A DNA stretch of 64,000 bases from Natronoarchaeum mannanilyticum (GTDB lineage Archaea > Halobacteriota > Halobacteria > Halobacteriales > Natronoarchaeaceae). Under the pieces are notes generated by a model, which was given only the letters and a program-made list of their open reading frames with translations, was not told where the DNA came from and searched no databases. The position numbers and the translations under genes are program-made. The DNA lies in assembly GCF_039522665.1 (NCBI RefSeq), contig NZ_BAAADV010000006.1:1-64000 (forward strand), given 5' to 3'. Below, piece by piece: positions 1 to 64,000 of the stretch; position 1 is the stretch's first letter; each line of letters begins with the position of its first letter.

Positions 1-1212
1 CTCTTCCAGTCCCTCGATGGCGAGATCGAGGTTGATGCTCAGATCGTACGTGTTCGTCATACCCTTCCCCCGTCCGCGACCGTGTCGGTTCTTCACTAAG
101 ATGTTGGAGTGGGCGAGGTCGTTCAGCTTCTCGCGGAACGTGTTCTGGGAGTTCTTCTCGAGATCGATCTGGTTGCAGATACGGCAGTACCGTCTGTATA
201 GATCAGTCGTACCAGCGGGTGTTTCGTCTTCGGAAGCGGCGTTTGCGACGGCGATCAACGCAACCTTCCGTTGGATCGTCTCAGAGACGATGCCCTGTTT
301 GGTCGCCTGGGTCTCGATGCGGCTCTTGGCTGACCGTACGTGCTCCTCCACGATCTGGTCGGCTTCTTCTTCGAGAGCGAGATCGCAGGCGTACCGAAGG
401 AGACGAATCGCTTGTCTGGCGTCACCGGTGTCCTGAGCGGATAGAGCGGCTGTCAGGGGGATCACCTCGTTAGTGAGTACGTCGCTATCGAGATTCTGGT
501 AAACCTCTTCGTCGCCGTCGAAGTAGGTCTCGTTGAGCGCTTCGACCGTGCGACGCGCCAGAATATTCTGGAGATCGCCGGCAGTGTACGGCGAGAAGTG
601 GATCTCGCGCTCGCCGAGGGTGGATCGAACGTCGGCGTCGAGGTTGGATCGGAACTGGAGATCGTTCGTGATGCCGATCAGACTGAGCTTCGCGTGCTCG
701 AACTCCGCCCGCGATAGCTCGTAGAGCACGTAGTCGTCGTCCCCGATCGCGTCGACCTCGTCGAGGACCAGGATGATCGTCCCGCCGATCTTCTCGAGTT
801 CCTCGAGAACCATCTCGACGAGCGTCTTCCGCTGGTAACCCATTGGTTTATCCTCGCCAGGACCGCGACGGACCTCTCGAATGTCCTTCACCAGTTGACG
901 AAGAACGTGATACGAACTATCGCACCCCTTGCAACGAACGTGTACAGTAGTCAGATCGACGTCGTTCTCTTCCGCCCAGTTCTCGAGCTGCGCCGTTTTG
1001 AGCTCTACGCCGACGGTCTTCCCCTGTCCGGTCGGGCCGTAAATGAGACAGTTGTGCGGGGTACCGCCCATCGTGACGGGCCGAAGTGCCATGTGAAGCT
1101 CGCTAAGCTCATCCTCCCGTTCGGGGAGCTCAGTGGGTCGATAGGTCTGGGGGTCGGGCTTGAGGACATCGATGTCGTCGACGATTGTAGTCGGAGCCTC
1201 AAACGATTCCAT
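1..1212 (-). CDS. orc1: Orc1/Cdc6 replication initiator A (3' end cut by window)
   Basis: Origin-binding AAA+ ATPase of the archaeal Orc1/Cdc6 family; it recognises origin repeats and recruits MCM. Reading begins MESFEAPTTIVDD. Walker A is GPTGQGKT (about residues 59-66) and Walker B with sensor region is LVLDEVDAIGDDD; the C-terminal part should hold the winged helix. The ATG at 1210-1212 is chosen because a TTTTAA box lies about 30 nt upstream, as in leaderless haloarchaeal genes. The upstream ATG at 1224 is in another frame. No stop appears before base 1, so the protein continues outside. Iterons at 1249-1291 lie just upstream of its promoter, suggesting autoregulation. It is one of five orc1 genes here. 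Confidence 0.95.
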   Translation of the reverse strand, partial: MESFEAPTTIVDDIDVLKPDPQTYRPTELPEREDELSELHMALRPVTMGGTPHNCLIYGPTGQGKTVGVELKTAQLENWAEENDVDLTTVHVRCKGCDSSYHVLRQLVKDIREVRRGPGEDKPMGYQRKTLVEMVLEELEKIGGTIILVLDEVDAIGDDDYVLYELSRAEFEHAKLSLIGITNDLQFRSNLDADVRSTLGEREIHFSPYTAGDLQNILARRTVEALNETYFDGDEEVYQNLDSDVLTNEVIPLTAALSAQDTGDARQAIRLLRYACDLALEEEADQIVEEHVRSAKSRIETQATKQGIVSETIQRKVALIAVANAASEDETPAGTTDLYRRYCRICNQIDLEKNSQNTFREKLNDLAHSNILVKNRHGRGRGKGMTNTYDLSINLDLAIEGLEE

Positions 1213-1248
1213 ACTCGACACATATCGCGTTGATTCTTAAAACCCCCT

Positions 1249-1713
1249 GCCATAGTGAACAGAGTGACGGGGGGCCTCCCATAGTGTAAACGTCGGTATT
1301 CCAACTGGCCAGTGGTTCGTCTGATCCGGGGCGGGGGGAGGGGGTGCCAGAGTGTAAGTGCGAACAGACAGTGGGGCGACGAGGAGAACAGCAGTGCGTT
1401 TTAACTTAAATGCCCGTGTCTCCTTCCTTCCAGACCTCCCGAACTATTTCTAGATGCTGCTGATAATCCTTGTATTAGTGCATTTTATCGCCGTTCGCTG
1501 TTCTTCGAAGCTGTACTACTACTAGCATAAACAGTAAAATATATAATAACGCGGATGGGTCAGGGAGACCGCAATCGAACACGTGGTTGAAGCATTCGGG
1601 CTATACGAGTGCTCTCGGCGCTCTGCACGGCCGATAGCTGCTTCTCACAAATACGACCTGCAGTTCGAGTGGATCGGGGGTGGACCCGTCCTCTGAGGAG
1701 TTTACACTCTGGA
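1249..1713. repeat. Candidate origin A: Orc1-A iterons around an AT-rich stretch
   Basis: Four copies of a CCA(T/G)AGTGTAAAC-like element are visible: 1249-1260, 1278-1291 and 1346-1358 on the plus strand, and 1701-1713 on the minus strand (TCCAGAGTGTAAA). G-runs adjoin several copies (1269-1274, 1331-1344; C-runs at 1713-1727 for the inverted copy), which is typical of haloarchaeal origin recognition boxes. The inverted groups flank AT-rich DNA (about 1396-1560, including TAAAATATATAATAA) that could be the unwinding element. That this is an active origin is inference from this architecture next to orc1-A. Confidence 0.75.
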
Positions 1714-1885
1714 CCCCCCTCCCCCACCCTGCCGAGAATCCAACTGAGACGAGACCAGCAGGGCCAGTGCGATTTGTGTCGACCAGATATCACCGATCTC
1801 CTTCCGAATTGGCTCTATCACAGAAAGCACTGGAAATGCGGGGTGGGGGTGTAGTCCGTCAGCGACCACTGCCACTGACCGCTAG

Positions 1886-3058
1886 CTACTGATCCGGTAG
1901 CGCCGGGTTCCGAAACACGTCGACGCTCGTCGCGTCGTCCTCGACGAGCGCGGTGACGAAGTTCGTCGTGTCGATCTTGTCGGCCAGCAGCTGCCGACGG
2001 CGCTCGGCCCAGTCCTCGTCGCCGTCGAGGATCGAGACAGCCTTCTGGATCGCCCGTTCGTGGCGGCGTCCGTCGGCGTAGCTGAACACCAGCCCGTACT
2101 CGTCGCGCAGCTCGCGGACGTTCCCCATCCCCTCGATCGTCGAGACGAGGATCGCCGGCGTCCCCAGCACCGCGCTCTCGGTCGCCATCGTCGCGCTTTC
2201 GCCGACGAAGAGGTCCGCGCGGTACAGCAGGTCGTGGATCCGCTCGGGAGCGACCGACAGCTCGCGATCCTCGAGTTCCGGCGGGAGATCGCCCTCGGCC
2301 GTGATGATCACCCGCGCACCTTCGGCTTCGAGCCGCTCGACCGCGTCGGCGATGTCGTCGATCCCCTCGTCGCCGATGTCGTGGGCGGCCTCCCAGGAGA
2401 CCAGCCGCATGACGACGAGCTGCTCGTCCGGCGCGAGCCCGATCTCCTCGGCGATCGCGGGGTCCGGCTCGAATCGGTCGGGATGGAGGTAGGCGAGCTC
2501 GTGGTAGCCGGGGTACTTGACGTGGTTCTCGCCGATGTCGTCCTGGTAGAACTCCGGACTACAGACCCGGTCGGCCATCGGGTAGACAAAGCGCTTCCGG
2601 TACGTCGCGTGCTCGGTATCGGTGAAGACGATGTCTCGGCAGCCCAGCGCCGCGGAGACGTGGACGACGCCTGGTTCGCCGATGGCCATCATCACGTCGG
2701 GGCCGATCTTGCGCGCGCGGCGGAACAGTCGCCACTCGTAGGCCAGCTGGATGGCCGCTTTCCCTGGGAGATTCGACGCCCGTCCGGCGATGACCTCGTG
2801 GTCGATCCCGTAGGCCTCCAGCAGGTCGATCGCGATGTCCTTCTCGCGTGCGAACACGTGGACGTCGTGGCCCCGATGCTCTAGCTCCTCGATCGCGTTC
2901 CGGAAGAAGTGGACGTGAGCGGGGTGCTGGATCGTGACGATCACGTCCATCGACTCGGGTGTGTCCGCGCCGGCGCCGGTGTCGACGCCGGTCTGCGTTC
3001 GGGAACCCGCCCCGCCGCGGTCGCCGCCGTCGCGATCGCCGTGACGTTGTCCGACCAT
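1886..3058 (-). CDS. DUF354 family protein (MurG/WecB-like fold), copy A
   Basis: DUF354 proteins resemble the GT-B fold of MurG and UDP-GlcNAc 2-epimerase and usually sit in archaeal surface-glycan clusters; the exact reaction is unknown. The conserved core starts MDVIVTIQHPAHVHFF and includes GESATMATESAVLGTPAI, similar to the nucleotide-sugar site of GT-B enzymes. The start at 3058 lies 2 nt after the stop of the upstream deacetylase, suggesting coupling, and adds a Gly/Asp-rich 36-residue extension. The family-typical start would be the ATG at 2950, which is a real alternative. It is paralogous to the gene at 37131 and forms a two-gene minus-strand operon with the gene at 3061. Confidence 0.85.
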   Translation of the reverse strand: MVGQRHGDRDGGDRGGAGSRTQTGVDTGAGADTPESMDVIVTIQHPAHVHFFRNAIEELEHRGHDVHVFAREKDIAIDLLEAYGIDHEVIAGRASNLPGKAAIQLAYEWRLFRRARKIGPDVMMAIGEPGVVHVSAALGCRDIVFTDTEHATYRKRFVYPMADRVCSPEFYQDDIGENHVKYPGYHELAYLHPDRFEPDPAIAEEIGLAPDEQLVVMRLVSWEAAHDIGDEGIDDIADAVERLEAEGARVIITAEGDLPPELEDRELSVAPERIHDLLYRADLFVGESATMATESAVLGTPAILVSTIEGMGNVRELRDEYGLVFSYADGRRHERAIQKAVSILDGDEDWAERRRQLLADKIDTTNFVTALVEDDATSVDVFRNPALPDQ

Positions 3059-3060
3059 GA

Positions 3061-3993
3061 TCAGGCGACGACGTTGATGCCGCGCTTGGCGACGTTGATC
3101 GCGTAGTCCTTGGCCGATTCGATCGCCCACTCTCCGGGCGTTCGTGCCCACCGATTCGGATGGGTGAGCGCGCAGAGCCGGTCGACCTCGTCCGATCGCA
3201 ACAGCGCCGCCAGCTCCTCGGTCGTATCGACCTGGATCCGCTTGTCGCCCTCGCCCATCGTGTGGTCCTTGATCTTCAGCGCGCCGTCCCGCCAGGTTCG
3301 ACCCGTGTCGGAGAAGTACGTCACGTCCTCGAAGTCCATCGAGAGGTACGCCTCGCCGAGCAGGCCGTAGGTGTCGAACGTCGGCGTCCCGCCGTGTTCG
3401 TCGGATGCGACGACGCCGCTCGTCGTTCCTGATTTGCTCTCGGTCGTCCCCGCGTCGCCTCCCGCCGCCTTCGCCTTGCCGGTCAGTCCCCCGCCGTCCG
3501 TCGCCGCTCCAGCAGCGGCGGCCTCACTGTCCCCGCCCCCGGCGTCCCACATGTCCCGGTTGTCGTGGGCGGTCAGCGGGTTGCCGTGCATACATACTGT
3601 GTCGACCGACACGAGCGCCCGCATCCGGGCGAGCTCGGCGCTGAAGGACTCGTGTGCGGCGGCGACGTCGCCGTCGGCCCGGTCCATGTCCTCGTAGTGG
3701 TAGCCGACCTCGTGGCCCAGTTCCTCGATCCGACGGATCAGCCCCGGCCGGAACGTCTTGTCGATCGTCCGGACGTAGTAGGTGCTCGGGACGCCCCGCG
3801 CCGCCTCCAGGCGAGCCATCGCCAGAGCGTTCTCGGGCTTCCGGTCGACGTCGTGCCGGAGGATGACGAACTGGCCGGGGAGCTCCTCGTTGTCCGTCGC
3901 GAGGTACTCCCGTACCGTGAGGAACTCGTACTCCGACTCGAGGCCGGCGTCGAGGAGCTCCCCGTAGGTTTCGAAGGTGAAATCGCGGTTCAT
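3061..3993 (-). CDS. Polysaccharide deacetylase-like protein A
   Basis: NodB-type carbohydrate esterase-like protein of 310 aa, likely acting on N-acetyl sugars of a surface glycan. RHDVDR (about residues 46-51) matches the metal and catalytic aspartate motif, and HEVGYHYED (about 94) and CMHGNP (about 134) supply the histidines. An Ala/Gly/Ser/Thr-rich stretch (about residues 152-200) interrupts the domain and looks like a low-complexity insertion. It is the first gene of the operon with the DUF354 gene. No signal peptide is seen, so it is probably cytoplasmic and acts on nucleotide- or lipid-linked precursors. Confidence 0.85.
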   Translation of the reverse strand: MNRDFTFETYGELLDAGLESEYEFLTVREYLATDNEELPGQFVILRHDVDRKPENALAMARLEAARGVPSTYYVRTIDKTFRPGLIRRIEELGHEVGYHYEDMDRADGDVAAAHESFSAELARMRALVSVDTVCMHGNPLTAHDNRDMWDAGGGDSEAAAAGAATDGGGLTGKAKAAGGDAGTTESKSGTTSGVVASDEHGGTPTFDTYGLLGEAYLSMDFEDVTYFSDTGRTWRDGALKIKDHTMGEGDKRIQVDTTEELAALLRSDEVDRLCALTHPNRWARTPGEWAIESAKDYAINVAKRGINVVA

Positions 3994-4135
3994 TTCGATC
4001 GTTGTTGGATCGAAGCGGCGTTCGGTGTTAGTAATCGGAGTCCTATTCGGGCGTCACGGGGAGTAAACGGCTGTTAGGCGAGAGAGTGCGGTGCTTACTC
4101 ACCGAATCGGTTGTATTCTATTCACTCTGCTCTCC

Positions 4136-4377
4136 CACCCCACGATTTCATGTGTTCTTCGTCTCAGAACCTAGTTCGATCTGCTGGAACAAATCATCCG
4201 GCAATATAATCCTGTATGGTTGGTGGCTCTCTAGTGTGCGGATGTGGTTTGGTACCACTGGACATAATGTTTTCGCTGTAAAATTACTGATCTGCGAGAA
4301 GCCATCCGACTTCTACGAAACACATGAAGTCGTGGGGTGGTGGTGTGGGAACAAAAGAAACAAATGAAGCGGGTGGT
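4136..4377. repeat. Orc1-B iterons, upstream group
   Basis: Three copies of an AAACACATGAAGTxGTGGGG-type element lie before orc1-B: inverted at 4136-4158, direct at 4317-4340 and a degenerate direct copy at 4357-4377. The last copy abuts the TTTATAA promoter of orc1-B at 4378-4384, so initiator binding could repress its own gene. The 160 bp between the first two copies (about 4160-4316) is relatively AT-rich and could unwind. Confidence 0.75.
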
Positions 4378-4409
4378 TTTATAACTCCCGACACACAAGA
4401 TGTCTCGAT

Positions 4410-5645
4410 ATGGATGACTTCGGCCACCTGACTCCGGAAGACGAGATCTTCCTCGATGAGGATGTCCTACGGGACGAATACGATCCTGATAGAATCCTAG
4501 AACGGAGTGACAAACTCAACGAGTACCTGAAAATGTTCAAGGAGGTCGTTCGAGGGAAACGACCGCGAAACGTGTTCGTCTACGGGCCGACTGGCGTCGG
4601 AAAGACGGTCGGAACGAAGGTTGTCTTAGATCGTCTCACAGAGGATGCAGAGGAGATCGATCAGGTTAGCGTTGAGGCCGTCCATCTGGAGTGCAAGGAT
4701 CTGAACACTTCGTATCAGGTGGCAGCAAATCTCGTGAACAAGCTCCGCGTGAATACAGGACGGAGCACAATCAGTACGACGGGATATCCGGAGGGCGAAA
4801 TCTATCGAATGCTCTTCCAGGAACTCCGTGAGGCTGACGACACCCACGTCATTATCGCTCTAGACGAAATCGATAACATCGGTTCCGACGACAATATTCT
4901 GTATAAACTCCCCCGATGTAACAACACGAACTCGGCACAATATGTTGATCCCGAGGACACGAAAGTCGGTGTGGTCGGAATAACGAACGACGGGACGTTT
5001 CGTGACCGTCTTGATCCGCGAGCTCAGTCTACGCTCTGCGATCACGAGATTCACTTCCCCCCGTACGACGCCAACGAACTCCGAACTATTCTAAATGACC
5101 GCGCGGGTGATGCGTTTAAACCAGGCGTTTTGGAAGACGATGTCGTTCCACTCGTTGCGGCTTTTGCGGCACAACGATCGGGATACGCTCGGACTGCTCT
5201 CGAACTTCTATACGCTTCCGGAAAAAGAGCCAGCGATGAGGGTGCCAGTAGCGTCACTGAAGAACACGTACGCAATGCCGAATCCCGCCTCCAACAAGGC
5301 GCTGTTGTAACCGAAATAAACGGGCTTTCACCGCAAGGGAAGTTGATCACGTACACGCTGGTTTTGATGGACGATAGAAATGAGCTCCCTGCGCGGATGG
5401 ATAAGCTCTATGCGCGGTACAAAGACATGGCCAGGAGGATGGATGTAGATACGATCACGCCACGAAGCGTCCACAATATTCTAAATGACTTAATGATGAA
5501 CGGCATCGTCACGAGTAAGGAAATCAATAAAGGCAGATCTGGCGGCAGACACTATCAGTACGAACTTGGGACGGAATATGACCTCGTCGCTGAGGGACTA
5601 CAGGGTGATTCTGATATTGAGGATATCGACGACGGACTACTCTGA
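4410..5645 (+). CDS. orc1: Orc1/Cdc6 replication initiator B
   Basis: Complete 411-aa Orc1/Cdc6 protein. Walker A GPTGVGKT is at residues 59-66, Walker B LDEIDNI at about 151-157, and the C-terminal third (about 320-400) has a winged-helix pattern (SVHNILNDLMMNGIV followed by a basic Gly-rich wing). ATG at 4410 lies about 26-32 nt after TTTATAA, fitting a leaderless transcript. Codon use is less GC-rich than the flanking sugar genes, which fits a plasmid-type initiator. Related iterons flank it on both sides, making a self-contained gene-origin module. Confidence 0.96.
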   Translation: MDDFGHLTPEDEIFLDEDVLRDEYDPDRILERSDKLNEYLKMFKEVVRGKRPRNVFVYGPTGVGKTVGTKVVLDRLTEDAEEIDQVSVEAVHLECKDLNTSYQVAANLVNKLRVNTGRSTISTTGYPEGEIYRMLFQELREADDTHVIIALDEIDNIGSDDNILYKLPRCNNTNSAQYVDPEDTKVGVVGITNDGTFRDRLDPRAQSTLCDHEIHFPPYDANELRTILNDRAGDAFKPGVLEDDVVPLVAAFAAQRSGYARTALELLYASGKRASDEGASSVTEEHVRNAESRLQQGAVVTEINGLSPQGKLITYTLVLMDDRNELPARMDKLYARYKDMARRMDVDTITPRSVHNILNDLMMNGIVTSKEINKGRSGGRHYQYELGTEYDLVAEGLQGDSDIEDIDDGLL

Positions 5646-5700
5646 TCTAATACCAGATGGCCGTCTCGGAGTTTGAACCTATTTTCGGCTTCTCTACATA

Positions 5701-6142
5701 TTCCCCTTGATGTGTTTTCCTGCTTCACGAGGTCGTTATGAGCTAATACTCGGGTTTGGAGCTTTGCAGAACACATGAAGTAGTGGGGGTGACGTCCTCT
5801 TGATTTGACGTGTCTAAAGACTCCGGAAACGGTGGTGTGTCTGTGTGGCGCCGTAACTGCCGAGCAATCTCATCTGTATTATCAACACTCCCCGGATTGT
5901 ATGTGTTTTCCGGCTTCATGTGATCTTCAGCGGCCGATAAACGGACTTGAGTTTTGAAGAACACTTGAAGTAGTGGGGTGCAACGCCTCTCAACGTGTAC
6001 TCTGGACGTGATCTTTACCACACCCCAATTTGCAAGTGTTTAACGGCGTTAGAGGCGATATTGCGCCATATTTCAGCGGTTTCATAACACTTGTAACGAG
6101 GGTGTGTTCACCTGAAGACTCCGGAAACGGTGGTGTGTCTGT
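5701..6142. repeat. Origin B downstream array: three inverted iteron pairs plus two C-type boxes
   Basis: Iterons related to AACACWTGAAGT(A)GTGGGG occur as inverted pairs: 5702-5719 (minus) with 5769-5790 (plus); 5889-5912 (minus) with 5959-5980 (plus); 6021-6043 (minus) with 6085-6106 (plus). The first two pairs are diverged copies of one 100-bp unit (about 5701-5800 and 5890-5990). Two near-identical blocks of about 55 bp (5817-5872 and 6115-6170) begin with CTCCGGAAACGGTGGTGTGT, which matches the iteron family of orc1-C rather than orc1-B. No gene is seen in 5646-6425. Confidence 0.75.
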
Positions 6143-6279
6143 GTGGGTGTCGTAACTACCAAGAAATCTAATCCGCGCTCACGACACCCCTGGGTGCGTC
6201 CGGATAAATCTGCTGTACTGCGTCGGCACGGCCCGCCAAAACGAATTGCGGAAACGGGGGTTGTGACGTGAATCGAGAA

Positions 6280-6446
6280 GCGGAAGGGGCGGGATTTGAA
6301 CTCGGGAAGACGGTCGCCTCGCTTCGCTCGGCGCTGCGACTTCCCTGCTCAAATCCCTTCGTCGACCGCTCACCAGAACAGCAGTTGCTCGGCGATGGAA
6401 CGCCTCGCAGAATAGTTCTGGTGAGCGGAAGGGGCGGGATTTGAAC
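6280..6446. repeat. Duplicated tRNA 3'-end (att-like) and hairpins
   Basis: A perfect 22-nt direct repeat, starting GCGGAAGGGGCGGGATTTGA, occurs at 6280-6301 and 6425-6446; the second copy is the 3' end of the adjacent tRNA-like element. Between them are a long imperfect hairpin with 9-nt outer arms at 6291-6299 and 6349-6357 and 6-nt inner arms at 6304-6309 and 6340-6345, and a perfect 14-nt inverted repeat at 6366-6379 and 6415-6428. Such 3'-end duplications are the usual trace of tRNA-targeted integration, but no integrase adjoins it. Confidence 0.6.
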
Positions 6447-6505
6447 CACGCGAAGCCGTGAGGCTCCCACCCGAAGGTGGTGCTCTGCCACTGAGCTACC
6501 CTTCC
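6426..6505 (-). tRNA. tRNA-like cloverleaf without a normal anticodon loop (possible tRNA remnant)
   Basis: The reverse strand folds as a class II-like tRNA: acceptor GGAAGGG/CCCTTCC (7 bp), D arm GCTC/GAGC, an arm CCACC-TTCG-GGTGG where the anticodon arm should be, a variable arm GAGCC-TCAC-GGCTT, and a T arm GCG(T)GG/CCCGC around TTCAAAT. The anticodon position is a four-base TTCG loop, so no anticodon can be read, and the T stem needs one bulged T. It may be a decayed tRNA, a tRNA-derived attachment site or a structured RNA. A perfect inverted repeat CCCTAT/ATAGGG lies about 70 nt upstream at 6573-6588. Confidence 0.5.
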
Positions 6506-6676
6506 AAAGAGTGTGGGGTCAGCGGTGCAGTGGGCCAGGGGCACTGACGCCAACAGTTCGTAGGCCGGCTCTCCCTATTGTTATAGGGCGTATACCTGGG
6601 TAGTAATCGGCAATTACCGGCTGATTGAACGAAACAACCTGGACGGAACACCGGACCGATCGATACCCGAACCGGG

Positions 6677-7669
6677 CTACTCGAAGTCGCGCTCCTCGAG
6701 CTCTTCGTTCGCCTGCATGTCGAAGATCATCGCGAGCACGAGCGACAGCGCGCCGAGCAGCACGATCGGCAGGCCGCTCGACCGCGATTCGTCGTCCCCC
6801 CCGGACGCGACGTTGCGCAGCGAACGAACGATCCCGGCGAGGCTGCCGGCGGCGCCGAGCGCGTACAGGAACACGAGCGGGTTGAAGTCCCGCGCGAGGT
6901 ACTTCACGCGGAGGCGCCAGATGAAGTTCGAGAGCAGCATGCCCGACACCTTCGGGATGTACTCGCGGTAACTGATGTGGCTCTCCTCGTCGTCGTACCG
7001 GCTCGGCACCGGCACGTCGGCCACGCGCAGCTCGTAGGCGTTGAGCTTGACCATGAGGTCGTTGCAGTAGCCGTAGTACTCGTACATGTCCTCGATCGGC
7101 GCCGCCTCCAGGGCGTCCAGCGAGATCGCGGTGTAGCCGTTCTGGGGGTCGCCGAGCTTCCAGTAGCCGCTGGCGATCTTGGTCAGCACCGAGAGAATGC
7201 CGTTGCCGATCAGCCGGAACGTCGGCATCTCCTCGCGGTCTTCGGCGTCGAGCAGCCGGTTGCCCTTGACGTAGTCCGCCCGGTCCTCGACGATCGGATC
7301 GAGCAGTCGGTCGAGCAGTTCGGGGTCCATCTGGCCGTCGCCGCCCATCACCGCAGTGATCTCGATCTCGTCCTCGCGAGCGCGTTCGTAACCGGTCTTG
7401 ATCGCGCCGCCGACGCCGCGGTTCTCCTCGTGCTGGATCGGAACGACGCGGCGGTCGGTCTGGACGCCGCCGTCCGCCACCGCGACCGACGCCGACTCGT
7501 TGACCCGGCGGGCGTGCCGGCGGATCTCCTCCCAGGTGCCGTCGGTCGAGCAGTCGTCGACGACGTACACCCGGTCGGCGTAGTCGGGGACCGTCTCGAT
7601 CACGTCCCCGACGAACCCCTCCTCGTTGTACGCCGGGATGACGATCGCGACGCTACGCCCGCGGTACAT
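6677..7669 (-). CDS. GT2 glycosyltransferase with C-terminal membrane segments, copy A
   Basis: Family 2 glycosyltransferase of the dolichol-phosphate-sugar synthase type (330 aa). Motifs are PAYNEEGFVGDVI near the start, VVDDCSTDGTWEEI, the metal-binding GDGQMDPE (about residue 123) and DPQNGYTA. Two hydrophobic segments (about 268-285 and 298-315) suggest membrane anchoring with the catalytic domain facing the cytoplasm. It probably charges a dolichol-phosphate carrier or a glycolipid with a sugar. It is closely paralogous to the gene at 42114. ATG at 7667-7669 is the only start matching the family N-terminus; an ATAACAA element lies 106 nt upstream. Confidence 0.92.
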   Translation of the reverse strand: MYRGRSVAIVIPAYNEEGFVGDVIETVPDYADRVYVVDDCSTDGTWEEIRRHARRVNESASVAVADGGVQTDRRVVPIQHEENRGVGGAIKTGYERAREDEIEITAVMGGDGQMDPELLDRLLDPIVEDRADYVKGNRLLDAEDREEMPTFRLIGNGILSVLTKIASGYWKLGDPQNGYTAISLDALEAAPIEDMYEYYGYCNDLMVKLNAYELRVADVPVPSRYDDEESHISYREYIPKVSGMLLSNFIWRLRVKYLARDFNPLVFLYALGAAGSLAGIVRSLRNVASGGDDESRSSGLPIVLLGALSLVLAMIFDMQANEELEERDFE

Positions 7670-7774
7670 TGTCGGCCCTCCCCGGCGTCGATAGCCCGGT
7701 TCGTTCCGCGCCGCGAACAGTCACTGGCAAAAAGTGCTCCATTGGCTCGTCAGGACAGAAGCGGGAGCGCCCCA

Positions 7775-7781
7775 TTGTTAT
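7775..7781 (-). promoter_or_regulatory. ATAACAA element upstream of GT2 copy A
   Basis: The minus strand reads CCAATAACAATGGG. The same heptamer recurs upstream of several surface-sugar genes. Here it lies about 100 nt before the start codon. The rest of the 373-nt gap 7670-8043 shows no other gene or repeat. Confidence 0.4.
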
Positions 7782-8043
7782 TGGTCGCTTGTCCCCGTGA
7801 CGGGGGCTGAACGACCGCTGACACCCCGTCTGCGGTCGGTAGCTGCCGAGACTCGTTGGTCGCTCGGCCGCGCTGCGTTCCCGCGAGCAGTCTCGCGATA
7901 TCGCCGTCTGATGCTACGGGACGCGCCCGAATCAAACGCCCCCTAGCGGTCCTCTCACTGTTTTGGACGCTCCATTACTAAGCCCGCAACTTCGGTAAGC
8001 ATCGGCAACGTCGCCGTGCGGTTCGGTGGCGATGGACTGAATC

Positions 8044-9225
8044 ATGCGAAACAGCACCACGGCTGCGGTACTGTGTATAGTCTGCGCGCTCGCTCTGAGC
8101 GCCGGTAGCGTCGCCGCCCTCCCCGCGGCGGACGGCGCTACCCCCTCCACAGCGGTCGGCGCTACGCCCCCCACACTGGACGGCGCCGACGCCGATGCGT
8201 CGGTTTCCTTCCAGCAGGGCGGATCGGCGGCGATCCAGGAAGACGACTCGCAGACGTACGCGGTGACGCAGGGCGATCAGTGTATCACGATCCAGGCGCT
8301 CGGAAACGGCTCTCAGACCGTCGAAGAGTTCTACGACTACCGGAATCCCGAGACCCACGACGGGCCGAACAACGTCTACAGCTCCTACGGGACCCGGGAC
8401 CTGCAGCGCGACGACACGACGACGATGTTCGTCTACGAGGGCAGCGAGGGGACCAGCCTCGTCGTCATCCACGAGCGCGTCGGCGGCGACTCCGACGGCG
8501 GCGCCGTGACAATGCAGTTCGACGGCCTCGCCGAGAACAGCGAGTGGGCGGTCAAAGACGACCTCTACAACGGGACCCGTCCGGGCGGCAACCTCGACGA
8601 GTGGAGCCACTCCGGAACCTCCGCCCGCGCCACGTGGGCCTACACCGACGGGCGCAACGACGGCGGCGCGCTCCGCGGGTTCGGCGAGGACGTGACGGTC
8701 ACGCCGTACTTCAACGACCGCGCGGACTTCCGCGAGTACCCCGGCGACATCACCGAGTGGGAGGTCGTCTCGGCCGAGGACGGCGAGTACAACCGGTCCT
8801 CGCTGGACAGCATGACCGAGGAAGTGCAGGTCCTTGCCGGCGGCTGCGCCGAGCTCACGGTCGCTTCGCTCACGACCTCGCCGTCGGAGCCCTCGCCCGG
8901 CGAGACCGTCGACGTCCAGGCGACGGTCCAGAACGACGGCGCCGTCGCCGGTACGTTCCCCGTCGAGATCACCGTCGACGGCGAAGCGATCGACACTCGC
9001 GAGATCGAACTCGACAGCGGCGAGAGCCGGGATATCGCCGTCGAGACGACGTTCGACGAGACGGGCAGCTACGAGATCGCGGTCGCCAACACGACCGCGA
9101 CCGTCGAGGTCAGCGACGACGCTGGCGGCGGATCGGGCGGCGACGTGCTGTCCGGCTTCGGCGTCGGCGCCGCGCTCGCGGCCCTCGCGGGCGCCGGTGC
9201 GATCGGGCTACGTCGGCGTCGCTGA
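8044..9225 (+). CDS. Secreted surface glycoprotein A, PGF-CTERM-like (SGF variant)
   Basis: Exported 393-aa protein with an N-terminal signal peptide (hydrophobic residues about 5-26), a conserved N-terminal module shared with the genes at 25735 and 38317 (EEFYDYR, SYGTRDLQRDDT, EGSEGTSLVVIHERV), a CARDB-like Ig domain (about 275-360) and a C-terminal helix followed by RRRR. In PGF-CTERM proteins the PGF motif before this helix is processed by archaeosortase ArtA with lipid attachment; here it reads LSGFG, so processing is uncertain. Several N-x-S/T sites suggest N-glycosylation. No archaeosortase gene is in the window. Function in the cell envelope is unknown. Confidence 0.85.
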   Translation: MRNSTTAAVLCIVCALALSAGSVAALPAADGATPSTAVGATPPTLDGADADASVSFQQGGSAAIQEDDSQTYAVTQGDQCITIQALGNGSQTVEEFYDYRNPETHDGPNNVYSSYGTRDLQRDDTTTMFVYEGSEGTSLVVIHERVGGDSDGGAVTMQFDGLAENSEWAVKDDLYNGTRPGGNLDEWSHSGTSARATWAYTDGRNDGGALRGFGEDVTVTPYFNDRADFREYPGDITEWEVVSAEDGEYNRSSLDSMTEEVQVLAGGCAELTVASLTTSPSEPSPGETVDVQATVQNDGAVAGTFPVEITVDGEAIDTREIELDSGESRDIAVETTFDETGSYEIAVANTTATVEVSDDAGGGSGGDVLSGFGVGAALAALAGAGAIGLRRRR

Positions 9226-9381
9226 GCCTTCTTAACGACTGTCGGGGGCTCCCTCGGCGGTTTTCGGTGACTCTTTTTGCGAACGATAGTAGGACGCGCC
9301 GGCAGCAAAAGTAGTCGCGGAACGTCAGCGGTCGCGAAACGAGGTCGTCAGTCGTCGGCGCCGCGCGTCCGAGCGGTGCTC

Positions 9382-10773
9382 TCAATCGTCGCCGCGCCCG
9401 ATCGTGTGGACGCGGTGGTCGTCCAGCGCGTCGTCGGCGTCGGGATCGAGCGCGTCGCGGCCGTCCAGCAGGACGATCGGGTCGTCGAACGTCCCCCAGT
9501 CGAACCCCTCGAACTCGTCGTGGTCGGTCACCAGCACCGCGGCGTCGACGTCCATCTCTGCGACGTGATCGAGGTCGGCGAGGTAGACGTCGTCGAACGC
9601 CGAGAAGTCGTCGAGCAGTGGATCGACGCCGACGACGGTCGCGCCGAACTGGCTCAGCGTCTCGCCGAGCGCCACCGCCGGCGACTTGCGGGCGTCTGCG
9701 ACTGCGCGGCGGTAGGACAGCCCGAACAGGACGACGACGGCGTCCTCTACGTGCGTGTCGGCGGCCGCCAGCTCGCGAACGAGCGTCCGGGCGGTGAACT
9801 CCGGCATCGACTCGTTGCGCTCGCGAGCGGCCGCCAGCAGCGGCGTCTCGGTGGCGCACTCGTTGACGAAGTAGTAGGGGTGGTCCGGCAGCGCGTGGCC
9901 GCCGGTGCCCGGACCGGGCTCGTGGACCTGGCAGTGGGGCTGGGTGTTCGCGGCCTCGATCGCCCGGCGCACGTCGGTCTCCAGCTCCTCAGCGAGGCGC
10001 GCCAGCTCGTTGGCCAGCGCGACGTTGACGTCCCGGTAGGCGCTCTCGATCACCTTCGCGCACTCGGCGACCGTGCTGTCGGGTACCGTCACGACGTCGC
10101 CGACGCGCAGCTCGTCGTAGACCAGCGCGGCGGCCCGCGCGCTCTCGGCGTCGACGCCGCCGACGATCTTCGGGTGGCTCCCGCGGAGATCCGTGAGCGC
10201 CCTCCCAGGTGCTGCCCGCGACGGGCAGGCGGCGACGCCGAACTCGTCGGCGCTGAGGTCGCTCCCGGCCTCAAGGATCGGCTGGACGATGTCCTCGCAG
10301 GTCCCCGGCGGCACGGCCGACTCGACGAGGACGAGATCGCCGGGATCGAGCCCGCCGGACACGTCCCGGAGCATCGTCCGGAGCTCCGAGAGGTCGGGCG
10401 CGTCGTCGTCCCGGACGCCGGTCTCGGCGACGACGACGTGGACGCTCGCAGCGTCGGCGACTGTCGGGAGGTCGGCGGTCGCGGTGAGCGCGTCGGCGCC
10501 GACGGCGGTCCTGAGAAGCGACTCCAGGCGCGGTTCGTGGGCGATCGGACACTCCCCGTCGGCGATCTCTCGAGCTCGCTCACGGTCGGTCGCGGCGGCC
10601 AGTACGTCGCCGGTCGTGCTCGCGTACACGATCGACAGCGGCAGCCCGATCCGGCCGAGCCCGTACACCGCCACGGGCACCTCTCCGGAGCGGAACGCCT
10701 CGCGCTGCCGCTCGGGCGCGGCGTCGCTACCGTAGAGGCGTCGGCTGGTCTGCCTGGAGACGGCTTCGCTCAT
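9382..10773 (-). CDS. Nucleotide-sugar dehydrogenase lacking the catalytic cysteine
   Basis: UDP-glucose/GDP-mannose dehydrogenase family, 463 aa, with Rossmann motif VYGLGRIGLPLS (about residue 37), a central helical domain and a C-terminal UDP-binding domain (LFGLSYRRAVADARKSPA). Family members oxidise the C6 hydroxyl of a UDP-sugar to a carboxylate in two steps using a cysteine in GPGxGGHCxxxDP. Here the motif is GPGTGGHALPDHP: the cysteine is alanine and the following D is H. It overlaps the upstream oxidoreductase gene by 4 nt (ATGA). By analogy with WbpA it would act on UDP-GlcNAc or a relative, but full oxidation is doubtful. Confidence 0.85.
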   Translation of the reverse strand: MSEAVSRQTSRRLYGSDAAPERQREAFRSGEVPVAVYGLGRIGLPLSIVYASTTGDVLAAATDRERAREIADGECPIAHEPRLESLLRTAVGADALTATADLPTVADAASVHVVVAETGVRDDDAPDLSELRTMLRDVSGGLDPGDLVLVESAVPPGTCEDIVQPILEAGSDLSADEFGVAACPSRAAPGRALTDLRGSHPKIVGGVDAESARAAALVYDELRVGDVVTVPDSTVAECAKVIESAYRDVNVALANELARLAEELETDVRRAIEAANTQPHCQVHEPGPGTGGHALPDHPYYFVNECATETPLLAAARERNESMPEFTARTLVRELAAADTHVEDAVVVLFGLSYRRAVADARKSPAVALGETLSQFGATVVGVDPLLDDFSAFDDVYLADLDHVAEMDVDAAVLVTDHDEFEGFDWGTFDDPIVLLDGRDALDPDADDALDDHRVHTIGRGDD

Positions 10774-11744
10774 TGCTTCGGGGTGACCTGCTTGGTCTCG
10801 GTCGCCTCGTCCTCGATCTCGCGGGCCAGCTTCAGCGCTTCGAGGCCGTCCTCGCCGGTGACGACGGGCTCGGTTCCCTCCTCGATCGCCTCGGCGAACG
10901 CCGCCAGCTCCTTTTTGAGGGGTTCGCCGTTGTCGACCGTGGGGTGCTCGACGATGTTCTCGTGGCGGTAGCGGACGTCGCCGTTCTCCTCGATGTACTC
11001 GGGGATCGAGTGGCGGTGGATCTGGACCGACCGGGAGATGTAGTCGACGTGGACCTGACAGCTCTCGGCGGTGATCGACAGCTCGCGGACCTTCTGCTGG
11101 GTCACGCGGCTGGCCGTCAGCGAGCCGACGACGCCGTCGTCGAGCTCGACCGTCGCGGTGACGTACTGGCCGTCGGCGGCGCCGGCGGCCTCGGTGACCG
11201 TCGCGTCGTCGCCGACCAGCGCCAGCAGGATATCGAGGTCGTGGATCATCAGGTCCAGCACTGCGCTGGCCTGCAGGTCCCGGTCGAGCGGCGGCCCGAG
11301 CCGGCGCGCGTCGACCGCGATCACGTTCAGGTCGGGGACGATATCGGCCAGCGCCCGGATCGCGGGGTTGAACCGCTCGATGTGGCCGACCTGCAGCGTG
11401 AGGCCGCGCTCTCGCGCGCGGTCGATGAGACGCCGGCCCGCGTCGAGCGAGTCGACGAACGGCTTCTCGACGAGCACGTGGGTATCGCGGTCCAGCGCCT
11501 TGCTGGCGGTCTCGTAGTGGTACGGCGTCGGGACGGCGACCGACACCGCGTCGACCGCGTCCAGCAGCTCTTCCATCCCCATCGCCGCCGTCTCGTAGGT
11601 GTCGGCGGCCGCCCGCGCGGCCTCCGAATCGGCGTCCGCGACGCCGATCAGTTCGGTCTCCGGCAGCTCTCGGTACACTCTGGCGTGGTGACGGCCCATG
11701 CTTCCCACGCCGATAACGCCCGTTCTGAGTTGGTCCTGGGACAT
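10770..11744 (-). CDS. Gfo/Idh/MocA oxidoreductase (WbpB-like)
   Basis: NAD(P)-dependent sugar dehydrogenase, 324 aa. The N-terminal Rossmann motif GVIGVGSMGRHHARVY (about 9-24), EKPFVDS (about 92) with the family lysine-proline pair, and MIHDLD in the substrate domain are typical. In the WbpA-B-E pathway this family oxidises C3 of a UDP-GlcNAc-uronate to a 3-keto sugar for transamination. The start is ATG 11742-11744, just 4 nt after the aminotransferase stop; an in-frame extension to 11954 is antisense-type sequence inside that gene. Its stop overlaps the next start, so the three genes form one operon. Confidence 0.92.
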   Translation of the reverse strand: MSQDQLRTGVIGVGSMGRHHARVYRELPETELIGVADADSEAARAAADTYETAAMGMEELLDAVDAVSVAVPTPYHYETASKALDRDTHVLVEKPFVDSLDAGRRLIDRARERGLTLQVGHIERFNPAIRALADIVPDLNVIAVDARRLGPPLDRDLQASAVLDLMIHDLDILLALVGDDATVTEAAGAADGQYVTATVELDDGVVGSLTASRVTQQKVRELSITAESCQVHVDYISRSVQIHRHSIPEYIEENGDVRYRHENIVEHPTVDNGEPLKKELAAFAEAIEEGTEPVVTGEDGLEALKLAREIEDEATETKQVTPKQ

Positions 11745-11748
11745 GTGA

Positions 11749-12837
11749 TCACTCGAAGTACGACTGCACGATGGTCGCGATCGTCCGCACGTCGTCGTCC
11801 GACAGCTTCGGGTGGACCGGCAGCGACAGCACCTCGTCGGCGGTCTGCTCGGCCACCGGCGCGTCGGCGTCGACGTGCTCGTAGGCTGGCTGTTCGTGGA
11901 TCGGCGTCGGGTAGTACACCCCGGTGTCGATGCCCGAGCTCTCCAGATACTCACTGAGCCCGTCGCGATCCGACGAGCGGATCGTGTACTGGTGGTAGGC
12001 GTGGCGGGCGTGGGGCGGGTCGAACGGCGGCGCGACCGCCGACATCCCGCTCAGGCGGTCGGTGAGTTCGCGGGCGTTGCGCCGCCGAGCGTCGACGTAC
12101 TCCGGGAGCTTCTCCAGTTGCGCGCGGCCGATCGCCGCGGCGATGCTTGTCATCCGGAAGTTGTGGCCGAGCTCGGCGTGGTCGTACGCGCCGTCCCGGC
12201 CGTGGTTGATGAACTGCGCCGCGCGCTCGGCGACGTCGGCCCGGTCGGTCGTGATCATCCCGCCCTCCCCAGTCGTCATGTTCTTCGTCGGGTAAAAGGA
12301 GAAGCAGGCGGCGTCGCCCAGCGAGCCGACGGGGCGACCCTGGTAGGTCGCGCCGTGGGCCTGCGCGGCGTCCTCGACGAGGTCGGCGTCGTACTCGTCG
12401 GCGAGCTCGGCCAGCGGCTCGACGTCGGCGGGCAGCCCGTACAGGTGGACCGCCAGGATCGCGTCGATCTCGCCGTCGTGGGCCTCGAACGTCTCCGCGA
12501 CGGCGCCGGGATCGAGGTTGTACGTCTCCGGGTCGATGTCGGCGAACACCGGCGTCGCGCCGGTCATTCGGACGGCGTTCGCGCTCGCGACGAACGAGAA
12601 CGGCGAGGTCACTACGCGGTCGCCCTCGCCGATCCCCAGCGCGTGCAGGGCGGCGTGGAGCGCCGTCGTGCCGTTCGAGGTGGCGACGGCGTGGTCGGCC
12701 TCGCAGTAGCTCGCGAACTCCTCCTCGAAGGTGCGGACGGTCGGGCCGTCCGCGACGACGCCGCTGTCGATCACCTCGCTGACGCGGCGCTGCTCTTCCT
12801 CGCCGAGGTCGGGGTCGGCGATCGGGATCGTCGTCAC
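11749..12837 (-). CDS. DegT/DnrJ/EryC1 sugar aminotransferase (WbpE-like)
   Basis: PLP-dependent nucleotide-sugar aminotransferase, 362 aa. Motifs are SNGTTALHAALHALG (about 54), VEDAAQAHGA (about 155) with the PLP-ring aspartate, and FYPTKNMTTGEGG (about 180) carrying the Schiff-base lysine. Homologues convert keto-sugars to amino-sugars using glutamate. The start is a GTG at 12835-12837 that matches the family N-terminus (IPIADPDLGEEE). It is the first enzyme gene of the three-gene operon. With the Gfo/Idh gene it should install an amino group at C3 (or C4) of a UDP-sugar; the acetyltransferase expected in a WbpABDE set is not in the window. Confidence 0.93.
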   Translation of the reverse strand: MTTIPIADPDLGEEEQRRVSEVIDSGVVADGPTVRTFEEEFASYCEADHAVATSNGTTALHAALHALGIGEGDRVVTSPFSFVASANAVRMTGATPVFADIDPETYNLDPGAVAETFEAHDGEIDAILAVHLYGLPADVEPLAELADEYDADLVEDAAQAHGATYQGRPVGSLGDAACFSFYPTKNMTTGEGGMITTDRADVAERAAQFINHGRDGAYDHAELGHNFRMTSIAAAIGRAQLEKLPEYVDARRRNARELTDRLSGMSAVAPPFDPPHARHAYHQYTIRSSDRDGLSEYLESSGIDTGVYYPTPIHEQPAYEHVDADAPVAEQTADEVLSLPVHPKLSDDDVRTIATIVQSYFE

Positions 12838-13010
12838 GGCGTCACCTCCGCGGCGGTAGCGGGCCGGCTTCCGGCGTCAGTAGCGGGCCGTCCCCCGGTG
12901 TCGGTGGAGGACTGTCCCTCGGCGTCAGCCGGAGACCGTCCCCGAGCGAGGAGCGAGGGCGTTGCTGGTCGGTCGTGCGGCTCCAAGGTAGCCAGGTATG
13001 TCGAATCCAT
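12834..13010 (-). CDS. Small low-complexity ORF leading the aminotransferase operon
   Basis: A 58-codon frame (MDSTYLATLEPHDRPATPS...) starts at 13010 and its stop overlaps the GTG of the aminotransferase, so it could couple translation. Composition is Ala/Pro/Ser/Asp-rich with a repeated 'GRSPAD/GRPATD' flavour and no recognisable domain. An ATAACAA element lies 59 nt upstream. It may be a true small protein, an N-terminal leader or simply a GC-rich open frame. Confidence 0.25.
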   Translation of the reverse strand: MDSTYLATLEPHDRPATPSLLARGRSPADAEGQSSTDTGGRPATDAGSRPATAAEVTP

Positions 13011-13068
13011 GGTATATCCGGTGTCGGTACGCGTCTCGGACTACTCGCCGCTTATCAACGTGCCACCT

Positions 13069-13075
13069 TTGTTAT
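13069..13075 (-). promoter_or_regulatory. ATAACAA element upstream of the diaminosugar operon
   Basis: The minus strand reads GCATAACAAAGGTGGCA. The same CATAACAAAGGT core is found at 30819 upstream of the flippase gene. It is a candidate promoter or operator for the aminotransferase operon; the gap 13076-13319 otherwise holds only the upstream sequence of the DUF7344 gene. Confidence 0.4.
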
Positions 13076-13319
13076 GCGCCAGTTGCTTCGGGCGTAGAAC
13101 ACGTCTTATCGCCGCGCTGTCGGGCGAAACTCGTATCCACGAGCGCCGTCTAGATCGTCACATGGAGCGTTCTCACACCTCGCCCGGCTGCTCGTCAGGC
13201 GGTCCCGTATCGGTGCCTGTCCCTTTTAGCCACTATGTAACAAAGTAATGATTGAAAGACAGCATGCTGTAGAGGTTCGGAACCGCACCCAGGCGAGCGC
13301 CGAGCATGACACGTAATTA

Positions 13320-13874
13320 ATGTCCCAACCCGACCGCGACGTACTCTCCCAAGACGTAGTGTTTGATCTGTTGAGCAGTCCTCGGCGACGGTTCGTGCTG
13401 TACTACCTCAACCAGGAGGACGGCGAAATCGAGATCGGCGAGCTCGCCGACGAGGTCGCCGCCTGGGAGAACGACACCGACGTCGACGACCTGACGAGCC
13501 AGCAGCGCAAGCGCGTGTACGTGTCACTGTACCAGACCCACGTCCCGAAGATGGAGGACGCCGGCATCATCGAGTACGACTCCGACCGCGGCGTCGTGGC
13601 GCTTGCCGACCAGGCCGACGACATCAGCGCGTACCTCTCGCGAGAGGAGGACGGCCGTCCCTGGCAGCGGTACTATCTGGGGCTGGCCGCGGTCAGCGCA
13701 CTGTTCTATCTCGCAGTCGAGTTCGGCGTCGGCGCCCTCGCCGCCCTGGGGGAGTTCACCGCCGGTCTGTTGATAATCGTCGCGTTCGCGGCGATGGCGA
13801 TCGTCCACCTGATCGACACCCAGCGCGGCGGCGGGGAGATCTCGACGGAACTGATCGACAACCGACAGCGGTGA
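13320..13874 (+). CDS. DUF7344 winged-helix membrane protein A
   Basis: 184-aa protein with an N-terminal winged helix of the DUF7344 type (FDLLSSPRRRFVLYYLNQ, then TSQQRKRVYVSLYQTHVPKM and the wing IIEYDSDRG) and two C-terminal hydrophobic segments (about 119-138 and 145-165). This suggests a membrane-tethered transcriptional regulator, as seen for many haloarchaeal paralogues. It is closely similar to the gene at 53883 and shares the winged-helix part with 53037. Targets are unknown; it lies next to surface-glycan genes. Confidence 0.85.
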   Translation: MSQPDRDVLSQDVVFDLLSSPRRRFVLYYLNQEDGEIEIGELADEVAAWENDTDVDDLTSQQRKRVYVSLYQTHVPKMEDAGIIEYDSDRGVVALADQADDISAYLSREEDGRPWQRYYLGLAAVSALFYLAVEFGVGALAALGEFTAGLLIIVAFAAMAIVHLIDTQRGGGEISTELIDNRQR

Positions 13875-14175
13875 GGCCTTCCGGTCGGTTCGCTCGCTCT
13901 TCAGTCGCAACTCTGCTTCCCGGCGGTGAACTCGTCGTCACTCCGGCTACGAAGTAACCCGATCGTCCTCATTCGCCCATCGATACGGGCGTTTCTCACT
14001 CGTCAGTCGTGTCACGTCGGTGTGTCGGCGGACGGAAAGAAGGAAGACGCTGCTACTCTCCGTCTCTCGCGTGCGCGAAATGGCGTACTCGGGAACGATG
14101 ACGTCCTCGATCGCAGCGGTCGTCGTCCAGTCCCGGACCGTCAGAAGTGGGGGTAGTCGATCAGTGCTCTCGCGA

Positions 14176-15207
14176 TCAGCCGCCGGCCGTCCCGTCGACG
14201 GTGATCCAGAGGTGCTCGTCGGCGCTCTCGGCGTCGGCGTCGTCGGGCGCGTCGCCCTCGTAGAGGTAGTAGTTGATCCGGAGCGTCTCGCCGGTGATCG
14301 ACGGATCGACCGTGTGTCGGGTCTGTGCGGTCGCGCCGGCGTCGACCGACGTCTCCAGGCGCGTCATCTCGGACTCCTCCAGCGTCTCCAGCGATCCGTC
14401 GGTCTCCTCGACCCGGTGAGTCTCGACGACGACGGTGTACTCACGGTCTTCGTCGGCGCCGTTGGTGATCGAGACGACCAGTTCGTCGCTGGCGCCCGGC
14501 GGGAGTTCCTCCGGGTAGTCGCCGGCGACGAGATCGCCCGACTCGTTCTCGGCCAGCAGCTGGAACTGCGTCGTCGCGGCGCCGCTCTGGGGCGCGACCA
14601 GCGCGTAGCCGACCGCGCTCAACGCGACGACCATACTCAGTATCAACACGACGTTCAGCGCCCCGTCGAACCGGGTGTCCGGTGCGAACAGTCCGCGGTA
14701 GGCGTCCGTCGACGCGGCGTCGACCGGCGCCCGGAATCGCTCGCTCCGGGAAAGTCGCGATCGCCGGACGACTGCGACGAACATTCCGAGCACGGTGAAC
14801 CCCCCCAGCGTCACGAGCACTGCCCGGGGCTCGAACCCCCACCGCGTGCTGGGGAGGGCGAGTCCGAACAGCGGTAGTACAGCGAGACTTCCGGCGAGCG
14901 ACAGCGCCAGGCGCTCGTACCAGCCCGGCGTGCCGCCGTCCAGCAGTCCGTCGACCGACGACACCCCGATCGCCGTCGCCTCGTCGCGACGCGCGGGGAA
15001 CGCCGCGGCGACGAGGGCGTACCCCGGCAGGAACAGGACCAGCGGAAGGCCGAGCAGCGCCCGAGCCGTTCCGCCGACCTCGAGGACGTACAGCGCGACG
15101 GCGCTCGCCGCCAGATACCCCAGAACGACGAGCACGTCGAGCGCGCCCGACCGGACCGACCGGCAGAGTCGGGTGCGCCAGGTCGTCTCGACGTCGCCGT
15201 GGGTCAT
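14176..15207 (-). CDS. DUF1616 membrane protein A
   Basis: 343-aa protein with four to five predicted membrane helices in the first 220 residues (LPLVLFLPGYALVAAAFP is characteristic of DUF1616) and a soluble C-terminal Ig-like domain (about 235-340, GDYPEELPPGASDELVV) that should face outside. DUF1616 proteins occur in archaeal exopolysaccharide and archaeosortase neighbourhoods; no reaction is known. It is paralogous to the gene at 35816, with the same order of domains. It is probably monocistronic, with 300 nt of uninformative sequence on its 3' side. Confidence 0.85.
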   Translation of the reverse strand: MTHGDVETTWRTRLCRSVRSGALDVLVVLGYLAASAVALYVLEVGGTARALLGLPLVLFLPGYALVAAAFPARRDEATAIGVSSVDGLLDGGTPGWYERLALSLAGSLAVLPLFGLALPSTRWGFEPRAVLVTLGGFTVLGMFVAVVRRSRLSRSERFRAPVDAASTDAYRGLFAPDTRFDGALNVVLILSMVVALSAVGYALVAPQSGAATTQFQLLAENESGDLVAGDYPEELPPGASDELVVSITNGADEDREYTVVVETHRVEETDGSLETLEESEMTRLETSVDAGATAQTRHTVDPSITGETLRINYYLYEGDAPDDADAESADEHLWITVDGTAGG

Positions 15208-15771
15208 CGATCGGGCGGAGCGGCGGAGCGGTCGACGTGTGACGCGCGCGCGGGAGACTCGATACTGGAAAGCGTCATTCGGGTCACTCGTTCGACCAAC
15301 TGACCGGTCAACCGCATTGTAATAGCGTCCTTAGCCGTTCCCAGACGGTCTAACCGATCGAACGGCCCGATCAATCGGCCGATAGTGACCCGGATCGGCT
15401 CTCGATAGCGTCCGATCGGGCGTCGACAGTCGACATCCCCTCCGCGGCGAACGCGACGCATCGGATAGCCGCACCCGAGACGGCGTCCAGCAGGGATCGA
15501 GACACCGCGTCGCGCACGAACCGTGCCAAACGTAACCACCCCCGGAATGACGGTACGTATCGTCAGTTGGCTATCAACTACACCGGTACAGATGCAGGGA
15601 GTGGTGAGTATCTGTATTCAGACCGAAGTAAAACGAACATACTGTAGACGATACACGCAGTCGTCACAGTTTTTCGTGGCTTAAAGTATGATCGACTGGG
15701 GAATTCCGTTTTGACGATAGACATGTATTAAGCCGTTTGCCAATACCAAAAGGAAACAAGCGAGTGATACA
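15208..15771. other. Intergenic gap without a supported gene
   Basis: The 564-nt stretch between the DUF1616 gene and the winged-helix gene has no frame with a recognisable protein and no clear repeat. AT-rich sequence near 15715-15770 (CATGTATTAAGCC, then CCAATACCAAAAGG) probably contains the promoter of the winged-helix gene. Confidence 0.5.
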
Positions 15772-16050
15772 ATGAACGATGAGTGGGACGAGATCGGGTT
15801 CGTCATTAGTTCGAGGTACAGAGTGGAGGTGCTGCGGAGGCTATCGGAGGGACCGGCAACACCGACGCAGATAGCGACGGACTCCGGCGCCGGCATCGCG
15901 CACATCTCGCGGGCGCTGAGCAGCCTGCGGGAGCGCGACCTCGTCGAGCTGCTGGTGTCGGAAGACCGCAAGAAAGGGCGGGTGTACGGCATCACGGAAC
16001 CCGGCGAGGAGATCTGGCAGCAGATCCAGGCCGAGAACATGGTCGAGTGA
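15772..16050 (+). CDS. Small winged-helix regulator (ArsR/MarR-like)
   Basis: 92-aa DNA-binding protein. SSRYRVEVLRRLSEGPATPTQ is a typical first helix of winged-helix repressors, followed by the recognition helix region IAHISRALSSLRERDLVELL and a wing with KKGRVYGIT. Haloarchaea carry many of these one-domain regulators. No ligand or metal-binding residues stand out. It lies alone, with 450 nt of gene-free sequence after it (16051-16499). Confidence 0.85.
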   Translation: MNDEWDEIGFVISSRYRVEVLRRLSEGPATPTQIATDSGAGIAHISRALSSLRERDLVELLVSEDRKKGRVYGITEPGEEIWQQIQAENMVE

Positions 16051-16499
16051 CGCCGCGGGCGAGCTGGCGACGCGATCGACGCCGTAGCGCGAGCGCGGGG
16101 ACGCACCGACCGTTTGCGAGGACGCGGGTCCGGCGACCGATAGCGGTGTCGGCGGTTACGGGATCCGAGCGCACTCCGTTCGCGCGCCGATCGTCGGGAG
16201 ACCGGTCGGTCTCGACGGCATAGCCCGTCCGATTTCGGTCGATCGTCTTCTTAGAGCCGATCAGCGACGCCGCGACTGACTGACGAGCAGACGACGATTA
16301 GGTGGCGAGTGCGTCGCCGATCGACAGCCCGCTGCCAGATGCGAGGCCGAGAGAGCCGCCTCAGTTGTGTCCGAAAGAGGAACGGTCCTGTGCAGCGCCG
16401 GGGTCTAACCCCACAGCGGGAACGACGCGGTAACGCGGGCGGTGCGGTCGTGCGAAAACTGCTGGTCGTAGATAACCCGCCTGAACTACCGATCGCCCG

Positions 16500-16619
16500 T
16501 CACTCCTCGTCGTCCTCGTCTGGCTCCGGAGCGAGCATCTCCGGGTCCCGCTCGTACTTCGGCGTCTGTGCGAACTCTTCGATCCGCTCGCGATCGCTGT
16601 CGGACAGCCATCCTGTCAT
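16500..16619 (-). CDS. Very small acidic protein
   Basis: A 39-codon gene beginning MTGWLSDSDRERIEEFAQ and ending in an Asp/Glu-rich tail (EPDEDDEE). The helical DRERIEEFAQTPKYER segment and the extreme acidity are protein-like and resemble short conserved haloarchaeal proteins, but I assign no function. ATG at 16617-16619; AT-rich sequence upstream (TATAAATTAGTA, about 16640-16655 on the plus strand) could supply a promoter. No gene is seen in 16620-16888. Confidence 0.6.
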   Translation of the reverse strand: MTGWLSDSDRERIEEFAQTPKYERDPEMLAPEPDEDDEE

Positions 16620-16888
16620 GAGGTCGTAGCTTCAACTTAGCAGTATAAATTAGTATCGGGACCTGTAGTGTTTCTTTGATTACTCCGGTGAAATGACTGC
16701 CAAACTTCATCGAGACGTCGCTTACGCTCGTCACAGGAAGCGTGCGGCACCGCCAGAGCTCCCCCGAGGCGGCTCTCTGTGCCGCTACGGTGCGCCTGTG
16801 GGTCACTAGTGCTTGCTTGGATCGTCGATCCAGGGATCAGCCCCAGCCGCTCAGCCGGCGTGTGCGGCGCCTGATCGATCAGTGAGGC

Positions 16889-17239
16889 TCACGGTACGCG
16901 ACGGACGACGATCAGCCCATCGCCGTGGACGGTCACCGAACAGCCCGCGAGCTCGAACGAGAGCGTTCGCGGACGCGTCGCTTCACCTTCGAACAAGCGA
17001 TCGAGCGCGTCGGGGTCGAGTACGTCGTACAACCGCTCGTCGAGCGACAGCGGATCCGTGCTAAGTGTGGTTGCGACGGCCTGTACTACGCTGGTGCTCA
17101 GTCGTCGCTCGCCCGCGAAATCGTGGCGCGTTCGGTGGTCGTCGGTCGGCGCGTCGGACGCGATCAGCGGACTCGCGGTGTTCTGTGCGGTCGCACTCTC
17201 GTCGTCGGTCGTCGAGGACAATGTCGTGTTACTGGTCAT
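16889..17239 (-). CDS. HalOD1 output-domain protein A
   Basis: 116-aa protein. The C-terminal part (about 45-116: LSTSVVQAVATTLSTDPLSL, DVLDPDALDRLFEG, VTVHGDGLIVVR) matches the halobacterial output domain HalOD1, a small domain found alone or at the end of haloarchaeal signalling proteins. The first 40 residues are Ser/Thr/Asp-rich and probably disordered. The stand-alone form suggests a response or adaptor role; partners are unknown. A second copy is at 52562. The gap 17240-17563 shows no gene. Confidence 0.85.
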   Translation of the reverse strand: MTSNTTLSSTTDDESATAQNTASPLIASDAPTDDHRTRHDFAGERRLSTSVVQAVATTLSTDPLSLDERLYDVLDPDALDRLFEGEATRPRTLSFELAGCSVTVHGDGLIVVRRVP

Positions 17240-17563
17240 AGCGAAGGTCGACGGTCAACGTCGCCCGTATGTCCTCTCGTCGGGCCTCATAATCGTATCG
17301 CTCTCCGCTCGTCAGGTGACGGGAGAGCGGCTTACGGCGCCGAAACGGAGAGCGGTACGTATAGATTACTGGAGTATAGCGGCAACGTACTCCCGCTTGC
17401 GGCGCTGTACGGCTACTTTTCGAGGGGACGCCATCGATCGACTCGGAGCGGAAGACCGGCTTGCGGCGCGCGGTAGCATCTCCGTACCGCCGTTGTCGAT
17501 CGTCGAGAGCGCGCCGGCGACGAGGAAAAACAGTTTTGGGCCGGCCGCCCGTAGGACCGGAAC

Positions 17564-18187
17564 GTGAGCGAACACGACGACGTTGACGAGAGTTGTGACT
17601 GCAAGATTGGGCGAATCGTCGACCGCTACGACCTCCAGGATCTGAACGACGATCTCGCGGCGGACTGGACGGGTGCCGCGGGCGAACGACGGAGCCTGAG
17701 AGAGCTGGCTCGCGAGGTCGACCGGCGGGTCCTCCGGACGGCGATGGATCGTGCGGGAATGGAGTACAGGGACGGCGAGGTCGAGAACGTCTATCGGATC
17801 CTCACCGACGACGACGTCAGCAGCGGGAGTCGGACCGAGACCCGTCGCGAACTCGAACACGCTTCGGTGCCGATCGAGCAGGTCGAGCGCGACTTCGTCT
17901 CTCATCAGACCGTCCACACGCACCTAACCGACTGCCTCGAGGCCTCGATGGAGGAGCCGGACGACGCCGAGCGGATCGAGAGCGCGCGCGACACGCTCCG
18001 GGCGCTGCAGAACCGCACCGTCGCGGTGACTGACGATACGATCGGGCGTCTCGACGGCGCGGACGCGCTGTCGGTCGGCGAGTACAGTGTTCTCGTCGAC
18101 GTGACGGTCGTCTGCGAAGACTGCGGCGGCCACTACACGGTCGGCGAGCTGCTCGACGCAGAGGGCTGTGACTGCGCCGACGTGTGA
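17564..18187 (+). CDS. rdfA: RdfA family (rod-determining factor-like) protein
   Basis: 207-aa protein with CDCKIGRIVDRYDLQDLNDD at the start, a helical middle and a C-terminal cysteine knuckle pair (VCEDCGGHYTVGELLDAEGC), a layout matching haloarchaeal RdfA proteins. In Haloferax volcanii RdfA is needed for rod cells. The start is GTG at 17564. It lies 123 nt upstream of an SMC/Rad50-like gene in the same direction; this rdfA-SMC-like pairing is recurrent in haloarchaea, suggesting they work together. The four cysteines near the C-terminus could bind zinc. Confidence 0.75.
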   Translation: MSEHDDVDESCDCKIGRIVDRYDLQDLNDDLAADWTGAAGERRSLRELAREVDRRVLRTAMDRAGMEYRDGEVENVYRILTDDDVSSGSRTETRRELEHASVPIEQVERDFVSHQTVHTHLTDCLEASMEEPDDAERIESARDTLRALQNRTVAVTDDTIGRLDGADALSVGEYSVLVDVTVVCEDCGGHYTVGELLDAEGCDCADV

Positions 18188-18278
18188 GCGTTCCGGCGTT
18201 CGATTGACGGGCTGTCCCCGGACTTTACACCAGTATGACTGTAACCGAAGTCGCCTGAAGCCGCCGGAGAGTACCAAA

Positions 18279-18288
18279 GCATAAATAC
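18279..18288 (+). promoter_or_regulatory. TATA-type promoter of the SMC-like gene
   Basis: GCATAAATAC at 18279-18288 is a typical haloarchaeal TATA box, placed 22-31 nt before ATG 18311. This spacing supports a leaderless transcript starting at 18311 rather than the upstream GTG/ATG at 18293-18298. Confidence 0.6.
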
Positions 18289-18310
18289 AACCGTGATGAA
18301 CAAATTCGTA

Positions 18311-20284
18311 ATGAGCACTGGATCATCACAGCAGACAGCGGCTCCCCCGCAGAGCGTCACCGTTCGCGCACGGAACATCGGCGGCATCGACGAGACCGAA
18401 GTGACGCTGCACCGCGGTATCACGGCGCTGACCGGCCGGAACGCGACCAACAGGACGTCGCTGCTGCAGGCGATCATGGCCGCACTGGGCAGCGACGACA
18501 CGTCGCTCAAAGCCGACGCCGACGAGGGACGGGCGATCCTCGAGGTCGGCGACGAGACGTACGAGCGGACGCTGCACCGACGCAATGGGACGGTCGTGAC
18601 GGAGGGCGAGCCCTACCTGGAGGACAGCGGGATCGCCGATCTGTTCGCGTTTCTGCTGGAAGACAACGAGGCCCGCCGCGCGGTGGCGCGGGGCGACGAC
18701 CTCCGGGACATCATCATGCGCCCGGTCGACACCGACGCCATCCGCGAGGAGATCTCCCGCACCGAGCAGGAAAAGCGAGACATCGATCAGCGCCTCTCGA
18801 AACTCGAGGACCTGTCCGCGAAGCTGCCCGACCTCGAACAGAAACGCACGCGGCTGACCAACGAGATCGAGGAACAACGGGCGGAGCTGTCTGAGGCCAG
18901 AGAGCAGGTCGAGGACGCCGAGGCGGGCGTCGAGGAAACCCGCGAGGAGAAAGACGAACTCGACGCCAAACTCGACGAGCTCCAGGAGACCCGCTCGGAG
19001 CTCGAACGGGTCCGCCGCCGGATCGACACCGAGCGCGAGAGCATCGAGGCGCTGGAGGACGAGCGCGACGAGTTGGCCGACGAACTCGAGGACGCTCCCG
19101 AGCGCCCCGGCGCGGAGATCGATCGGCTGGAAGCCGAGATCGACCGGCTCCAGAACGAGAAGGAGGAACTCACCGCCGAGATCAGCCAGCTCCAGAGCAC
19201 GATCCAGTTCAACGAGGAACGGCTCGAGTCGGCCGGCGGCGCGGTCGACGCGAACGGCGGCACCGGCGGCGAGTCGGGCGGCGACGTGACCGACCAGCTG
19301 CTGCCCGACAGCGACGGCGAGACGGTCGAGTGCTGGACCTGCGGCTCCTCGGTCGCCCGCGACCAGATCGAGACGACGATCGAGCAGCTCCGATCGACCC
19401 GCCAGGAGCGCCTCGACGAGCGTAGCGAGCTCTCGACCGCGCTGCGGGAGACGCGCTCCGAACTGAGCGATCTGCGCGACCGCCGCGACGAGCACGAGCG
19501 CACCCGGAAGAAACTCGACAGCGTCGAGGAGGAGATCGAGGAACGCGAGGATCGCGTCGAGCAGTACGTGGAGCGCCGGTCCCGGCTGACCGAGGAGATC
19601 GAGGCGCTGGAAGAGGAGGTCGAGCGACTCGAGGAGGACGTCCAGGACGAACTGCTCGACCAGCACAAGGAAGTCAACGAACTGGAATTCGAGCTCGAGC
19701 GTCTGGAAGGGCAGCGCGAGGACGTCGATGAGGAGATCGCGTCGATCGAGGACCGCCTCGACGAGCGCGAGGAACTGGAGGAGCGACGCGAGGCCGTCGC
19801 CGACGAGCTGACCGAGCTCCGGACCCGGATCGACCGCATCGAGGCCGACGCGGTCGAGGCGTTCAACGAGCACATGGAGCAAGTGCTCGACGTGCTGGGC
19901 TACGAGAATCTCGACCGGATCTGGATCGAGCGCACCGAGCGCGAGGTCCGCGAGGGGCGCCGCAAGGTCGAGAAGTCGTCGTTCGACCTGAAGATCGTCC
20001 GCAGCACCGACAGCGGCGCCGCGTACGAGGACGACATCGACCACCTCAGCGAGAGCGAGCGCGAGGTGACCGGGCTGGTGTTCGCGCTGGCGGGCTACCT
20101 CGTCCACGACGTCCACGAGACGGTGCCGTTCATGCTGCTGGACTCGCTGGAGGCGATCGACTCCGCCCGGATCGCCGATCTGATCGAGTACTTCCGCGAC
20201 CACGTGCCGTACCTGACCGTCGCGCTGCTCGAGGAGGACGCCGCCGCGCTGGAGGCGCCCCACGAGCGCGTGACCGAGATATAG
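18311..20284 (+). CDS. Archaea-specific SMC/Rad50-like ATPase with zinc-hook CxxC
   Basis: 657-aa ABC-type ATPase with head-coil-hook-coil-head order. The Walker A region is the variant GRNATNRTS (about residue 46), long acidic coiled coils span about 140-330 and 355-520, and a CWTC motif at about 340 sits where Rad50 has its zinc hook. The C-terminal head has HLSESEREVTGLVFALAG (signature) and PFMLLDSLEAID (Walker B region, with S where E is usual). It probably organises DNA or acts with RdfA in cell shape. A 123-nt gap from rdfA with its own TATA box suggests separate but linked transcription. Confidence 0.88.
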   Translation: MSTGSSQQTAAPPQSVTVRARNIGGIDETEVTLHRGITALTGRNATNRTSLLQAIMAALGSDDTSLKADADEGRAILEVGDETYERTLHRRNGTVVTEGEPYLEDSGIADLFAFLLEDNEARRAVARGDDLRDIIMRPVDTDAIREEISRTEQEKRDIDQRLSKLEDLSAKLPDLEQKRTRLTNEIEEQRAELSEAREQVEDAEAGVEETREEKDELDAKLDELQETRSELERVRRRIDTERESIEALEDERDELADELEDAPERPGAEIDRLEAEIDRLQNEKEELTAEISQLQSTIQFNEERLESAGGAVDANGGTGGESGGDVTDQLLPDSDGETVECWTCGSSVARDQIETTIEQLRSTRQERLDERSELSTALRETRSELSDLRDRRDEHERTRKKLDSVEEEIEEREDRVEQYVERRSRLTEEIEALEEEVERLEEDVQDELLDQHKEVNELEFELERLEGQREDVDEEIASIEDRLDEREELEERREAVADELTELRTRIDRIEADAVEAFNEHMEQVLDVLGYENLDRIWIERTEREVREGRRKVEKSSFDLKIVRSTDSGAAYEDDIDHLSESEREVTGLVFALAGYLVHDVHETVPFMLLDSLEAIDSARIADLIEYFRDHVPYLTVALLEEDAAALEAPHERVTEI

Positions 20285-20319
20285 AGCGCAGGGGCGTCGC
20301 GGCCGCGCTCGACGCCTCC

Positions 20320-20642
20320 TGACGGACGGCGCCGAGCTTTACAAGCGCGTCTCGAAGCGCCTGGAGAACTACAGCCACCGCATTCAGACCGTTTCGGCGC
20401 TCCGGCGCGCCCGTCAGCACGACGTGGCGAAGCGGCCGGGCCAGTCGGTCCAGTACGTCGTAGTCGACGACGCGCGGTCGCGGGAACGGGTGCGACTGGC
20501 GTTCGAGCTGATCGACGACTACGACGCCGACCTGCTCGTCCGGGCCTGCGAGAGTGTCGTCTCGCCGCTGGGCTGGAAGCGCAAGCGGATTCGGCGGTAT
20601 CTTCGGGACGGAGAGAATCTGACGCTCGGAGCGTTCGAGTAA
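20320..20642 (+). pseudogene. polB: C-terminal remnant of a family B DNA polymerase
   Basis: About 105 codons open in one frame match only the end of archaeal PolB: LYKRVSKRLENYS, then KRPGQSVQYVVVDD, DYDADLLVRACESV and SPLGWKRKRIRRYL. A full PolB has roughly 700-900 residues, with polymerase and exonuclease domains that are absent upstream, where the SMC-like gene ends at 20284. No good start codon precedes the homology. It is best read as the 3' scar of a polB gene lost by deletion or by insertion of the neighbouring module. Confidence 0.75.
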
Positions 20643-20697
20643 GGCGCTGAAAGAGAGATATCAAACGGGGAAACACCGGCCGGGTCGCCTCACCCCC

Positions 20698-21124
20698 ACA
20701 CCGCGTTTCCGGTGGGTTGGTGATTTTGCTACCCCTGCAGCACGATCCGGCTGCCAGACACCGTGTTTCCGGTGGTAGGCGTACGGCGAATGAGGTCAGC
20801 AGACTACTTAACCTCGGATATAGATAGTAGGGTTTATATGTTATAGCTTGTTATATCCCTTCAAGTGGATCAGCATACCGAATAGACGATCACAGACCGT
20901 CTTCCGCCAGTTGAACTGTCGGAGGTCTGGTCGCTCTCAGTGTTCTCCGGGTCCTCGCAGTACGAGTTCCACCCGGGCTGTTTAATCAGTCTAACCGTAT
21001 TTCCGGTGGTGACAATTCCTGCATATACCGTGGAGAACTGCTCTCTATTTGTCTGTCCCACCGGAAACGTGGTGTGTGTCTCTCGTCGAAATAGTAAAGG
21101 CGCATCCACCGGAAACGTGGTGTC
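20698..21124. repeat. Origin C: Orc1-C iterons around an AT-rich stretch
   Basis: The element CACCGGAAACGTGGTGTG occurs inverted at 20698-20716, 20757-20776 and 20991-21012 and direct at 21057-21080 and 21104-21124; another direct copy follows the gene at 22327-22348. Between the inverted copies, 20806-20865 is very AT-rich (TTTATATGTTATAGC) and could be the unwinding site. The last two copies lie within 75 nt before ATG 21130 and cover its promoter, pointing to autoregulation. Confidence 0.8.
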
Positions 21125-21129
21125 AAAGA

Positions 21130-22321
21130 ATGACCGACCCAGAAGAGTTCTTCCGGCGCGACGACGCTATCTTCGCGAACAAAGAGTTGCTCGAAATCAA
21201 TCATCTACCGACTAACGACCGCATCGTTGGCCGGGATGAAGAGATCAAACAGCTCGCGAATGCAACGAACCCTGCAATCTTCGGGCAGTCTCCCAGCAAC
21301 GTTCTCCTGTACGGGAAGACTGGGACGGGGAAATCGCTGTGCGCAAAACACGTTTCACGAACACTCGTCGATATCGCTGACGAGGAGGGCATCAACGTCA
21401 GGTACGTGTATATCGACTGCGCCCAGGACACGACTGAAACACAGACAGCTCGCTCTATCGCCTTCGGGTTCAATGACCCCGACGAAACTGGAATCACGAT
21501 ACCGGAAAAAGGGATCAGCACGTCAGCGTACTACAAACGGCTCTGGGAGATTCTCGATCAACAAACGGACGTCGCTATCGTCATCCTTGACGAGATCGAC
21601 AAACTCGACTCTGATTCGATTCTCATGCAGCTATCACGTGCCGGTGAAGCCGGAAAGATCTGCGACTGTAAGATTGGTGTGATCGGTATCAGTAACAAAA
21701 TCAAATACAAGGATCGGATGGACGAGCGGGTGAAATCTAGTCTCTGCGAACGTGAGTTCGTGTTCCCTCCCTATGACGCGAATCAGTTGCGCGAGATCAT
21801 GGACGCTCGAAAGGACGCGTTCCACGACGGGGTTCTGGAGTCTGGCGTGATCCCGAAAGTGGCCGCGCTCGCAGCACAAGAGCACGGTGATGCCCGAAAA
21901 GCGATCGATATGCTCCGCTACGCCGGAGAGATTGCGCAGTCCAGGGGAGATGGGACCGTCAAGGAATCGTACGTTACCGAAGCTCGCGAACAAGCCGAAA
22001 CCGACCGGTTCCGAGAACTTATTCGGGGTGCAACGCCGCATTCGCGTTACGTTTTGCAGTCGCTCGCACTGCTTTCGTTGAACAGCGAAAGCGACGATCA
22101 GTTTCGAACGACGACCATCTACGACATGTACGAACGAGTCTGTGGTGAACACGCGTCCGAACCCTTTCTCTCCGCCGCGTTCGTGATCTCCTGAAAGAAC
22201 ACGCCTTTCTTGACGTCGTCGAGCGATCTCGAGAAGGTGGTGGCCCTAAGGGGAATTACACTACACATCGGTTGCTCGAAGCCTCAGAGACCGTTCAGGA
22301 AGTTTTGCTAGATACGGAGTG
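21130..22321 (+). pseudogene. orc1: Orc1/Cdc6 initiator C, frameshifted near its C-terminus
   Basis: AAA+ initiator with Walker A GKTGTGKS (62-69) and Walker B ILDEIDKLDSD. The frame stops at 22194 after AAFVIS, but the next frame continues RRVRDLLKEHAFLDVVERSR... to a stop at 22321, supplying the expected winged-helix end. One missing base near 22160-22170 would restore EPLSLRRVRDLL. So this is either a real inactivating frameshift or a sequencing error. The start at 21130 is chosen because the in-frame upstream codons to 21049 are iteron DNA. Intact, it would have about 397 residues. Confidence 0.88.
22160..22195 (+). other. Frameshift site in orc1-C
   Basis: In the pyrimidine run CCCTTTCTCTCC the frame shifts by one. 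The reading before it matches the Orc1 lid/winged-helix linker and the reading after it (other frame) matches the rest of the winged helix. A one-base loss is the simplest explanation. Confidence 0.75.
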
Positions 22322-22443
22322 ACGCAACCACCGGAAACACGGTGTGTCTTCGGGTGTTGTCCCCGCACTTCGACTGACCACGTCGATCAGCAGTTCCTCG
22401 TTCTAGGAGAGACTCTCCACCGAGTTTCAGAGACATCAGACAC

Positions 22444-23076
22444 CTATTCCCCGAGCTCCCGCAGATACTCCGGCGGCACGCGATCGGTCGTGTACGTCTC
22501 CCGGCCGCGCTTGACGACTCGCAGGCCATCCTCCCGCATCGCGGCGGCGTCGATCGCGAGCACCGCGGGATCGACGGCGTGACGGCGTCCGACCTCCCGA
22601 GCTTCCGCGATCGATCCCGAGAGGTGGACCTTCTGGCGACTCATCGGTCGCAGTCCCTCCGCGCGGATCGACGCCAGGTTGTCGGGCGCGGTGCCGTGGT
22701 AGAGCTCGTCGGGGACCGGCGTCGCCTCGGCGTCCAGGTCGACGTCGACGGAGTGGCCGTAGGCGGCGCGGACGCGATCGACGTCCCGCTCGAACCGACC
22801 CTTCGGGTCGGTGGCGATCACCGCGGCGACGTGCTCGGGGCGCGCCCAGTCGTACTTCCCGACGGCGGCGTCGACGAGCGCGTCGTACGGCGTCCATCCC
22901 TGATCGTCGAGCTCGAGTCCGGCGTCGCCGGGGAAGTGCCGCAGCGCGCCGCTGAGAAACTTCGATAGCCGGGTTCGGCGGTCGCTCCCCAGGACGACGG
23001 TGCCAGCGTCCGAGCAGATCGGGCAGGAGTCGCCGACGACGTAGCCGTGGGCGTCGCACTCGCGAACTTCTGTCAT
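22444..23076 (-). CDS. kptA: RNA 2'-phosphotransferase (KptA/Tpt1)
   Basis: 210-aa NAD-dependent 2'-phosphotransferase, which in eukaryotes removes the splice-junction 2'-phosphate from tRNA. Motifs include LSKFLSGALRHFPGDAGLEL, GRFERD, the ELYHGTAPDNLASI segment and KVHLSGSIAEAREVG. The N-terminus adds a putative zinc ribbon (C7, H10, C18, C21). Archaeal tRNA ligation does not leave a 2'-phosphate, so its role in archaea is uncertain; NAD-dependent removal or ADP-ribose capping of RNA ends are alternatives. It stands alone and converges on orc1-C. Confidence 0.93.
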   Translation of the reverse strand: MTEVRECDAHGYVVGDSCPICSDAGTVVLGSDRRTRLSKFLSGALRHFPGDAGLELDDQGWTPYDALVDAAVGKYDWARPEHVAAVIATDPKGRFERDVDRVRAAYGHSVDVDLDAEATPVPDELYHGTAPDNLASIRAEGLRPMSRQKVHLSGSIAEAREVGRRHAVDPAVLAIDAAAMREDGLRVVKRGRETYTTDRVPPEYLRELGE

Positions 23077-23207
23077 CAGGTGAGCGTAGCCCTCAAGTCA
23101 CTTCAATAGCGGCGTCCTGAATCGAGATTGGAGTAAACGGCAACTAACTGTCAACCCACGTATTAGCAGAGATATACTAATTTAGGGAGTTCCGCTACGA
23201 GTAGCAA

Positions 23208-24404
23208 ATGGGTACACGTTCGGCACGCGATTCGGTGGTGATTCCGACCGGGTTCGATCCGGGGAGCTATCCCTGCGTCCGATCGCTCTCGCGCCGGGGC
23301 GTCCGCACGATCGTCGCCTCCGAGCACGAGAACGTCATGGCCGCGGCGTCGCGGTTCTGCGACGAGTCGGTCGTGATTCCGCCGCCGGATGACGATCTCC
23401 TCGCGTACAGGGACGCGCTGCTGGGGCTCGCTGCTCGGCCGTCAGTTCGGACGATCGTCCCGGTACGGCCCCGCGACCAGTATCTCTTCGCGAGGTACCG
23501 GGAGTCGTTCGAGAACTACGTCTCGGTCGTGACGCCGCCGCTGGAGACGCTGAACGTCGCGATCGATCGCGTTCGACTGATAGAGGCCGCCGAGCAAGCG
23601 GGCGTACCGGTGCCGGACACGCGTCGGCTCGGCGAGGTCGACGACTGGTCGGGGAAACAGATCGTCAAAGCCCGCTACAACCTCCTGGCGGACGAGTACC
23701 TCGACGGGTACTCGGAACGAGATTCGGACGTCGTCAAGGAACTCGAACACCTGGCGCCGGGAGAATGGCCCGATCGGGAGGAGCTCCACGACGAGATGCT
23801 CCACGAGCCGATCGTCCAGGAGTTCGTGGAGTCGACCGACGAGTACGTGTTCTGTGCCTCCTACGACCGCGGCGACGCACTCGCGACGTTCCAGCACCGA
23901 CAGGTCCGCGGCGACTCCTACACCGGGGGCGGCGGTGTCTATCGGGAAACCGTCGACATCCCGGAGCTCGACGCGGTCGGGCGGCAGTTGCTCGATCACC
24001 TCGACTGGCACGGCCCCGCCTGCATCGAGTACATGCGGGGCGCCGACACCGGCGAGTTCGTGCTCACCGAGATCAACCCTCGAATGTGGCAGTCGCTGGC
24101 CTGCGCGGTCCACTCCGGCGCGGACTTCCCGTACTACTACTGGCTGCAGGCGACGGATCGCGCCGACGAGATCGAGCCCAAGTACGACGTCGGGACCGGA
24201 AGCCACCTGCTGTACGGCGAGATCGGTCACCTTCTGTCGATCTATCAGGAGAATTCGCCGCTTGTCGATCGACCGTCGCTCCCCGGCAGGGCGCTGGAGA
24301 TCGCCACCTCCTGTTACGCTGTCCCGCAGTTCGACACGTTACGACTGGACGATCCGATGCCGTTCCTGAGCGGCGTCCAACGCGTTCTGAGCGGCGACAG
24401 ATGA
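23208..24404 (+). CDS. ATP-grasp carboxylate-amine ligase-like protein
   Basis: 398-aa ATP-grasp enzyme: an N-terminal pre-ATP-grasp domain (SVVIPTGFDPGSYPCVRSLS), nucleotide-binding IVKARYNL and PIVQEFV, and the metal site ACIEYMRGADTGEFVLTEIN followed by PRMW. Such ligases join a carboxylate to an amine via an acyl phosphate. Close haloarchaeal relatives are annotated carboxylate-amine ligase with no known substrate; decoration of a uronic-acid glycan with an amino acid would fit the neighbourhood but is inference. It converges with the deacetylase at 24574. Confidence 0.85.
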   Translation: MGTRSARDSVVIPTGFDPGSYPCVRSLSRRGVRTIVASEHENVMAAASRFCDESVVIPPPDDDLLAYRDALLGLAARPSVRTIVPVRPRDQYLFARYRESFENYVSVVTPPLETLNVAIDRVRLIEAAEQAGVPVPDTRRLGEVDDWSGKQIVKARYNLLADEYLDGYSERDSDVVKELEHLAPGEWPDREELHDEMLHEPIVQEFVESTDEYVFCASYDRGDALATFQHRQVRGDSYTGGGGVYRETVDIPELDAVGRQLLDHLDWHGPACIEYMRGADTGEFVLTEINPRMWQSLACAVHSGADFPYYYWLQATDRADEIEPKYDVGTGSHLLYGEIGHLLSIYQENSPLVDRPSLPGRALEIATSCYAVPQFDTLRLDDPMPFLSGVQRVLSGDR

Positions 24405-24573
24405 TCGCGTACAGCGGGTGCGATCGCTCGGCGAGCGTACCTCGGTCCGAGAATCCTCTCAGAGCACCGAATCGCGGGGGTGCTTCTCAACCGGCCCGCG
24501 CGGCGTCGTCCCGCGAGCGGGCTTGGGAGCTACGTCAGCACGCGGCCGACCAGCACGCCGAACCCGAAGCGGA

Positions 24574-25611
24574 TCAGACTCGCTGATCTACCCCCTGTCG
24601 CTGGCCTGCTACCCGATTCGTCTCGCCTTTCTGTTCGTCCTCTCCTTTCGGATTCGTCGCCGGCTTCGACGGGGACACGTGACGGACTCTGATGTCGTCG
24701 TTCAGCTCCGACATCGTCTTGACAGTAACGTCGTCGTTCTCTCTGAGCGATGCGAGCGTCTCCAGAAACGATTCGATCTGCGGGAACTGGTACTCGTTGC
24801 TGAGATCGTACAGGTGACACCAGACGTGCAGCGACGAGCCGTCGTCGATCGCGGCGTCAACCGCCGTGCGGAGATACCGCTCGTGGAGCCGACGACGAAC
24901 GCGAACGGGAAGCCACCGAAAGGCTAGATGTGTCGCTCGCTGACCGGACGGTAACGACGCGGCGGTGAGCGTCGGCTGCGAGGCGCAGTACGTTTCGACG
25001 ATCCCATCTTCGATCTGTGGTTCCCCGACGTGCGGGGGACCGAGCAACAGTTCTCGAAATCGACTGATACCGGTGGCGGCACTCTCGTCGGTCGGAACGC
25101 GGATGATTCCGATGCCTTGTTCGCGCAGAACGTCGGACGAGGGCTCGTAGTGGCGCGGCGGTACGAGAGACGTGGTCCGTCCGTTCGCCTCGCTCTCGTG
25201 GAGGTGCTGGGAGTATTCGATATCCCTCCGCTGCGTGTCCTCATCTGCTTCGCCGCACAGCACGTGCGAAAACGTGTGCGTGCACAGCTCGTGGTCAGTC
25301 CGCCGGGCAGCGATCTCGTCGATCATGTCGGGCGCGTAAAACAGTGGATCCGTCTCACTGTCGGTCCCGGGATCCGCTTCGAACCAACCGTCGTCGTACG
25401 GTCCCGGGTGCGATCCGGCGCACTCCTCGAGGAAAAGGTGGCCGACGACGTCGAAGGAGACGGGGATCCGATGCGCGTCGCAGGCGTCCAGCAACTTCCG
25501 CAGGTACCGCCGTTCCTCTCGTCCCCGCTCGCTCAGGTGGTCGTACCGCTGCAGGTCGTGGACTCCCCAACCCAGCTCGATCTCGATGCTGATCGTGACT
25601 GTCGCGGCCAT
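24574..25611 (-). CDS. Polysaccharide deacetylase-like protein B
   Basis: 345-aa NodB-fold protein. It starts TVTISIEIELGWG (E-L in place of the usual H-D pair), followed by PVSFDVVGHLFLEECA, HELCTHTFSHVLCGEAD with the metal histidines, and a C-terminal HVWCHLYDLSN. The replaced first aspartate motif (ISIEIELGWG) is shared with a subfamily of sugar deacetylase-like proteins found in glycan clusters, so activity is uncertain. The promoter region has a dyad TATCTATA-C-TATAGATA near 25645-25662. It is probably transcribed alone. Confidence 0.75.
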   Translation of the reverse strand: MAATVTISIEIELGWGVHDLQRYDHLSERGREERRYLRKLLDACDAHRIPVSFDVVGHLFLEECAGSHPGPYDDGWFEADPGTDSETDPLFYAPDMIDEIAARRTDHELCTHTFSHVLCGEADEDTQRRDIEYSQHLHESEANGRTTSLVPPRHYEPSSDVLREQGIGIIRVPTDESAATGISRFRELLLGPPHVGEPQIEDGIVETYCASQPTLTAASLPSGQRATHLAFRWLPVRVRRRLHERYLRTAVDAAIDDGSSLHVWCHLYDLSNEYQFPQIESFLETLASLRENDDVTVKTMSELNDDIRVRHVSPSKPATNPKGEDEQKGETNRVAGQRQGVDQRV

Positions 25612-25734
25612 ACTCGCGACCTCTTAGGGATCGTTCTTAGTTACTGTATCTATACTATAGATATACTTTCCATACTAGTGTGGGATTGGGAAGTGCGATC
25701 AAAATAGGATCCGACTCCGAAAGTCGGTCGTCGA

Positions 25735-26868
25735 CTACACTCGACGGCGACGGGCGACAATCGCCGCGCCCAGAAGGCTACCGATCGCCGCGGCGACGCC
25801 GAAGCCGGGCAACTGAGCATCGTTCCCATCCTGGTCGGTGTCAGTTTCGCCAGTCGTTTCGTTGCTCGCTTCTGTGACCGTCACTTCCACGGCTTCGTCG
25901 CCGACCTCGATCGCGTGCGTCCCGGTCTCGTTCAACGTCACGGTCGTCGTGACCTCGGTCTCGGCGCCGGCGTCGAGCGTGACGTCCGTCTCGTCGACGA
26001 CATCGCCGTCGATCGCGATCGGGACGGTGAACGTGTCCTCGACGTTGCCGTCGTTCTCGACGGTCGCCCCGATCTCGAAGCTCTCGTCGGCCTCGACGTC
26101 GCTCGGCGCGGTCACGTCCGACACGTCGAACGAGGAACACGGACCGGAACGGAGTTCGATCGGCCGGAAGTCGAGTGACGTGCGCTCGGTGCCGTCGCCG
26201 CCGCTCGAAAGCGCTTGCCAGTCGGTGATCTCGCCGGGATACACGCGGAAGTCGGCGTTATCGTTGAACGCCGGATCGATCGTGATATCGACGTCATTGT
26301 CGTCGAGTCCGCCGCGGAACACCGCCCCGTCGGTGCTGTTCTCGCTGTACACCCACGTGATCCGGCTCGACGTCTCTCCGTGGTCGAACTCGTCGGACGG
26401 GCCGCCGCTGAGGTCGTCGCTGTAGCTGTCGTCCTCGACGGCCCACTCGCCTTCCTCGGGGAGGCTGTCGAACTGCATCGTGACCGCGCTGCCGTTCGTA
26501 CCACCGTAGACGCGGTCGTGGACGAGCACGAGGCTGGTCCCCTCGGTTCCCTCGTACAGGAAGAGGATGCTCGTGTCGTCCCGCTGGAGGTCCATCGTCC
26601 CGAGCGAGCTGTACGTGTAGCTCGAGGGCTCGGTCTCGGGCGTTCGGTAATCGTAGAACTCTTCGACCGACTGCGATCCGTCGCCAAAGGTCGAGATCGT
26701 CGTACAGTCGCCGTCCTGGAGGACCGAGTAGTTCCCGGGAGCGGCACCGTCCTGCTGTTGCAGGGCCGCTTGGCCGGCGCCTCCCGCGACTGGACCGGCG
26801 GCGATGGAGAGGATCGCGATCACCGCGACGAACGTCGCGGCTGCCGTGGACAGGTTGCGTATCGTCAT
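25735..26868 (-). CDS. Secreted surface glycoprotein B, PGF-CTERM
   Basis: 377-aa exported protein: signal peptide in the first 25 residues (TAAATFVAVIAILSIAAG), the same N-terminal module as the genes at 8044 and 38317 (EEFYDYR, SSLGTMDLQRDDTS, EGTEGTSLVLVHDRV), a CARDB-like domain (about 240-330), a Thr/Glu-rich linker and a C-terminal LPGFGVAAAIGSLLG helix with RRRR. LPGFG is the canonical PGF motif for ArtA processing and lipid anchoring. ATG 26868 is chosen over 26928 because the signal peptide begins there. It lies just downstream of a GT4 gene and may be co-transcribed. Confidence 0.88.
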   Translation of the reverse strand: MTIRNLSTAAATFVAVIAILSIAAGPVAGGAGQAALQQQDGAAPGNYSVLQDGDCTTISTFGDGSQSVEEFYDYRTPETEPSSYTYSSLGTMDLQRDDTSILFLYEGTEGTSLVLVHDRVYGGTNGSAVTMQFDSLPEEGEWAVEDDSYSDDLSGGPSDEFDHGETSSRITWVYSENSTDGAVFRGGLDDNDVDITIDPAFNDNADFRVYPGEITDWQALSSGGDGTERTSLDFRPIELRSGPCSSFDVSDVTAPSDVEADESFEIGATVENDGNVEDTFTVPIAIDGDVVDETDVTLDAGAETEVTTTVTLNETGTHAIEVGDEAVEVTVTEASNETTGETDTDQDGNDAQLPGFGVAAAIGSLLGAAIVARRRRV

Positions 26869-26949
26869 CAAGGCGTGAGACGAGTCGTCGTAGACACTCT
26901 TCGTTATGAATCGTATACTGTCCAGCAACTATCCGTCGGCAAGACCGAA

Positions 26950-27921
26950 CTATCCGTCGGAAGCGCTCGCGGTCGGCGACGCAGTACCGTACCGCTCGTC
27001 GGCGTCGACGACTGAACGATACACGGATCGAAGTCGCTCCGCCATCTGCTCGCTGCTAATATCCCTCGCGTGTTTGCGCCCGTTCGAGCGCTCGCGTGCG
27101 CGGAGAATCTCCACTGTGGCGTCGGTCAATCCCTCGTCCGTCCGGCGGACAGCGGAGGGATCGACGCCGTCGAGACGCTCTGCGACGTCACCCACGTCCG
27201 TCGAGACCACCGGCAGATTGCAGGCCATCGCCTCCTTGACGACGTTCGGCGACCCCTCGCGGCGCGAGGTCAGCAGCAGGCAGTCCGCGGCGTTCATGTA
27301 GTCCGACATCTCCGCGTGCGCGACGTCGCCGACCGTCTGCAACTCGACGGGGCTGGAGAGTCGATCGGTCGCGGCGTCGGCGATTCGCTTCGCTCGCGGG
27401 TAGTTTTTCACCTCTCGATCCGGGCCATAGGGGAACAACACGTGATGAGCGTCGAGGTCCCACCCGACGCGATCGATGGCGGTCGATCGGTCGAGCGGTT
27501 CGAACTTGTCGAGCTCCACGCCGTGAGGGATGACGTGGTACTCACAGTCCAGTCGCTCGCCCATCGACTCCGACATCACGATCGTAGCGTCGCAGCGGGG
27601 AGCGCACCGCTTGCTCAGCCAGCCGAACTGTCCCTCGAGATCCGAGCCCCACAGAGAGAGCACGACGGGCAGGTTCGGCTGTGCGAGCGCCATCGGCGCG
27701 GTCAGCCCGTAGTTGACGTGGATGAGATCGTACTCGCCGAACGACCGCCGTAGTACCTTCGGGTGCAGTCGCAGGTAATCCAAGACCGACCGGGAGGAGT
27801 CGCGGTCAAACTCGCCGGGGACCGAGAGATTCGTGCAAGTGACGCCCTGTGATTCGAGCGCTCGTACCTGTAGCTGGAAGCACGGAGACGACTCCTTCGT
27901 CGTCAGATTCAGCACGTGCAT
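26950..27921 (-). CDS. GT4 glycosyltransferase, copy A
   Basis: 323-aa GT-B fold retaining glycosyltransferase. Typical segments are YDLIHVNYGLTAP, LSLWGSDLEG, VIPHGVELDKF, VLFPYGPDREVKN, and the donor-binding REGSPNVVKEAMACNLPVVS near residue 225 with the family glutamates. It should transfer a sugar from a nucleotide donor to a glycan at the cytoplasmic membrane face. It is a clear paralogue of the gene at 62190. An ATAACAA element ends exactly 31 nt before its ATG. Confidence 0.93.
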   Translation of the reverse strand: MHVLNLTTKESSPCFQLQVRALESQGVTCTNLSVPGEFDRDSSRSVLDYLRLHPKVLRRSFGEYDLIHVNYGLTAPMALAQPNLPVVLSLWGSDLEGQFGWLSKRCAPRCDATIVMSESMGERLDCEYHVIPHGVELDKFEPLDRSTAIDRVGWDLDAHHVLFPYGPDREVKNYPRAKRIADAATDRLSSPVELQTVGDVAHAEMSDYMNAADCLLLTSRREGSPNVVKEAMACNLPVVSTDVGDVAERLDGVDPSAVRRTDEGLTDATVEILRARERSNGRKHARDISSEQMAERLRSVYRSVVDADERYGTASPTASASDG

Positions 27922-27951
27922 CGGTTAGTTGAGGTTTTGAACGTTGTAGCA

Positions 27952-27958
27952 TTGTTAT
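27952..27958 (-). promoter_or_regulatory. ATAACAA element of GT4 copy A
   Basis: The minus strand reads TCATAACAATGC with its proximal end 31 nt upstream of the ATG, the same distance as at 35741 and 60155. This is where a TATA box sits in a leaderless haloarchaeal gene. Confidence 0.5.
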
Positions 27959-28061
27959 GAATCCCCTGAGCAGCTCTACCGCGTTTATATCCCAATATTA
28001 AACAAATTCTCAACCATAATCGGTGCAAGCTCTTAATATGTGAACTACTCCACGCTACCGT

Positions 28062-29030
28062 ATGAGTGATATCCGACGGATTAGAGAACTTGTCCGGAAA
28101 GGATGGGCCGAGCCTCGGTCGATCCCGCCGTTCGTCTTAAAAAAGACGCTAGGGATCGAACCGTGGAAGTTCGGACGGCACGCGGTTCCGAACGCCCTAT
28201 CCAAAGCAGTCTACCGACGAGCTTCAACCAAGGAACCGCAGCGGACGATCTGGGACGAGGAGTGGGACCTGCTGATACTTTTGGACTCCTGTCGGCCCGA
28301 GTGGCTGTGCGAGGGTGCCGAGAATCGCGACTGGATCGACGATGTTGAGACGGTTTGGTCCGTCGGTAGCCACTCTGCGGAGTGGACAGAGAAGACGTTT
28401 GCCGACGAATACGGACCGGAGATGGAAGACACGATCTACGTGACGGGGAACCCTTACTCCGCTGATGCGCCCGTCTCCAGATTCGCCGACTTCGAGAACG
28501 TCAATGAACGTGAGTGGGAGGTAGACTCCGCAGTACCGCCGGCGCACGTCGTCACCGACCGTGCGGTGAAAATGGCCCGCGAGCGGGACTGGAGTCACTG
28601 TATCGTACACTACATGCAGCCCCACAAGCCGATTTTCGAGCAAGGGGAGTCGAGGGGTGACTCCCGATTAGATGAACGGTGGCAGCCGAACGCTACATTC
28701 TGGCGCCAGTACATTGATGGTGACGTCTCGCTGAGGGAGCTTGAGGGTGCGTTTATCTCGAATCTGGAGTACGTCCTTGAGGAGGTCGAGATTCTGCTCG
28801 AAAACGTTGACGCGCCGTCGGCGGTCGTAACCAGCGATCACGGCCAGGCGCTCGGCGAGCAGTTTCTCTGGAGCCACCGCCGAGGAGTCAAACACCCCTC
28901 CATGCGGCATGTTCCCTGGGTAGAGTGTTCCGCGACGGATACTCGCAGTTTAGAGCCGAAGGTCTATCGACAGGCGACGTACGAAAAGGAGCAGCGACAG
29001 GAACAGTTGAAACAGTTGGGATATCTTTGA
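28062..29030 (+). CDS. Alkaline phosphatase/sulfatase-superfamily protein
   Basis: 322-aa protein with LLILLDSCRPEWLC (about 70-83, the metal-nucleophile region of the superfamily, here D-S-C-R), SVGSHSAEWTEKTF, HYMQPHKPIFEQ and VVTSDHGQALGE (about 247), where DHG supplies metal ligands. Haloarchaeal glycan clusters often contain such proteins, which may be sulfatases or phospho-/sulfo-sugar transferases. No signal peptide or membrane helix is seen, so it is probably cytoplasmic. A TTAATATG box 23-30 nt before ATG 28062 indicates a leaderless start. Confidence 0.83.
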   Translation: MSDIRRIRELVRKGWAEPRSIPPFVLKKTLGIEPWKFGRHAVPNALSKAVYRRASTKEPQRTIWDEEWDLLILLDSCRPEWLCEGAENRDWIDDVETVWSVGSHSAEWTEKTFADEYGPEMEDTIYVTGNPYSADAPVSRFADFENVNEREWEVDSAVPPAHVVTDRAVKMARERDWSHCIVHYMQPHKPIFEQGESRGDSRLDERWQPNATFWRQYIDGDVSLRELEGAFISNLEYVLEEVEILLENVDAPSAVVTSDHGQALGEQFLWSHRRGVKHPSMRHVPWVECSATDTRSLEPKVYRQATYEKEQRQEQLKQLGYL

Positions 29031-29075
29031 CGCCGGCAGACGCAGCCTGGCAACGCGTATCGAACAGCTCACCGA

Positions 29076-30545
29076 TCAAGTAAAGAGCTTCATCGCCCGC
29101 CGGACATCTATAAGACCGCCGAGAGAAACGCCGGCGGACCACACGAGTACACCGAAAGCGACGACGCCGAATAGCCGCACGGGTCCGGAGACGAACGGCA
29201 ACAGCAGGTAGACGCCGGCGCCCATCAGCAACGACACCGCGCCGACGCCGATCGTCGTTCTGACGGCCTGCCCGAACCGGAGCGGGAGCTCCCGGCTGAT
29301 GATGTAGATGTTCACGGAAGTGTAGACCGAGTACGTCACCACCGTCGCCGCGGCGGCACCGACGACGCCGAAGGCGGGGATCAACAGCAGGTTCAGCAGG
29401 AAGTTCGAGATCGCGGTCGCCGACTTGACGATCGCCCGGTCGCGCGCGCGTCCCAGAAAGTCGAGGCCGTCGCTCGTGATCCTGTTGATCGCGCTCATTA
29501 GAATATAAAGACTGAGAACCTGCAGCACGGGAACGGCGCCGAGATATCCCGCTCCGAACACGTGACGAACCATCGGCTCGGCGACCAGCACCAGACCGAC
29601 GACCGCGGGGACGTACAGGAGCAACACGTGTTCGAGCGACTGCTCGTAGAGGCGGGCGGCCCGTCTGTCCTGGTCGCTTGCCTGCTGCTCGCCGTACATC
29701 GGTGAGACGGTGAATCCTAGCGCCCGCGCCGGGACGGTACAGACGCTCGATACCTGCTTTCCGATGGTGTAGAACGCGACCGCGGCGGGGTTCACGAGAA
29801 CGCCGATGAGGATCGTGTCGACCCGCTTGTCGAGCACGCCCGCCCCTCTCGTCGCGGTCAGCGGAACGCTGTACTCGACGATGCGTCGAAGCAGTCCGTC
29901 TTCCCGCTGGGCGGCGCGATCGAACGTCCGATAGATCCTGTAGTACAGAATTCCGAATCCGACGGCGACGGCGAGGAACAGCCCGATGACGTATCCCGCA
30001 AGCGCGCCGACGACGCCGAAACCGAGTAGGACGAACCCGACGGCGAAGATCACGCGACAGACGGCTGAGAGCGTGTTGACCAGGGCGCTGTAGTCGACCC
30101 GATTGAGCCCTTGAAACACCTTGACGAGATACGTTCGCAGCGCCTGGAACAGCACGTATCCGAGTCCCAGCGCCAACAGCGCGGCGAGACCGGGCTCGTC
30201 GAGCAGCTCGGCGATCCAGGGGCCGCCCAGCGAGACGGCCGTTCCGGTCACCAGCGAGAGCGCGAGCAGGATCCCGAGCGACGACGTGACGACGTGGGGA
30301 ACCTGTGCGGGCTCGTTTTCGGCGTACTCGGTCACGTAGCGCGCGACCGACGACGGGAGACCGAGCGTTCCGAAGATCGTCACGACGCCGAGCACCGAGA
30401 GCGACAGGAACAGTAGTCCGTACTCCTCGGGCGTGAGCAGCGATCGCGCGAGCACGACGATCAGAAGACCGTTGGCGACGACGTTGACGAGATTCGCGCC
30501 GAGCGTCGCTTTCAGCCCCCGTGAGATCCGATCGACGATCGACAT
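29076..30545 (-). CDS. Polysaccharide flippase (Wzx/AglR-type, MATE-like)
   Basis: 489-aa integral membrane protein with about 14 hydrophobic segments and the typical flippase N-terminus (ISRGLKATLGANLVNVVANG). It contains FQGLNRVDYSAL and DTILIGVLVNPAAVAFY, common in Wzx-like exporters. It would move lipid-linked sugars across the membrane for surface glycan assembly. It is convergent with the sulfatase-like gene. Long 5' region: an ATAACAA element lies 274 nt upstream at 30819-30825. Confidence 0.9.
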   Translation of the reverse strand: MSIVDRISRGLKATLGANLVNVVANGLLIVVLARSLLTPEEYGLLFLSLSVLGVVTIFGTLGLPSSVARYVTEYAENEPAQVPHVVTSSLGILLALSLVTGTAVSLGGPWIAELLDEPGLAALLALGLGYVLFQALRTYLVKVFQGLNRVDYSALVNTLSAVCRVIFAVGFVLLGFGVVGALAGYVIGLFLAVAVGFGILYYRIYRTFDRAAQREDGLLRRIVEYSVPLTATRGAGVLDKRVDTILIGVLVNPAAVAFYTIGKQVSSVCTVPARALGFTVSPMYGEQQASDQDRRAARLYEQSLEHVLLLYVPAVVGLVLVAEPMVRHVFGAGYLGAVPVLQVLSLYILMSAINRITSDGLDFLGRARDRAIVKSATAISNFLLNLLLIPAFGVVGAAAATVVTYSVYTSVNIYIISRELPLRFGQAVRTTIGVGAVSLLMGAGVYLLLPFVSGPVRLFGVVAFGVLVWSAGVSLGGLIDVRRAMKLFT

Positions 30546-31165
30546 CCGTCAGCGACCCCGTGTTTCGCTCGACGGCGCGTCGAATCGATTCGAGGCGTCG
30601 ACGGCGCCGTCGCGATTCGAATCTTGCTGGGAACTGTGTGGAGACCATCCGAGCGGGAGTAGACGAGCCAGAAACCGTCGACACTCTCGTTCTTGAGGGC
30701 GTTTACAACGCCCGGTCGCGCACATCCGGCGGAGATGTGACGGAAAGGGTTCTGACAGCATTCTGGTGGCGTACATCCTGTGAGCGGGTCTTCTGGGGCA
30801 CTTCCCGCATTCGGACCTTTGTTATGGTGTATCTGTCCCGCGTTTCGTCGCGACCACCCTATCATGCAGTCGTAGACGAACAGGTAGTGGCCGATCGCAC
30901 CGTTCTGAGCATCCGGCGTCACTGCAACTCACTCCTGATAGGCTGTGCTTACCCACTTTTGATAGACTTCGATCATCAGATGCTCGCGGGCTGGTCCGCG
31001 ATCGGGAAGATAGTATCGCAGTTACCTGCGTATTTTTTCGCTCCCTTCGTTTACTTACCAGTCTGCTGCTCTTCGACTCAATTAGTTTATTTTATTACCC
31101 ATAAGCTAACTTTCGTTAGGGAGATAAAAATATTTATAACCAGTAGAATCCACCTACCATCCGGA
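30546..31165. other. Divergent intergenic region, flippase / beta-helix gene
   Basis: This 620-nt stretch holds no supported gene. It contains the ATAACAA element (minus, CCATAACAAAGGTC, 30819-30825) on the flippase side and a TATA box ATTTATAA at 31131-31138 for the beta-helix gene. Bases 31020-31140 are AT-rich, unlike the GC-rich neighbours. Confidence 0.5.
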
Positions 31166-32800
31166 ATGGCTGACGAATCTAAAAGATCGCAAAGGAAGGA
31201 AGCGGTTAACCGGCGCTCGTACCTGAAGGCGACTGCGGGAGCGGCGGGGATCGCCGCGTTCGGGCTGAACGCGGCCGCGGCGGCCGACGACTACGAGGAA
31301 ATCGTCGTCGACGCGGGCGACACGTACAGCGTCTCCCTCGGCGACGGGGACACGCTCGAAAACGTCCTGATCGACATCTCCGCGTCGGGGGCGGGCTACA
31401 GCATCAACGCGGACGGCGACGGGTGGGCGATCCGCAACGTCGGCGTCAGGGGGACGTTCGACAGCCACTCGAACGACTCGCAGATCACGCTCAACACGCC
31501 CTCCTCGGACAGTACCGGCGTCGTCGAGAACGTCTATCTCCCGGGCGCATCTAGCCCCGGCCACAGCTACGACGGCGCCAAAGGGATCTACGTCTTCCGC
31601 GATCACGCTGGGGACATCCTGATCCGCAACGTGAACATCAAGCGGATGCAGGACAACGGCATCTACGCTTCCTCGCCCGGACACGACGCCGACAACGCCC
31701 TCGGCGGTACCGTTCGCGTCGAGGACTCGTACTTCGAGGACAACGCGACGGTCGGGATCCGCCTCGGAACCAGCGGGTCGTACGCCGAGAACTGCGTGAT
31801 GGTCGGCGGTATCCACCGCGGCTTCTGGGCGTACTACGAAGAGACTGAGCTGCGCAACTGTGATCTGCTGGACAACGGCACCGACATCGTCGTCGGGGGC
31901 GGCTCCTACGATAAGCAGGCCGAGGCCAGCGTCATCGCCACGGACTCCCGCTGGGAGAGCGAGGATCTGGAGTACGATTCCAACGACATCCAGGGCGAGT
32001 CGCAGGGGACCCCGGAGGACCGAGTGCCCGAGGGGGTTCCCACGTCGGCCGAAGCGGCTGCGTCCGGAAGTGCCAGCTCCGGTAATACAGGCGGTTCCAC
32101 GGACTCGGATAGTTCCGACGATACCGGCGACGAATCAGCGCTACCGCAGGGCGACTTCGCTCTGACGGTGTCGACGGACGGCGACCTCGCCGAATACATC
32201 GTCGAACTCGACGCCGAGGACGTGACGGCCGGCGAGGGAGCGGACACGCACGACCACGACTACGAGGATCGCGCGTTCGAGCGCAACGGCAACTGGTACG
32301 TCCACGGGTACACGGCCGGCGGCACCGAAACCTTCCAGGTCACGGGCGGAGAGATACTCCGCCTCGGCGCCGCACAGGGCTCGCCGCTGTTCACAGCCGA
32401 TGGGCAACGTCTCGATACGGGGGCGGTCGACTCGATCTCGTCGATTCCGGACGTTGAGGACGGCGCCGATACCGACGGCGACCGGAGCGACGACCAGAAC
32501 ACCGACAGCGACGCCGACTCCGGGAGCGATACTGAACTCGCGAACAGGGTCGTCGTCGACGGGACGCAATCGGACGACGTAAGCACGTACAAGTTCACCG
32601 TCTCCGGAACGGTCGAATCGGACCCGGAGGGGACGACGCTCGTCAACGGCGGGTCGGACTGGGACACGATCGAAGATAACGTCTCGGAGGACTCCGTCGT
32701 CGGCATCGTCAGCGAAGGCGAAGACGCGTACGTCTACTCGGGCGAGGTCACGAACATGGTGATTCGTGGCAATGCGACCGTGACGATCCAGAACGAGTAG
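31166..32800 (+). CDS. Tat-exported right-handed beta-helix protein
   Basis: 544-aa secreted protein. The first residues contain the Tat motif NRRSYLK (RR at 16-17) and a hydrophobic stretch ending in Ala-rich AAAAAD. Residues about 45-290 have the repetitive V-x-N-V, I-x-N-V pattern with Asn/Asp turns typical of right-handed beta-helix proteins such as polysaccharide lyases. A Ser/Gly/Asp linker (about 300-335) joins C-terminal beta domains, themselves split by another acidic linker (about 440-465). It could bind or cleave the surface polysaccharide. ATG 31166 follows a TATA box by about 28 nt; in-frame upstream codons to 30521 are noncoding. Confidence 0.85.
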   Translation: MADESKRSQRKEAVNRRSYLKATAGAAGIAAFGLNAAAAADDYEEIVVDAGDTYSVSLGDGDTLENVLIDISASGAGYSINADGDGWAIRNVGVRGTFDSHSNDSQITLNTPSSDSTGVVENVYLPGASSPGHSYDGAKGIYVFRDHAGDILIRNVNIKRMQDNGIYASSPGHDADNALGGTVRVEDSYFEDNATVGIRLGTSGSYAENCVMVGGIHRGFWAYYEETELRNCDLLDNGTDIVVGGGSYDKQAEASVIATDSRWESEDLEYDSNDIQGESQGTPEDRVPEGVPTSAEAAASGSASSGNTGGSTDSDSSDDTGDESALPQGDFALTVSTDGDLAEYIVELDAEDVTAGEGADTHDHDYEDRAFERNGNWYVHGYTAGGTETFQVTGGEILRLGAAQGSPLFTADGQRLDTGAVDSISSIPDVEDGADTDGDRSDDQNTDSDADSGSDTELANRVVVDGTQSDDVSTYKFTVSGTVESDPEGTTLVNGGSDWDTIEDNVSEDSVVGIVSEGEDAYVYSGEVTNMVIRGNATVTIQNE

Positions 32801-32809
32801 TCCGCGAAC

Positions 32810-33811
32810 CTACCGTGGTTTTTTCAGGATGAGATTGTACGCCCGCTCGTAATCCGCGAGCGACTGCAGATCTTCGGCGTCGATACGACCGACGAACGGG
32901 TCCGCCGTGATCGACTCCGTGAGCGCCGCGACGATCTCGAAGCAGTGCTCGTCAAATCGATCCAGTAGTTCCGCTCGAGTCTCGTAATCGAGCGCGTTCG
33001 CGTGCACTTCCAGGGAGATGACCGTGGGGCCGTCGGCGCGAAGCACCGTCTCCATTCCTCGCAATACCTCGGTTTCGTATCCCTCGATGTCCATCCTGAC
33101 GGCAACGACGGAGTCCGGGGCACGGCCGTGCTCGGCGAGGTACTCGTCGATCGACCACATGTCGACCGCGACCGTCTCGCCGGTATCATGGTTCTCCTCG
33201 ATCGACATTTTGGACCGGACCTGGTTGAGATTACTATGGCTCGACAGCTGGAGTTCGGCCGTCCCGCGCTCGGGACCGACCGCAGCCCGTTCGACGCTGG
33301 CGGCGTCCAGCCGATCGTTCAGCGCAAGGTTCGTTTCTAGGAGTTCGACGTTTCTGTCGTCCGGCTCGAACGCCACCAGTTCCGCCCCCTCGCCGAGGGC
33401 ATCCATCTCGATCAGGGAGAAGTAACCGATGTTCGCGCCAATCTCTATAGCGAGACCGTTGTCGTTCTCGTCGTCCAGACGCCGCAACTCCTGCTCGAAA
33501 ATCTCCGTTCCCACCTGTTCGCGTCCGCCGTACAGAAATAGATCTCGGGAGATTCCGTTGTCGGAGAGGTCGAGTCGCATCTTGTTACCCCAGATCTCAC
33601 GCTCGATACCGTTGCCGTACCGCCAGACGAGGTACCGCAGATAGAAATCGTAGATTCGCCATCCCGTCGCCGCGGCGACGAGGTACCCGACGGCAGCGCC
33701 GAACCGCCGCCGTCGAAGTAACAGCCGAAACTCGCACAGCCCGTGCTTCGCCCACCACGCCTTCTCCCTCGGATCGGATAGAAACGCGAATCCCTTGCGC
33801 GCTAGTTCCAT
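32810..33811 (-). CDS. FkbM family methyltransferase
   Basis: 333-aa SAM-dependent methyltransferase. The SAM-binding motif is LAIEIGANIGYFSLIEMD (about 121), then LVAFEPDDRNVELLETNL, VRMDIEGYETEVLRGM and ISLEVHAN, all characteristic of FkbM. These enzymes O-methylate sugars; here a surface glycan is the likely substrate. A basic, hydrophobic N-terminal region (about 35-65) may associate with the membrane. Convergent with the beta-helix gene: only 9 nt separate the two stops, with a T6 run at 32818-32823. Confidence 0.92.
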   Translation of the reverse strand: MELARKGFAFLSDPREKAWWAKHGLCEFRLLLRRRRFGAAVGYLVAAATGWRIYDFYLRYLVWRYGNGIEREIWGNKMRLDLSDNGISRDLFLYGGREQVGTEIFEQELRRLDDENDNGLAIEIGANIGYFSLIEMDALGEGAELVAFEPDDRNVELLETNLALNDRLDAASVERAAVGPERGTAELQLSSHSNLNQVRSKMSIEENHDTGETVAVDMWSIDEYLAEHGRAPDSVVAVRMDIEGYETEVLRGMETVLRADGPTVISLEVHANALDYETRAELLDRFDEHCFEIVAALTESITADPFVGRIDAEDLQSLADYERAYNLILKKPR

Positions 33812-33919
33812 AGTATGTACCAGACGGATCGAAATGCAGGTGGATAGTTAGTAGTGCGCTAAAACTTCGAATCGGCCCTTCGGGGCCGTTGTGACGCCGG
33901 TCGTCCGATACCCGAAGCG

Positions 33920-35710
33920 TCAGCCGTCCGTCCCCTGAATGCGGAACAGCCGAAATTCGCCGTTCGACTGCACGCGTGCGACTCCCGGCCGCTCTCCGAT
34001 CGAGACGAGTTGCATCCGCGTGTATCGTAGTTCGTCGTACGCCTTCACCTCGCGCTCCCAGTCGAGCCGTGTCATGGTGAGGTACCGATCCTCGCTAGAC
34101 TGCCCGGCGAGTCCCTTCTCAATCTCCGAGCCGTTCACTGCCCCGTACTCGCCGGTACGGCCCAGTTCGGCACGCTCGATGTCAGCGTATCGGTTCGGAC
34201 CGGCGCGGATCCCGACGAACTCGACGTCCGGTTCCTGGTGATTGAACGCGGTTTCGTGGCCGGACATGGTCATCTCCGTCACGTGCGGTGAGGAGAGATA
34301 GATGAACGTCGACGGGAACACGGTGATCAGGGACAGCACCAGAACGATCCCAAAGCCGGTGATCGCCGCGCCATGGACGGCGCCGGTCGACCAGCGTCGC
34401 GAAAGAGCGCACGCGCCACGAGCGATCGCAGCCGCCCCGAGGATCGTCACGAGCAACATCATCAGGCCGAACACGCGGAAGTACATTCCCGAAACGGAGC
34501 CGAAAAAGTACAGCGCGAAGATTCCCGACAGGCCGAGTAGGCTGACGACGAAGTACGGGATCATCCCATGAGTCGCCCGCGTGAGCGTCCGATCGCCGTC
34601 CCGCAGCGTCTGCAAGACGAGTAATCCGACCAGCGCCATGAACACGAGACTCGCACTGAACAACTTCAGGAAGATTCCCAAGAAGCTCCCGCCGATAGCG
34701 GTAAGCGATGCTCCCTGCGTAGCGACGTCCTTGGCGGCGCTACCACCGCCGAGGAAGAACTCCAGCGCGTTCGTGACGGCGTACCCGATCACGCCCGAGA
34801 AGAAGCCGTGGTTCGATATCCAGACGAGAAACGCGGCTACCAGCACCGCGGTCTGGACGTAGAGCGGCCGGTGGGACGCGATCGGATGGTCGGTCCGCCA
34901 GCGCCGGTAGAGAACCTGGAGCCCGCAGATCCCGACAAAGAAGGGCAGCAGGTGCGCGACGAGCTGTGGATGATAGACCACGAGCGCGACCGACGTCAGT
35001 GCGAGCGACGCGCCGACAGCGGACGAGGACAGCAGCGACGCCGGACTGCGGACGTATTTCAACACGAGATACACCGCGACCGACGAGAACAGGATCGCCT
35101 GCGACATCGCGTGGGGCTGCAGGTGAGTGCTGAGCGAGGTGATCGGCAGGAACATGAACGCCGAGAAGGCGGCAGCGGTCGAGCTGTACCGGCTCTCGAA
35201 GACGAGCGGCGTCGACAGCGTCACGAACGTGAAAAAGAGCACGGACAGGACGACGACGACCAGCAACATCGCGTGGGCGAGATCGATCCCGAACGCGACG
35301 TCGAACAGTATCGTGACGCTGTGCATCCCCGGGTATCGCAGGTCAGTCGGCAGAAAGTTCCCAACCTGAATTCCGCGCGCCCATCCCAAATGCGTGAGAC
35401 CGTCGCCGCCGCTGTAGAACCAGTAGCCGCGCAAGACCGGGAGGCCGGCGAACGCCATCGTCGCGATACCGCCCAGCCCCAGCGCCGTCCGCCGAAGCCA
35501 CCGGTTCGAGGCGCGGAGCGCGACGAACAGCGAGACGAACATCGCACAGCCGTACAGCGCCCAGAACGTCAGCGGGGTGGCCGCGTACAGCGACAGTTCG
35601 TAGCCGGTCGCCGGATTCGAGTGCGCAGTGGCGACAGCACCGACGAGAGCGAGAAAGCCGAGCACGAGCAGTCCTCTATCTGCGAGCGGCGCCGAACGTG
35701 AGCGTTGCAT
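33920..35710 (-). CDS. GT-C-like polytopic membrane protein, copy A
   Basis: 596-aa protein with about 12 membrane helices. The first large outside loop carries an acidic motif GGDGLTHLGWA (101-111), a position that in GT-C glycosyltransferases binds metal and the lipid-linked donor. The C-terminal 130 residues are soluble and would lie outside. Its paralogue at 60246 has KGDPLSHLGWA at the same place and the same YELSxYxATPLxFW near the start. I infer a polyprenyl-phosphate-sugar-dependent transferase or polymerase; this is not proven. An ATAACAA element ends 31 nt before the ATG. Confidence 0.75.
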   Translation of the reverse strand: MQRSRSAPLADRGLLVLGFLALVGAVATAHSNPATGYELSLYAATPLTFWALYGCAMFVSLFVALRASNRWLRRTALGLGGIATMAFAGLPVLRGYWFYSGGDGLTHLGWARGIQVGNFLPTDLRYPGMHSVTILFDVAFGIDLAHAMLLVVVVLSVLFFTFVTLSTPLVFESRYSSTAAAFSAFMFLPITSLSTHLQPHAMSQAILFSSVAVYLVLKYVRSPASLLSSSAVGASLALTSVALVVYHPQLVAHLLPFFVGICGLQVLYRRWRTDHPIASHRPLYVQTAVLVAAFLVWISNHGFFSGVIGYAVTNALEFFLGGGSAAKDVATQGASLTAIGGSFLGIFLKLFSASLVFMALVGLLVLQTLRDGDRTLTRATHGMIPYFVVSLLGLSGIFALYFFGSVSGMYFRVFGLMMLLVTILGAAAIARGACALSRRWSTGAVHGAAITGFGIVLVLSLITVFPSTFIYLSSPHVTEMTMSGHETAFNHQEPDVEFVGIRAGPNRYADIERAELGRTGEYGAVNGSEIEKGLAGQSSEDRYLTMTRLDWEREVKAYDELRYTRMQLVSIGERPGVARVQSNGEFRLFRIQGTDG

Positions 35711-35740
35711 TCTCTACCGTTTCGTCCGGCAACGCGTACC

Positions 35741-35747
35741 TTGTTAT
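35741..35747 (-). promoter_or_regulatory. ATAACAA element of GT-C-like copy A
   Basis: The minus strand reads ACTATAACAAGGTACG; its proximal end is 31 nt from the ATG, identical to the sites at 27952 and 60155. Confidence 0.5.
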
Positions 35748-35815
35748 AGTGGGTATTCCTGAAAGTAACTGGTAGTTACCCTGAAAGCGGAGACTCGACA
35801 GAACCGTCACGGCGT

Positions 35816-36865
35816 CTACGGTTCGAAGGGCTCGTCCGACACGTCGATCCAGAGGTAGACGTGCCGATACGCGGTCTCCGCACTGGGGGTCCCGGGGGCA
35901 TCACCCTTGTACAAGTAATAACTGAGCCTGAGATCCTCGCCAGTCGTCTCGGGCGCGACGGCGTGGTCGTCGTAGCGCCGCTCACCGGGATCGAGCGCCA
36001 GCGAGCTACGTCGAAGTTCGCTCATTTCGAGAACGGTTACACCGCCGCCGCTAGCGTCGGTGTCGACCCGCTCGACCTGCGTGACGATCGTGTACTCGGT
36101 TTCGACCTGCTCGTTGTTCTCGACGCCAACAGTCAGATCGCGTTCCTCGCCCGCGGTGAAGTTCTCGGGGTAGTCGCCAGCGACGTACTCCCCGCTTTCG
36201 TTCTCGGTCACCAGCGTCAGCTCCGAGTAGCGCTCGCCGTCCTGGGGGGCCGCGAACGCGTAGCCGACGACCGCGACCGAGAGAACGACACTGAGGACGA
36301 GCGCAACGTTCACGGCCACATTCACGCCGTTTCCGTCGAACATGAAACTCCGGAGACGCCGAAGCCACGCCCGGAACGGGACCTCGAAGCGCACGTCGGG
36401 ATCGACGGCGCCGCGACGGGTTGCGCTCGCAGCGGCGCCCACGAGGACGAACAGAGAGAGCCCGGGAACGACCACGTCGGCGGCGTACGGCCACGGCGAG
36501 AACGCGATCGCCAGCGCGAACAGCGGCAGTACGGCGAGACTCAGACCGAACGACAGCGCGGCGCGCTCGGCGCCGTCTATCTCGGAGTACTGGACGGGGA
36601 CGACGCTCCACCCGCCGGCTCGCCGTCGATCCTCCGGGACGGACGTCCGCGGGAACAGCGTCGTGACGAGGACGTAGCCGGGGAGGAACAGCAACAGCGG
36701 TGCTCCAAGGGCGACCCGAAGCGGCGGCGACTCGACGCCGACGACCGTGAGGGCGAGGTTGACGACGACCAGGAACGCGAGCGTCGCGCTCACGTCCGAG
36801 GGTATCCGCGTCGCCAGTCGCGACGCGGCGTCGGTCGCTGACGTCGGGAGGTCAGGATTGCTCAT
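35816..36865 (-). CDS. DUF1616 membrane protein B
   Basis: 349-aa paralogue of the gene at 14176, with the same LLLFLPGYVLVTTLFPR segment, about four membrane helices to residue 230 and an outward Ig-like domain (GDYPENFTAGEERDLTVG). ATG at 36865 (MSNPDLPTSA) is preferred to 36925 since the latter adds a basic low-complexity extension. An ATAACAA element lies 110 nt upstream. The neighbourhood (GT-C-like protein downstream, DUF354 gene divergent) repeats the set found elsewhere in this window and suggests a shared role in envelope glycan assembly. Confidence 0.85.
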   Translation of the reverse strand: MSNPDLPTSATDAASRLATRIPSDVSATLAFLVVVNLALTVVGVESPPLRVALGAPLLLFLPGYVLVTTLFPRTSVPEDRRRAGGWSVVPVQYSEIDGAERAALSFGLSLAVLPLFALAIAFSPWPYAADVVVPGLSLFVLVGAAASATRRGAVDPDVRFEVPFRAWLRRLRSFMFDGNGVNVAVNVALVLSVVLSVAVVGYAFAAPQDGERYSELTLVTENESGEYVAGDYPENFTAGEERDLTVGVENNEQVETEYTIVTQVERVDTDASGGGVTVLEMSELRRSSLALDPGERRYDDHAVAPETTGEDLRLSYYLYKGDAPGTPSAETAYRHVYLWIDVSDEPFEP

Positions 36866-36974
36866 CGATGCCTCCCTGCGCCGACCCGGAAATCGGCGTT
36901 CGCTACGCGAGCACGACAACGGCACTTCGGGACTCTATACATCTGCTTGTGCAACTGTCCGGAGTGGTGCGGTT

Positions 36975-36981
36975 TTGTTAT
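36975..36981 (-). promoter_or_regulatory. ATAACAA element upstream of DUF1616 copy B
   Basis: The minus strand reads CCATAACAAAACCGC, nearly identical to the element at 60155 (CTATAACAAAACCCGC). The distance to ATG 36865 is 110 nt, so either the transcript has a leader or the start lies elsewhere. Confidence 0.4.
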
Positions 36982-37130
36982 GGCTTGTATACGGGCCCTT
37001 GCGACGGGGTAATGGGCCATTTCGACGCACCACCGCGAACGGCGCCGCTGATGCCGCAGCGCCGGTCGAGCGCGCTGACGCCGAAGGAGCCGGGTAACAA
37101 ACAGCTGCAACGACCGCTGTTCGACCAAGA

Positions 37131-38249
37131 ATGAAATATCTGATTTTCGCGAACACGCCGGCGCACGTCCACCTGTACAAGCACGTCGTCGGCGAGCTCC
37201 GGACGCGAGGGCACGACGTGCTCGTGCTCGCGCGGGACTACGGCTGCACGGTCGAGCTGCTCGAGTGGTACGACCTCCCCCACGAGGTGTACGGCTACTG
37301 CGACACCGCGAAGGGGTCGCTGTTCGCCCGGCTGCCCGCACACTACGCCAGGGCGCTCTATCACGTCCGCCGGTTCGACCCGGACCTGATCTTCGGGATG
37401 GGCGGGTACGCCGCCCACACGGCGGCGCTCACGCGGACGCCGTCGGTGCTGGTGCTCGACTCGGAGTCGACGTCGCTCGATCACGCCGTGTCGACGCCGC
37501 TGGCTCGCGCCGTGCTCACACCCGATACGTTCCGCAAGGAACTGGGCGAGAACCACCACGTGTTTCCCGGGTTCAAGGAGTGCGCGTATCTCCACCCGGA
37601 GGTGTACGAACCTAACTCGTCGATCCGCGACCGTCTGGACGTCGGCACCGACGAGCCGTACGCGATCGTCCGGCTGAACGCGTTCGGCTCGCACCACGAC
37701 GTCGGCCAGGGCGGGATCGACGAGGCGGACTGTCGCGAGCTGATCGACAGCCTCGCCGAGCGATCGACCGTGTTCGTCTCCGACGAGGGGAGGGACATCG
37801 ACCTCGCGGAGACGCCGGCGGAGCCGTTCTCGCTGCATCCGGCGCTGCTCCACGACGCGCTCGCGGAGGCCGAGCTGCTGGTCGCCGACACGCAGACGAT
37901 GGTGACCGAAGCGGCGCTGCTGGGGACGTCGGCGATCCGCTCGAACTCGTTCGTCGGCGACGACGACATGGGGAATTTCCTCGAACTCGAGGAGGAAGGG
38001 CTCATCTTCAACCTCGCCTCGTTCGGCGAAGTCCTGGAGCACTCGGAGATGCTGCTCGACGCCGACGGCGTGGCAGCGGAGTGGGAGCGGCGTCGCGACG
38101 CGTACCTCGCCGAGAAGTGTAACTTGACGTCGCTGCTCGTCGACGTCGCGACCGAGCGCGGCGACGCCGAATCGGTCGACGGCGTCCGGCGATTCGGCGA
38201 AGCGCCGCCGAGCGAGCGCGAAGCGGCACCGGTGGTCGACTGGGCCTGA
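37131..38249 (+). CDS. DUF354 family protein (MurG/WecB-like fold), copy B
   Basis: 372-aa protein starting directly with the family core, MKYLIFANTPAHVHLYKHV. Further conserved parts are DLIFGMGGYAAHTAAL, FPGFKECAYLHPEVYEPN, VSDEGRD and ADTQTMVTEAALLGTSAI. It aligns with the protein at 1886-3058 over its full core. The GT-B-like fold suggests a nucleotide-sugar enzyme, perhaps an epimerase or transferase. It diverges from the DUF1616 gene. Confidence 0.87.
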   Translation: MKYLIFANTPAHVHLYKHVVGELRTRGHDVLVLARDYGCTVELLEWYDLPHEVYGYCDTAKGSLFARLPAHYARALYHVRRFDPDLIFGMGGYAAHTAALTRTPSVLVLDSESTSLDHAVSTPLARAVLTPDTFRKELGENHHVFPGFKECAYLHPEVYEPNSSIRDRLDVGTDEPYAIVRLNAFGSHHDVGQGGIDEADCRELIDSLAERSTVFVSDEGRDIDLAETPAEPFSLHPALLHDALAEAELLVADTQTMVTEAALLGTSAIRSNSFVGDDDMGNFLELEEEGLIFNLASFGEVLEHSEMLLDADGVAAEWERRRDAYLAEKCNLTSLLVDVATERGDAESVDGVRRFGEAPPSEREAAPVVDWA

Positions 38250-38316
38250 TCGGTTCGGTGCGACCTCGTGATATCGCGTCGCGACGCCGCTCGTCAACCC
38301 TCTTCTCGACGCCGCG

Positions 38317-39912
38317 TCAGCCTCGGATGCGGCGTCGGGCGATCGACACCGCGGCGAGTACCGACAGCGCGGCGACGGCGATCGCGGGCCCGAACCCGGG
38401 TAGCGCGTCGTCACCGTTGTCCTCGGGACCGTCTCCGGGGTCGGTTCCGTTCGGCTCTCCGTCGGGTCGCGCCTCGACGGTGACGGTCGCCCGCTCGTCT
38501 TGTACCTCGACCGTGTAGTTGCCCGGCGCGGCGAACTGCTGTTCGTACTCGATAGCCCGGTTCTCCCCGGGCGCTGCGGACACCACCCGAGCGTCGACGC
38601 GCTCGCCGAACACCCGTAGCGGGATCGTTCGCTCGCCGTCGAACTGGCCGTCGTTCGCGACGGTGACCCTCACGTCGACGGTCTCGCCCTCGCTGATCCG
38701 CGTCTCTGAGAGGTTGACGCCGACGATTTCGAGTGACTGTCGCGGGGCGACCGCGAGATCGGCGAACGCCGACACGTTCGCTCTGAATCGGTAGACATCG
38801 CTCGTCTCCTCGATCAGTTCGGTCGCGACCGGTCGCCACTCGCCGGCGCGCTCGTAGAGGACGACCGCGGTGTCGTCCCGAGCGCTCGGGTCGAACGCGG
38901 CCTTGCTGACGGAGAACGTGACGGAGGCGTTCGATCCGTCGGGAAGATCGCCGGACATAGAGAGAGCTGTGAGAGGATCGGCGCCGTCGACGCCCTGAGG
39001 CGGGACGCCGGAGTCAGCGCCGCCGAACCCGAGCGCGAACGAGCCGTTCGCGACCTCAACCGACACGCGCTCGAACGTCACGTTGTCGGACGGTCCTGCG
39101 GGCGGCGTGAGCGCCACCGGGTGGTCGGCTCGTGCGCCTGTGACCGACGCCTCGATCCCGTCGCCGGTCCGGTCGTAGCTCACCGACGCGCCGTCGCAGG
39201 TGCCGGTCCGGATCGTGATCGGGGCGTCGAGCGACGGGAGCGACGTCCGGTTCGCCGAGAAACCGTCGCTCGACGCCACGGCCAGCGACTCGACGCCGCG
39301 ATCGACGCCGAAGGCGGGGTCGATCGTGACGGCGAAGCGCCCGTCGAGACCGCCGTTGATCGCCCCGCCGTCCGTGCGGCCGGCCCGCCAGGACCAGGCG
39401 CCGCGCGCCCATCCGGGGCCGCGCGTGAAGTTGTCCGCTCGGCCGGCGGCGTCGTCGCGGACGGCCCACTCGGCGTCGGCGGGGAGCCCGACGAACTCCA
39501 TCGTCGCCCGCCCGCCGGAGCCGTTGGTTTGGCCATCGTCGTCGGACCCGTTGATTTGGCCGTGCACGACGCCGAGGCTCAGCCCGTCGGAGCCCTCGTG
39601 CAGGAACAGGACGCTCCCGTTCGCGGACTGGAACGATTCTGTCCCGTAGGAGCTGCGGCCGGGTTGCGAGTCGAGGCCGGTCGTCACGTTCGAGCGGTAG
39701 TCGTAGAACGACGCGACCGTTCCTCCGGATCCGAACGGCTCGATCGGCCGGCAGACGCCGTTCTGTTCGACGACGTACGACGTCGTCTCGTGGTGGTCGG
39801 CGACCGCAGTCTGACGCGGTTCCTCGGCGGAGCGGGCGCCCGGCGGCTGGGCGACGGCAGCGACGAGCGACGCGACTAGCAGCATCGCGAGGAGCGTTCG
39901 ACCAGCTTTCAT
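38317..39912 (-). CDS. Secreted surface glycoprotein C, PGF-CTERM
   Basis: 531-aa exported protein. A signal peptide (TLLAMLLVASLVAAVAQ) precedes the shared N-terminal module (FYDYR, SYGTESFQSANGS, EGSDGLSLGVVHGQ). A middle part (about 240-385) resembles the PGF-pre-PGF type domain with 'VALTPP', and is followed by a CARDB-like domain and LPGFGPAIAVAALSV plus RRR at the end. The PGF motif predicts archaeosortase processing and lipid anchoring. The ATG overlaps the stop of the deacetylase by 4 nt, so it is the last gene of a four-gene operon (GT2, wecB, deacetylase, glycoprotein). Confidence 0.88.
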   Translation of the reverse strand: MKAGRTLLAMLLVASLVAAVAQPPGARSAEEPRQTAVADHHETTSYVVEQNGVCRPIEPFGSGGTVASFYDYRSNVTTGLDSQPGRSSYGTESFQSANGSVLFLHEGSDGLSLGVVHGQINGSDDDGQTNGSGGRATMEFVGLPADAEWAVRDDAAGRADNFTRGPGWARGAWSWRAGRTDGGAINGGLDGRFAVTIDPAFGVDRGVESLAVASSDGFSANRTSLPSLDAPITIRTGTCDGASVSYDRTGDGIEASVTGARADHPVALTPPAGPSDNVTFERVSVEVANGSFALGFGGADSGVPPQGVDGADPLTALSMSGDLPDGSNASVTFSVSKAAFDPSARDDTAVVLYERAGEWRPVATELIEETSDVYRFRANVSAFADLAVAPRQSLEIVGVNLSETRISEGETVDVRVTVANDGQFDGERTIPLRVFGERVDARVVSAAPGENRAIEYEQQFAAPGNYTVEVQDERATVTVEARPDGEPNGTDPGDGPEDNGDDALPGFGPAIAVAALSVLAAVSIARRRIRG

Positions 39913-40973
39913 CGTGACCGGTCACCACCGGGGATCGGACTGCGGAGCCGATTTTGTTCACGATCGCCCGGACGCTCGCAGTCAGCGTCGAGGTCCACCT
40001 CTCGCTCGGGGTCGGCGTCCGACTCGAACCACCGGTACAGCGCGCGCGGCGATCCGACCCACGCGCCCAGCTCCAGCGCGCGCTCGACCAGCCAGCGGTA
40101 GAGGCGTCGGTAGCCCGGGAACTCGCGGTCGCTGAAGTACCGGGGATGCCACAGCGCGGTCGCGACGGCGTCGTTGCGCGCCGCCTCCCCGAGGATGCGG
40201 TCGCAGACGTCTCGGGCGTCGTCGTACCGCTCGCCGGGATCGGGGAGCGCCTGCTCCATGATCGTCAACGGGAACGCGACGAACTCGTCGTCGAACGGCC
40301 GCAGCGGCCGGTAACCGTAGTCGAAGCCGACCGTCTCGCCCGATCCCAGGCTGGCGTCGTACCGCAGCCCGATCGCCCGGTGGTGGCGCCACGTCTCCGG
40401 GAAGGAAAGTCGAAGATGGTGTTGTCTGCCGCCGGCGATCCGATCGCCGAGCACCGATTCGATGCGATTCTTTTCCTCGCGTAACCGACCTTGGTCGTCC
40501 GGCGAGTGGTACGAGCCGTGCAGGCCGACCTCCCAGCCGCCGTCGTCGAGCTCCCGCACGGCGCGCGCGATGTCGGGCGCCTCGACGTCGTACCGGCCCA
40601 GGTGCTCGATCCAGTGTGTCGGCGACGTCCAGTCGCTCGGTGGGCGGTCGCGGAAGAGGTGCTGCTCGTCGAGGAAGTAGAAGGCCGACCGGACGCCGAG
40701 GTCCGCCTCCAGTTCGGCGATCGATTCGAACTGCCAGTAGGGGTTTGCCGACGACAGCGCCGTCCGGGCATGATACAGTGGCCGTTCCCGAAGCGCGTAG
40801 TACAGCGACGGCAGGCCCTTGTACGGCCGGTCGACGTCGTGGGTGAGACAGAGCGCGAACTCGGCGTCACCCGGCAGCGGCGCGTCGACGCGGGTGGCGT
40901 CCTGGTCGTCGACGAGCTCGTCGACGACCGAGGGCGGGTGGTGGCCGCCGATCGGCGACGAGGAAGCGGTCAC
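39909..40973 (-). CDS. Polysaccharide deacetylase-like protein C
   Basis: 354-aa NodB-type protein: ALCLTHDVDRPYK (H-D pair, about 42), SAFYFLDEQHLF, EVGLHGSYHSPDD (metal histidines, about 160) and ALWHPRYFSD. It starts with GTG 40971-40973, which overlaps the wecB stop and has a GGAGG ribosome-binding site 9 nt upstream; the longer frame to 41624 is antisense-type sequence in wecB. Likely deacetylates a GlcNAc/ManNAc-type residue made by the upstream WecB, in the same operon. Confidence 0.88.
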   Translation of the reverse strand: MTASSSPIGGHHPPSVVDELVDDQDATRVDAPLPGDAEFALCLTHDVDRPYKGLPSLYYALRERPLYHARTALSSANPYWQFESIAELEADLGVRSAFYFLDEQHLFRDRPPSDWTSPTHWIEHLGRYDVEAPDIARAVRELDDGGWEVGLHGSYHSPDDQGRLREEKNRIESVLGDRIAGGRQHHLRLSFPETWRHHRAIGLRYDASLGSGETVGFDYGYRPLRPFDDEFVAFPLTIMEQALPDPGERYDDARDVCDRILGEAARNDAVATALWHPRYFSDREFPGYRRLYRWLVERALELGAWVGSPRALYRWFESDADPEREVDLDADCERPGDREQNRLRSPIPGGDRSR

Positions 40974-42085
40974 TGTCCTACCTCCCGTTCGAGCGTTCGG
41001 ACGATGCGGCTCGCGGCGGTACCGTTGCCGTACAGGTCTGGCTTGGGCGGCAGGTCGCCCGCGGAGCGGATGGCGTCGGCGATTTGCTCGGCGTCGGCGC
41101 CGACGAGCCGGTTCCAGCCGGCGTCGACGGTCTCGGTCCACTCGGTCGTGTCCCGCAGCGTCACGCAGGGCGTGTCCAGGTAGAACGCCTCCTTCTGGAC
41201 GCCGCCCGAGTCCGTCGCGACGCAGCGGGCCCGCTCGACGAGGCTGACGAAGGAGAGGTACCCGACCGGGTCGACGATCTCGACGCTCTCGGTCGCGCGC
41301 TCCCATAGGTCGAACTCGCGGAGCGCCGCGACCGTGCGCGGATGGGCGGGAAGGACGACCGGATACGGGCAGTCGCCGAGTCCGTCGACGATGCCGGCGA
41401 GTCGGTCCGGGTCGTCCGTATTTTTCGCGCGGTGGACGGTCGCCAGCACGAACTCGTCGGGCACGTCGATCGTCTCGTGGACGTCGATCCTTCCGCCCTC
41501 GTCGAGGCGATCTCCAGCGTCGTCGATGCCATCTCCACCATCGTCGAGGCGATCGCGGACCTGCAGTAGCGTGTCGTACATGACGTCGCCCGGGACCGTC
41601 ACGCCCTCGACGATGCCCTCGCATTCGAGGTTCTTTCTGGCCGCCGTCGTCGGGGCGAACAGCAGATCCGAGCAGTGGTCCGTGAGCACGCGGTTGACTT
41701 CCTCGGGCATCGAGAAGTCGCCGGAGCGCAGTCCGGCCTCGACGTGCGCGAGCGGAATCGATTCTTTGGACGCGACCAGTGCCCCGGCGAGCGTGGAGTT
41801 CGTGTCGCCGTACACGAGCACCACGTCGGGACTGGCGTCGAGGACAACGCGTTCGAGTTCGACCATCATCTCGGCGGTCTGAGCGGCGTGCGAATCAGAG
41901 CCGACGCCGAGGTGATGGTCCGGCTCGGGGATCGCCAGCTCCTCGAAGAACACGTCAGACAGCTCGGCGTCGTAGTGCTGGCCGGTGTGGACCAGCGTCT
42001 CGTCGTGATCCTCGCGGAGCTGCCGGGAGACGGCGGCCGCCTTCACGAACTGCGGGCGGGCGCCGACGATCGATAGCACGTTCAT
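40970..42085 (-). CDS. wecB: UDP-N-acetylglucosamine 2-epimerase (non-hydrolysing)
   Basis: 371-aa GT-B fold enzyme that interconverts UDP-GlcNAc and UDP-ManNAc. It has IVGARPQFVKAAAVSR at the start, HTGQHYDAELSDVFFEEL, VYGDTNSTLAGAL, HVEAGLRSGDFSMPEEVNR and TDSGGVQKEAFYLDTPCVTLR, all diagnostic. The usual HRxEN reads HRAKN, a K for E change. A short Asp/Gly-rich insertion (about 186-208) is extra. It follows GT2 copy B by 28 nt in the operon and supplies ManNAc units for the surface glycan. Confidence 0.95.
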   Translation of the reverse strand: MNVLSIVGARPQFVKAAAVSRQLREDHDETLVHTGQHYDAELSDVFFEELAIPEPDHHLGVGSDSHAAQTAEMMVELERVVLDASPDVVLVYGDTNSTLAGALVASKESIPLAHVEAGLRSGDFSMPEEVNRVLTDHCSDLLFAPTTAARKNLECEGIVEGVTVPGDVMYDTLLQVRDRLDDGGDGIDDAGDRLDEGGRIDVHETIDVPDEFVLATVHRAKNTDDPDRLAGIVDGLGDCPYPVVLPAHPRTVAALREFDLWERATESVEIVDPVGYLSFVSLVERARCVATDSGGVQKEAFYLDTPCVTLRDTTEWTETVDAGWNRLVGADAEQIADAIRSAGDLPPKPDLYGNGTAASRIVRTLEREVGQ

Positions 42086-42113
42086 CGTTCTGGGTCGGTA
42101 GCTCGTCGTGCGT

Positions 42114-43145
42114 TCATCGTTCGAGCTCGTGGAGCTGCCCGTTCACGTCGGGTTCGAGCGACGCGTTGTCGAGGCGGTCGAAGATCATCGCGAGCGTGAG
42201 ACAGAGGCTGCTCAGCAGGACGGTCAGCAGGGCGAGCAGGGCGTCGAGCGGCGTCGGCGTCGCGGCGAGGACCGACCAGCCGGCGTACGCCAGCCCGCCG
42301 GCGATGCCGACCGCACCGAGCGCGTACAGCAGTACGAGCGGGTGGAAGTCGGTGACGACGTACTTGACCGTGAATCGCCAGAGCGCGCGACGGGCGAGCA
42401 GCCGGGAGAGACGAGGAACGAACCGCCGGTACCTGATGTGGCTCTCCTCGTCGCCGTACTTCGCCGCCATCTCCACGTCCGTGACGCGCATCCCGTGGAC
42501 GTTCAGCGCGACGAGCAGGTCGTTGCAGAACCCGTAGTCGTCGTGCAGGTCGTCGAGGTCGATCGCCGTCAACGCACGCGAGGAGATCGCCGTGTACCCG
42601 TTCTGGGGATCCGACATGCGCCAGTACCCGCTAACGACCTTGGTGAGGAAGGTCAGCAGCGTGTTGCCGAACAGCCGCCACGCCGACATCTGATCGCGGT
42701 GCTCGCTCCGAGAGAGCCTGTTGCCCTTAGCGTAGTCGGCCTCGCCCTCGACGATCGGGTCGATGATTCGATCGAGAATCTCGGGGTCCATCTGGCCGTC
42801 GCCGTTCATCACCGCCGTGACGTCGATCCCCTCGTCGCGGGCGCGCTCGTAGCCGGTCTTGATCGCGCCGCCGACGCCGCGATTTTTCTCGTGGCGAATC
42901 GGCACGACCCGCCCGGCTACCGGCCGCCCGCCGTCAGCGTGGACCTTCTCCTGCTCCGGCCCGTCGACCCAGTCGTTCGCCTCGCGGGCGGCCTCCCTGA
43001 TTTCCCGCCAGGTGCCGTCGGTCGAGCAGTCGTCGACCACGAACGCCCGGTCGACGAACTCGGGGAGCGTCCTGATGACGTCCCCGACCAGCTCCCCCTC
43101 GTTGTACGCGGGCACGACGACGCCGATCGTCTTTCCCTTATACAT
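42114..43145 (-). CDS. GT2 glycosyltransferase with C-terminal membrane segments, copy B
   Basis: 343-aa paralogue of the gene at 6677: PAYNEGELVGDVIRTLP, VVDDCSTDGTWREI, GDGQMDPEIL and DPQNGYTA, then two C-terminal hydrophobic segments (about 270-290 and 295-318). It is likely a polyprenol-phosphate sugar synthase or glycolipid transferase. It is the first gene of the operon GT2-wecB-deacetylase-glycoprotein. A related element CCATAACTAACTGG lies about 140 nt upstream (43285-43298). Confidence 0.92.
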   Translation of the reverse strand: MYKGKTIGVVVPAYNEGELVGDVIRTLPEFVDRAFVVDDCSTDGTWREIREAAREANDWVDGPEQEKVHADGGRPVAGRVVPIRHEKNRGVGGAIKTGYERARDEGIDVTAVMNGDGQMDPEILDRIIDPIVEGEADYAKGNRLSRSEHRDQMSAWRLFGNTLLTFLTKVVSGYWRMSDPQNGYTAISSRALTAIDLDDLHDDYGFCNDLLVALNVHGMRVTDVEMAAKYGDEESHIRYRRFVPRLSRLLARRALWRFTVKYVVTDFHPLVLLYALGAVGIAGGLAYAGWSVLAATPTPLDALLALLTVLLSSLCLTLAMIFDRLDNASLEPDVNGQLHELER

Positions 43146-43354
43146 GGTTACCGCCCGTCGTCGGCTCCGGTCGCAGCCGAAGGGCCGACGCGCAGCCGGA
43201 CCGGCGAATCCGCTTGTTGCGATTAGTCGTCGAGTGCTCCCCCATTACCATCACCTGTTCGTGATCTAACGGAGAGAAGATCCAGTTAGTTATGGACGGT
43301 ATTCCGATCGTTACGGCGAATATACGGCGGAGAGTCGACGAATATCCGGATCTG

Positions 43355-44707
43355 CTACGGACCCGATCCGTCGACAGGGGCAGAGTACCGCGCCACCCAC
43401 CCGTCGGCGTCGCGACCGCCGCGCCCTCCAGATTCGGTGCCGGCCAGTACGTACGTCCCGGGCGTCGCGTCGGCCAGTCCCGCCCGGACGGAGCCGCTGT
43501 CGGAGAGTGTCCGCAACCACTCCCGGCGGCCCGCCGCGTCGGTCGTCACGAGAAGCGTGCGCTCGCGGCCGGCGGTGATCGTCGTCCCCAGCAGCGCGTA
43601 CCCGCCGTCGTCCGTCCGGACGAGCTCGACGGCGAGGTCGTCGGTTCCCTCACCGTACGTTCGCTGCCACTCGACGGTCCCCCCGGCGTTGAGCTTCGCG
43701 AGCCAGGCGTCTTTCCGCCGGTCATCCCCGATTATCGTGTGGCCGGCGATCGCGAACCCGCCGTCGTCCGTCTGCACGATCGACCGGGCGACGTCGACAT
43801 CGCTCCGCGAGAGCGTCCGTTCCCAGGCGATGGCGCCGTCGGCGTCCGCGCGAGCGACCCAGCAGTCGGTTCCGTCGCCGAACGTCGAGCCGACGATCCC
43901 GTAGCCGCCGTCGCCGGTTACGACGACGTCGCCGAGTGCGTCGCTCGAACTCCGATTATAAGTCCGGACCCACTCGAACCGTCCCTCGGCGTCGGTTTTG
44001 AGCAGCCACATGTCCTGGCCCTCGTCGGCGTTCGACTGCGTGCTGCCCGCGATCGCGAACCCGCCGTCGCGGGTCTGGACGAGCGCCCTGCAGAAGTCGA
44101 ACGCGGACCCGCCGAACGTGCGTGTCCACTGCCGCGTCCCGTTCTGGTCCGTCCCGACGAGGAAGACGTCGCTTTCGTCGGTCGACGTCGACGTCCCCGC
44201 AAACGCGTAGCCTCCGCCGACGACGGGCGCCACGGATCGAGCGACGTCGGTGCCGTCGCCGCAGGCCACGTGCGAGGACCACTCGACGGTTCCTCCGGCG
44301 TTGATATTTGCGATCCAGGCGTCCTGTCCGTCCGTGGCGGCGCCGACGGCGACGTAGCCGCCGTCGCCGGCCGCGGCGACGTCGCAGACTTCGGCGTCGT
44401 CCGCCGCGAGCGAACACTTCCAGTTGAGTTCGGGGCCGCCGACAGTGTCACCACCCGCTGCGCCCGCGGCCGAAACGACCGGTAACGCGGACAGTGCGCT
44501 GACAGCGGCGCCGGTGCTGTGCAGGATGAGCCGTTTCAGCCGATCTCCGACCGACGTCCGGTCCGTCACGGACGATCGACTGCCAGAGGTCTCGTCCGGA
44601 ACGGGACGCGAGCTCGCCCGAGACGTACCTTCGTCGGTCGACGTACCTACCGGGCTCTCGCGCAACTCACCGTCGCTGTCGGCGCGGTGGTTGCTACTAG
44701 ATTGCAT
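43355..44707 (-). CDS. Exported beta-propeller-like repeat protein
   Basis: 450-aa protein. A disordered Ser/Asp-rich N-terminus (1-50) leads to a basic/hydrophobic export signal (RLKRLILHSTGAAVSALSAL, about 57-76). It then has about six repeats of roughly 50 residues with the pattern DGGY/F-A-I-A-G-T...D-x-W-L-x-K-x-D-x-x-G-x-x-x-W, which should form a beta-propeller. ATG 44707 has GGAGG three bases upstream; longer frames to 44959 cross the AT-rich promoter. Similar proteins are outer-surface and of unknown function. The gap 44708-45037 holds its promoter only. Confidence 0.8.
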   Translation of the reverse strand: MQSSSNHRADSDGELRESPVGTSTDEGTSRASSRPVPDETSGSRSSVTDRTSVGDRLKRLILHSTGAAVSALSALPVVSAAGAAGGDTVGGPELNWKCSLAADDAEVCDVAAAGDGGYVAVGAATDGQDAWIANINAGGTVEWSSHVACGDGTDVARSVAPVVGGGYAFAGTSTSTDESDVFLVGTDQNGTRQWTRTFGGSAFDFCRALVQTRDGGFAIAGSTQSNADEGQDMWLLKTDAEGRFEWVRTYNRSSSDALGDVVVTGDGGYGIVGSTFGDGTDCWVARADADGAIAWERTLSRSDVDVARSIVQTDDGGFAIAGHTIIGDDRRKDAWLAKLNAGGTVEWQRTYGEGTDDLAVELVRTDDGGYALLGTTITAGRERTLLVTTDAAGRREWLRTLSDSGSVRAGLADATPGTYVLAGTESGGRGGRDADGWVARYSAPVDGSGP

Positions 44708-45037
44708 ACCTCCGGCTACCGTATATCTACATATAGTTATAGTCGCTATACGAACAATACTCGACTGGTAGCCGGTGAGCACGCGACCGACTCGGTGAGA
44801 CCAGTTCGTCGGAGCCCCACTGTAACCGCGCTGCAGTGGAACTGCGATCCGGCGTCCGATGATAGATCGATGTTGCAGGCGTAGGCGACGATCGCGGGTC
44901 GCACCTCGTCCAGCCTCTATCGTCGCGATTATTGGGTGTACGGCGTCAATCCGGAGCACGGGCTTCGGTTCGCGACAGCGCTCACAAAATCGGCGGTCGC
45001 GAGGAGACCCGTCCCGAGATGTCGGTGAGAACAGTCC

Positions 45038-45187
45038 TCAAGTGGTCGGTTCCGCGACGACGCCGCCTTCTCTGACCGCGGTTCGATCGCAACACTCCAT
45101 GCACCCCTGCACGTTGTCGTGGTTGTCTCCGAACACTCGGACGAAGTTCCGGGTGACGAATCCACCGCAGTTCTCACAGTGTGGCAT
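45038..45187 (-). CDS. Small zinc-finger protein (DUF7563-like)
   Basis: 49-aa protein starting MPHCENCGGFVTRNFVRVFG with a second cysteine cluster GCMECCDRTAVREGG, i.e. two CxxC knuckles as in the haloarchaeal DUF7563 family. These proteins are very common in haloarchaea and of unknown role, perhaps DNA or protein binding. It was too short for ordinary gene finding. ATG at 45185-45187. Confidence 0.7.
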   Translation of the reverse strand: MPHCENCGGFVTRNFVRVFGDNHDNVQGCMECCDRTAVREGGVVAEPTT

Positions 45188-45417
45188 GTGACGTTCGGTC
45201 CGACGGGAGCATAGGCCATAGTTACAAGCCGTATACCCCGTGCCTGTCTGTCGGCAGGTCGGAAGTATACAGTGTTTAACGCGGTCTTTGGCGGCGGATC
45301 GGCAGACTGGAACTGCCGTTGCCGTGATAGACCATTTCTAGTCTGATAGGCTAGTAACGGACTCTATCGACGACAGACAGCCGTAACATCCACCGCCGAA
45401 AACCAATCAACGTTCGA

Positions 45418-45800
45418 TTTTGGATATTCACGATATCCAGGAACCCGTCGAGGTATCTTCTACGACATCAGATCGGCCCGACGGGACTTTTCTCCGGTAT
45501 GAGCCCGTTATCGAGGGTTACCGAAGATTACATATCGCGGGGTTCGCCCAAAGAATGGGTCGATACGCTATGCGAGGGGCGCCACGAGTGATTCCCAAAG
45601 CCATAATAATTCGATTTCTGCGGCATTACCCCTTCGTCGAGCAATTTTTGGATATTCGTGAACTCGTCGAGGTATCTTCTACGGCATCAGATCGGCCCGA
45701 CGGGCCTTTTCTCCGGTATGCACCCGTCGTTGAGGCATTCATATCGCGGATTTCGTCCAAAGAAAGGGCCGATATGCACTGTGCAAAGGCCACCACACGA
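45418..45800 (+). repeat. Imperfect tandem duplication, noncoding
   Basis: Two copies of a unit of about 150-227 bp begin at 45418 and 45645 (both TTTTGGATATTC) and share GTCGAGGTATCTTCTACG, then CATCAGATCGGCCCGACGGG and CATATCGCGG further on. Differences are not at third codon positions and an indel shifts the frame between copies, so an open frame here (45420-45830) is unlikely to be coding. A hairpin GGATAT/ATATCC lies at 45422-45438. It precedes the recombinase gene. Confidence 0.6.
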
Positions 45801-45954
45801 TACCTATATCGAAATGTGGTTTATTGTTGAGGATTGTAGAGGTACAGGTCATCAAACCAGTGATATTCAGGGAATTAGCTTGAAACAGATTACTATGTCT
45901 TAGAGGAGAAAGACACAGTAAGTACAAGTGGGTGGCCGCCGTCGGCCGACGCGA

Positions 45955-47118
45955 ATGGAGGACTCGGACGAGCAACCGGCTGATCGGGACGCAATCCCCG
46001 GAGAAGACGTCGGGGTGAGCACAATAGAGACGGCCGTCCAGGCGCGTCTCGACGCGCTCGATGCTGGCAACTACCGGGCGAACACCGAGCTCGTACTGGA
46101 GGGGTTCGCCGAGTTCCTTCGCGAGGAGCGAGGCGTCGACGACCTGAAGGAGCTGACGGTACTGGACTGCCGGCGCTACGCTCAGCACCTGCGCAACCGT
46201 GCAGACGATCCCGACGACGCGCTGTCGGCGGCCTCGACCCACGCCAACGGGCCGTACTTCACGATCGTGCGCGCGTTCCTCTCGTGGTGCGTCGACGACG
46301 AACGACTCGACGCCAACCCGGCCCGGCCGAACCGGGTCCGCGACGCCCTCCCGGAGTACCACGGCGATCGAGATCGACAGTTCTGGTCATCCGAAGCGCG
46401 GGACGCCCTGCTCGACGCGCTCGACGAGCGCGTTCGCGTAGAGCTGGACGAGTCTCAAGACCCAGACCCGACGCCGTTTCGCGACCGTGCGGTCGTCGCG
46501 ATGCTGGCGTTCACCGGCGTCCGCGGCGCCGAGGTGTTCGCCGATCCCCGCGACGAGCACCGCGACGGCCTCCGCTGGGGCGACGTCGACCTCGACCGCG
46601 GCGTCGCCCGCGTGCTCGGGAAGACCCGCGAGCGTCAGTCGATCGCGCTGACCGACGGCGTCGTCGACGCGCTCGACCGGTACCGGCGCGTCCTGGCGCC
46701 GCCGACCGACGAGTGGCCGGTGTTCCCGACCCGCCACCGGCCGTCGCTGGCCGGCGCGGCGCGAGAGGGGCTCGCCGATCGTGGATGGGCGGGCGAAGAT
46801 ATCGAGGCCGCGCTGGACGAGCACGGTTCGTCGGAACTGCTGCGCCGCCACGGGATCGCGCCGCCGGCGCTCTCGAAAAACGGCGCCCGGAATCTCATGC
46901 AGCGGCTCTGCGAGTCGGCCGGCGTCGACGTCGACGGCGAGTACCTCAAACCCCACGGCGGCCGCCGGGCGCTGGGCGATCGGCTGTACGCCGCCGACGC
47001 CGAGCTGGCCCAGGAGACGCTGCGCCACGAGTCGATCGAGACGACCCACGACGCCTACCGGGAACAGAACGCCGTGGAGCGACGCGAGCGGATCGAGGAC
47101 GTACTGGACGAAGAGTGA
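45955..47118 (+). CDS. Tyrosine recombinase / integrase (XerC/D-like)
   Basis: 387-aa phage-integrase-family protein. The N-terminal SAM-like core-binding domain spans about 20-130 and the catalytic domain 140-385. Visible catalytic residues are R in TGVRGAEV (about 190), K in LGKTRER (about 223), HGGRR (about 333), H in TLRHESIETTH (about 357) and Y in DAYREQ (about 367). ATG 45955 (MEDSDEQ) is preferred to 45928. It lies directly before orc1-D and the parA locus, so it may resolve replicon dimers or have mediated integration of that module. Confidence 0.92.
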   Translation: MEDSDEQPADRDAIPGEDVGVSTIETAVQARLDALDAGNYRANTELVLEGFAEFLREERGVDDLKELTVLDCRRYAQHLRNRADDPDDALSAASTHANGPYFTIVRAFLSWCVDDERLDANPARPNRVRDALPEYHGDRDRQFWSSEARDALLDALDERVRVELDESQDPDPTPFRDRAVVAMLAFTGVRGAEVFADPRDEHRDGLRWGDVDLDRGVARVLGKTRERQSIALTDGVVDALDRYRRVLAPPTDEWPVFPTRHRPSLAGAAREGLADRGWAGEDIEAALDEHGSSELLRRHGIAPPALSKNGARNLMQRLCESAGVDVDGEYLKPHGGRRALGDRLYAADAELAQETLRHESIETTHDAYREQNAVERRERIEDVLDEE

Positions 47119-47147
47119 CGTCGTAGAGAACCGGGGAGACAGATGGG

Positions 47148-47404
47148 TCATTTCGAGTATTCTGACTCTGTCCGGGATCCCCTCCGCCTCGTTTTCGTCG
47201 TCGTATTTCTCTAAAGGAATTTTGAGGCGCTGAGCGGCCGGTCTTCACTTGCAAAAGTGGTGTGTACTGCTCGGAGATGACAGCGATATCGTTTCGAGTG
47301 TTCTGAGTCTGTTGGAGATCCCCACAGTCCCATTCCAGTCATTAGCGCATCGGAAGGCCCGTTTAGACGCTGAAGTTCCGATCTTCACTCGCAAGAGTGG
47401 TGTG
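47148..47404 (+). repeat. Tandem 141-bp units ending in a covarying hairpin/iteron
   Basis: Two diverged direct units (47148-47264 and 47289-47404) each start TTTCGAGTxTTCTGA and end in CACTT-GCAA-AAGTG (47246-47259) or CACTC-GCAA-GAGTG (47386-47399), both followed by GTGTG. The stem bases change in a compensated way. The ends resemble the AACACTYGCAA iterons near orc1-B and orc1-E. They lie between the recombinase stop and the orc1-D iterons. Confidence 0.6.
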
Positions 47405-47422
47405 GGGTTGCTCAGAGAGTGA

Positions 47423-47507
47423 GAGTACATTTCGTGTGCTTTCCGTGAGCCAGAGGGAGAGAAATGGACGGATATTGCGAGAAAAAGGGAGGGTATTTCG
47501 TGTGCTC
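47423..47507 (-). repeat. Orc1-D iterons, upstream inverted pair
   Basis: Two inverted copies of AGCACACGAAATGTACT: GTACATTTCGTGTGCT at 47426-47441 and GTATTTCGTGTGCT at 47493-47506. They face the five direct copies beyond the gene. AT-rich DNA (47510-47685, e.g. ACTATTATATGGG) separates them from orc1-D and is a candidate unwinding region. Confidence 0.75.
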
Positions 47508-47689
47508 CGCTACGTGATTCACCGCAATATAACGCTAATAGGCCCTAATCATAGCGGTTGGCTAATAGAAGAGATACACACGAAGCTCGCGAATGCAGGT
47601 ACTATTATATGGGCGAGACCAGACCAATCTTGTAACATACGAAGCAAACGAAGTCAGGTTTTAAGTAGCATGTGAATAGTATACTGAAT

Positions 47690-48895
47690 ATGACGAACCC
47701 GTTCGATGATATGACGGATGACATTTTTGCTGATAAAAAAGTACTCACAGAGAGCTATCAGCCCGAGACGATTCTAGAGCGGGATGAAGAGATAGAGGAG
47801 TACCGCTACGCCTTGCAGGACGTGCTATTTGGCCGTGAGCCAGAAAACGTCATGCTGTACGGGAAAGCCGGACTCGGGAAAACAGCGGTAACGAAGTATA
47901 TGATGAGCGCTCTTCGAGAGGAAGTTCAGGAGCGCGAGCAAGCTGACGAGCTGTTCATCCACGAGATCAACTGCAACGGGAAGACCGTCTTCATGGTAGT
48001 CCGACAGTTGGTGAATACGTTACTACCAGAGAACGCTAGTCCGTTCCCAAAACGGGGCCTTGGAACCGGAGACGCATTCGAGGAACTCTATCGACAACTC
48101 GATCGTATAGGAGGAACGCACCTGATGGTGTTTGACGAGATTGATCATCTTGACGAGGTGGATACGCTGCTTTATGAGCTACCTCGGGCTCGATCGAACG
48201 GCCATATTTCGGAAGCGCAAGTGGGGATAATCGGCATCAGCAACAACTACACGTTCCGGAAGACGCTGTCGTCGAAAGTGAAAGACACGTTGATGGAAAC
48301 AGAAATCGCATTCAGCCCGTACGATGCGACCGAACTTGGGACGATTCTCAGCGATCGAGCGAACCAAGCCTTTGCCGAGGATACGTGCGACCAGTCGGCG
48401 ATCCGTAGAGCAGCGGCACTTGCGGCACAGGACATGGGGAATGCACGGCAGGCGATTGACCTATTGCGCGTCGGTGGAGAAGTAGCACTTCGGCAAGGTG
48501 CTAACCGCGTTACGGACGAGCACATCGGTGAAGCACGAGAACGTGTACAACGAGGTCGGCTCAAAAATAGGATTTCTGACCAGACGGACCACGCACAGTA
48601 CGTTCTCGAAGCGATCGCGTATCTCGAGCAGCGTGAAAAAACACCAGTTCGATCGAAAGAAATCCAAGACGTGTACGAAGAAGTTGCCTCAGCCTGCGGG
48701 GCCGATCCGCTGACGACGTTGAAGAGCATACAAGACCATCTATCAGACCTTCACATGCTTGGATTCCTCCATCGATATGAGCGGAATCAGGGCCTGAGCG
48801 GTGGTCAGTACTACGAGTACGAACTCAATCTCGATCCAGAGATCGTAATCGAAACGCGCAAGGAAATAGAAGGGCCAGCGGTTGACGAAAGGTAG
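47690..48895 (+). CDS. orc1: Orc1/Cdc6 replication initiator D
   Basis: 401-aa initiator with Walker A GKAGLGKT (about 58-65), Walker B MVFDEIDHLDEVD (about 145-157), sensor IIGISNNYTFR and a C-terminal winged helix (SIQDHLSDLHMLGFLHRYE). ATG 47690 (MTNPFDDMTDD) is chosen; a GTG at 47672 would add six residues. It has its own iterons on both sides and the parA locus on the 3' side, which together with the recombinase look like a complete replicon backbone. Confidence 0.95.
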   Translation: MTNPFDDMTDDIFADKKVLTESYQPETILERDEEIEEYRYALQDVLFGREPENVMLYGKAGLGKTAVTKYMMSALREEVQEREQADELFIHEINCNGKTVFMVVRQLVNTLLPENASPFPKRGLGTGDAFEELYRQLDRIGGTHLMVFDEIDHLDEVDTLLYELPRARSNGHISEAQVGIIGISNNYTFRKTLSSKVKDTLMETEIAFSPYDATELGTILSDRANQAFAEDTCDQSAIRRAAALAAQDMGNARQAIDLLRVGGEVALRQGANRVTDEHIGEARERVQRGRLKNRISDQTDHAQYVLEAIAYLEQREKTPVRSKEIQDVYEEVASACGADPLTTLKSIQDHLSDLHMLGFLHRYERNQGLSGGQYYEYELNLDPEIVIETRKEIEGPAVDER

Positions 48896-49145
48896 CACAC
48901 GAAATCTACTGTCTTCCCCTCCATATCGACTACCCGCTGTCTCGTCGAAAGCACACGAAATGTACTCTCTTTCTCTCGCAGTAAGCACCGTCACTCACGC
49001 GGTCGAAGTAGAAAGCACACGAAATGTACTGTCTCTCCCAGTAGGTACGGCTCTGGGAAGTCGAAAAAGCACACGAAATGTACTGTCTCCCTCTCAGTCG
49101 GCACGGTCCCCGGTAGGTCGAAAAGCACACGAAATGAACTATCTC
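48893..49145 (+). repeat. Origin D: five direct iterons
   Basis: AGCACACGAAATGTACTGTC-type copies begin at 48893, 48951, 49014, 49068 and 49124, at 54-63-bp spacing, in a larger repeated unit that also includes GTCGAAA before and a CAGTxGGCACGGT-like motif after. The first copy overlaps the orc1-D stop. Together with the inverted copies at 47423-47507 they frame the gene. Confidence 0.85.
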
Positions 49146-49174
49146 TCAGTCACCCAACAACCAGAGAGCCGTCG

Positions 49175-49951
49175 CTAGTCTTCCTTCCGCGCCGCCAGGA
49201 TCGCCTCCACCAGCTCGTCCTCGTGCTCGCTGGCCACCCGCAACACGGCGTCGTGGAACTCCCGCCCGGTCAGATCCCGGACGTCGTGCTCGGCCCGCAG
49301 TCGGGCGTCGACGAGCGCCTCGGCGTCCTCGAACTGCTGCCAGGCGTCCGAGCGGACGTACACCGAGTGCTGTTCGGTGTCGTCGAAGCCGAACGCCGAG
49401 CCCGCGATCGACGGGGCGGGCTCGTCGTCCGACGGTTCAGTCTCCCCCTCGGCGTCGACACTCTCCGGAATGTCCCCACTGTCCGCAATGTCCACACTGT
49501 CTGCAATGTCTGCACTTTCTACAATGTTTGAACTGTCCACACCATCTGCACTTTCCTCACCGCTCCCGACATCCGTCGTTTCCGATGCTCCCGCGCCGTC
49601 CGCAGTGTCTGACCTATCCATCTCTTGCCTCTCGACGTCCGCCGACGTAGCCGTCTGCGCTCCGTCGCTGTCCGTGCTATCCGTGCCGTCCGAACCGCTA
49701 CCGCCGTCCACGCTGTCTGAACTTTCTACAATGTTTGCACTGTCTGCACTTTCTGGAATGTCCGCAATGTTTGAACTGTCTACAATGTCTGCACTTTCCG
49801 AGCTTTCTACACCGCTCGTTTCCCCTTCGGCGTTCGCGCTGGCGTCGCCGTCTGTGGACTCGCCGCTCTCCGGCTCGTCGGTACTCTCTTCCTCCTCCTC
49901 GTCCTCGTCGACGGCGTCGCTCAGCCCGGCGAAGCGGTTCTCGTCAGGCAT
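49175..49951 (-). CDS. ParA partner: repeat-rich, candidate centromere-binding protein
   Basis: 258-aa acidic protein. Residues about 1-195 are Ser/Asp/Glu/Ile-rich with runs of the tripeptide-like unit ADI/ADS/SNI/VES, encoded by 9-bp DNA repeats. The C-terminus (about 195-258: HSVYVRSDAWQQFEDAEALV, then ELVEAILAARKED) has a strand-helix-helix pattern that could be a ribbon-helix-helix DNA-binding domain. ATG 49951 overlaps the end of parA and has GGAGG 7 nt upstream. Position and repeats suggest the DNA-binding partner of a type Ib-like partition system; no sequence family is recognised. Confidence 0.7.
   Translation of the reverse strand: MPDENRFAGLSDAVDEDEEEEESTDEPESGESTDGDASANAEGETSGVESSESADIVDSSNIADIPESADSANIVESSDSVDGGSGSDGTDSTDSDGAQTATSADVERQEMDRSDTADGAGASETTDVGSGEESADGVDSSNIVESADIADSVDIADSGDIPESVDAEGETEPSDDEPAPSIAGSAFGFDDTEQHSVYVRSDAWQQFEDAEALVDARLRAEHDVRDLTGREFHDAVLRVASEHEDELVEAILAARKED
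49459..49557. repeat. 9-bp repeat array 1 inside the parA-partner gene
   Basis: Eleven contiguous 9-bp units of the form (C/G/A)A(A/C)TGTCTG on the plus strand, for example CAATGTCTG, CACTGTCTG, GAATGTCCC. Read on the coding strand they give ADS/ADI/VDI-type tripeptides. The same unit occurs in the noncoding leader of parA. Confidence 0.8.
49711..49809. repeat. 9-bp repeat array 2 inside the parA-partner gene
   Basis: Eleven more contiguous 9-bp units (CGCTGTCTG, AACTTTCTA, CAATGTTTG, CACTGTCTG, CACTTTCTG, GAATGTCCG, CAATGTTTG, AACTGTCTA, CAATGTCTG, CACTTTCCG, AGCTTTCTA). The DNA unit stays similar between the two arrays although they are 150 bp apart. Confidence 0.8.
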
Positions 49952-50774
49952 CGGTGACACCTCCGTCCTGGACGACCGCGGCGAGCTCGTCGAGCCGATC
50001 GAGCATGTCGCTGTCGGGGTCGTAGGTGGCGAGCGGGACGCCCTCGCGCCAGGCGCGGCGGAACGAGATGCGCTCGCGGATACCCGGTCCCGGCGAGACG
50101 CCGAACTGGTCCGACCGGGCGAACTCGGGGAGATATTCGCCGAACTCCGAGTCCTCGAGGTCGCCGATGATGCGCTTTTCCTCGTTGTCGCCCGAGAGCT
50201 TGTTCGGGACGATCGCCGCGATGTCGATCCCGACCTCGCGGTCGATAGGGACGATCTGCTGGGTGTACATGCGCTCGAACCCTGACACGCTGGGCTCGGC
50301 CATCTGCAGCGGAACGATCACGTTCTGGGTGGCGATCAGCGAGGCGTCCGACAGCGGCCCGAGGTTCGGCGGCGAGTCGATCACGACGCGGTCGTACCCG
50401 TCCTCGACGAGCGGTTCGACGATCCGCCGACGGACCCACAGCTCCGCGAAGCGGGTGTTGCGGATCGTGTCAGCGACGGTGTCGAGGTCCTTGTGCCCCG
50501 GTAGCACGTCGAACTCCGTCTCGCCGGCGGCCGGGCGGATCACATCGCCCGGCGTCGTCGGATCGTCGTCGTCGAGCACGTGCCCGAGGTGGACGTCGGC
50601 CTCGTAGGCGTCGGCCAGTCCGACGCCCTCGGTCGCGTTCCCCTGCTGGTCGAGGTCGACCAGCAGTACGTCGTCGCCGCGGGCGGCGAGTCGCTCGGCG
50701 AGGTTGATCGCGATCGTCGTCTTTCCGACGCCGCCTTTCTGTAGCGCCACGCTGACTGCGTTCGTTCGGTCCAT
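49944..50774 (-). CDS. parA: ParA/Soj-type partition ATPase
   Basis: 276-aa deviant Walker ATPase for replicon segregation. It has VALQKGGVGKTTIAINLAER (deviant Walker A with the signature lysine, about 9-28), VLLVDLDQQGNATEG, VVIDSPPNLGPLSDASLIA (Walker B) and IVPLQMAEPSVSGFERM. ATG 50774 is chosen; the longer frame to 50849 covers the repeat-containing leader. It lacks an N-terminal DNA-binding helix-turn-helix domain, as in small type Ib ParAs, so the partner would repress the operon. It is followed by the overlapping partner gene. Confidence 0.95.
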   Translation of the reverse strand: MDRTNAVSVALQKGGVGKTTIAINLAERLAARGDDVLLVDLDQQGNATEGVGLADAYEADVHLGHVLDDDDPTTPGDVIRPAAGETEFDVLPGHKDLDTVADTIRNTRFAELWVRRRIVEPLVEDGYDRVVIDSPPNLGPLSDASLIATQNVIVPLQMAEPSVSGFERMYTQQIVPIDREVGIDIAAIVPNKLSGDNEEKRIIGDLEDSEFGEYLPEFARSDQFGVSPGPGIRERISFRRAWREGVPLATYDPDSDMLDRLDELAAVVQDGGVTDA

Positions 50775-50779
50775 CGTTA

Positions 50780-50824
50780 CAATGTGTGGAATGTCTGGAG
50801 TGTCTGGAATGTGCGCACTGTGCT
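50780..50824. promoter_or_regulatory. Five 9-bp repeats in the parA leader (candidate operator/parS)
   Basis: CAATGTGTG, GAATGTCTG, GAGTGTCTG, GAATGTGCG and CACTGTGCT lie in tandem from 6 to 50 nt before the parA ATG. The TATA-like ATTATATA on the minus strand is at about 50858-50866, so the repeats would be in the 5' leader or at the start site. They match the units in the downstream coding region. Confidence 0.7.
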
Positions 50825-50895
50825 CCGGTCGATACGTATCGATGCGCAACCAACTGGTATATAATTACCGCACGTGTGGGGACGAGACGCGCATA

Positions 50896-50923
50896 GAATG
50901 TCTACAATGTGTAAACATTGTAG
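50896..50923. promoter_or_regulatory. Inverted repeat of the parA 9-bp unit
   Basis: Arms CTACAATGT (50902-50910) and ACATTGTAG (50915-50923) form a perfect 9-bp inverted repeat around GTAA; GAATGTCTA (50896-50904) precedes it. It lies about 130 nt before parA, beyond the TATA box, and would suit a dimeric regulator binding the same unit. Confidence 0.65.
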
Positions 50924-51057
50924 TTCGGTGCAGATCGTTCGGTCGACCGCGGCGTCCCACCCGGAGATGCGAACGGTCGTCTCCGATCCGATCGTCGACC
51001 TCAGCCTCATCGATAATTCGTATCCACATTCCCCACCCCACGCTGTCGATCAGAACT

Positions 51058-51231
51058 ATGCGTCGACCGACCTGTGACGAATGCGACGTTGATCCGGAAG
51101 CCGACGCCCCCGGTGTAGTGTCGAGAGACGATCACCCCGTCCGGGGTCGTGGCTCCGCCGACGGTAGTAAGCCGACGTGTCTCGGCGCGGGGACGGTACC
51201 GTGCCCGCACCGCAGGTCACGAGCCGAGTAG
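51058..51231 (+). CDS. Possible small Cys-containing protein
   Basis: A 57-codon frame starting MRRPTCDECDVDPEADAPG with a later CLGAGTVPCPH could be a small zinc-binding protein, but composition is also compatible with chance in GC-rich DNA. No known family is recognised. The 700-nt region between parA and tfb otherwise contains the 9-bp repeats and the tfb promoter. Confidence 0.25.
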   Translation: MRRPTCDECDVDPEADAPGVVSRDDHPVRGRGSADGSKPTCLGAGTVPCPHRRSRAE

Positions 51232-51437
51232 GGTCGAGTTCGCGCTTCCGCGCGTGCGCGCAAATGGACTGATGATCCGGTAGTGCATACTTAGCTTAGA
51301 CGCCGCATAATCGCCCGCAGCGGTAAGCCTCGCGTCGAGCGACGCGATCCGCTGTAGCGAGTTTATAACTAAGGGTGACACACCCCGTTTGAGGAACGAA
51401 CAGCACTGATGATTAAGTACCCCTCGGCGGTGGCATC

Positions 51438-51446
51438 CGATATAAA
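51438..51446 (+). promoter_or_regulatory. TATA box upstream of tfb
   Basis: ATATAAATG at 51438-51446 is a consensus-like haloarchaeal TATA box 37-45 nt before ATG 51483. This leaves a short 5' leader of about 15 nt. Confidence 0.55.
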
Positions 51447-51482
51447 TGTATCATCAGGGGAAGGAGCGGTCCCGACGAAACC

Positions 51483-52445
51483 ATGTCAAACATGAACACA
51501 TACAGCCGATCGAAGCAACACACGGACGAAGAAGAGGGAGAGTCCCGCGAAGGGTCGACGTGCTCCGAGTGTAACTCGGGGACGCTCGTCCACAACTCCG
51601 ACCGGCACGAACTCGTCTGCGACGAGTGCGGCCTGGTCGTCGAGGACGAGTCGATCGACTACGGGCCGGAGTGGCGCGCGTTCAACCACTCCGAGCGCCA
51701 GGAGCGCTCGCGCGTGGGGGCGCCGACGACGGAGCTGATGCACGACCAGGGGCTGACGACCAAGATCGACTGGCGGGACAAGGACGCCCACGGGCGGACG
51801 ATCCGCCCCGAACAGCGCAGCCGGATGCGGCGGCTGCGAAAGTGGCAACAGCGCATCCGAACGGGCGACGCCGGCGAACGCAACCTCAAGCAGGCGCTCT
51901 CGGAAATTTCGCGGATGTCGAGCGCGCTGGGCGTCCCTCACTCGGTGCGAGAGGTCGCCAGCGTCATCTACCAGAAGGCGCTGGACGCCGACCTGATCCG
52001 CGGCCGGTCGATCGAGGGCGTCGCGACCGCGGCGCTGTACGCCGCCTGCCGCCAGGAGGAGATCCCGCGCAGCCTCGACGAGGTCGCGGAGGTCTCTCGG
52101 GTCGAGCGCAAGGAGATCGGCCGCACGTACCGGCACATCTCCCAGCAGCTGAACCTCGTGATGGAGCCGGTCGACCCCAAGCAGTACCTGCCGCGCTTCT
52201 GCTCGCAGCTCGAGATCGACTCGGAGGTCCGCCAGCTCGCCAAGGAGATCGTCGACGTGACCGTCGACAGCGGCCTCCACTCGGGCAAGTCGCCGACGGG
52301 CTGTGCGGCCGCGGCGATCTACCTGGCCGCCCAGCGCTGCGACCAAGAGCTCACCCAGCGCGAGGTCGCCGACGTCGCGCAGGTGACCGTCGTCACGATT
52401 CGAAATCGCTACCAGGAGCAGGTCCAGGCGATGGACGACCAGTAA
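51483..52445 (+). CDS. tfb: Transcription initiation factor IIB paralogue
   Basis: 320-aa TFB that bridges TBP-promoter DNA and RNA polymerase. The N-terminal zinc ribbon (CSECNSGTLV...LVCDECGLVVED), B-finger/linker (GPEWRAFNHSERQERSRVG) and two cyclin-like repeats (about 125-210 and 220-315; GRSIEGVATAALYAACR and GKSPTGCAAAAIYLAAQ) are all present. Haloarchaea encode several TFBs with partly distinct promoter sets. Its location beside the replicon-maintenance genes rather than in a core cluster suggests an accessory, condition-specific copy. Confidence 0.96.
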   Translation: MSNMNTYSRSKQHTDEEEGESREGSTCSECNSGTLVHNSDRHELVCDECGLVVEDESIDYGPEWRAFNHSERQERSRVGAPTTELMHDQGLTTKIDWRDKDAHGRTIRPEQRSRMRRLRKWQQRIRTGDAGERNLKQALSEISRMSSALGVPHSVREVASVIYQKALDADLIRGRSIEGVATAALYAACRQEEIPRSLDEVAEVSRVERKEIGRTYRHISQQLNLVMEPVDPKQYLPRFCSQLEIDSEVRQLAKEIVDVTVDSGLHSGKSPTGCAAAAIYLAAQRCDQELTQREVADVAQVTVVTIRNRYQEQVQAMDDQ

Positions 52446-52561
52446 TCGGGACGGGTTCGCTACCGCACGAGGGGGAGCTGCGCGGCGACACCAGCTGTTT
52501 TGAGAAAGCGACGGGAGAAATCGAACAGCGCGAAGTCCGGAGATAGCTACCGTAGCGACGT

Positions 52562-52861
52562 TTATTCCGGCGGATACACCAGAATATCGCCGTCGCTGTA
52601 AACCACCACGAGATACTCCTCGAGCGGGAACGAGATCCGGCCGCGCGCCGACGTCGCGGCGTCGCCACGATCGAAGATCTCATCGAGTGCGTCCGGATCA
52701 ACGTACCTGTTCAGAGGCTCGATATCGATCGGGTCGCGCCCCGAAACTGACGCGACGGCCTCGATGACGGTGATGCTGAGGGCGGCGTCGTCGGACCACT
52801 CGAAGCGGTGCGCGTCGGATCGACGCTCGTCGCGGCCGTCGTGATAGTCTGTATTTCTCAT
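52562..52861 (-). CDS. HalOD1 output-domain protein B
   Basis: 99-aa protein: ALSITVIEAVASVSGRDPIDIEPL, YVDPDALDEIFDRGDAA and VVVYSDGDILVYPPE match HalOD1. It is paralogous to the gene at 16889. ATG 52861 (MRNTDYHDGRDE) is preferred over 52918. Role in signalling is unknown; it lies between tfb and a DUF7344 regulator. Confidence 0.85.
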   Translation of the reverse strand: MRNTDYHDGRDERRSDAHRFEWSDDAALSITVIEAVASVSGRDPIDIEPLNRYVDPDALDEIFDRGDAATSARGRISFPLEEYLVVVYSDGDILVYPPE

Positions 52862-53036
52862 GGGGACTGGGTCACGCCAATACTGGTCGGTAACGCTCCC
52901 TGTCCTATGGTAATACATCGCACGAAATAAAAATATTATGGCAGACGTCGCGAACTTGCCGTCAACGCTGCAGGTATCGCGCCGATCAGCCCGTCGTATC
53001 GATCAACTCCTCATTTCGATCGATCAATCGGTTCGG

Positions 53037-53423
53037 TCAGTCCATCGGTCGATCGAGTTCGGCGTCCATCGTCCGGGCGAGCCAGCGATCGGCTCGTCGG
53101 CCGCCGCAGTAACTGACGACCGATCTTTCGGGGTCGTAGTCGATTACGCCGGCCGACGAGAGTTTCGGTAAGTGAGTGTGCCGAAGTGACAGTTCGATCT
53201 CGTCGCGGGGCGGGATCTCGTCTGACACCCGCCTCTCGAGTGCGGCCAGCTCGTTGACCAGTTCGGTTGTCGAGAGCGCCGTCGCCGGCGTTTCGACGAT
53301 GCAGTACAGCGCGTATCGACGCCGCGCCGTCGAGAGACACGAGAACAACCGGTCGAACTCGATCGGCCCGTCGTCGCGTTCGGCATCCCCCTGTTCTCCC
53401 CTAGATCCGTATTCCTCCGACAT
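53037..53423 (-). CDS. DUF7344 winged-helix protein C (soluble)
   Basis: 128-aa DUF7344 protein without membrane helices: FDRLFSCLSTARRRYALYCI, ELVNELAALERRVSDEIPPRD, SLRHTHLPKLSSAGVIDYDP. It should be a DNA-binding regulator. A perfect 11-bp inverted repeat (53459-53484) lies 36-61 nt upstream of its ATG and is a candidate operator. It diverges from the related membrane-linked gene at 53883. Confidence 0.85.
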   Translation of the reverse strand: MSEEYGSRGEQGDAERDDGPIEFDRLFSCLSTARRRYALYCIVETPATALSTTELVNELAALERRVSDEIPPRDEIELSLRHTHLPKLSSAGVIDYDPERSVVSYCGGRRADRWLARTMDAELDRPMD

Positions 53424-53458
53424 TGCTGCGAGTTGCTTCGCTCACTCACGTAAGTATA

Positions 53459-53484
53459 CGTCACCTTGGACGACCAAGGTGACG
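53459..53484. promoter_or_regulatory. Perfect inverted repeat upstream of DUF7344 gene C
   Basis: Arms CGTCACCTTGG (53459-53469) and CCAAGGTGACG (53474-53484) flank ACGA. A third half-site TCACCTTGG is at 53690-53698, nearer the divergent gene at 53883. The remaining 53485-53882 has no supported gene; the TTAATTAACTTTAAAA stretch at 53701-53716 is AT-rich and may be a promoter. Confidence 0.65.
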
Positions 53485-53882
53485 AGTAGAAGCCACCTAC
53501 CGGTGCCACGAAACCGACGATCGACGCCGACGGGACGGAACAGTCCGGAGGCGGGCGACTGCTGTTGTGGCGACGCCGACGGGATCCTTTCGGACGGCAA
53601 ACCCGTAGCGGGGACTTACCTGACGGCGGTTTCGAGTAGCGATGCGATTGATTCGGTTAAGATGCGCCACCTAGTCACGTTCGGAAGCATCACCTTGGTT
53701 TAATTAACTTTAAAATGCGGGGCGTTGATTACCCAATCGGACAGAACGGGGACGCCGAGGGACTCGCCGACCAGTTACGGGGAGGAGAAACGGCAACGTG
53801 CCTACAAAAAACATGATGGGGATGTACGAATCGTGCGAGTACGCTACCAACCAGCAATCGTCGACCCGCGAGACCGGGCCGT

Positions 53883-54476
53883 ATGACCAGCAGTGACATG
53901 GACGTTCCGGAGGCGGAACGTACGAACGACGAGGGCGAAGTCGAATCCGAGGAGGAGCCGGCCGAGGCGGAGCAGTCCGTCGAACCGGAGCCGCTCCCGC
54001 TCGATATCGTCTTCGAGATACTGAAGAACAAACGCCGGCGCCTGGTGCTTCGGTACGTCAGGCGCGAGGAGAACGGCACCGTCGATCTGGGCGAGCTCGC
54101 CGAACACGTGGCTGCCCTCGAGAACGACAAGTCGGTGTCGGCGCTGACGTCGGGGGAGCGAAAACGGGTGTACGTCGGGCTCTACCAGTGCCATCTGCCG
54201 AAGATGGACGACGCCGGCATCGTCGAGTTCGATCGCAACCGGGGGACGATCGAGCTCGGCGAGAACGCCGACCAGCTCGACGAGTATCTAGACAACCAGT
54301 CCGAAGAGGAGACGGTCTGGCCCCGCTACTACCTGAGCATCACGCTGATCGGCGGCGGGCTGTTCCTGATCGGCCAGGCCGGACTGTTCCCGGCCGACTG
54401 GGTCCAGACGGTCATCGTCCTCGCGATGCTCGTCGCGCTGGCGGGCTGTGCCGTGCTCCAGTCGCGCGAGGACTAA
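53883..54476 (+). CDS. DUF7344 winged-helix membrane protein B
   Basis: 197-aa paralogue of the gene at 13320. A Glu-rich N-terminus (1-38) precedes the winged helix (FEILKNKRRRLVLRYVRREE, TSGERKRVYVGLYQCHLPKM, IVEFDRNRG), then two hydrophobic segments (about 143-160 and 165-185). It is likely a membrane-tethered regulator. Both membrane-linked copies adjoin surface-sugar genes (13.3 kb and 54 kb). Confidence 0.85.
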   Translation: MTSSDMDVPEAERTNDEGEVESEEEPAEAEQSVEPEPLPLDIVFEILKNKRRRLVLRYVRREENGTVDLGELAEHVAALENDKSVSALTSGERKRVYVGLYQCHLPKMDDAGIVEFDRNRGTIELGENADQLDEYLDNQSEEETVWPRYYLSITLIGGGLFLIGQAGLFPADWVQTVIVLAMLVALAGCAVLQSRED

Positions 54477-54958
54477 GGGCCGGTCAGCGCCGCGTCCGCC
54501 TTTCACGACGACGCACACGACTGAGCAGCCGCCGGCGAAGCCAGTGCTTTCAGCCGCGGTGGGCACGGGCGACGTTGCCGTCGACGATGGGGCGCTGTGC
54601 GGGGATGACGTTCGTCGGTCGCCGCCGACGGTCAGTCCAGATGCCGACGAGTCCGTACTCCGGAGTAAGATAGTTCACAGGTCCTAAAACCAACCTATCC
54701 GTGCTAGGTACCTTCTGCCGAACTGGCACCCGATCAATAACAAAGAGTGGCGCACGGGACAGGGGCAGTATCCAGTTCCCGGAACCGCCGGGGCGTACAG
54801 CGCGAGAAACCCATGTCCGCAACGCACTCACGACACGACCAATCGCACCGACACTCGAACCGCTTCCGCCGCAACTCGAACTGCACTCGCCGTCGCTCGA
54901 GCCATCTTCGGACTGGTGCTGATGGCCGCCGAGGCGCCGACACGGGGGGTGGATGACG
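54477..54958. other. glmS upstream region
   Basis: This 482-nt gap has no supported gene. It contains an ATAACAA element on the plus strand (CAATAACAAAGAGTGG, heptamer 54737-54743) 216 nt before glmS. This is the only clear plus-strand instance of that element and again precedes an amino-sugar gene. Confidence 0.45.
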
Positions 54959-56848
54959 ATGTGCGGCATCACCGCCCGGATCGGGCGCGGCGACGCCGTC
55001 GACGAACTGCTGACCGGCCTCGAGAACCTGGAGTACCGGGGGTACGACTCCGCCGGCGTGGCGATCAAGAACGGCCACGGCCTCGCCGTCCACAAGCGCG
55101 AGGGGAAGATCGACCAGCTCAAGAGCCGCGTCGAGCAGTCGCCCCCCGAGGGGTCGATGGGGATCGGCCACACCCGCTGGAGCACCCACGGGCCGCCGAC
55201 CGACGCCAACGCCCACCCCCACACCGACTGCACCGGGTCGATCGCGGTCGTCCACAACGGCATCATCGAGAACCACGAGGCGCTGAAGGCCGACCTCCGC
55301 GAGCGCGGCCACCGGTTCGAGAGCGACACCGACACCGAGGTGATCCCGCACCTGCTCGAGGAGCACGTCGACCGCGGGCTCGAACTCGACGTCGCCTTCC
55401 GCCGGATGGCCGAGCAGCTCCAGGGGAGCTACGCCATCGCGGCGATGACCGACGAGGCCGACGCCGTCTACGCGACCCGGCAGGGCTCGCCGCTCGTGCT
55501 GGGGATCGACGACGACTGCCACTACCTGGCCAGCGACGTCCCCGCGTTCCTGGAGTTCACCGATCGGGTCGTCTACCTCGAGGACGGCGACGTCGTGACC
55601 GTCACCGACGAGGGGTACGAAATCGTCGACAGTCAGGGCGACCCGCTGGACCGCGAGGTCCGGACGGTCGACTGGGTCGCCGAAGACGCCGAGAAGGGAC
55701 GGTACGACCACTTCATGCGCAAGGAGATCAGCGAGCAGCCCACCGCGCTCGCCCAGACGATCGAGGGGCGGATCGACGCGAGCGAGGAGGGCGAACCGAT
55801 CGTCACCGACGGTAGCGAGGCGGCCTCGAGAGGTGACAGCGTCTCCACCCCCGGTGCCGACGGCGTCAGCCTGGAGGAGTTCCCGCCGGGGACGTTCGCG
55901 GACGTCTCGGCGATCCAGTTCGTCGCCTGTGGCACGAGCTACCACGCCGCGCTGTACGGCCAGCAGCTGCTCGCTCGGCGCGGCGTCAGCGCCCAGACGT
56001 TCCGCGCCGGCGAGTACGCCATGTCGCCGGCGCCCGTCGACGACGACACGCTGGTGATCGGCGTCACCCAGAGCGGCGAGACAGCAGACACCCTCGAATC
56101 GCTGCGCCGGGCCGCCGAAGGCGGTGCCCGCACGCTCGCGCTGACCAACGTCGTCGGCTCGACGGCCGCCCGCGAGTGCGACGACGCGATGTTCATCCGT
56201 GCCGGGCCCGAGATCGGCGTCGCCGCGACGAAGACGTTCTCCTCGCAGGTCGCCTCGCTGGGGCTGCTGGCCGAGCGGCTCGCCCGCGACGTGGCCGACT
56301 CCGAGAGCGAGGACAGCCGACAGCTGCTCGCGGAACTGTCGACCCTTCCCGAGACGGTCCAGCGCGTGTTAGACGAGACGCAAGCGATGGAGGTCGTCGA
56401 CCGCTACCGGGCGATGGATTCGTATTTCTTCATCGGCCGGGGCGTCGCCCACCCGGTCGCGATGGAGGGCGCGCTGAAGTTCAAGGAGATCACCTACGAG
56501 CACGCCGAGGGCTTCGCCGCCGGGCAGCTCAAGCACGGCCCGCTCGCGCTCGTGACGCCGAACACGCCCGTGTTCGCGGTGTTCACCGGTCGGCATACCG
56601 ACAAAACGCTGAGCAATGTCCGGGAGGTCCAAGCCCGCGGCGCGCCCGTGATCGGCGTCGTCAGCGAGGACAACCGGGAAGTGATCGACACCGTCGACGC
56701 CGCGCTGACGATCCCCGAAGCCCATCCCGACGTCGCCGCCGTGCTCGCGAACGTCCAGCTCCAGCTGGTCGCGTACCACGTCGCCGACTACCTGGATCGC
56801 CCGATCGACAAACCGCGCAACCTCGCCAAGAGCGTCACCGTGGAGTGA
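54959..56848 (+). CDS. glmS: Glutamine-fructose-6-phosphate aminotransferase (isomerising)
   Basis: 629-aa enzyme making glucosamine-6-phosphate, the entry to UDP-GlcNAc. The N-terminal glutamine amidotransferase domain starts MCGITARIG, with Cys2 as nucleophile after Met removal, which fixes the start at 54959 rather than 54953; YRGYDSAG and HTRWSTHG follow. Two SIS isomerase domains contain CGTSYHAALYGQ, TQSGETADTLESLR and the end KPRNLAKSVTVE. A low-complexity linker (about 275-305, GSEAASRGDS) is present. It feeds the UDP-sugar pathways encoded on both sides. Confidence 0.97.
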   Translation: MCGITARIGRGDAVDELLTGLENLEYRGYDSAGVAIKNGHGLAVHKREGKIDQLKSRVEQSPPEGSMGIGHTRWSTHGPPTDANAHPHTDCTGSIAVVHNGIIENHEALKADLRERGHRFESDTDTEVIPHLLEEHVDRGLELDVAFRRMAEQLQGSYAIAAMTDEADAVYATRQGSPLVLGIDDDCHYLASDVPAFLEFTDRVVYLEDGDVVTVTDEGYEIVDSQGDPLDREVRTVDWVAEDAEKGRYDHFMRKEISEQPTALAQTIEGRIDASEEGEPIVTDGSEAASRGDSVSTPGADGVSLEEFPPGTFADVSAIQFVACGTSYHAALYGQQLLARRGVSAQTFRAGEYAMSPAPVDDDTLVIGVTQSGETADTLESLRRAAEGGARTLALTNVVGSTAARECDDAMFIRAGPEIGVAATKTFSSQVASLGLLAERLARDVADSESEDSRQLLAELSTLPETVQRVLDETQAMEVVDRYRAMDSYFFIGRGVAHPVAMEGALKFKEITYEHAEGFAAGQLKHGPLALVTPNTPVFAVFTGRHTDKTLSNVREVQARGAPVIGVVSEDNREVIDTVDAALTIPEAHPDVAAVLANVQLQLVAYHVADYLDRPIDKPRNLAKSVTVE

Positions 56849-56855
56849 GTCGCCG

Positions 56856-57134
56856 ATGTCAACGATGGACCCAGAGCAGGTGCACGTCAGCTGGCACCGC
56901 GACGGCGGCGACCGACAGGTGATGATCGGCCTCGACGGCGAGGACGTCAAGCTCGCGATGACGTTCCCCGTCGACCTCTCGCGGCGCGAACTGGAGACGA
57001 TCCTCGACGAGCGCGACCGCGAGATCGACCACTACTTCGAGGCGCTGGCGCGGGTGCGCCAGCGGAACGCGAAAGCGAGCGAGAGTGCGAACGTGAACGA
57101 GGGGACGCAGCAAAACGAGAAGGTTCGGGAGTAG
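56856..57134 (+). CDS. Small helical protein downstream of glmS
   Basis: 92-aa protein of unknown family. QVHVSWHRDGGDRQVMIG and DVKLAMTFPVDLSRRELETI suggest a small beta part, followed by a long charged helix. It starts 7 nt after the glmS stop, so it is probably co-transcribed. The tail is Asn/Glu/Ala-rich. It may be a glmS-linked accessory protein; no function can be assigned. Confidence 0.6.
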   Translation: MSTMDPEQVHVSWHRDGGDRQVMIGLDGEDVKLAMTFPVDLSRRELETILDERDREIDHYFEALARVRQRNAKASESANVNEGTQQNEKVRE

Positions 57135-57197
57135 CGGTTCGGTTTTCTCGGGGTAATTTTTGTAGTGGTGGTTGATCGGTAAGGTACAATGCAAAGG

Positions 57198-57252
57198 AAC
57201 CACCGTTGCGAGTGTTCCCGTTCTTTACGGACACCCCAGTTTGCGAGTGTTC
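57198..57252 (-). repeat. Two AACACTYGCAA iterons downstream of orc1-E
   Basis: On the minus strand GGGAACACTCGCAACGGTGG (57198-57217) and GAACACTCGCAAACTGGGG (57234-57252) lie 25-80 nt after the orc1-E stop. They resemble AACACTTGCAAATTGGGGTG near orc1-B (6021-6043) and CACTYGCAA near orc1-D, and differ from the orc1-E family upstream of the gene. Confidence 0.65.
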
Positions 57253-57276
57253 TTGATCAGCGGTCTAGCGTAGTCC

Positions 57277-58527
57277 TCAGTCCCCGAGGAGTTGCTGGAG
57301 TTTGCTCGGGATTGTTCTATTCGTTTCCGGATGACCGGGGACGTCAAGCCGTTCAAGAGCTTGGACGGCCATTTCTGTAGACAGCGAATCGAGTGAGTAC
57401 TCGAATCGGGTTTCTTCTCCGATCCCCTCTTGGACTTCTGCTCGTTTGATCAGTCCTAGCATGTGCATATTCGAGAGATAATCGTGAACTCGGCGACTCG
57501 CATTCACCTCTCCGATGATCTCTTCGGCGTACTGTCTGTACACCGGATACAACTCCTTTCGTCCGACTGGCGTCTCGTTCTGGAGGTGTAAGGTCACCAG
57601 CGCCGCGATCGTCATATGCTCGTGCTTGTCCATGGACTCGATCGCCTCTAGCATCCGATCCCGTTCGAGCTCTTCGCGTGCCCGTTCGATATGTTCGAGT
57701 CGTACTTCCTCTTCGTCTTTGGCAAGTTGCCCTCCTCGCCGTAGCAGATCTAGCGCATATCTGGCGTCACCGCCTTCTTGAGCGCCGTACGCCGCCGTAA
57801 GCTCGATGACACCGTCTTTGATGGTTCCCTCTTTGAATGCCCGCTGACTTCGGTGCAGGAGAATTTCCTGCAACTCCGTCGCGTTGTAGCTGCTAAACGT
57901 GATCTCGTGCTCGCAGAGAGAAGAGGTCACTTTCGAGGAGAGGCCTTCTTTAAAACTGAGATCGTTACTGATACCGATCAGAGCGGGCCAGACATTTTCG
58001 AGACGACCGTTCGCCCGTGCGCGGGGGATCTGGTAAAGAATCCGGTCTTGTGAACCGATGTTGTCGACCTCGTCGAGAACAATAATCACGTAATCCCGAA
58101 CGTCAGTGTCACCGTCTCCAATCGCGTCTAACGCCTCGAACAGCGTTTCGTACACCTGGCTCTTCGGAAGACCCGATCTCGGTAACTGATCACGTGCGGG
58201 CAACAATTGATTCGCGAGGGTGATCGCGACTTGATACGAGGAGGAACAGTCGTTGCAGTTCAACCAGATCGTTTCGAGCGAAATATCGTCGTAGTTCGCG
58301 ACAGAGTCGGTGAGCTCGCTGATCTCGTATTTCGTCGACGCCGTCTTACCGAGTCCGCTGAGTCCGTAGAGGAAGGCGTTTCGGGGTGGTTCCGCATCGA
58401 TGATCGGCTGGAACACGGTACGGAGGTGTTCAAGTTCCTCATCGCGACCGAGAATCTCGTCTGGTTGATAGTCCTCTTCTAGTACATCTGCATCCTCAAA
58501 TGGCGATGTTGTACGCCGGTACGACAT
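57277..58527 (-). CDS. orc1: Orc1/Cdc6 replication initiator E
   Basis: 416-aa initiator: Walker A GLSGLGKT (55-62), Walker B VIIVLDEVDNIGSQD, sensor LIGISNDLSFKEGL, and winged helix around RVHDYLSNMHMLGLIKRAEV. ATG 58527 follows an AT-rich TTTTAAATACGATATC segment (minus strand, 58541-58556), fitting a leaderless start. The orc1-E iterons begin only 40 nt upstream. Codon use is less GC-rich than the flanking glmS and epimerase genes. Confidence 0.96.
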   Translation of the reverse strand: MSYRRTTSPFEDADVLEEDYQPDEILGRDEELEHLRTVFQPIIDAEPPRNAFLYGLSGLGKTASTKYEISELTDSVANYDDISLETIWLNCNDCSSSYQVAITLANQLLPARDQLPRSGLPKSQVYETLFEALDAIGDGDTDVRDYVIIVLDEVDNIGSQDRILYQIPRARANGRLENVWPALIGISNDLSFKEGLSSKVTSSLCEHEITFSSYNATELQEILLHRSQRAFKEGTIKDGVIELTAAYGAQEGGDARYALDLLRRGGQLAKDEEEVRLEHIERAREELERDRMLEAIESMDKHEHMTIAALVTLHLQNETPVGRKELYPVYRQYAEEIIGEVNASRRVHDYLSNMHMLGLIKRAEVQEGIGEETRFEYSLDSLSTEMAVQALERLDVPGHPETNRTIPSKLQQLLGD

Positions 58528-58565
58528 TAGATAGACAACCGCAGATATCGTATTTAAAACCGGCG

Positions 58566-58863
58566 TTTCACGTAGTGGGGGTGAGTTTCACGTAGTGGGT
58601 TTATTTATAAACTCTCCACCCCCACTGTTTCACGTAGTGAGCGGTATCTGAAGGGGAGCGTGGTAGAGAAGCGGAAATAATCTCTCCTAGTTAGATGATG
58701 TTATTGCCGGTTGGGAAACATTCATTCATATATAGTAGTCCTCAAAGAGGTAGACATTCGAATAACGCTCACTACGTGAAACGTCGGGGGAGGGGGTATT
58801 TAAATCAACCCACTACGTGAAACGGCGGAGGGGGCGAGGATATAAAGGATCACTACGTGAAAC
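58566..58863. repeat. Origin E: symmetric inverted iterons with AT-rich centre
   Basis: TTTCACGTAGTG occurs direct at 58566-58577, 58586-58597 and 58628-58639, and inverted (CACTACGTGAAA) at 58770-58781, 58811-58822 and 58851-58862. G-runs adjoin most copies. The 130 bp between the arms is AT-rich (for example CATTCATATATAGTAG at about 58720-58737). This three-against-three layout is a textbook archaeal origin. A hairpin GCCGGGAA/TTCCCGGC lies further on at 58979-59003; no gene is seen in 58864-59170. Confidence 0.88.
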
Positions 58864-59170
58864 AGTGGGGTACTACAAAACACACCTCATCAAGGTCGCC
58901 GGAAAATAGAGTGCGTGTATATGTTGTTCTAGACTAGGTCAACTAGAAGAGAGGAGACAACATTAATAGATGCTCTCTGCCGGGAAGATGCCGTTTTCCC
59001 GGCATATGACGCCTTGTTTCCCACCCCTGACTTCCCAGAACACATCGATAGAGGGGTGTGGTTGTCGCACGCCTCTCTGTTCTACATCTCTACGCGGGGA
59101 TGTGGATTCGAGAGCGAATCGAGAACCGCTGGCCGACAGTCGACGAGTGACGAAAACTGGCTATGTCACC

Positions 59171-60124
59171 CTACTCCACCAGCGTCGTCAGCCCGTCCTC
59201 CAGCGAGACGGTCGCCTCGAATCCCAGTTCTTCGCGCGCGCGAGCCACGTCCGCTCGGCTGTGGCGCACGTCGGCGGCTCGAGGGTCGGTGTGGACGATC
59301 TCTGAGTCCGAGCCGACCGCGTCGCGGATCGCCTCGGCGAGCCGGCGGATCGACGTGCTCTGCCCGGTGCCGACGTTGAACGCCCGACCCGTCTCGTCGG
59401 TCGTGGCGGCCGCGAGGTTCGCCCGCACGACGTCGGAGACGTGGACGAAGTCGCGCGTCTGCTCGCCGTCGCCGTGGACCGTGATCGGCTCGCCGGCGCG
59501 GGCCTGCTCGAAGAAGGCCTTGACGACGCCGCTGTAGTCGCCGCCGGCCTGCCTGGGGCCGTAGATATTGAAGTACCGGAGCGCGACGGCGTCGAGGTCG
59601 TACAGGTCGTCGTGGGTGCGGGCGTAGTGGTCGATCGCCAGCTTGTCGACGGCGTACGGCGAGGTGGGCGTCTTGGCGTCGGTCTCGGCGACCGGCACCG
59701 ACTCGGGCTCGCCGTAGATCGCGCAGCTGGACGCCAGCACGACTCGGGCGTCCTCCTCGCGCGCCCGGTCGAGCAGCTCCACGGTCGCCGCGACGTTGGT
59801 CTCGTGGCTCTCGGCGGGTGCCTCGACCGAGCGGTCGACGCTGACAAGTCCGGCCTCGTGGAAGACGACGTCGACGTCCGACATCGCCCACCCGAGCACG
59901 TCCGGGTCGCGGACGTCGCCCTCGATCAGCTCGACGCCCGGCGGGACGTGCTCGGCCTTCCCACCCGAGAGGTCATCGAGCACCCGGACCTCGTTGTCGC
60001 CGGCGAGCGCCTCGACCAGGTGGCTGCCGACGAACCCCGCGCCGCCGGTCACCAGAACAGTTCGCCCGGACAGCTCCGGGGCGCCGCCGACGCCGCGGCG
60101 TCGCCCGCCGTGTCGCTTGGCCAT
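59171..60124 (-). CDS. NAD-dependent nucleotide-sugar epimerase/dehydratase (GalE-like)
   Basis: 317-aa extended short-chain dehydrogenase. VLVTGGAGFVGSHLVEAL (NAD site, about 22), DDLSGGKAEHV, SSCAIYGEPESVPV, the catalytic YAVDK (Y-x-x-x-K, about 155) and RYFNIYGPRQ are visible. It is likely a UDP-glucose or UDP-GlcNAc 4-epimerase, since it lacks dehydratase-specific motifs I could recognise. The first 17 residues are a basic extension. An ATAACAA element ends 31 nt before its ATG. Confidence 0.93.
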   Translation of the reverse strand: MAKRHGGRRRGVGGAPELSGRTVLVTGGAGFVGSHLVEALAGDNEVRVLDDLSGGKAEHVPPGVELIEGDVRDPDVLGWAMSDVDVVFHEAGLVSVDRSVEAPAESHETNVAATVELLDRAREEDARVVLASSCAIYGEPESVPVAETDAKTPTSPYAVDKLAIDHYARTHDDLYDLDAVALRYFNIYGPRQAGGDYSGVVKAFFEQARAGEPITVHGDGEQTRDFVHVSDVVRANLAAATTDETGRAFNVGTGQSTSIRRLAEAIRDAVGSDSEIVHTDPRAADVRHSRADVARAREELGFEATVSLEDGLTTLVE

Positions 60125-60154
60125 GCTCGTCTCTCACCTCCCCCAGCGCGGGTT

Positions 60155-60161
60155 TTGTTAT
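60155..60161 (-). promoter_or_regulatory. ATAACAA element of the epimerase gene
   Basis: The minus strand reads CCTATAACAAAACCCGC; its proximal end is 31 nt before ATG 60124, the same spacing as the sites at 27952 and 35741. Confidence 0.5.
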
Positions 60162-60245
60162 AGGCTGGTTGCGCCGCTGGTGCCGTCACCCGCCGGGTCG
60201 AAAACGAGTCCTACTGACCGATGCCATCTCAGCTGACGTCGATAT

Positions 60246-62081
60246 TTATCCGCCGACGCTGGCGTTCGGATCGACGAGGTACAGCTCGAACTGATCGTTC
60301 GCCTGCACCCGGTCGATCTCGGCCTCCTGTTCGAGCTGCTCGAACCCAGCCTCGTTGTACCGGAACCCCTCGTAGAGAACCGTCTCGCGCTCGACGTCGG
60401 CCTCGGTCACCGGAACGTAGGTCGGGTCGTCGAACGCCGACTCGACGGTCCCGTTCCGGAAGTGCCCCTGCGGAACGACGTAGCGGCGCCAGGAGATCCG
60501 CTCGGCCGCCGGTGTCGTCGTCCCGTAGTGGAGATCGATGAACCGGCGAGGACCGGATCGGATGCCGGCGAACGCGGTCGACTCGTTGCGGTGCTCCAGC
60601 GCGGTCGTGTAGCCGTCGACCTCGGCCTCGGTCACCTGGCTGTTTGGCTGGTAGATGTACGGCGAGGGGTGGAACGCCACCGCCTGCAACACCAGGAACG
60701 CCACGAACGCGACCGCGAGGGCGACCGAGAGCACGCTTCGCCCCCGGACATCGCTGAGCCGGTCGATCCCGACGGTCAGGGCGACCGCGCCGAGGATCGT
60801 CACGATCGCCATCAGGAACCCGTGGTACCGGAAGTACTGGGTCTGGGCGTTGGCCAGCAGGAACACGACGAAGAACCCCGCCGCGGGCACGCCCGTCAGG
60901 ATCAGGTACTCGAGGTACGCCGTCCCGTCGTCGTCGATCCGTCCGACGCCGCCGGCCAGCACCGCGACGGCCAGCACCGCCGCGAGCACCGCGTACACCA
61001 GGCTGACGCCGAACAGCTTGACGAACATTTCCTCCAGACTTCCCCCCAGCAGCGTCAGCGAGCTCGCGCGGCTGGCGACGGCGCCCCCCGGCTGCGACGC
61101 CGATAGCAGCCCCGACGCGATCGCGGCCACCGCCTCGTACACCCGTTCGAGGCGGGCCGACCACAGCAGGAACACCAACCCGAACAGCCCCGTCTGGGCG
61201 TACAGCCGGCGGTGCGTTGCGATCGGATGATTGCGCCCGAGGCGGCGGTAGAGGTACTGCAGCGTGGCGATCAGGACGAACGCGCCGAGCAGGTTCACCG
61301 CCTGCTGCGGGTGCAGCAGGACGACCGCGGTCGTCGAGAGCGCAAGCAGCAGGCCGACGCCGGTGACGTTGCCGACCAGTCGCCGGTGATCGCCGCGGTC
61401 GCTCGCGTACCCCATCGCGAGGTAGAGCACGACCGGCGCGAACATGATCGCCTGGGTCGTCGGGTACGCGACCGCGTGGGTCCCGAGATTGTTGATCGGC
61501 ATCAGCAACAGCGCGGAGACGGCGCCGACGGCGATTGCCGACCTCGTGTCGGCGATCGCGGCGACGCAGAGCGGGACGAACAGCAAGAACACGAGGAAGA
61601 AGACGGCGACGGTCAGCATCATCGTCAGCCGCAGTTCGAGGCCGGTTACGCTCGATAACTGCACCGAGATCGTGTGGATCGCGGGATAGCGCATCCCGGC
61701 GGGGTGCAACACGCCCACCTCGAACATCCGCGCCCAGCCGAGGTGGCTCAGCGGGTCGCCCTTGCCGTAGAAGTAGTAGCCCCGCAGGATCGGCAGCGCG
61801 GCGACCGAGAGCGCGCTGGCGCCCGCGAGCAGCGTCGCCCCCTGCCCGACGCGGCGGGACGCCGGACCGCGGACGGCGATGACGACGCCGATCAGCGCCG
61901 CGACGCCGACGCCGCCCCAGAACAGCAGCGGCGTCGCCTCGTAGATCGACAGCTCGTAGCTCCGGGCCGGCGACCGGTGGGCCGCGATCACGGCGGTCGT
62001 CAGCGCCACGAAGCCGACCAGCAGCGCGATGCGCGCTCGGCGCGTTCCGCGAGACTCGGTGCGATCCGTATCAGTGGTCAT
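60246..62081 (-). CDS. GT-C-like polytopic membrane protein, copy B
   Basis: 611-aa paralogue of the gene at 33920, with about 12-13 membrane helices, the N-terminal AHRSPARSYELSIYEATPLL block, the outside-loop motif KGDPLSHLGWARM (about residue 110) and a soluble C-terminal domain of about 130 residues (GYTTALEHRNESTAFAGIRSG). It probably uses a lipid-linked sugar on the outer membrane face; the exact reaction is unknown. It lies 108 nt after a GT4 gene in the same direction. Confidence 0.75.
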   Translation of the reverse strand: MTTDTDRTESRGTRRARIALLVGFVALTTAVIAAHRSPARSYELSIYEATPLLFWGGVGVAALIGVVIAVRGPASRRVGQGATLLAGASALSVAALPILRGYYFYGKGDPLSHLGWARMFEVGVLHPAGMRYPAIHTISVQLSSVTGLELRLTMMLTVAVFFLVFLLFVPLCVAAIADTRSAIAVGAVSALLLMPINNLGTHAVAYPTTQAIMFAPVVLYLAMGYASDRGDHRRLVGNVTGVGLLLALSTTAVVLLHPQQAVNLLGAFVLIATLQYLYRRLGRNHPIATHRRLYAQTGLFGLVFLLWSARLERVYEAVAAIASGLLSASQPGGAVASRASSLTLLGGSLEEMFVKLFGVSLVYAVLAAVLAVAVLAGGVGRIDDDGTAYLEYLILTGVPAAGFFVVFLLANAQTQYFRYHGFLMAIVTILGAVALTVGIDRLSDVRGRSVLSVALAVAFVAFLVLQAVAFHPSPYIYQPNSQVTEAEVDGYTTALEHRNESTAFAGIRSGPRRFIDLHYGTTTPAAERISWRRYVVPQGHFRNGTVESAFDDPTYVPVTEADVERETVLYEGFRYNEAGFEQLEQEAEIDRVQANDQFELYLVDPNASVGG

Positions 62082-62189
62082 GGTGGGTCAGTTGGCATCG
62101 GCCGCATCCGCGTTCGGCTCGCTTCGACGACGGCATCCACGTTCGGCTCGACTCGGTTCGACTCCAGTTTCCGCCTGCGTTGTCGCCGG

Positions 62190-63257
62190 TCACGATTCGA
62201 CGACGCCGCGGTACACGTCCCTGATCTGTTCGCCCATCCGTTCGACGCTCAACTCGCGAACGACCTCGCGACCGTTCGACTCGACGCCGGCGTCGAGCAC
62301 GGAGACGAGGGCGTCGGCCAGCTCGGCGTCGTCCCGCCCGACGAAGGAGTGGCGGACGCCCGAGAGCCGCTGTCGGACGTCGCCGACGTCCGTCGAGACC
62401 ACGGGGAGGTTGCAGGCCATCGCCTCCTTGACGGAGTTGGGCGAGCCCTCGCGGTCGGACGTGAGCAGCAGCGCGTCGGCGGCGTTCATGTACGTCGGCA
62501 TCCGATCGTGGGGGACGCCGGAGACGGTCTGCAGTTCGACGGGGGTCGCGAGGCGCTCGCGGGCGGCCGCGACGACCCGCTCCGCTCGGGCGGGGTTCTT
62601 GACCGTCTTCGAGCGCGCGTAGGGGAACAGCACGTGGCGAGCGTCGGGATCCCAGCCGAGTTCCTCCTGCGCGGCGCGCTGGGTCTGGGGTGCGAACTTG
62701 TCGAGATCGACGCCGTGGGGGATGACGTGGCAGTCCTGTCCCAGCGCGTCGGCCATCTGGTCGCTCATGACGATCACCGCGTCGCTCCGGCGGGCGCAGA
62801 GTTTGCTGACCGGCCCGTAGGTTCCCAGCAGGTCCGACCCCCACAGCGAGAGCACGACCGGGAGGTTCGGCTGGAGCACCGCCGCCGGCCCGGTCAGCCC
62901 GTAGTTGGCGTGAATCAGATCGAAGTCCTCGAACGACCGTTTTAGCGTCTGGGGGTAGAACCGGACGTAGTCCTCCAGCGACCGACCGTCGACGCCGCTC
63001 GCGCTGTGCTCCCGATCGCTGGGTACCGCCAGCGTCGTACAGGAGACGCCCTGTGACTCCAGTACCGATACCTGTTGCTTGTAGAACCGGGCGTCGTCGT
63101 TCGTCACGAGATTCAGTACGCGCAGGGGATCGTCGTCGCCCGGCCCGACGCCGTCGTCCGTCGTCGCGTCACCGCTCGGTGAAGACGCGTCGGCGCCCGG
63201 ACGCGCCTGCGGCGACCGATCACCGGTCGCGACGGCGTCGGACAGGTCCGAGGTCAT
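62190..63257 (-). CDS. GT4 glycosyltransferase, copy B
   Basis: 355-aa paralogue of the gene at 26950: FDLIHANYGLTGPAAVLQ, LSLWGSDLLG, VIPHGVDLDKFAPQ, VLFPYARSKTVKNPARAER, REGSPNSVKEAMACNLPVVS. A Gly/Asp/Ser-rich N-terminal extension (1-44) is extra compared with copy A. ATG 63257 overlaps the stop of the upstream FemAB-like gene by 4 nt; the longer frame to 63860 is antisense-type sequence of that gene. It transfers a sugar during surface glycan assembly. Confidence 0.92.
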   Translation of the reverse strand: MTSDLSDAVATGDRSPQARPGADASSPSGDATTDDGVGPGDDDPLRVLNLVTNDDARFYKQQVSVLESQGVSCTTLAVPSDREHSASGVDGRSLEDYVRFYPQTLKRSFEDFDLIHANYGLTGPAAVLQPNLPVVLSLWGSDLLGTYGPVSKLCARRSDAVIVMSDQMADALGQDCHVIPHGVDLDKFAPQTQRAAQEELGWDPDARHVLFPYARSKTVKNPARAERVVAAARERLATPVELQTVSGVPHDRMPTYMNAADALLLTSDREGSPNSVKEAMACNLPVVSTDVGDVRQRLSGVRHSFVGRDDAELADALVSVLDAGVESNGREVVRELSVERMGEQIRDVYRGVVES

Positions 63258-64000
63258 CTGGATACCATCCGGTAGGCGCGCTTGGCGACGTCCATTCCCG
63301 TTCCCTGCGACTCGACGACGTAGTACGGCACCAGGTCGGCGCCGAACTTGCTCTTGTACCGGCAGAGCCGCTCGGTGTTGGCGCCCATCAGGTCGTACTT
63401 CGTCACCGACTCCATCGGGGGATCCTCGATCACGTCCCGGATCACCCGCCAGTGCAGCAGGCTGTTGACGCTGACGTTCTCGTGGGTCGCCCGGGTGCCG
63501 CCCTGCCAGAAGTACCCCGCCTCGTCGGAGTACAGCACCGTGATCCCGCTGAGGAACTCGCCGTCGGCCGTGCGCGCGACGTACACCCGACAGCGCTCGT
63601 CGAGCGCGTCGACCAGGTCGCGGACGTACTCCCAGGACAGCGGGAACGTCTCGTCCTGTTCCTGGTAGCGGATCTTCGTGTCCTCGTACACCGACCGAGC
63701 GCCGTCGAGCCCCTCGTCGCTGATCTCGACGTCGATGTCCTCGCCGTCGCGAATCTCCCGCCGGAGGCTCTTGCTGAACGACGTCAGCACATCGTCGGGC
63801 GATTCGTCGGCCAGATCGAGCTGGTAGGTGAACCGCGTCCCGACGTCGAGGTCGGCCCACGAGAACGGGCGCGGGTCGTCGTAGCCCGTGCCGCAGATCG
63901 TCCGGAACAGCGTCAGCGAGTCGTCGACGCCGACGTCCTCGAGCACGGCCTCGACGAACGAGTTGTTCACCTTCTCGCGCTTGCGCTGCTTCGGGCTGGT
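63254..64000 (-). CDS. FemAB/GNAT-like acyl- or aminoacyltransferase (5' end cut by window)
   Basis: C-terminal 249 or so residues of a FemAB-family protein. FSKSLRREIRDGEDIDVEI, YEDTKIRYQEQDETFPLSW, RVYVARTADGEFLSGITVLY, YFWQGGTRATHENVSVNSLL and KYDLMGANTERLCRYKSKFGA fit the double-GNAT fold used to add amino acids to cell-wall precursors in bacteria and present in archaeal glycan clusters with unknown substrate. The frame remains open to base 64000 (ahead of a GTG at 63970), so the start is outside. It is in one operon with the GT4 gene. Confidence 0.85.
   Translation of the reverse strand, partial: TSPKQRKREKVNNSFVEAVLEDVGVDDSLTLFRTICGTGYDDPRPFSWADLDVGTRFTYQLDLADESPDDVLTSFSKSLRREIRDGEDIDVEISDEGLDGARSVYEDTKIRYQEQDETFPLSWEYVRDLVDALDERCRVYVARTADGEFLSGITVLYSDEAGYFWQGGTRATHENVSVNSLLHWRVIRDVIEDPPMESVTKYDLMGANTERLCRYKSKFGADLVPYYVVESQGTGMDVAKRAYRMVSR

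Follow-up and report, generated by a model that had tools for sequence, protein, structure and literature searches.

A Haloarchaeal ParA-Type Operon With 9-bp Repeat Arrays in Its Leader and Inside the Gene of Its Putative DNA-Binding Adaptor

Gene Content and Layout of the par Locus

The stretch of DNA analyzed here (64 kb, hereafter the window) comes from a haloarchaeal genome of 3.57 Mb, in which it lies on contig C6 (75.6 kb). A replication initiator gene, orc1/cdc6 (47672..48895, plus strand; TIGR02928, 7.9e-124), adjoins a par module on the minus strand, and the two are also found side by side on Haloferax plasmids. The parA gene (49944..50774, minus strand, with its ATG at 50774) encodes a Walker-type ATPase of 276 aa that matches Pfam AAA_31 (2.7e-33) and CbiA. 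The P-loop lies near the N-terminus, the AAA_31/CbiA match starts at residue 6, and Pfam places no N-terminal DNA-binding domain in the protein. The NCBIfam ParA_partition model also matches, at 3.1e-20, which is under its curated cut-off. A TATA-like box read from the sequence (GGTAATTATATACC; 50855..50868, minus strand) is the probable parA promoter, and a TFB gene lies beyond parA.

Directly downstream of parA is the gene of a small partner protein, the putative adaptor (49175..49951, minus strand). Its start overlaps the parA stop, as it does in relatives. The partner is a single open frame that runs from the N-terminus MPDENRFAGL, through both of the repeat arrays described below, to a conserved C-terminal domain. 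The frame is unbroken through both blocks, and thus the intragenic arrays are coding. The N-terminus and the C-terminal domain (49178..49414, minus strand) are the parts conserved in relatives. The N-terminal motif MPDENRFAGLSDAV (49910..49951, minus strand) is kept in class-1 relatives (see below) and is a probable ParA-contacting tail. Between orc1/cdc6 and the partner gene, at 48897-49147, are about four repeats of approximately 56 bp with the core GCACACGAAATGTACTGTCTC. These are probably the origin repeats of the replicon and are of another type than the 9-bp units.

The 9-bp Arrays

About 22 of the 30 or so 9-bp units of the par region are inside the partner gene. Intragenic array 1 (49708..49806, minus strand) has about 11 units with the consensus ACAKTGYRG, and intragenic array 2 (49456..49554, minus strand) also has about 11. 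A leader array of five units (50775..50822, minus strand) lies between the probable transcription start and the parA ATG, and about three further units (TACAATGTTTACACATTGTAGACATTC; 50896..50925, minus strand) sit upstream of the TATA-like box. An earlier note on this DNA had described five units before parA and two blocks of 11 in the partner gene. The codon-by-codon layout agrees with that description, and the coordinates given for the arrays were right to within a few bases. All intragenic units stand in one frame, reading GAC or GAA, then ATT or AGT, then N-N-R.

Using a matrix built without the window, run scores were 41-44 in the two coding blocks and 23-26 in the leader (26 for the five-unit array). 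No six-unit run outside the par region scored above 15 in the 64 kb, and the maximum there of 8.4, against 44 in the arrays, excludes chance. A strict pattern of two units has five occurrences across the 3.57-Mb genome, each of them within these arrays. GC content is 45-49% in the array segments versus 69% in the remainder of the partner gene. The fit to the matrix of the relatives is imperfect, with most coding units carrying C, not T, at unit position 7, and 4/5 units of the window's leader likewise carry C there.

Relatives and Their Leader Arrays

Of 391 haloarchaeal genomes, 170 contain the C-terminal domain of the partner, which was also detected on 77 plasmid records. The family is annotated as "hypothetical protein" wherever an annotation is given among the matches listed. 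We did not find relatives among viral contigs and phage records. A total of 117 loci were collected, and parA was found beside the partner in 91 of them. As a motif-free test, autocorrelation was computed over the 400 bases before parA at 89 loci. It peaks at lags of 9, 18, and 27, with a lag-9 excess in 75 loci. Over the 5′ portion of the partner gene, relatives show no lag-9 excess on average, and only the window deviates strongly. The unit learnt from the leaders, with the window left out, is ACA-K-TGT followed by two bases. Leaders of other species contain 184 successive hits 9 bp apart, versus 4.8 in shuffles, and the leader array score exceeds 15 in 67/91 loci. The window's coding repeats are of the same type as the arrays before parA in dozens of related plasmids. 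In all seven of the named annotated plasmids, arrays occupy a large part of the gap before parA (720-1240 bp), and no arrays were found within the parA or partner genes of these seven.

Among the 91 operons, that of the window is alone in having an array within the partner CDS. A class-wide pattern search for intragenic arrays elsewhere matched ten genomes, and beyond the window's own genome no match was at a listed family locus. Tandem ACAGTG-AAG/CAG units are present at L145 (G185:C1:1916090), outside the family loci. At another locus (L096), an extra 9-bp array lies downstream of the partner gene and outside the CDS (minus strand, approximately 485-415), in addition to a leader array.

DNA-Level Constraint on the Coding Arrays

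The coding arrays were compared with synonymous recodings drawn with the codon usage of 37 neighboring long ORFs and scored with a matrix learnt only from the leaders of other species. Both arrays score above all recodings (z 6.0 for array 1 and 5.2 for array 2; 0/20,000 each), and thus constraint acts on the DNA. This test agrees with the earlier proposal that selection acts on the DNA, beyond the Ser/Asp/Ile peptide repeat. Codon choice within the arrays is skewed, with Ile encoded by ATT in 8/8 cases (11% in neighboring genes), Ser by AGT in 10/16 (7.7%), and Ala by GCA in 6/8 (7.4%). Unit positions 5 and 8 are third codon positions, and they carry T in 19/21 units and A or G in 21/21 units, respectively. 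The residue-changing positions 4, 6, and 7 vary across the 21 units. Fixed third positions together with variable residue-changing positions are the reverse of protein-level constraint.

If the Ser/Ile-x-Asp peptide repeat were instead the selected feature, the DNA repeat would be a by-product. In favor of this, the units keep the reading frame and yield an acidic peptide repeat, but the synonymous null contradicts it and the rare codons ATT, AGT, and GCA are found exactly where the DNA unit requires them. In addition, relatives have these units in non-coding DNA, and their linkers have almost no Ile and show no lag-9 excess. We consider this explanation scarcely credible. Open frames span the leader arrays of 56/65 relatives, a count that is uninformative because high GC content and the ends of the loci keep frames open, and a stop in the parA frame lies at or after the leader array in 54/65 relatives.

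The linker of the partner is 175 aa long in the window versus a median of 70 in relatives, and Ile makes up 5.1% of it versus 0.3%. Of the forward frames of ACATTGTAG, the one used reads Ile/Ser-x-Asp, another is interrupted by a stop, and the remaining one would give His-Cys-Arg. The acidic frame would be the one that a haloarchaeal disordered linker tolerates. A long and permissive linker, and an intragenic arrangement confined to one genome, would also suit a relic, i.e., leader DNA that was copied into the linker by recombination and is tolerated there without a function. Neutral drift, however, does not account for residue-changing positions that have diverged while positions 5 and 8 are held fixed against codon usage, a pattern of DNA constraint, and we regard a relic as quite unlikely.

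Repeat Class Follows the C-Terminal Domain

The partners can be sorted into classes by a few residues that precede the first helix of the C-terminal domain. Partners with [ST]-x-Y-V-R (class 1) have ACANTGT units in 59/59 cases, and those with P-[LI]-Y-[AV]-R (class 2) have CTATTG units in 17 of 18 assignable cases. The association is strong (59/0 versus 1/17, Fisher 4e−16), a figure that is inflated by shared ancestry. One repeat common to all relatives was ruled out, as class-2 partners have a different unit. Further partner subclasses (L124, L126, and L010) have other period-9 units before parA (GAATAGAAAGGATAG-like; AATGTAGAT-like).

The locus L111 is a natural chimera. Its ParA and its partner N-terminus are of class 1, with ParA sharing 70% identity with class 1 versus 47% with class 2, and its C-terminal domain and leader repeats are of class 2. 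L111 separates ParA and the partner N-terminus from the C-terminal domain, and thus the repeat tracks the C-terminal domain. From this covariation, the C-terminal domain is very probably the part of the partner that binds the repeats. Within it, the extended segment QHSVYVRS (49349..49372, minus strand) is a candidate DNA-contacting strand that differs between the repeat classes (SVYVR versus RPLYAR).

The array might also be a replication iteron of the adjoining Orc1/Cdc6 origin, given that orc1/cdc6 neighbors the par module both in the window and on Haloferax plasmids. Yet 5/7 annotated plasmids have the array and no orc1 in the stretch shown, the unit type follows the partner C-terminal domain, and the repeats at 48.9-49.15 kb that resemble an origin belong to the different, roughly 56-bp type. 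An iteron is very improbable on these grounds.

Predicted Fold and Known Partition Types

AlphaFold monomer predictions for 17 sequences give the C-terminal domain an extended segment followed by helices at 34-55, 62-75, and 77-90, with high confidence (pLDDT >90 over the folded part). The predicted order fits a ribbon-helix-helix (RHH) chain plus one helix, and RHH is a candidate label for it. We did not find an RHH match in Pfam for 17 family members, an hhalign comparison of the partner with the haloarchaeal RHH_1 profile gave a probability of <1%, a PDB sequence search with the partner returned no match, and neither did Foldseek on PDB and BFVD. The earlier comparison of the partner with the RHH proteins of type Ib systems thus agrees with the predicted topology and finds no match in any of these searches.

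Two traits of type Ib systems are seen, a Walker ParA with no N-terminal DNA-binding domain and a small adaptor directly downstream. The tandem short repeats at the operon are a candidate operator and centromere, on which the adaptor may activate ParA. "Type Ib" is likely to describe the mode of working and is not a demonstrated membership. A type Ia ParABS system with a CTPase ParB was rejected, as no ParB-family match to the partner was found in Pfam or NCBIfam. SegAB was also rejected, as 13-bp palindromes of the TCTAGA-S-TCTAGA type do not match a unit of ACANTGT with a 9-bp period.

The delta/omega/parS system of pSM19035 (type Ib) likewise pairs a Walker ParA with a small adaptor, and its centromere consists of 7-10 contiguous short repeats overlapping promoters (PMC9499535). 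It differs in being bacterial, in having a proven RHH adaptor, and in its 7-bp units, which are located in promoter regions (PMC9499535). The ParA-ParT-parS system of the Streptomyces plasmid SCP2 resembles the window in that a centromere site falls within the CDS of the adaptor itself, and this intragenic parS site of parT has been recoded synonymously (PMC12260392). That site, however, is a single 18-bp inverted repeat used by a ParB-like sliding protein, and no tandem array shapes a linker (PMC12260392). The SegAB system of Sulfolobales is another archaeal ParA with a small DNA-binding adaptor and sites upstream of the operon, but its 13-bp palindromes are scattered over the chromosome, mostly in unrelated genes, and SegB is a proven RHH protein (PMC12284271). 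No relation of the window's system to SegAB was detected in this analysis. In repABC replicons, parS sites are sometimes within coding sequences, but they are few and dispersed, they serve a ParB-type protein, and they do not form a tandem array in an adaptor gene (PMC9040568). Single intragenic parS sites are thus already known (SCP2 parT and some repABC replicons), whereas here it is a tandem array in the linker. In the open-access literature searched, we did not find a description of the haloarchaeal adaptor or its 9-bp array, nor of a tandem array occupying an adaptor's linker.

Proposed Mechanism

The locus is best explained as a ParA-type partition operon whose operator/centromere array has mostly moved into the disordered linker of the adaptor, a reading we consider probable. 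The repeats, the DNA-level constraint, the arrays of relatives, and the covariation with the C-terminal domain are shown by the computation, and binding, autoregulation, and partition by this putative system are inferred. The adaptor would have a motif at its N-terminus that contacts ParA, a C-terminal domain that binds DNA, and between them a long linker that is acidic and disordered. The C-terminal domain would bind and coat contiguous 9-bp units, each a 7-bp quasi-palindrome (ACANTGT) with a 2-bp spacer. Adaptor bound to the leader units would shut down parA, and adaptor on the long contiguous arrays would form a partition complex to be moved by ParA, which the Arg-containing N-terminal motif could reach via the linker. 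The intragenic units sit in the one frame that gives acidic Ser/Ile-x-Asp, a sequence of a kind that such a linker may tolerate.

The intragenic units could alternatively be binding sites for regulation only, as an operator or transcriptional roadblock, with the centromere in the leader or at a distant site. RHH-type partition proteins commonly autoregulate, and the leader units overlap the promoter and the 5′ leader. This alternative is doubtful, as 22 units in the second gene far exceed what an operator needs, and the window's leader keeps only 5+3 units where the 720-1240-bp gaps of relatives are largely filled with units. In a partition operon with a relocated array, we think that partition may take place chiefly at the coding blocks, with the leader acting for the most part as an operator, since pSM19035 needs at least four contiguous units to activate ParA (PMC9499535). 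The window has five contiguous units in the leader and about eleven per coding block. We lean slightly toward the further reading that most of the working centromere is dual-coding DNA in the gene of its own binder, with the linker peptide written by cis-acting selection and the leader retaining operator units only; the intragenic arrangement is known from one genome, and the relocation is thus a single case phylogenetically.

If true, these readings would establish which partition system a large proportion of haloarchaeal megaplasmids use, in which the adaptor is still annotated as "hypothetical" and the array lies in unannotated DNA, and would show clearly how the sequence of a protein can be dictated by a cis-acting array in the DNA. 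With two repeat classes and a natural domain swap, specificity and plasmid compatibility would be open to direct tests in the genetically tractable Haloferax. Where a genome in the set has two classifiable systems, their classes differ (5/5, including the window's own genome, on C6 and C8), as should be the case for compatible partition systems. The second par system of the window's genome (L002, on C8) is of class 2 and has a different 9-bp unit.
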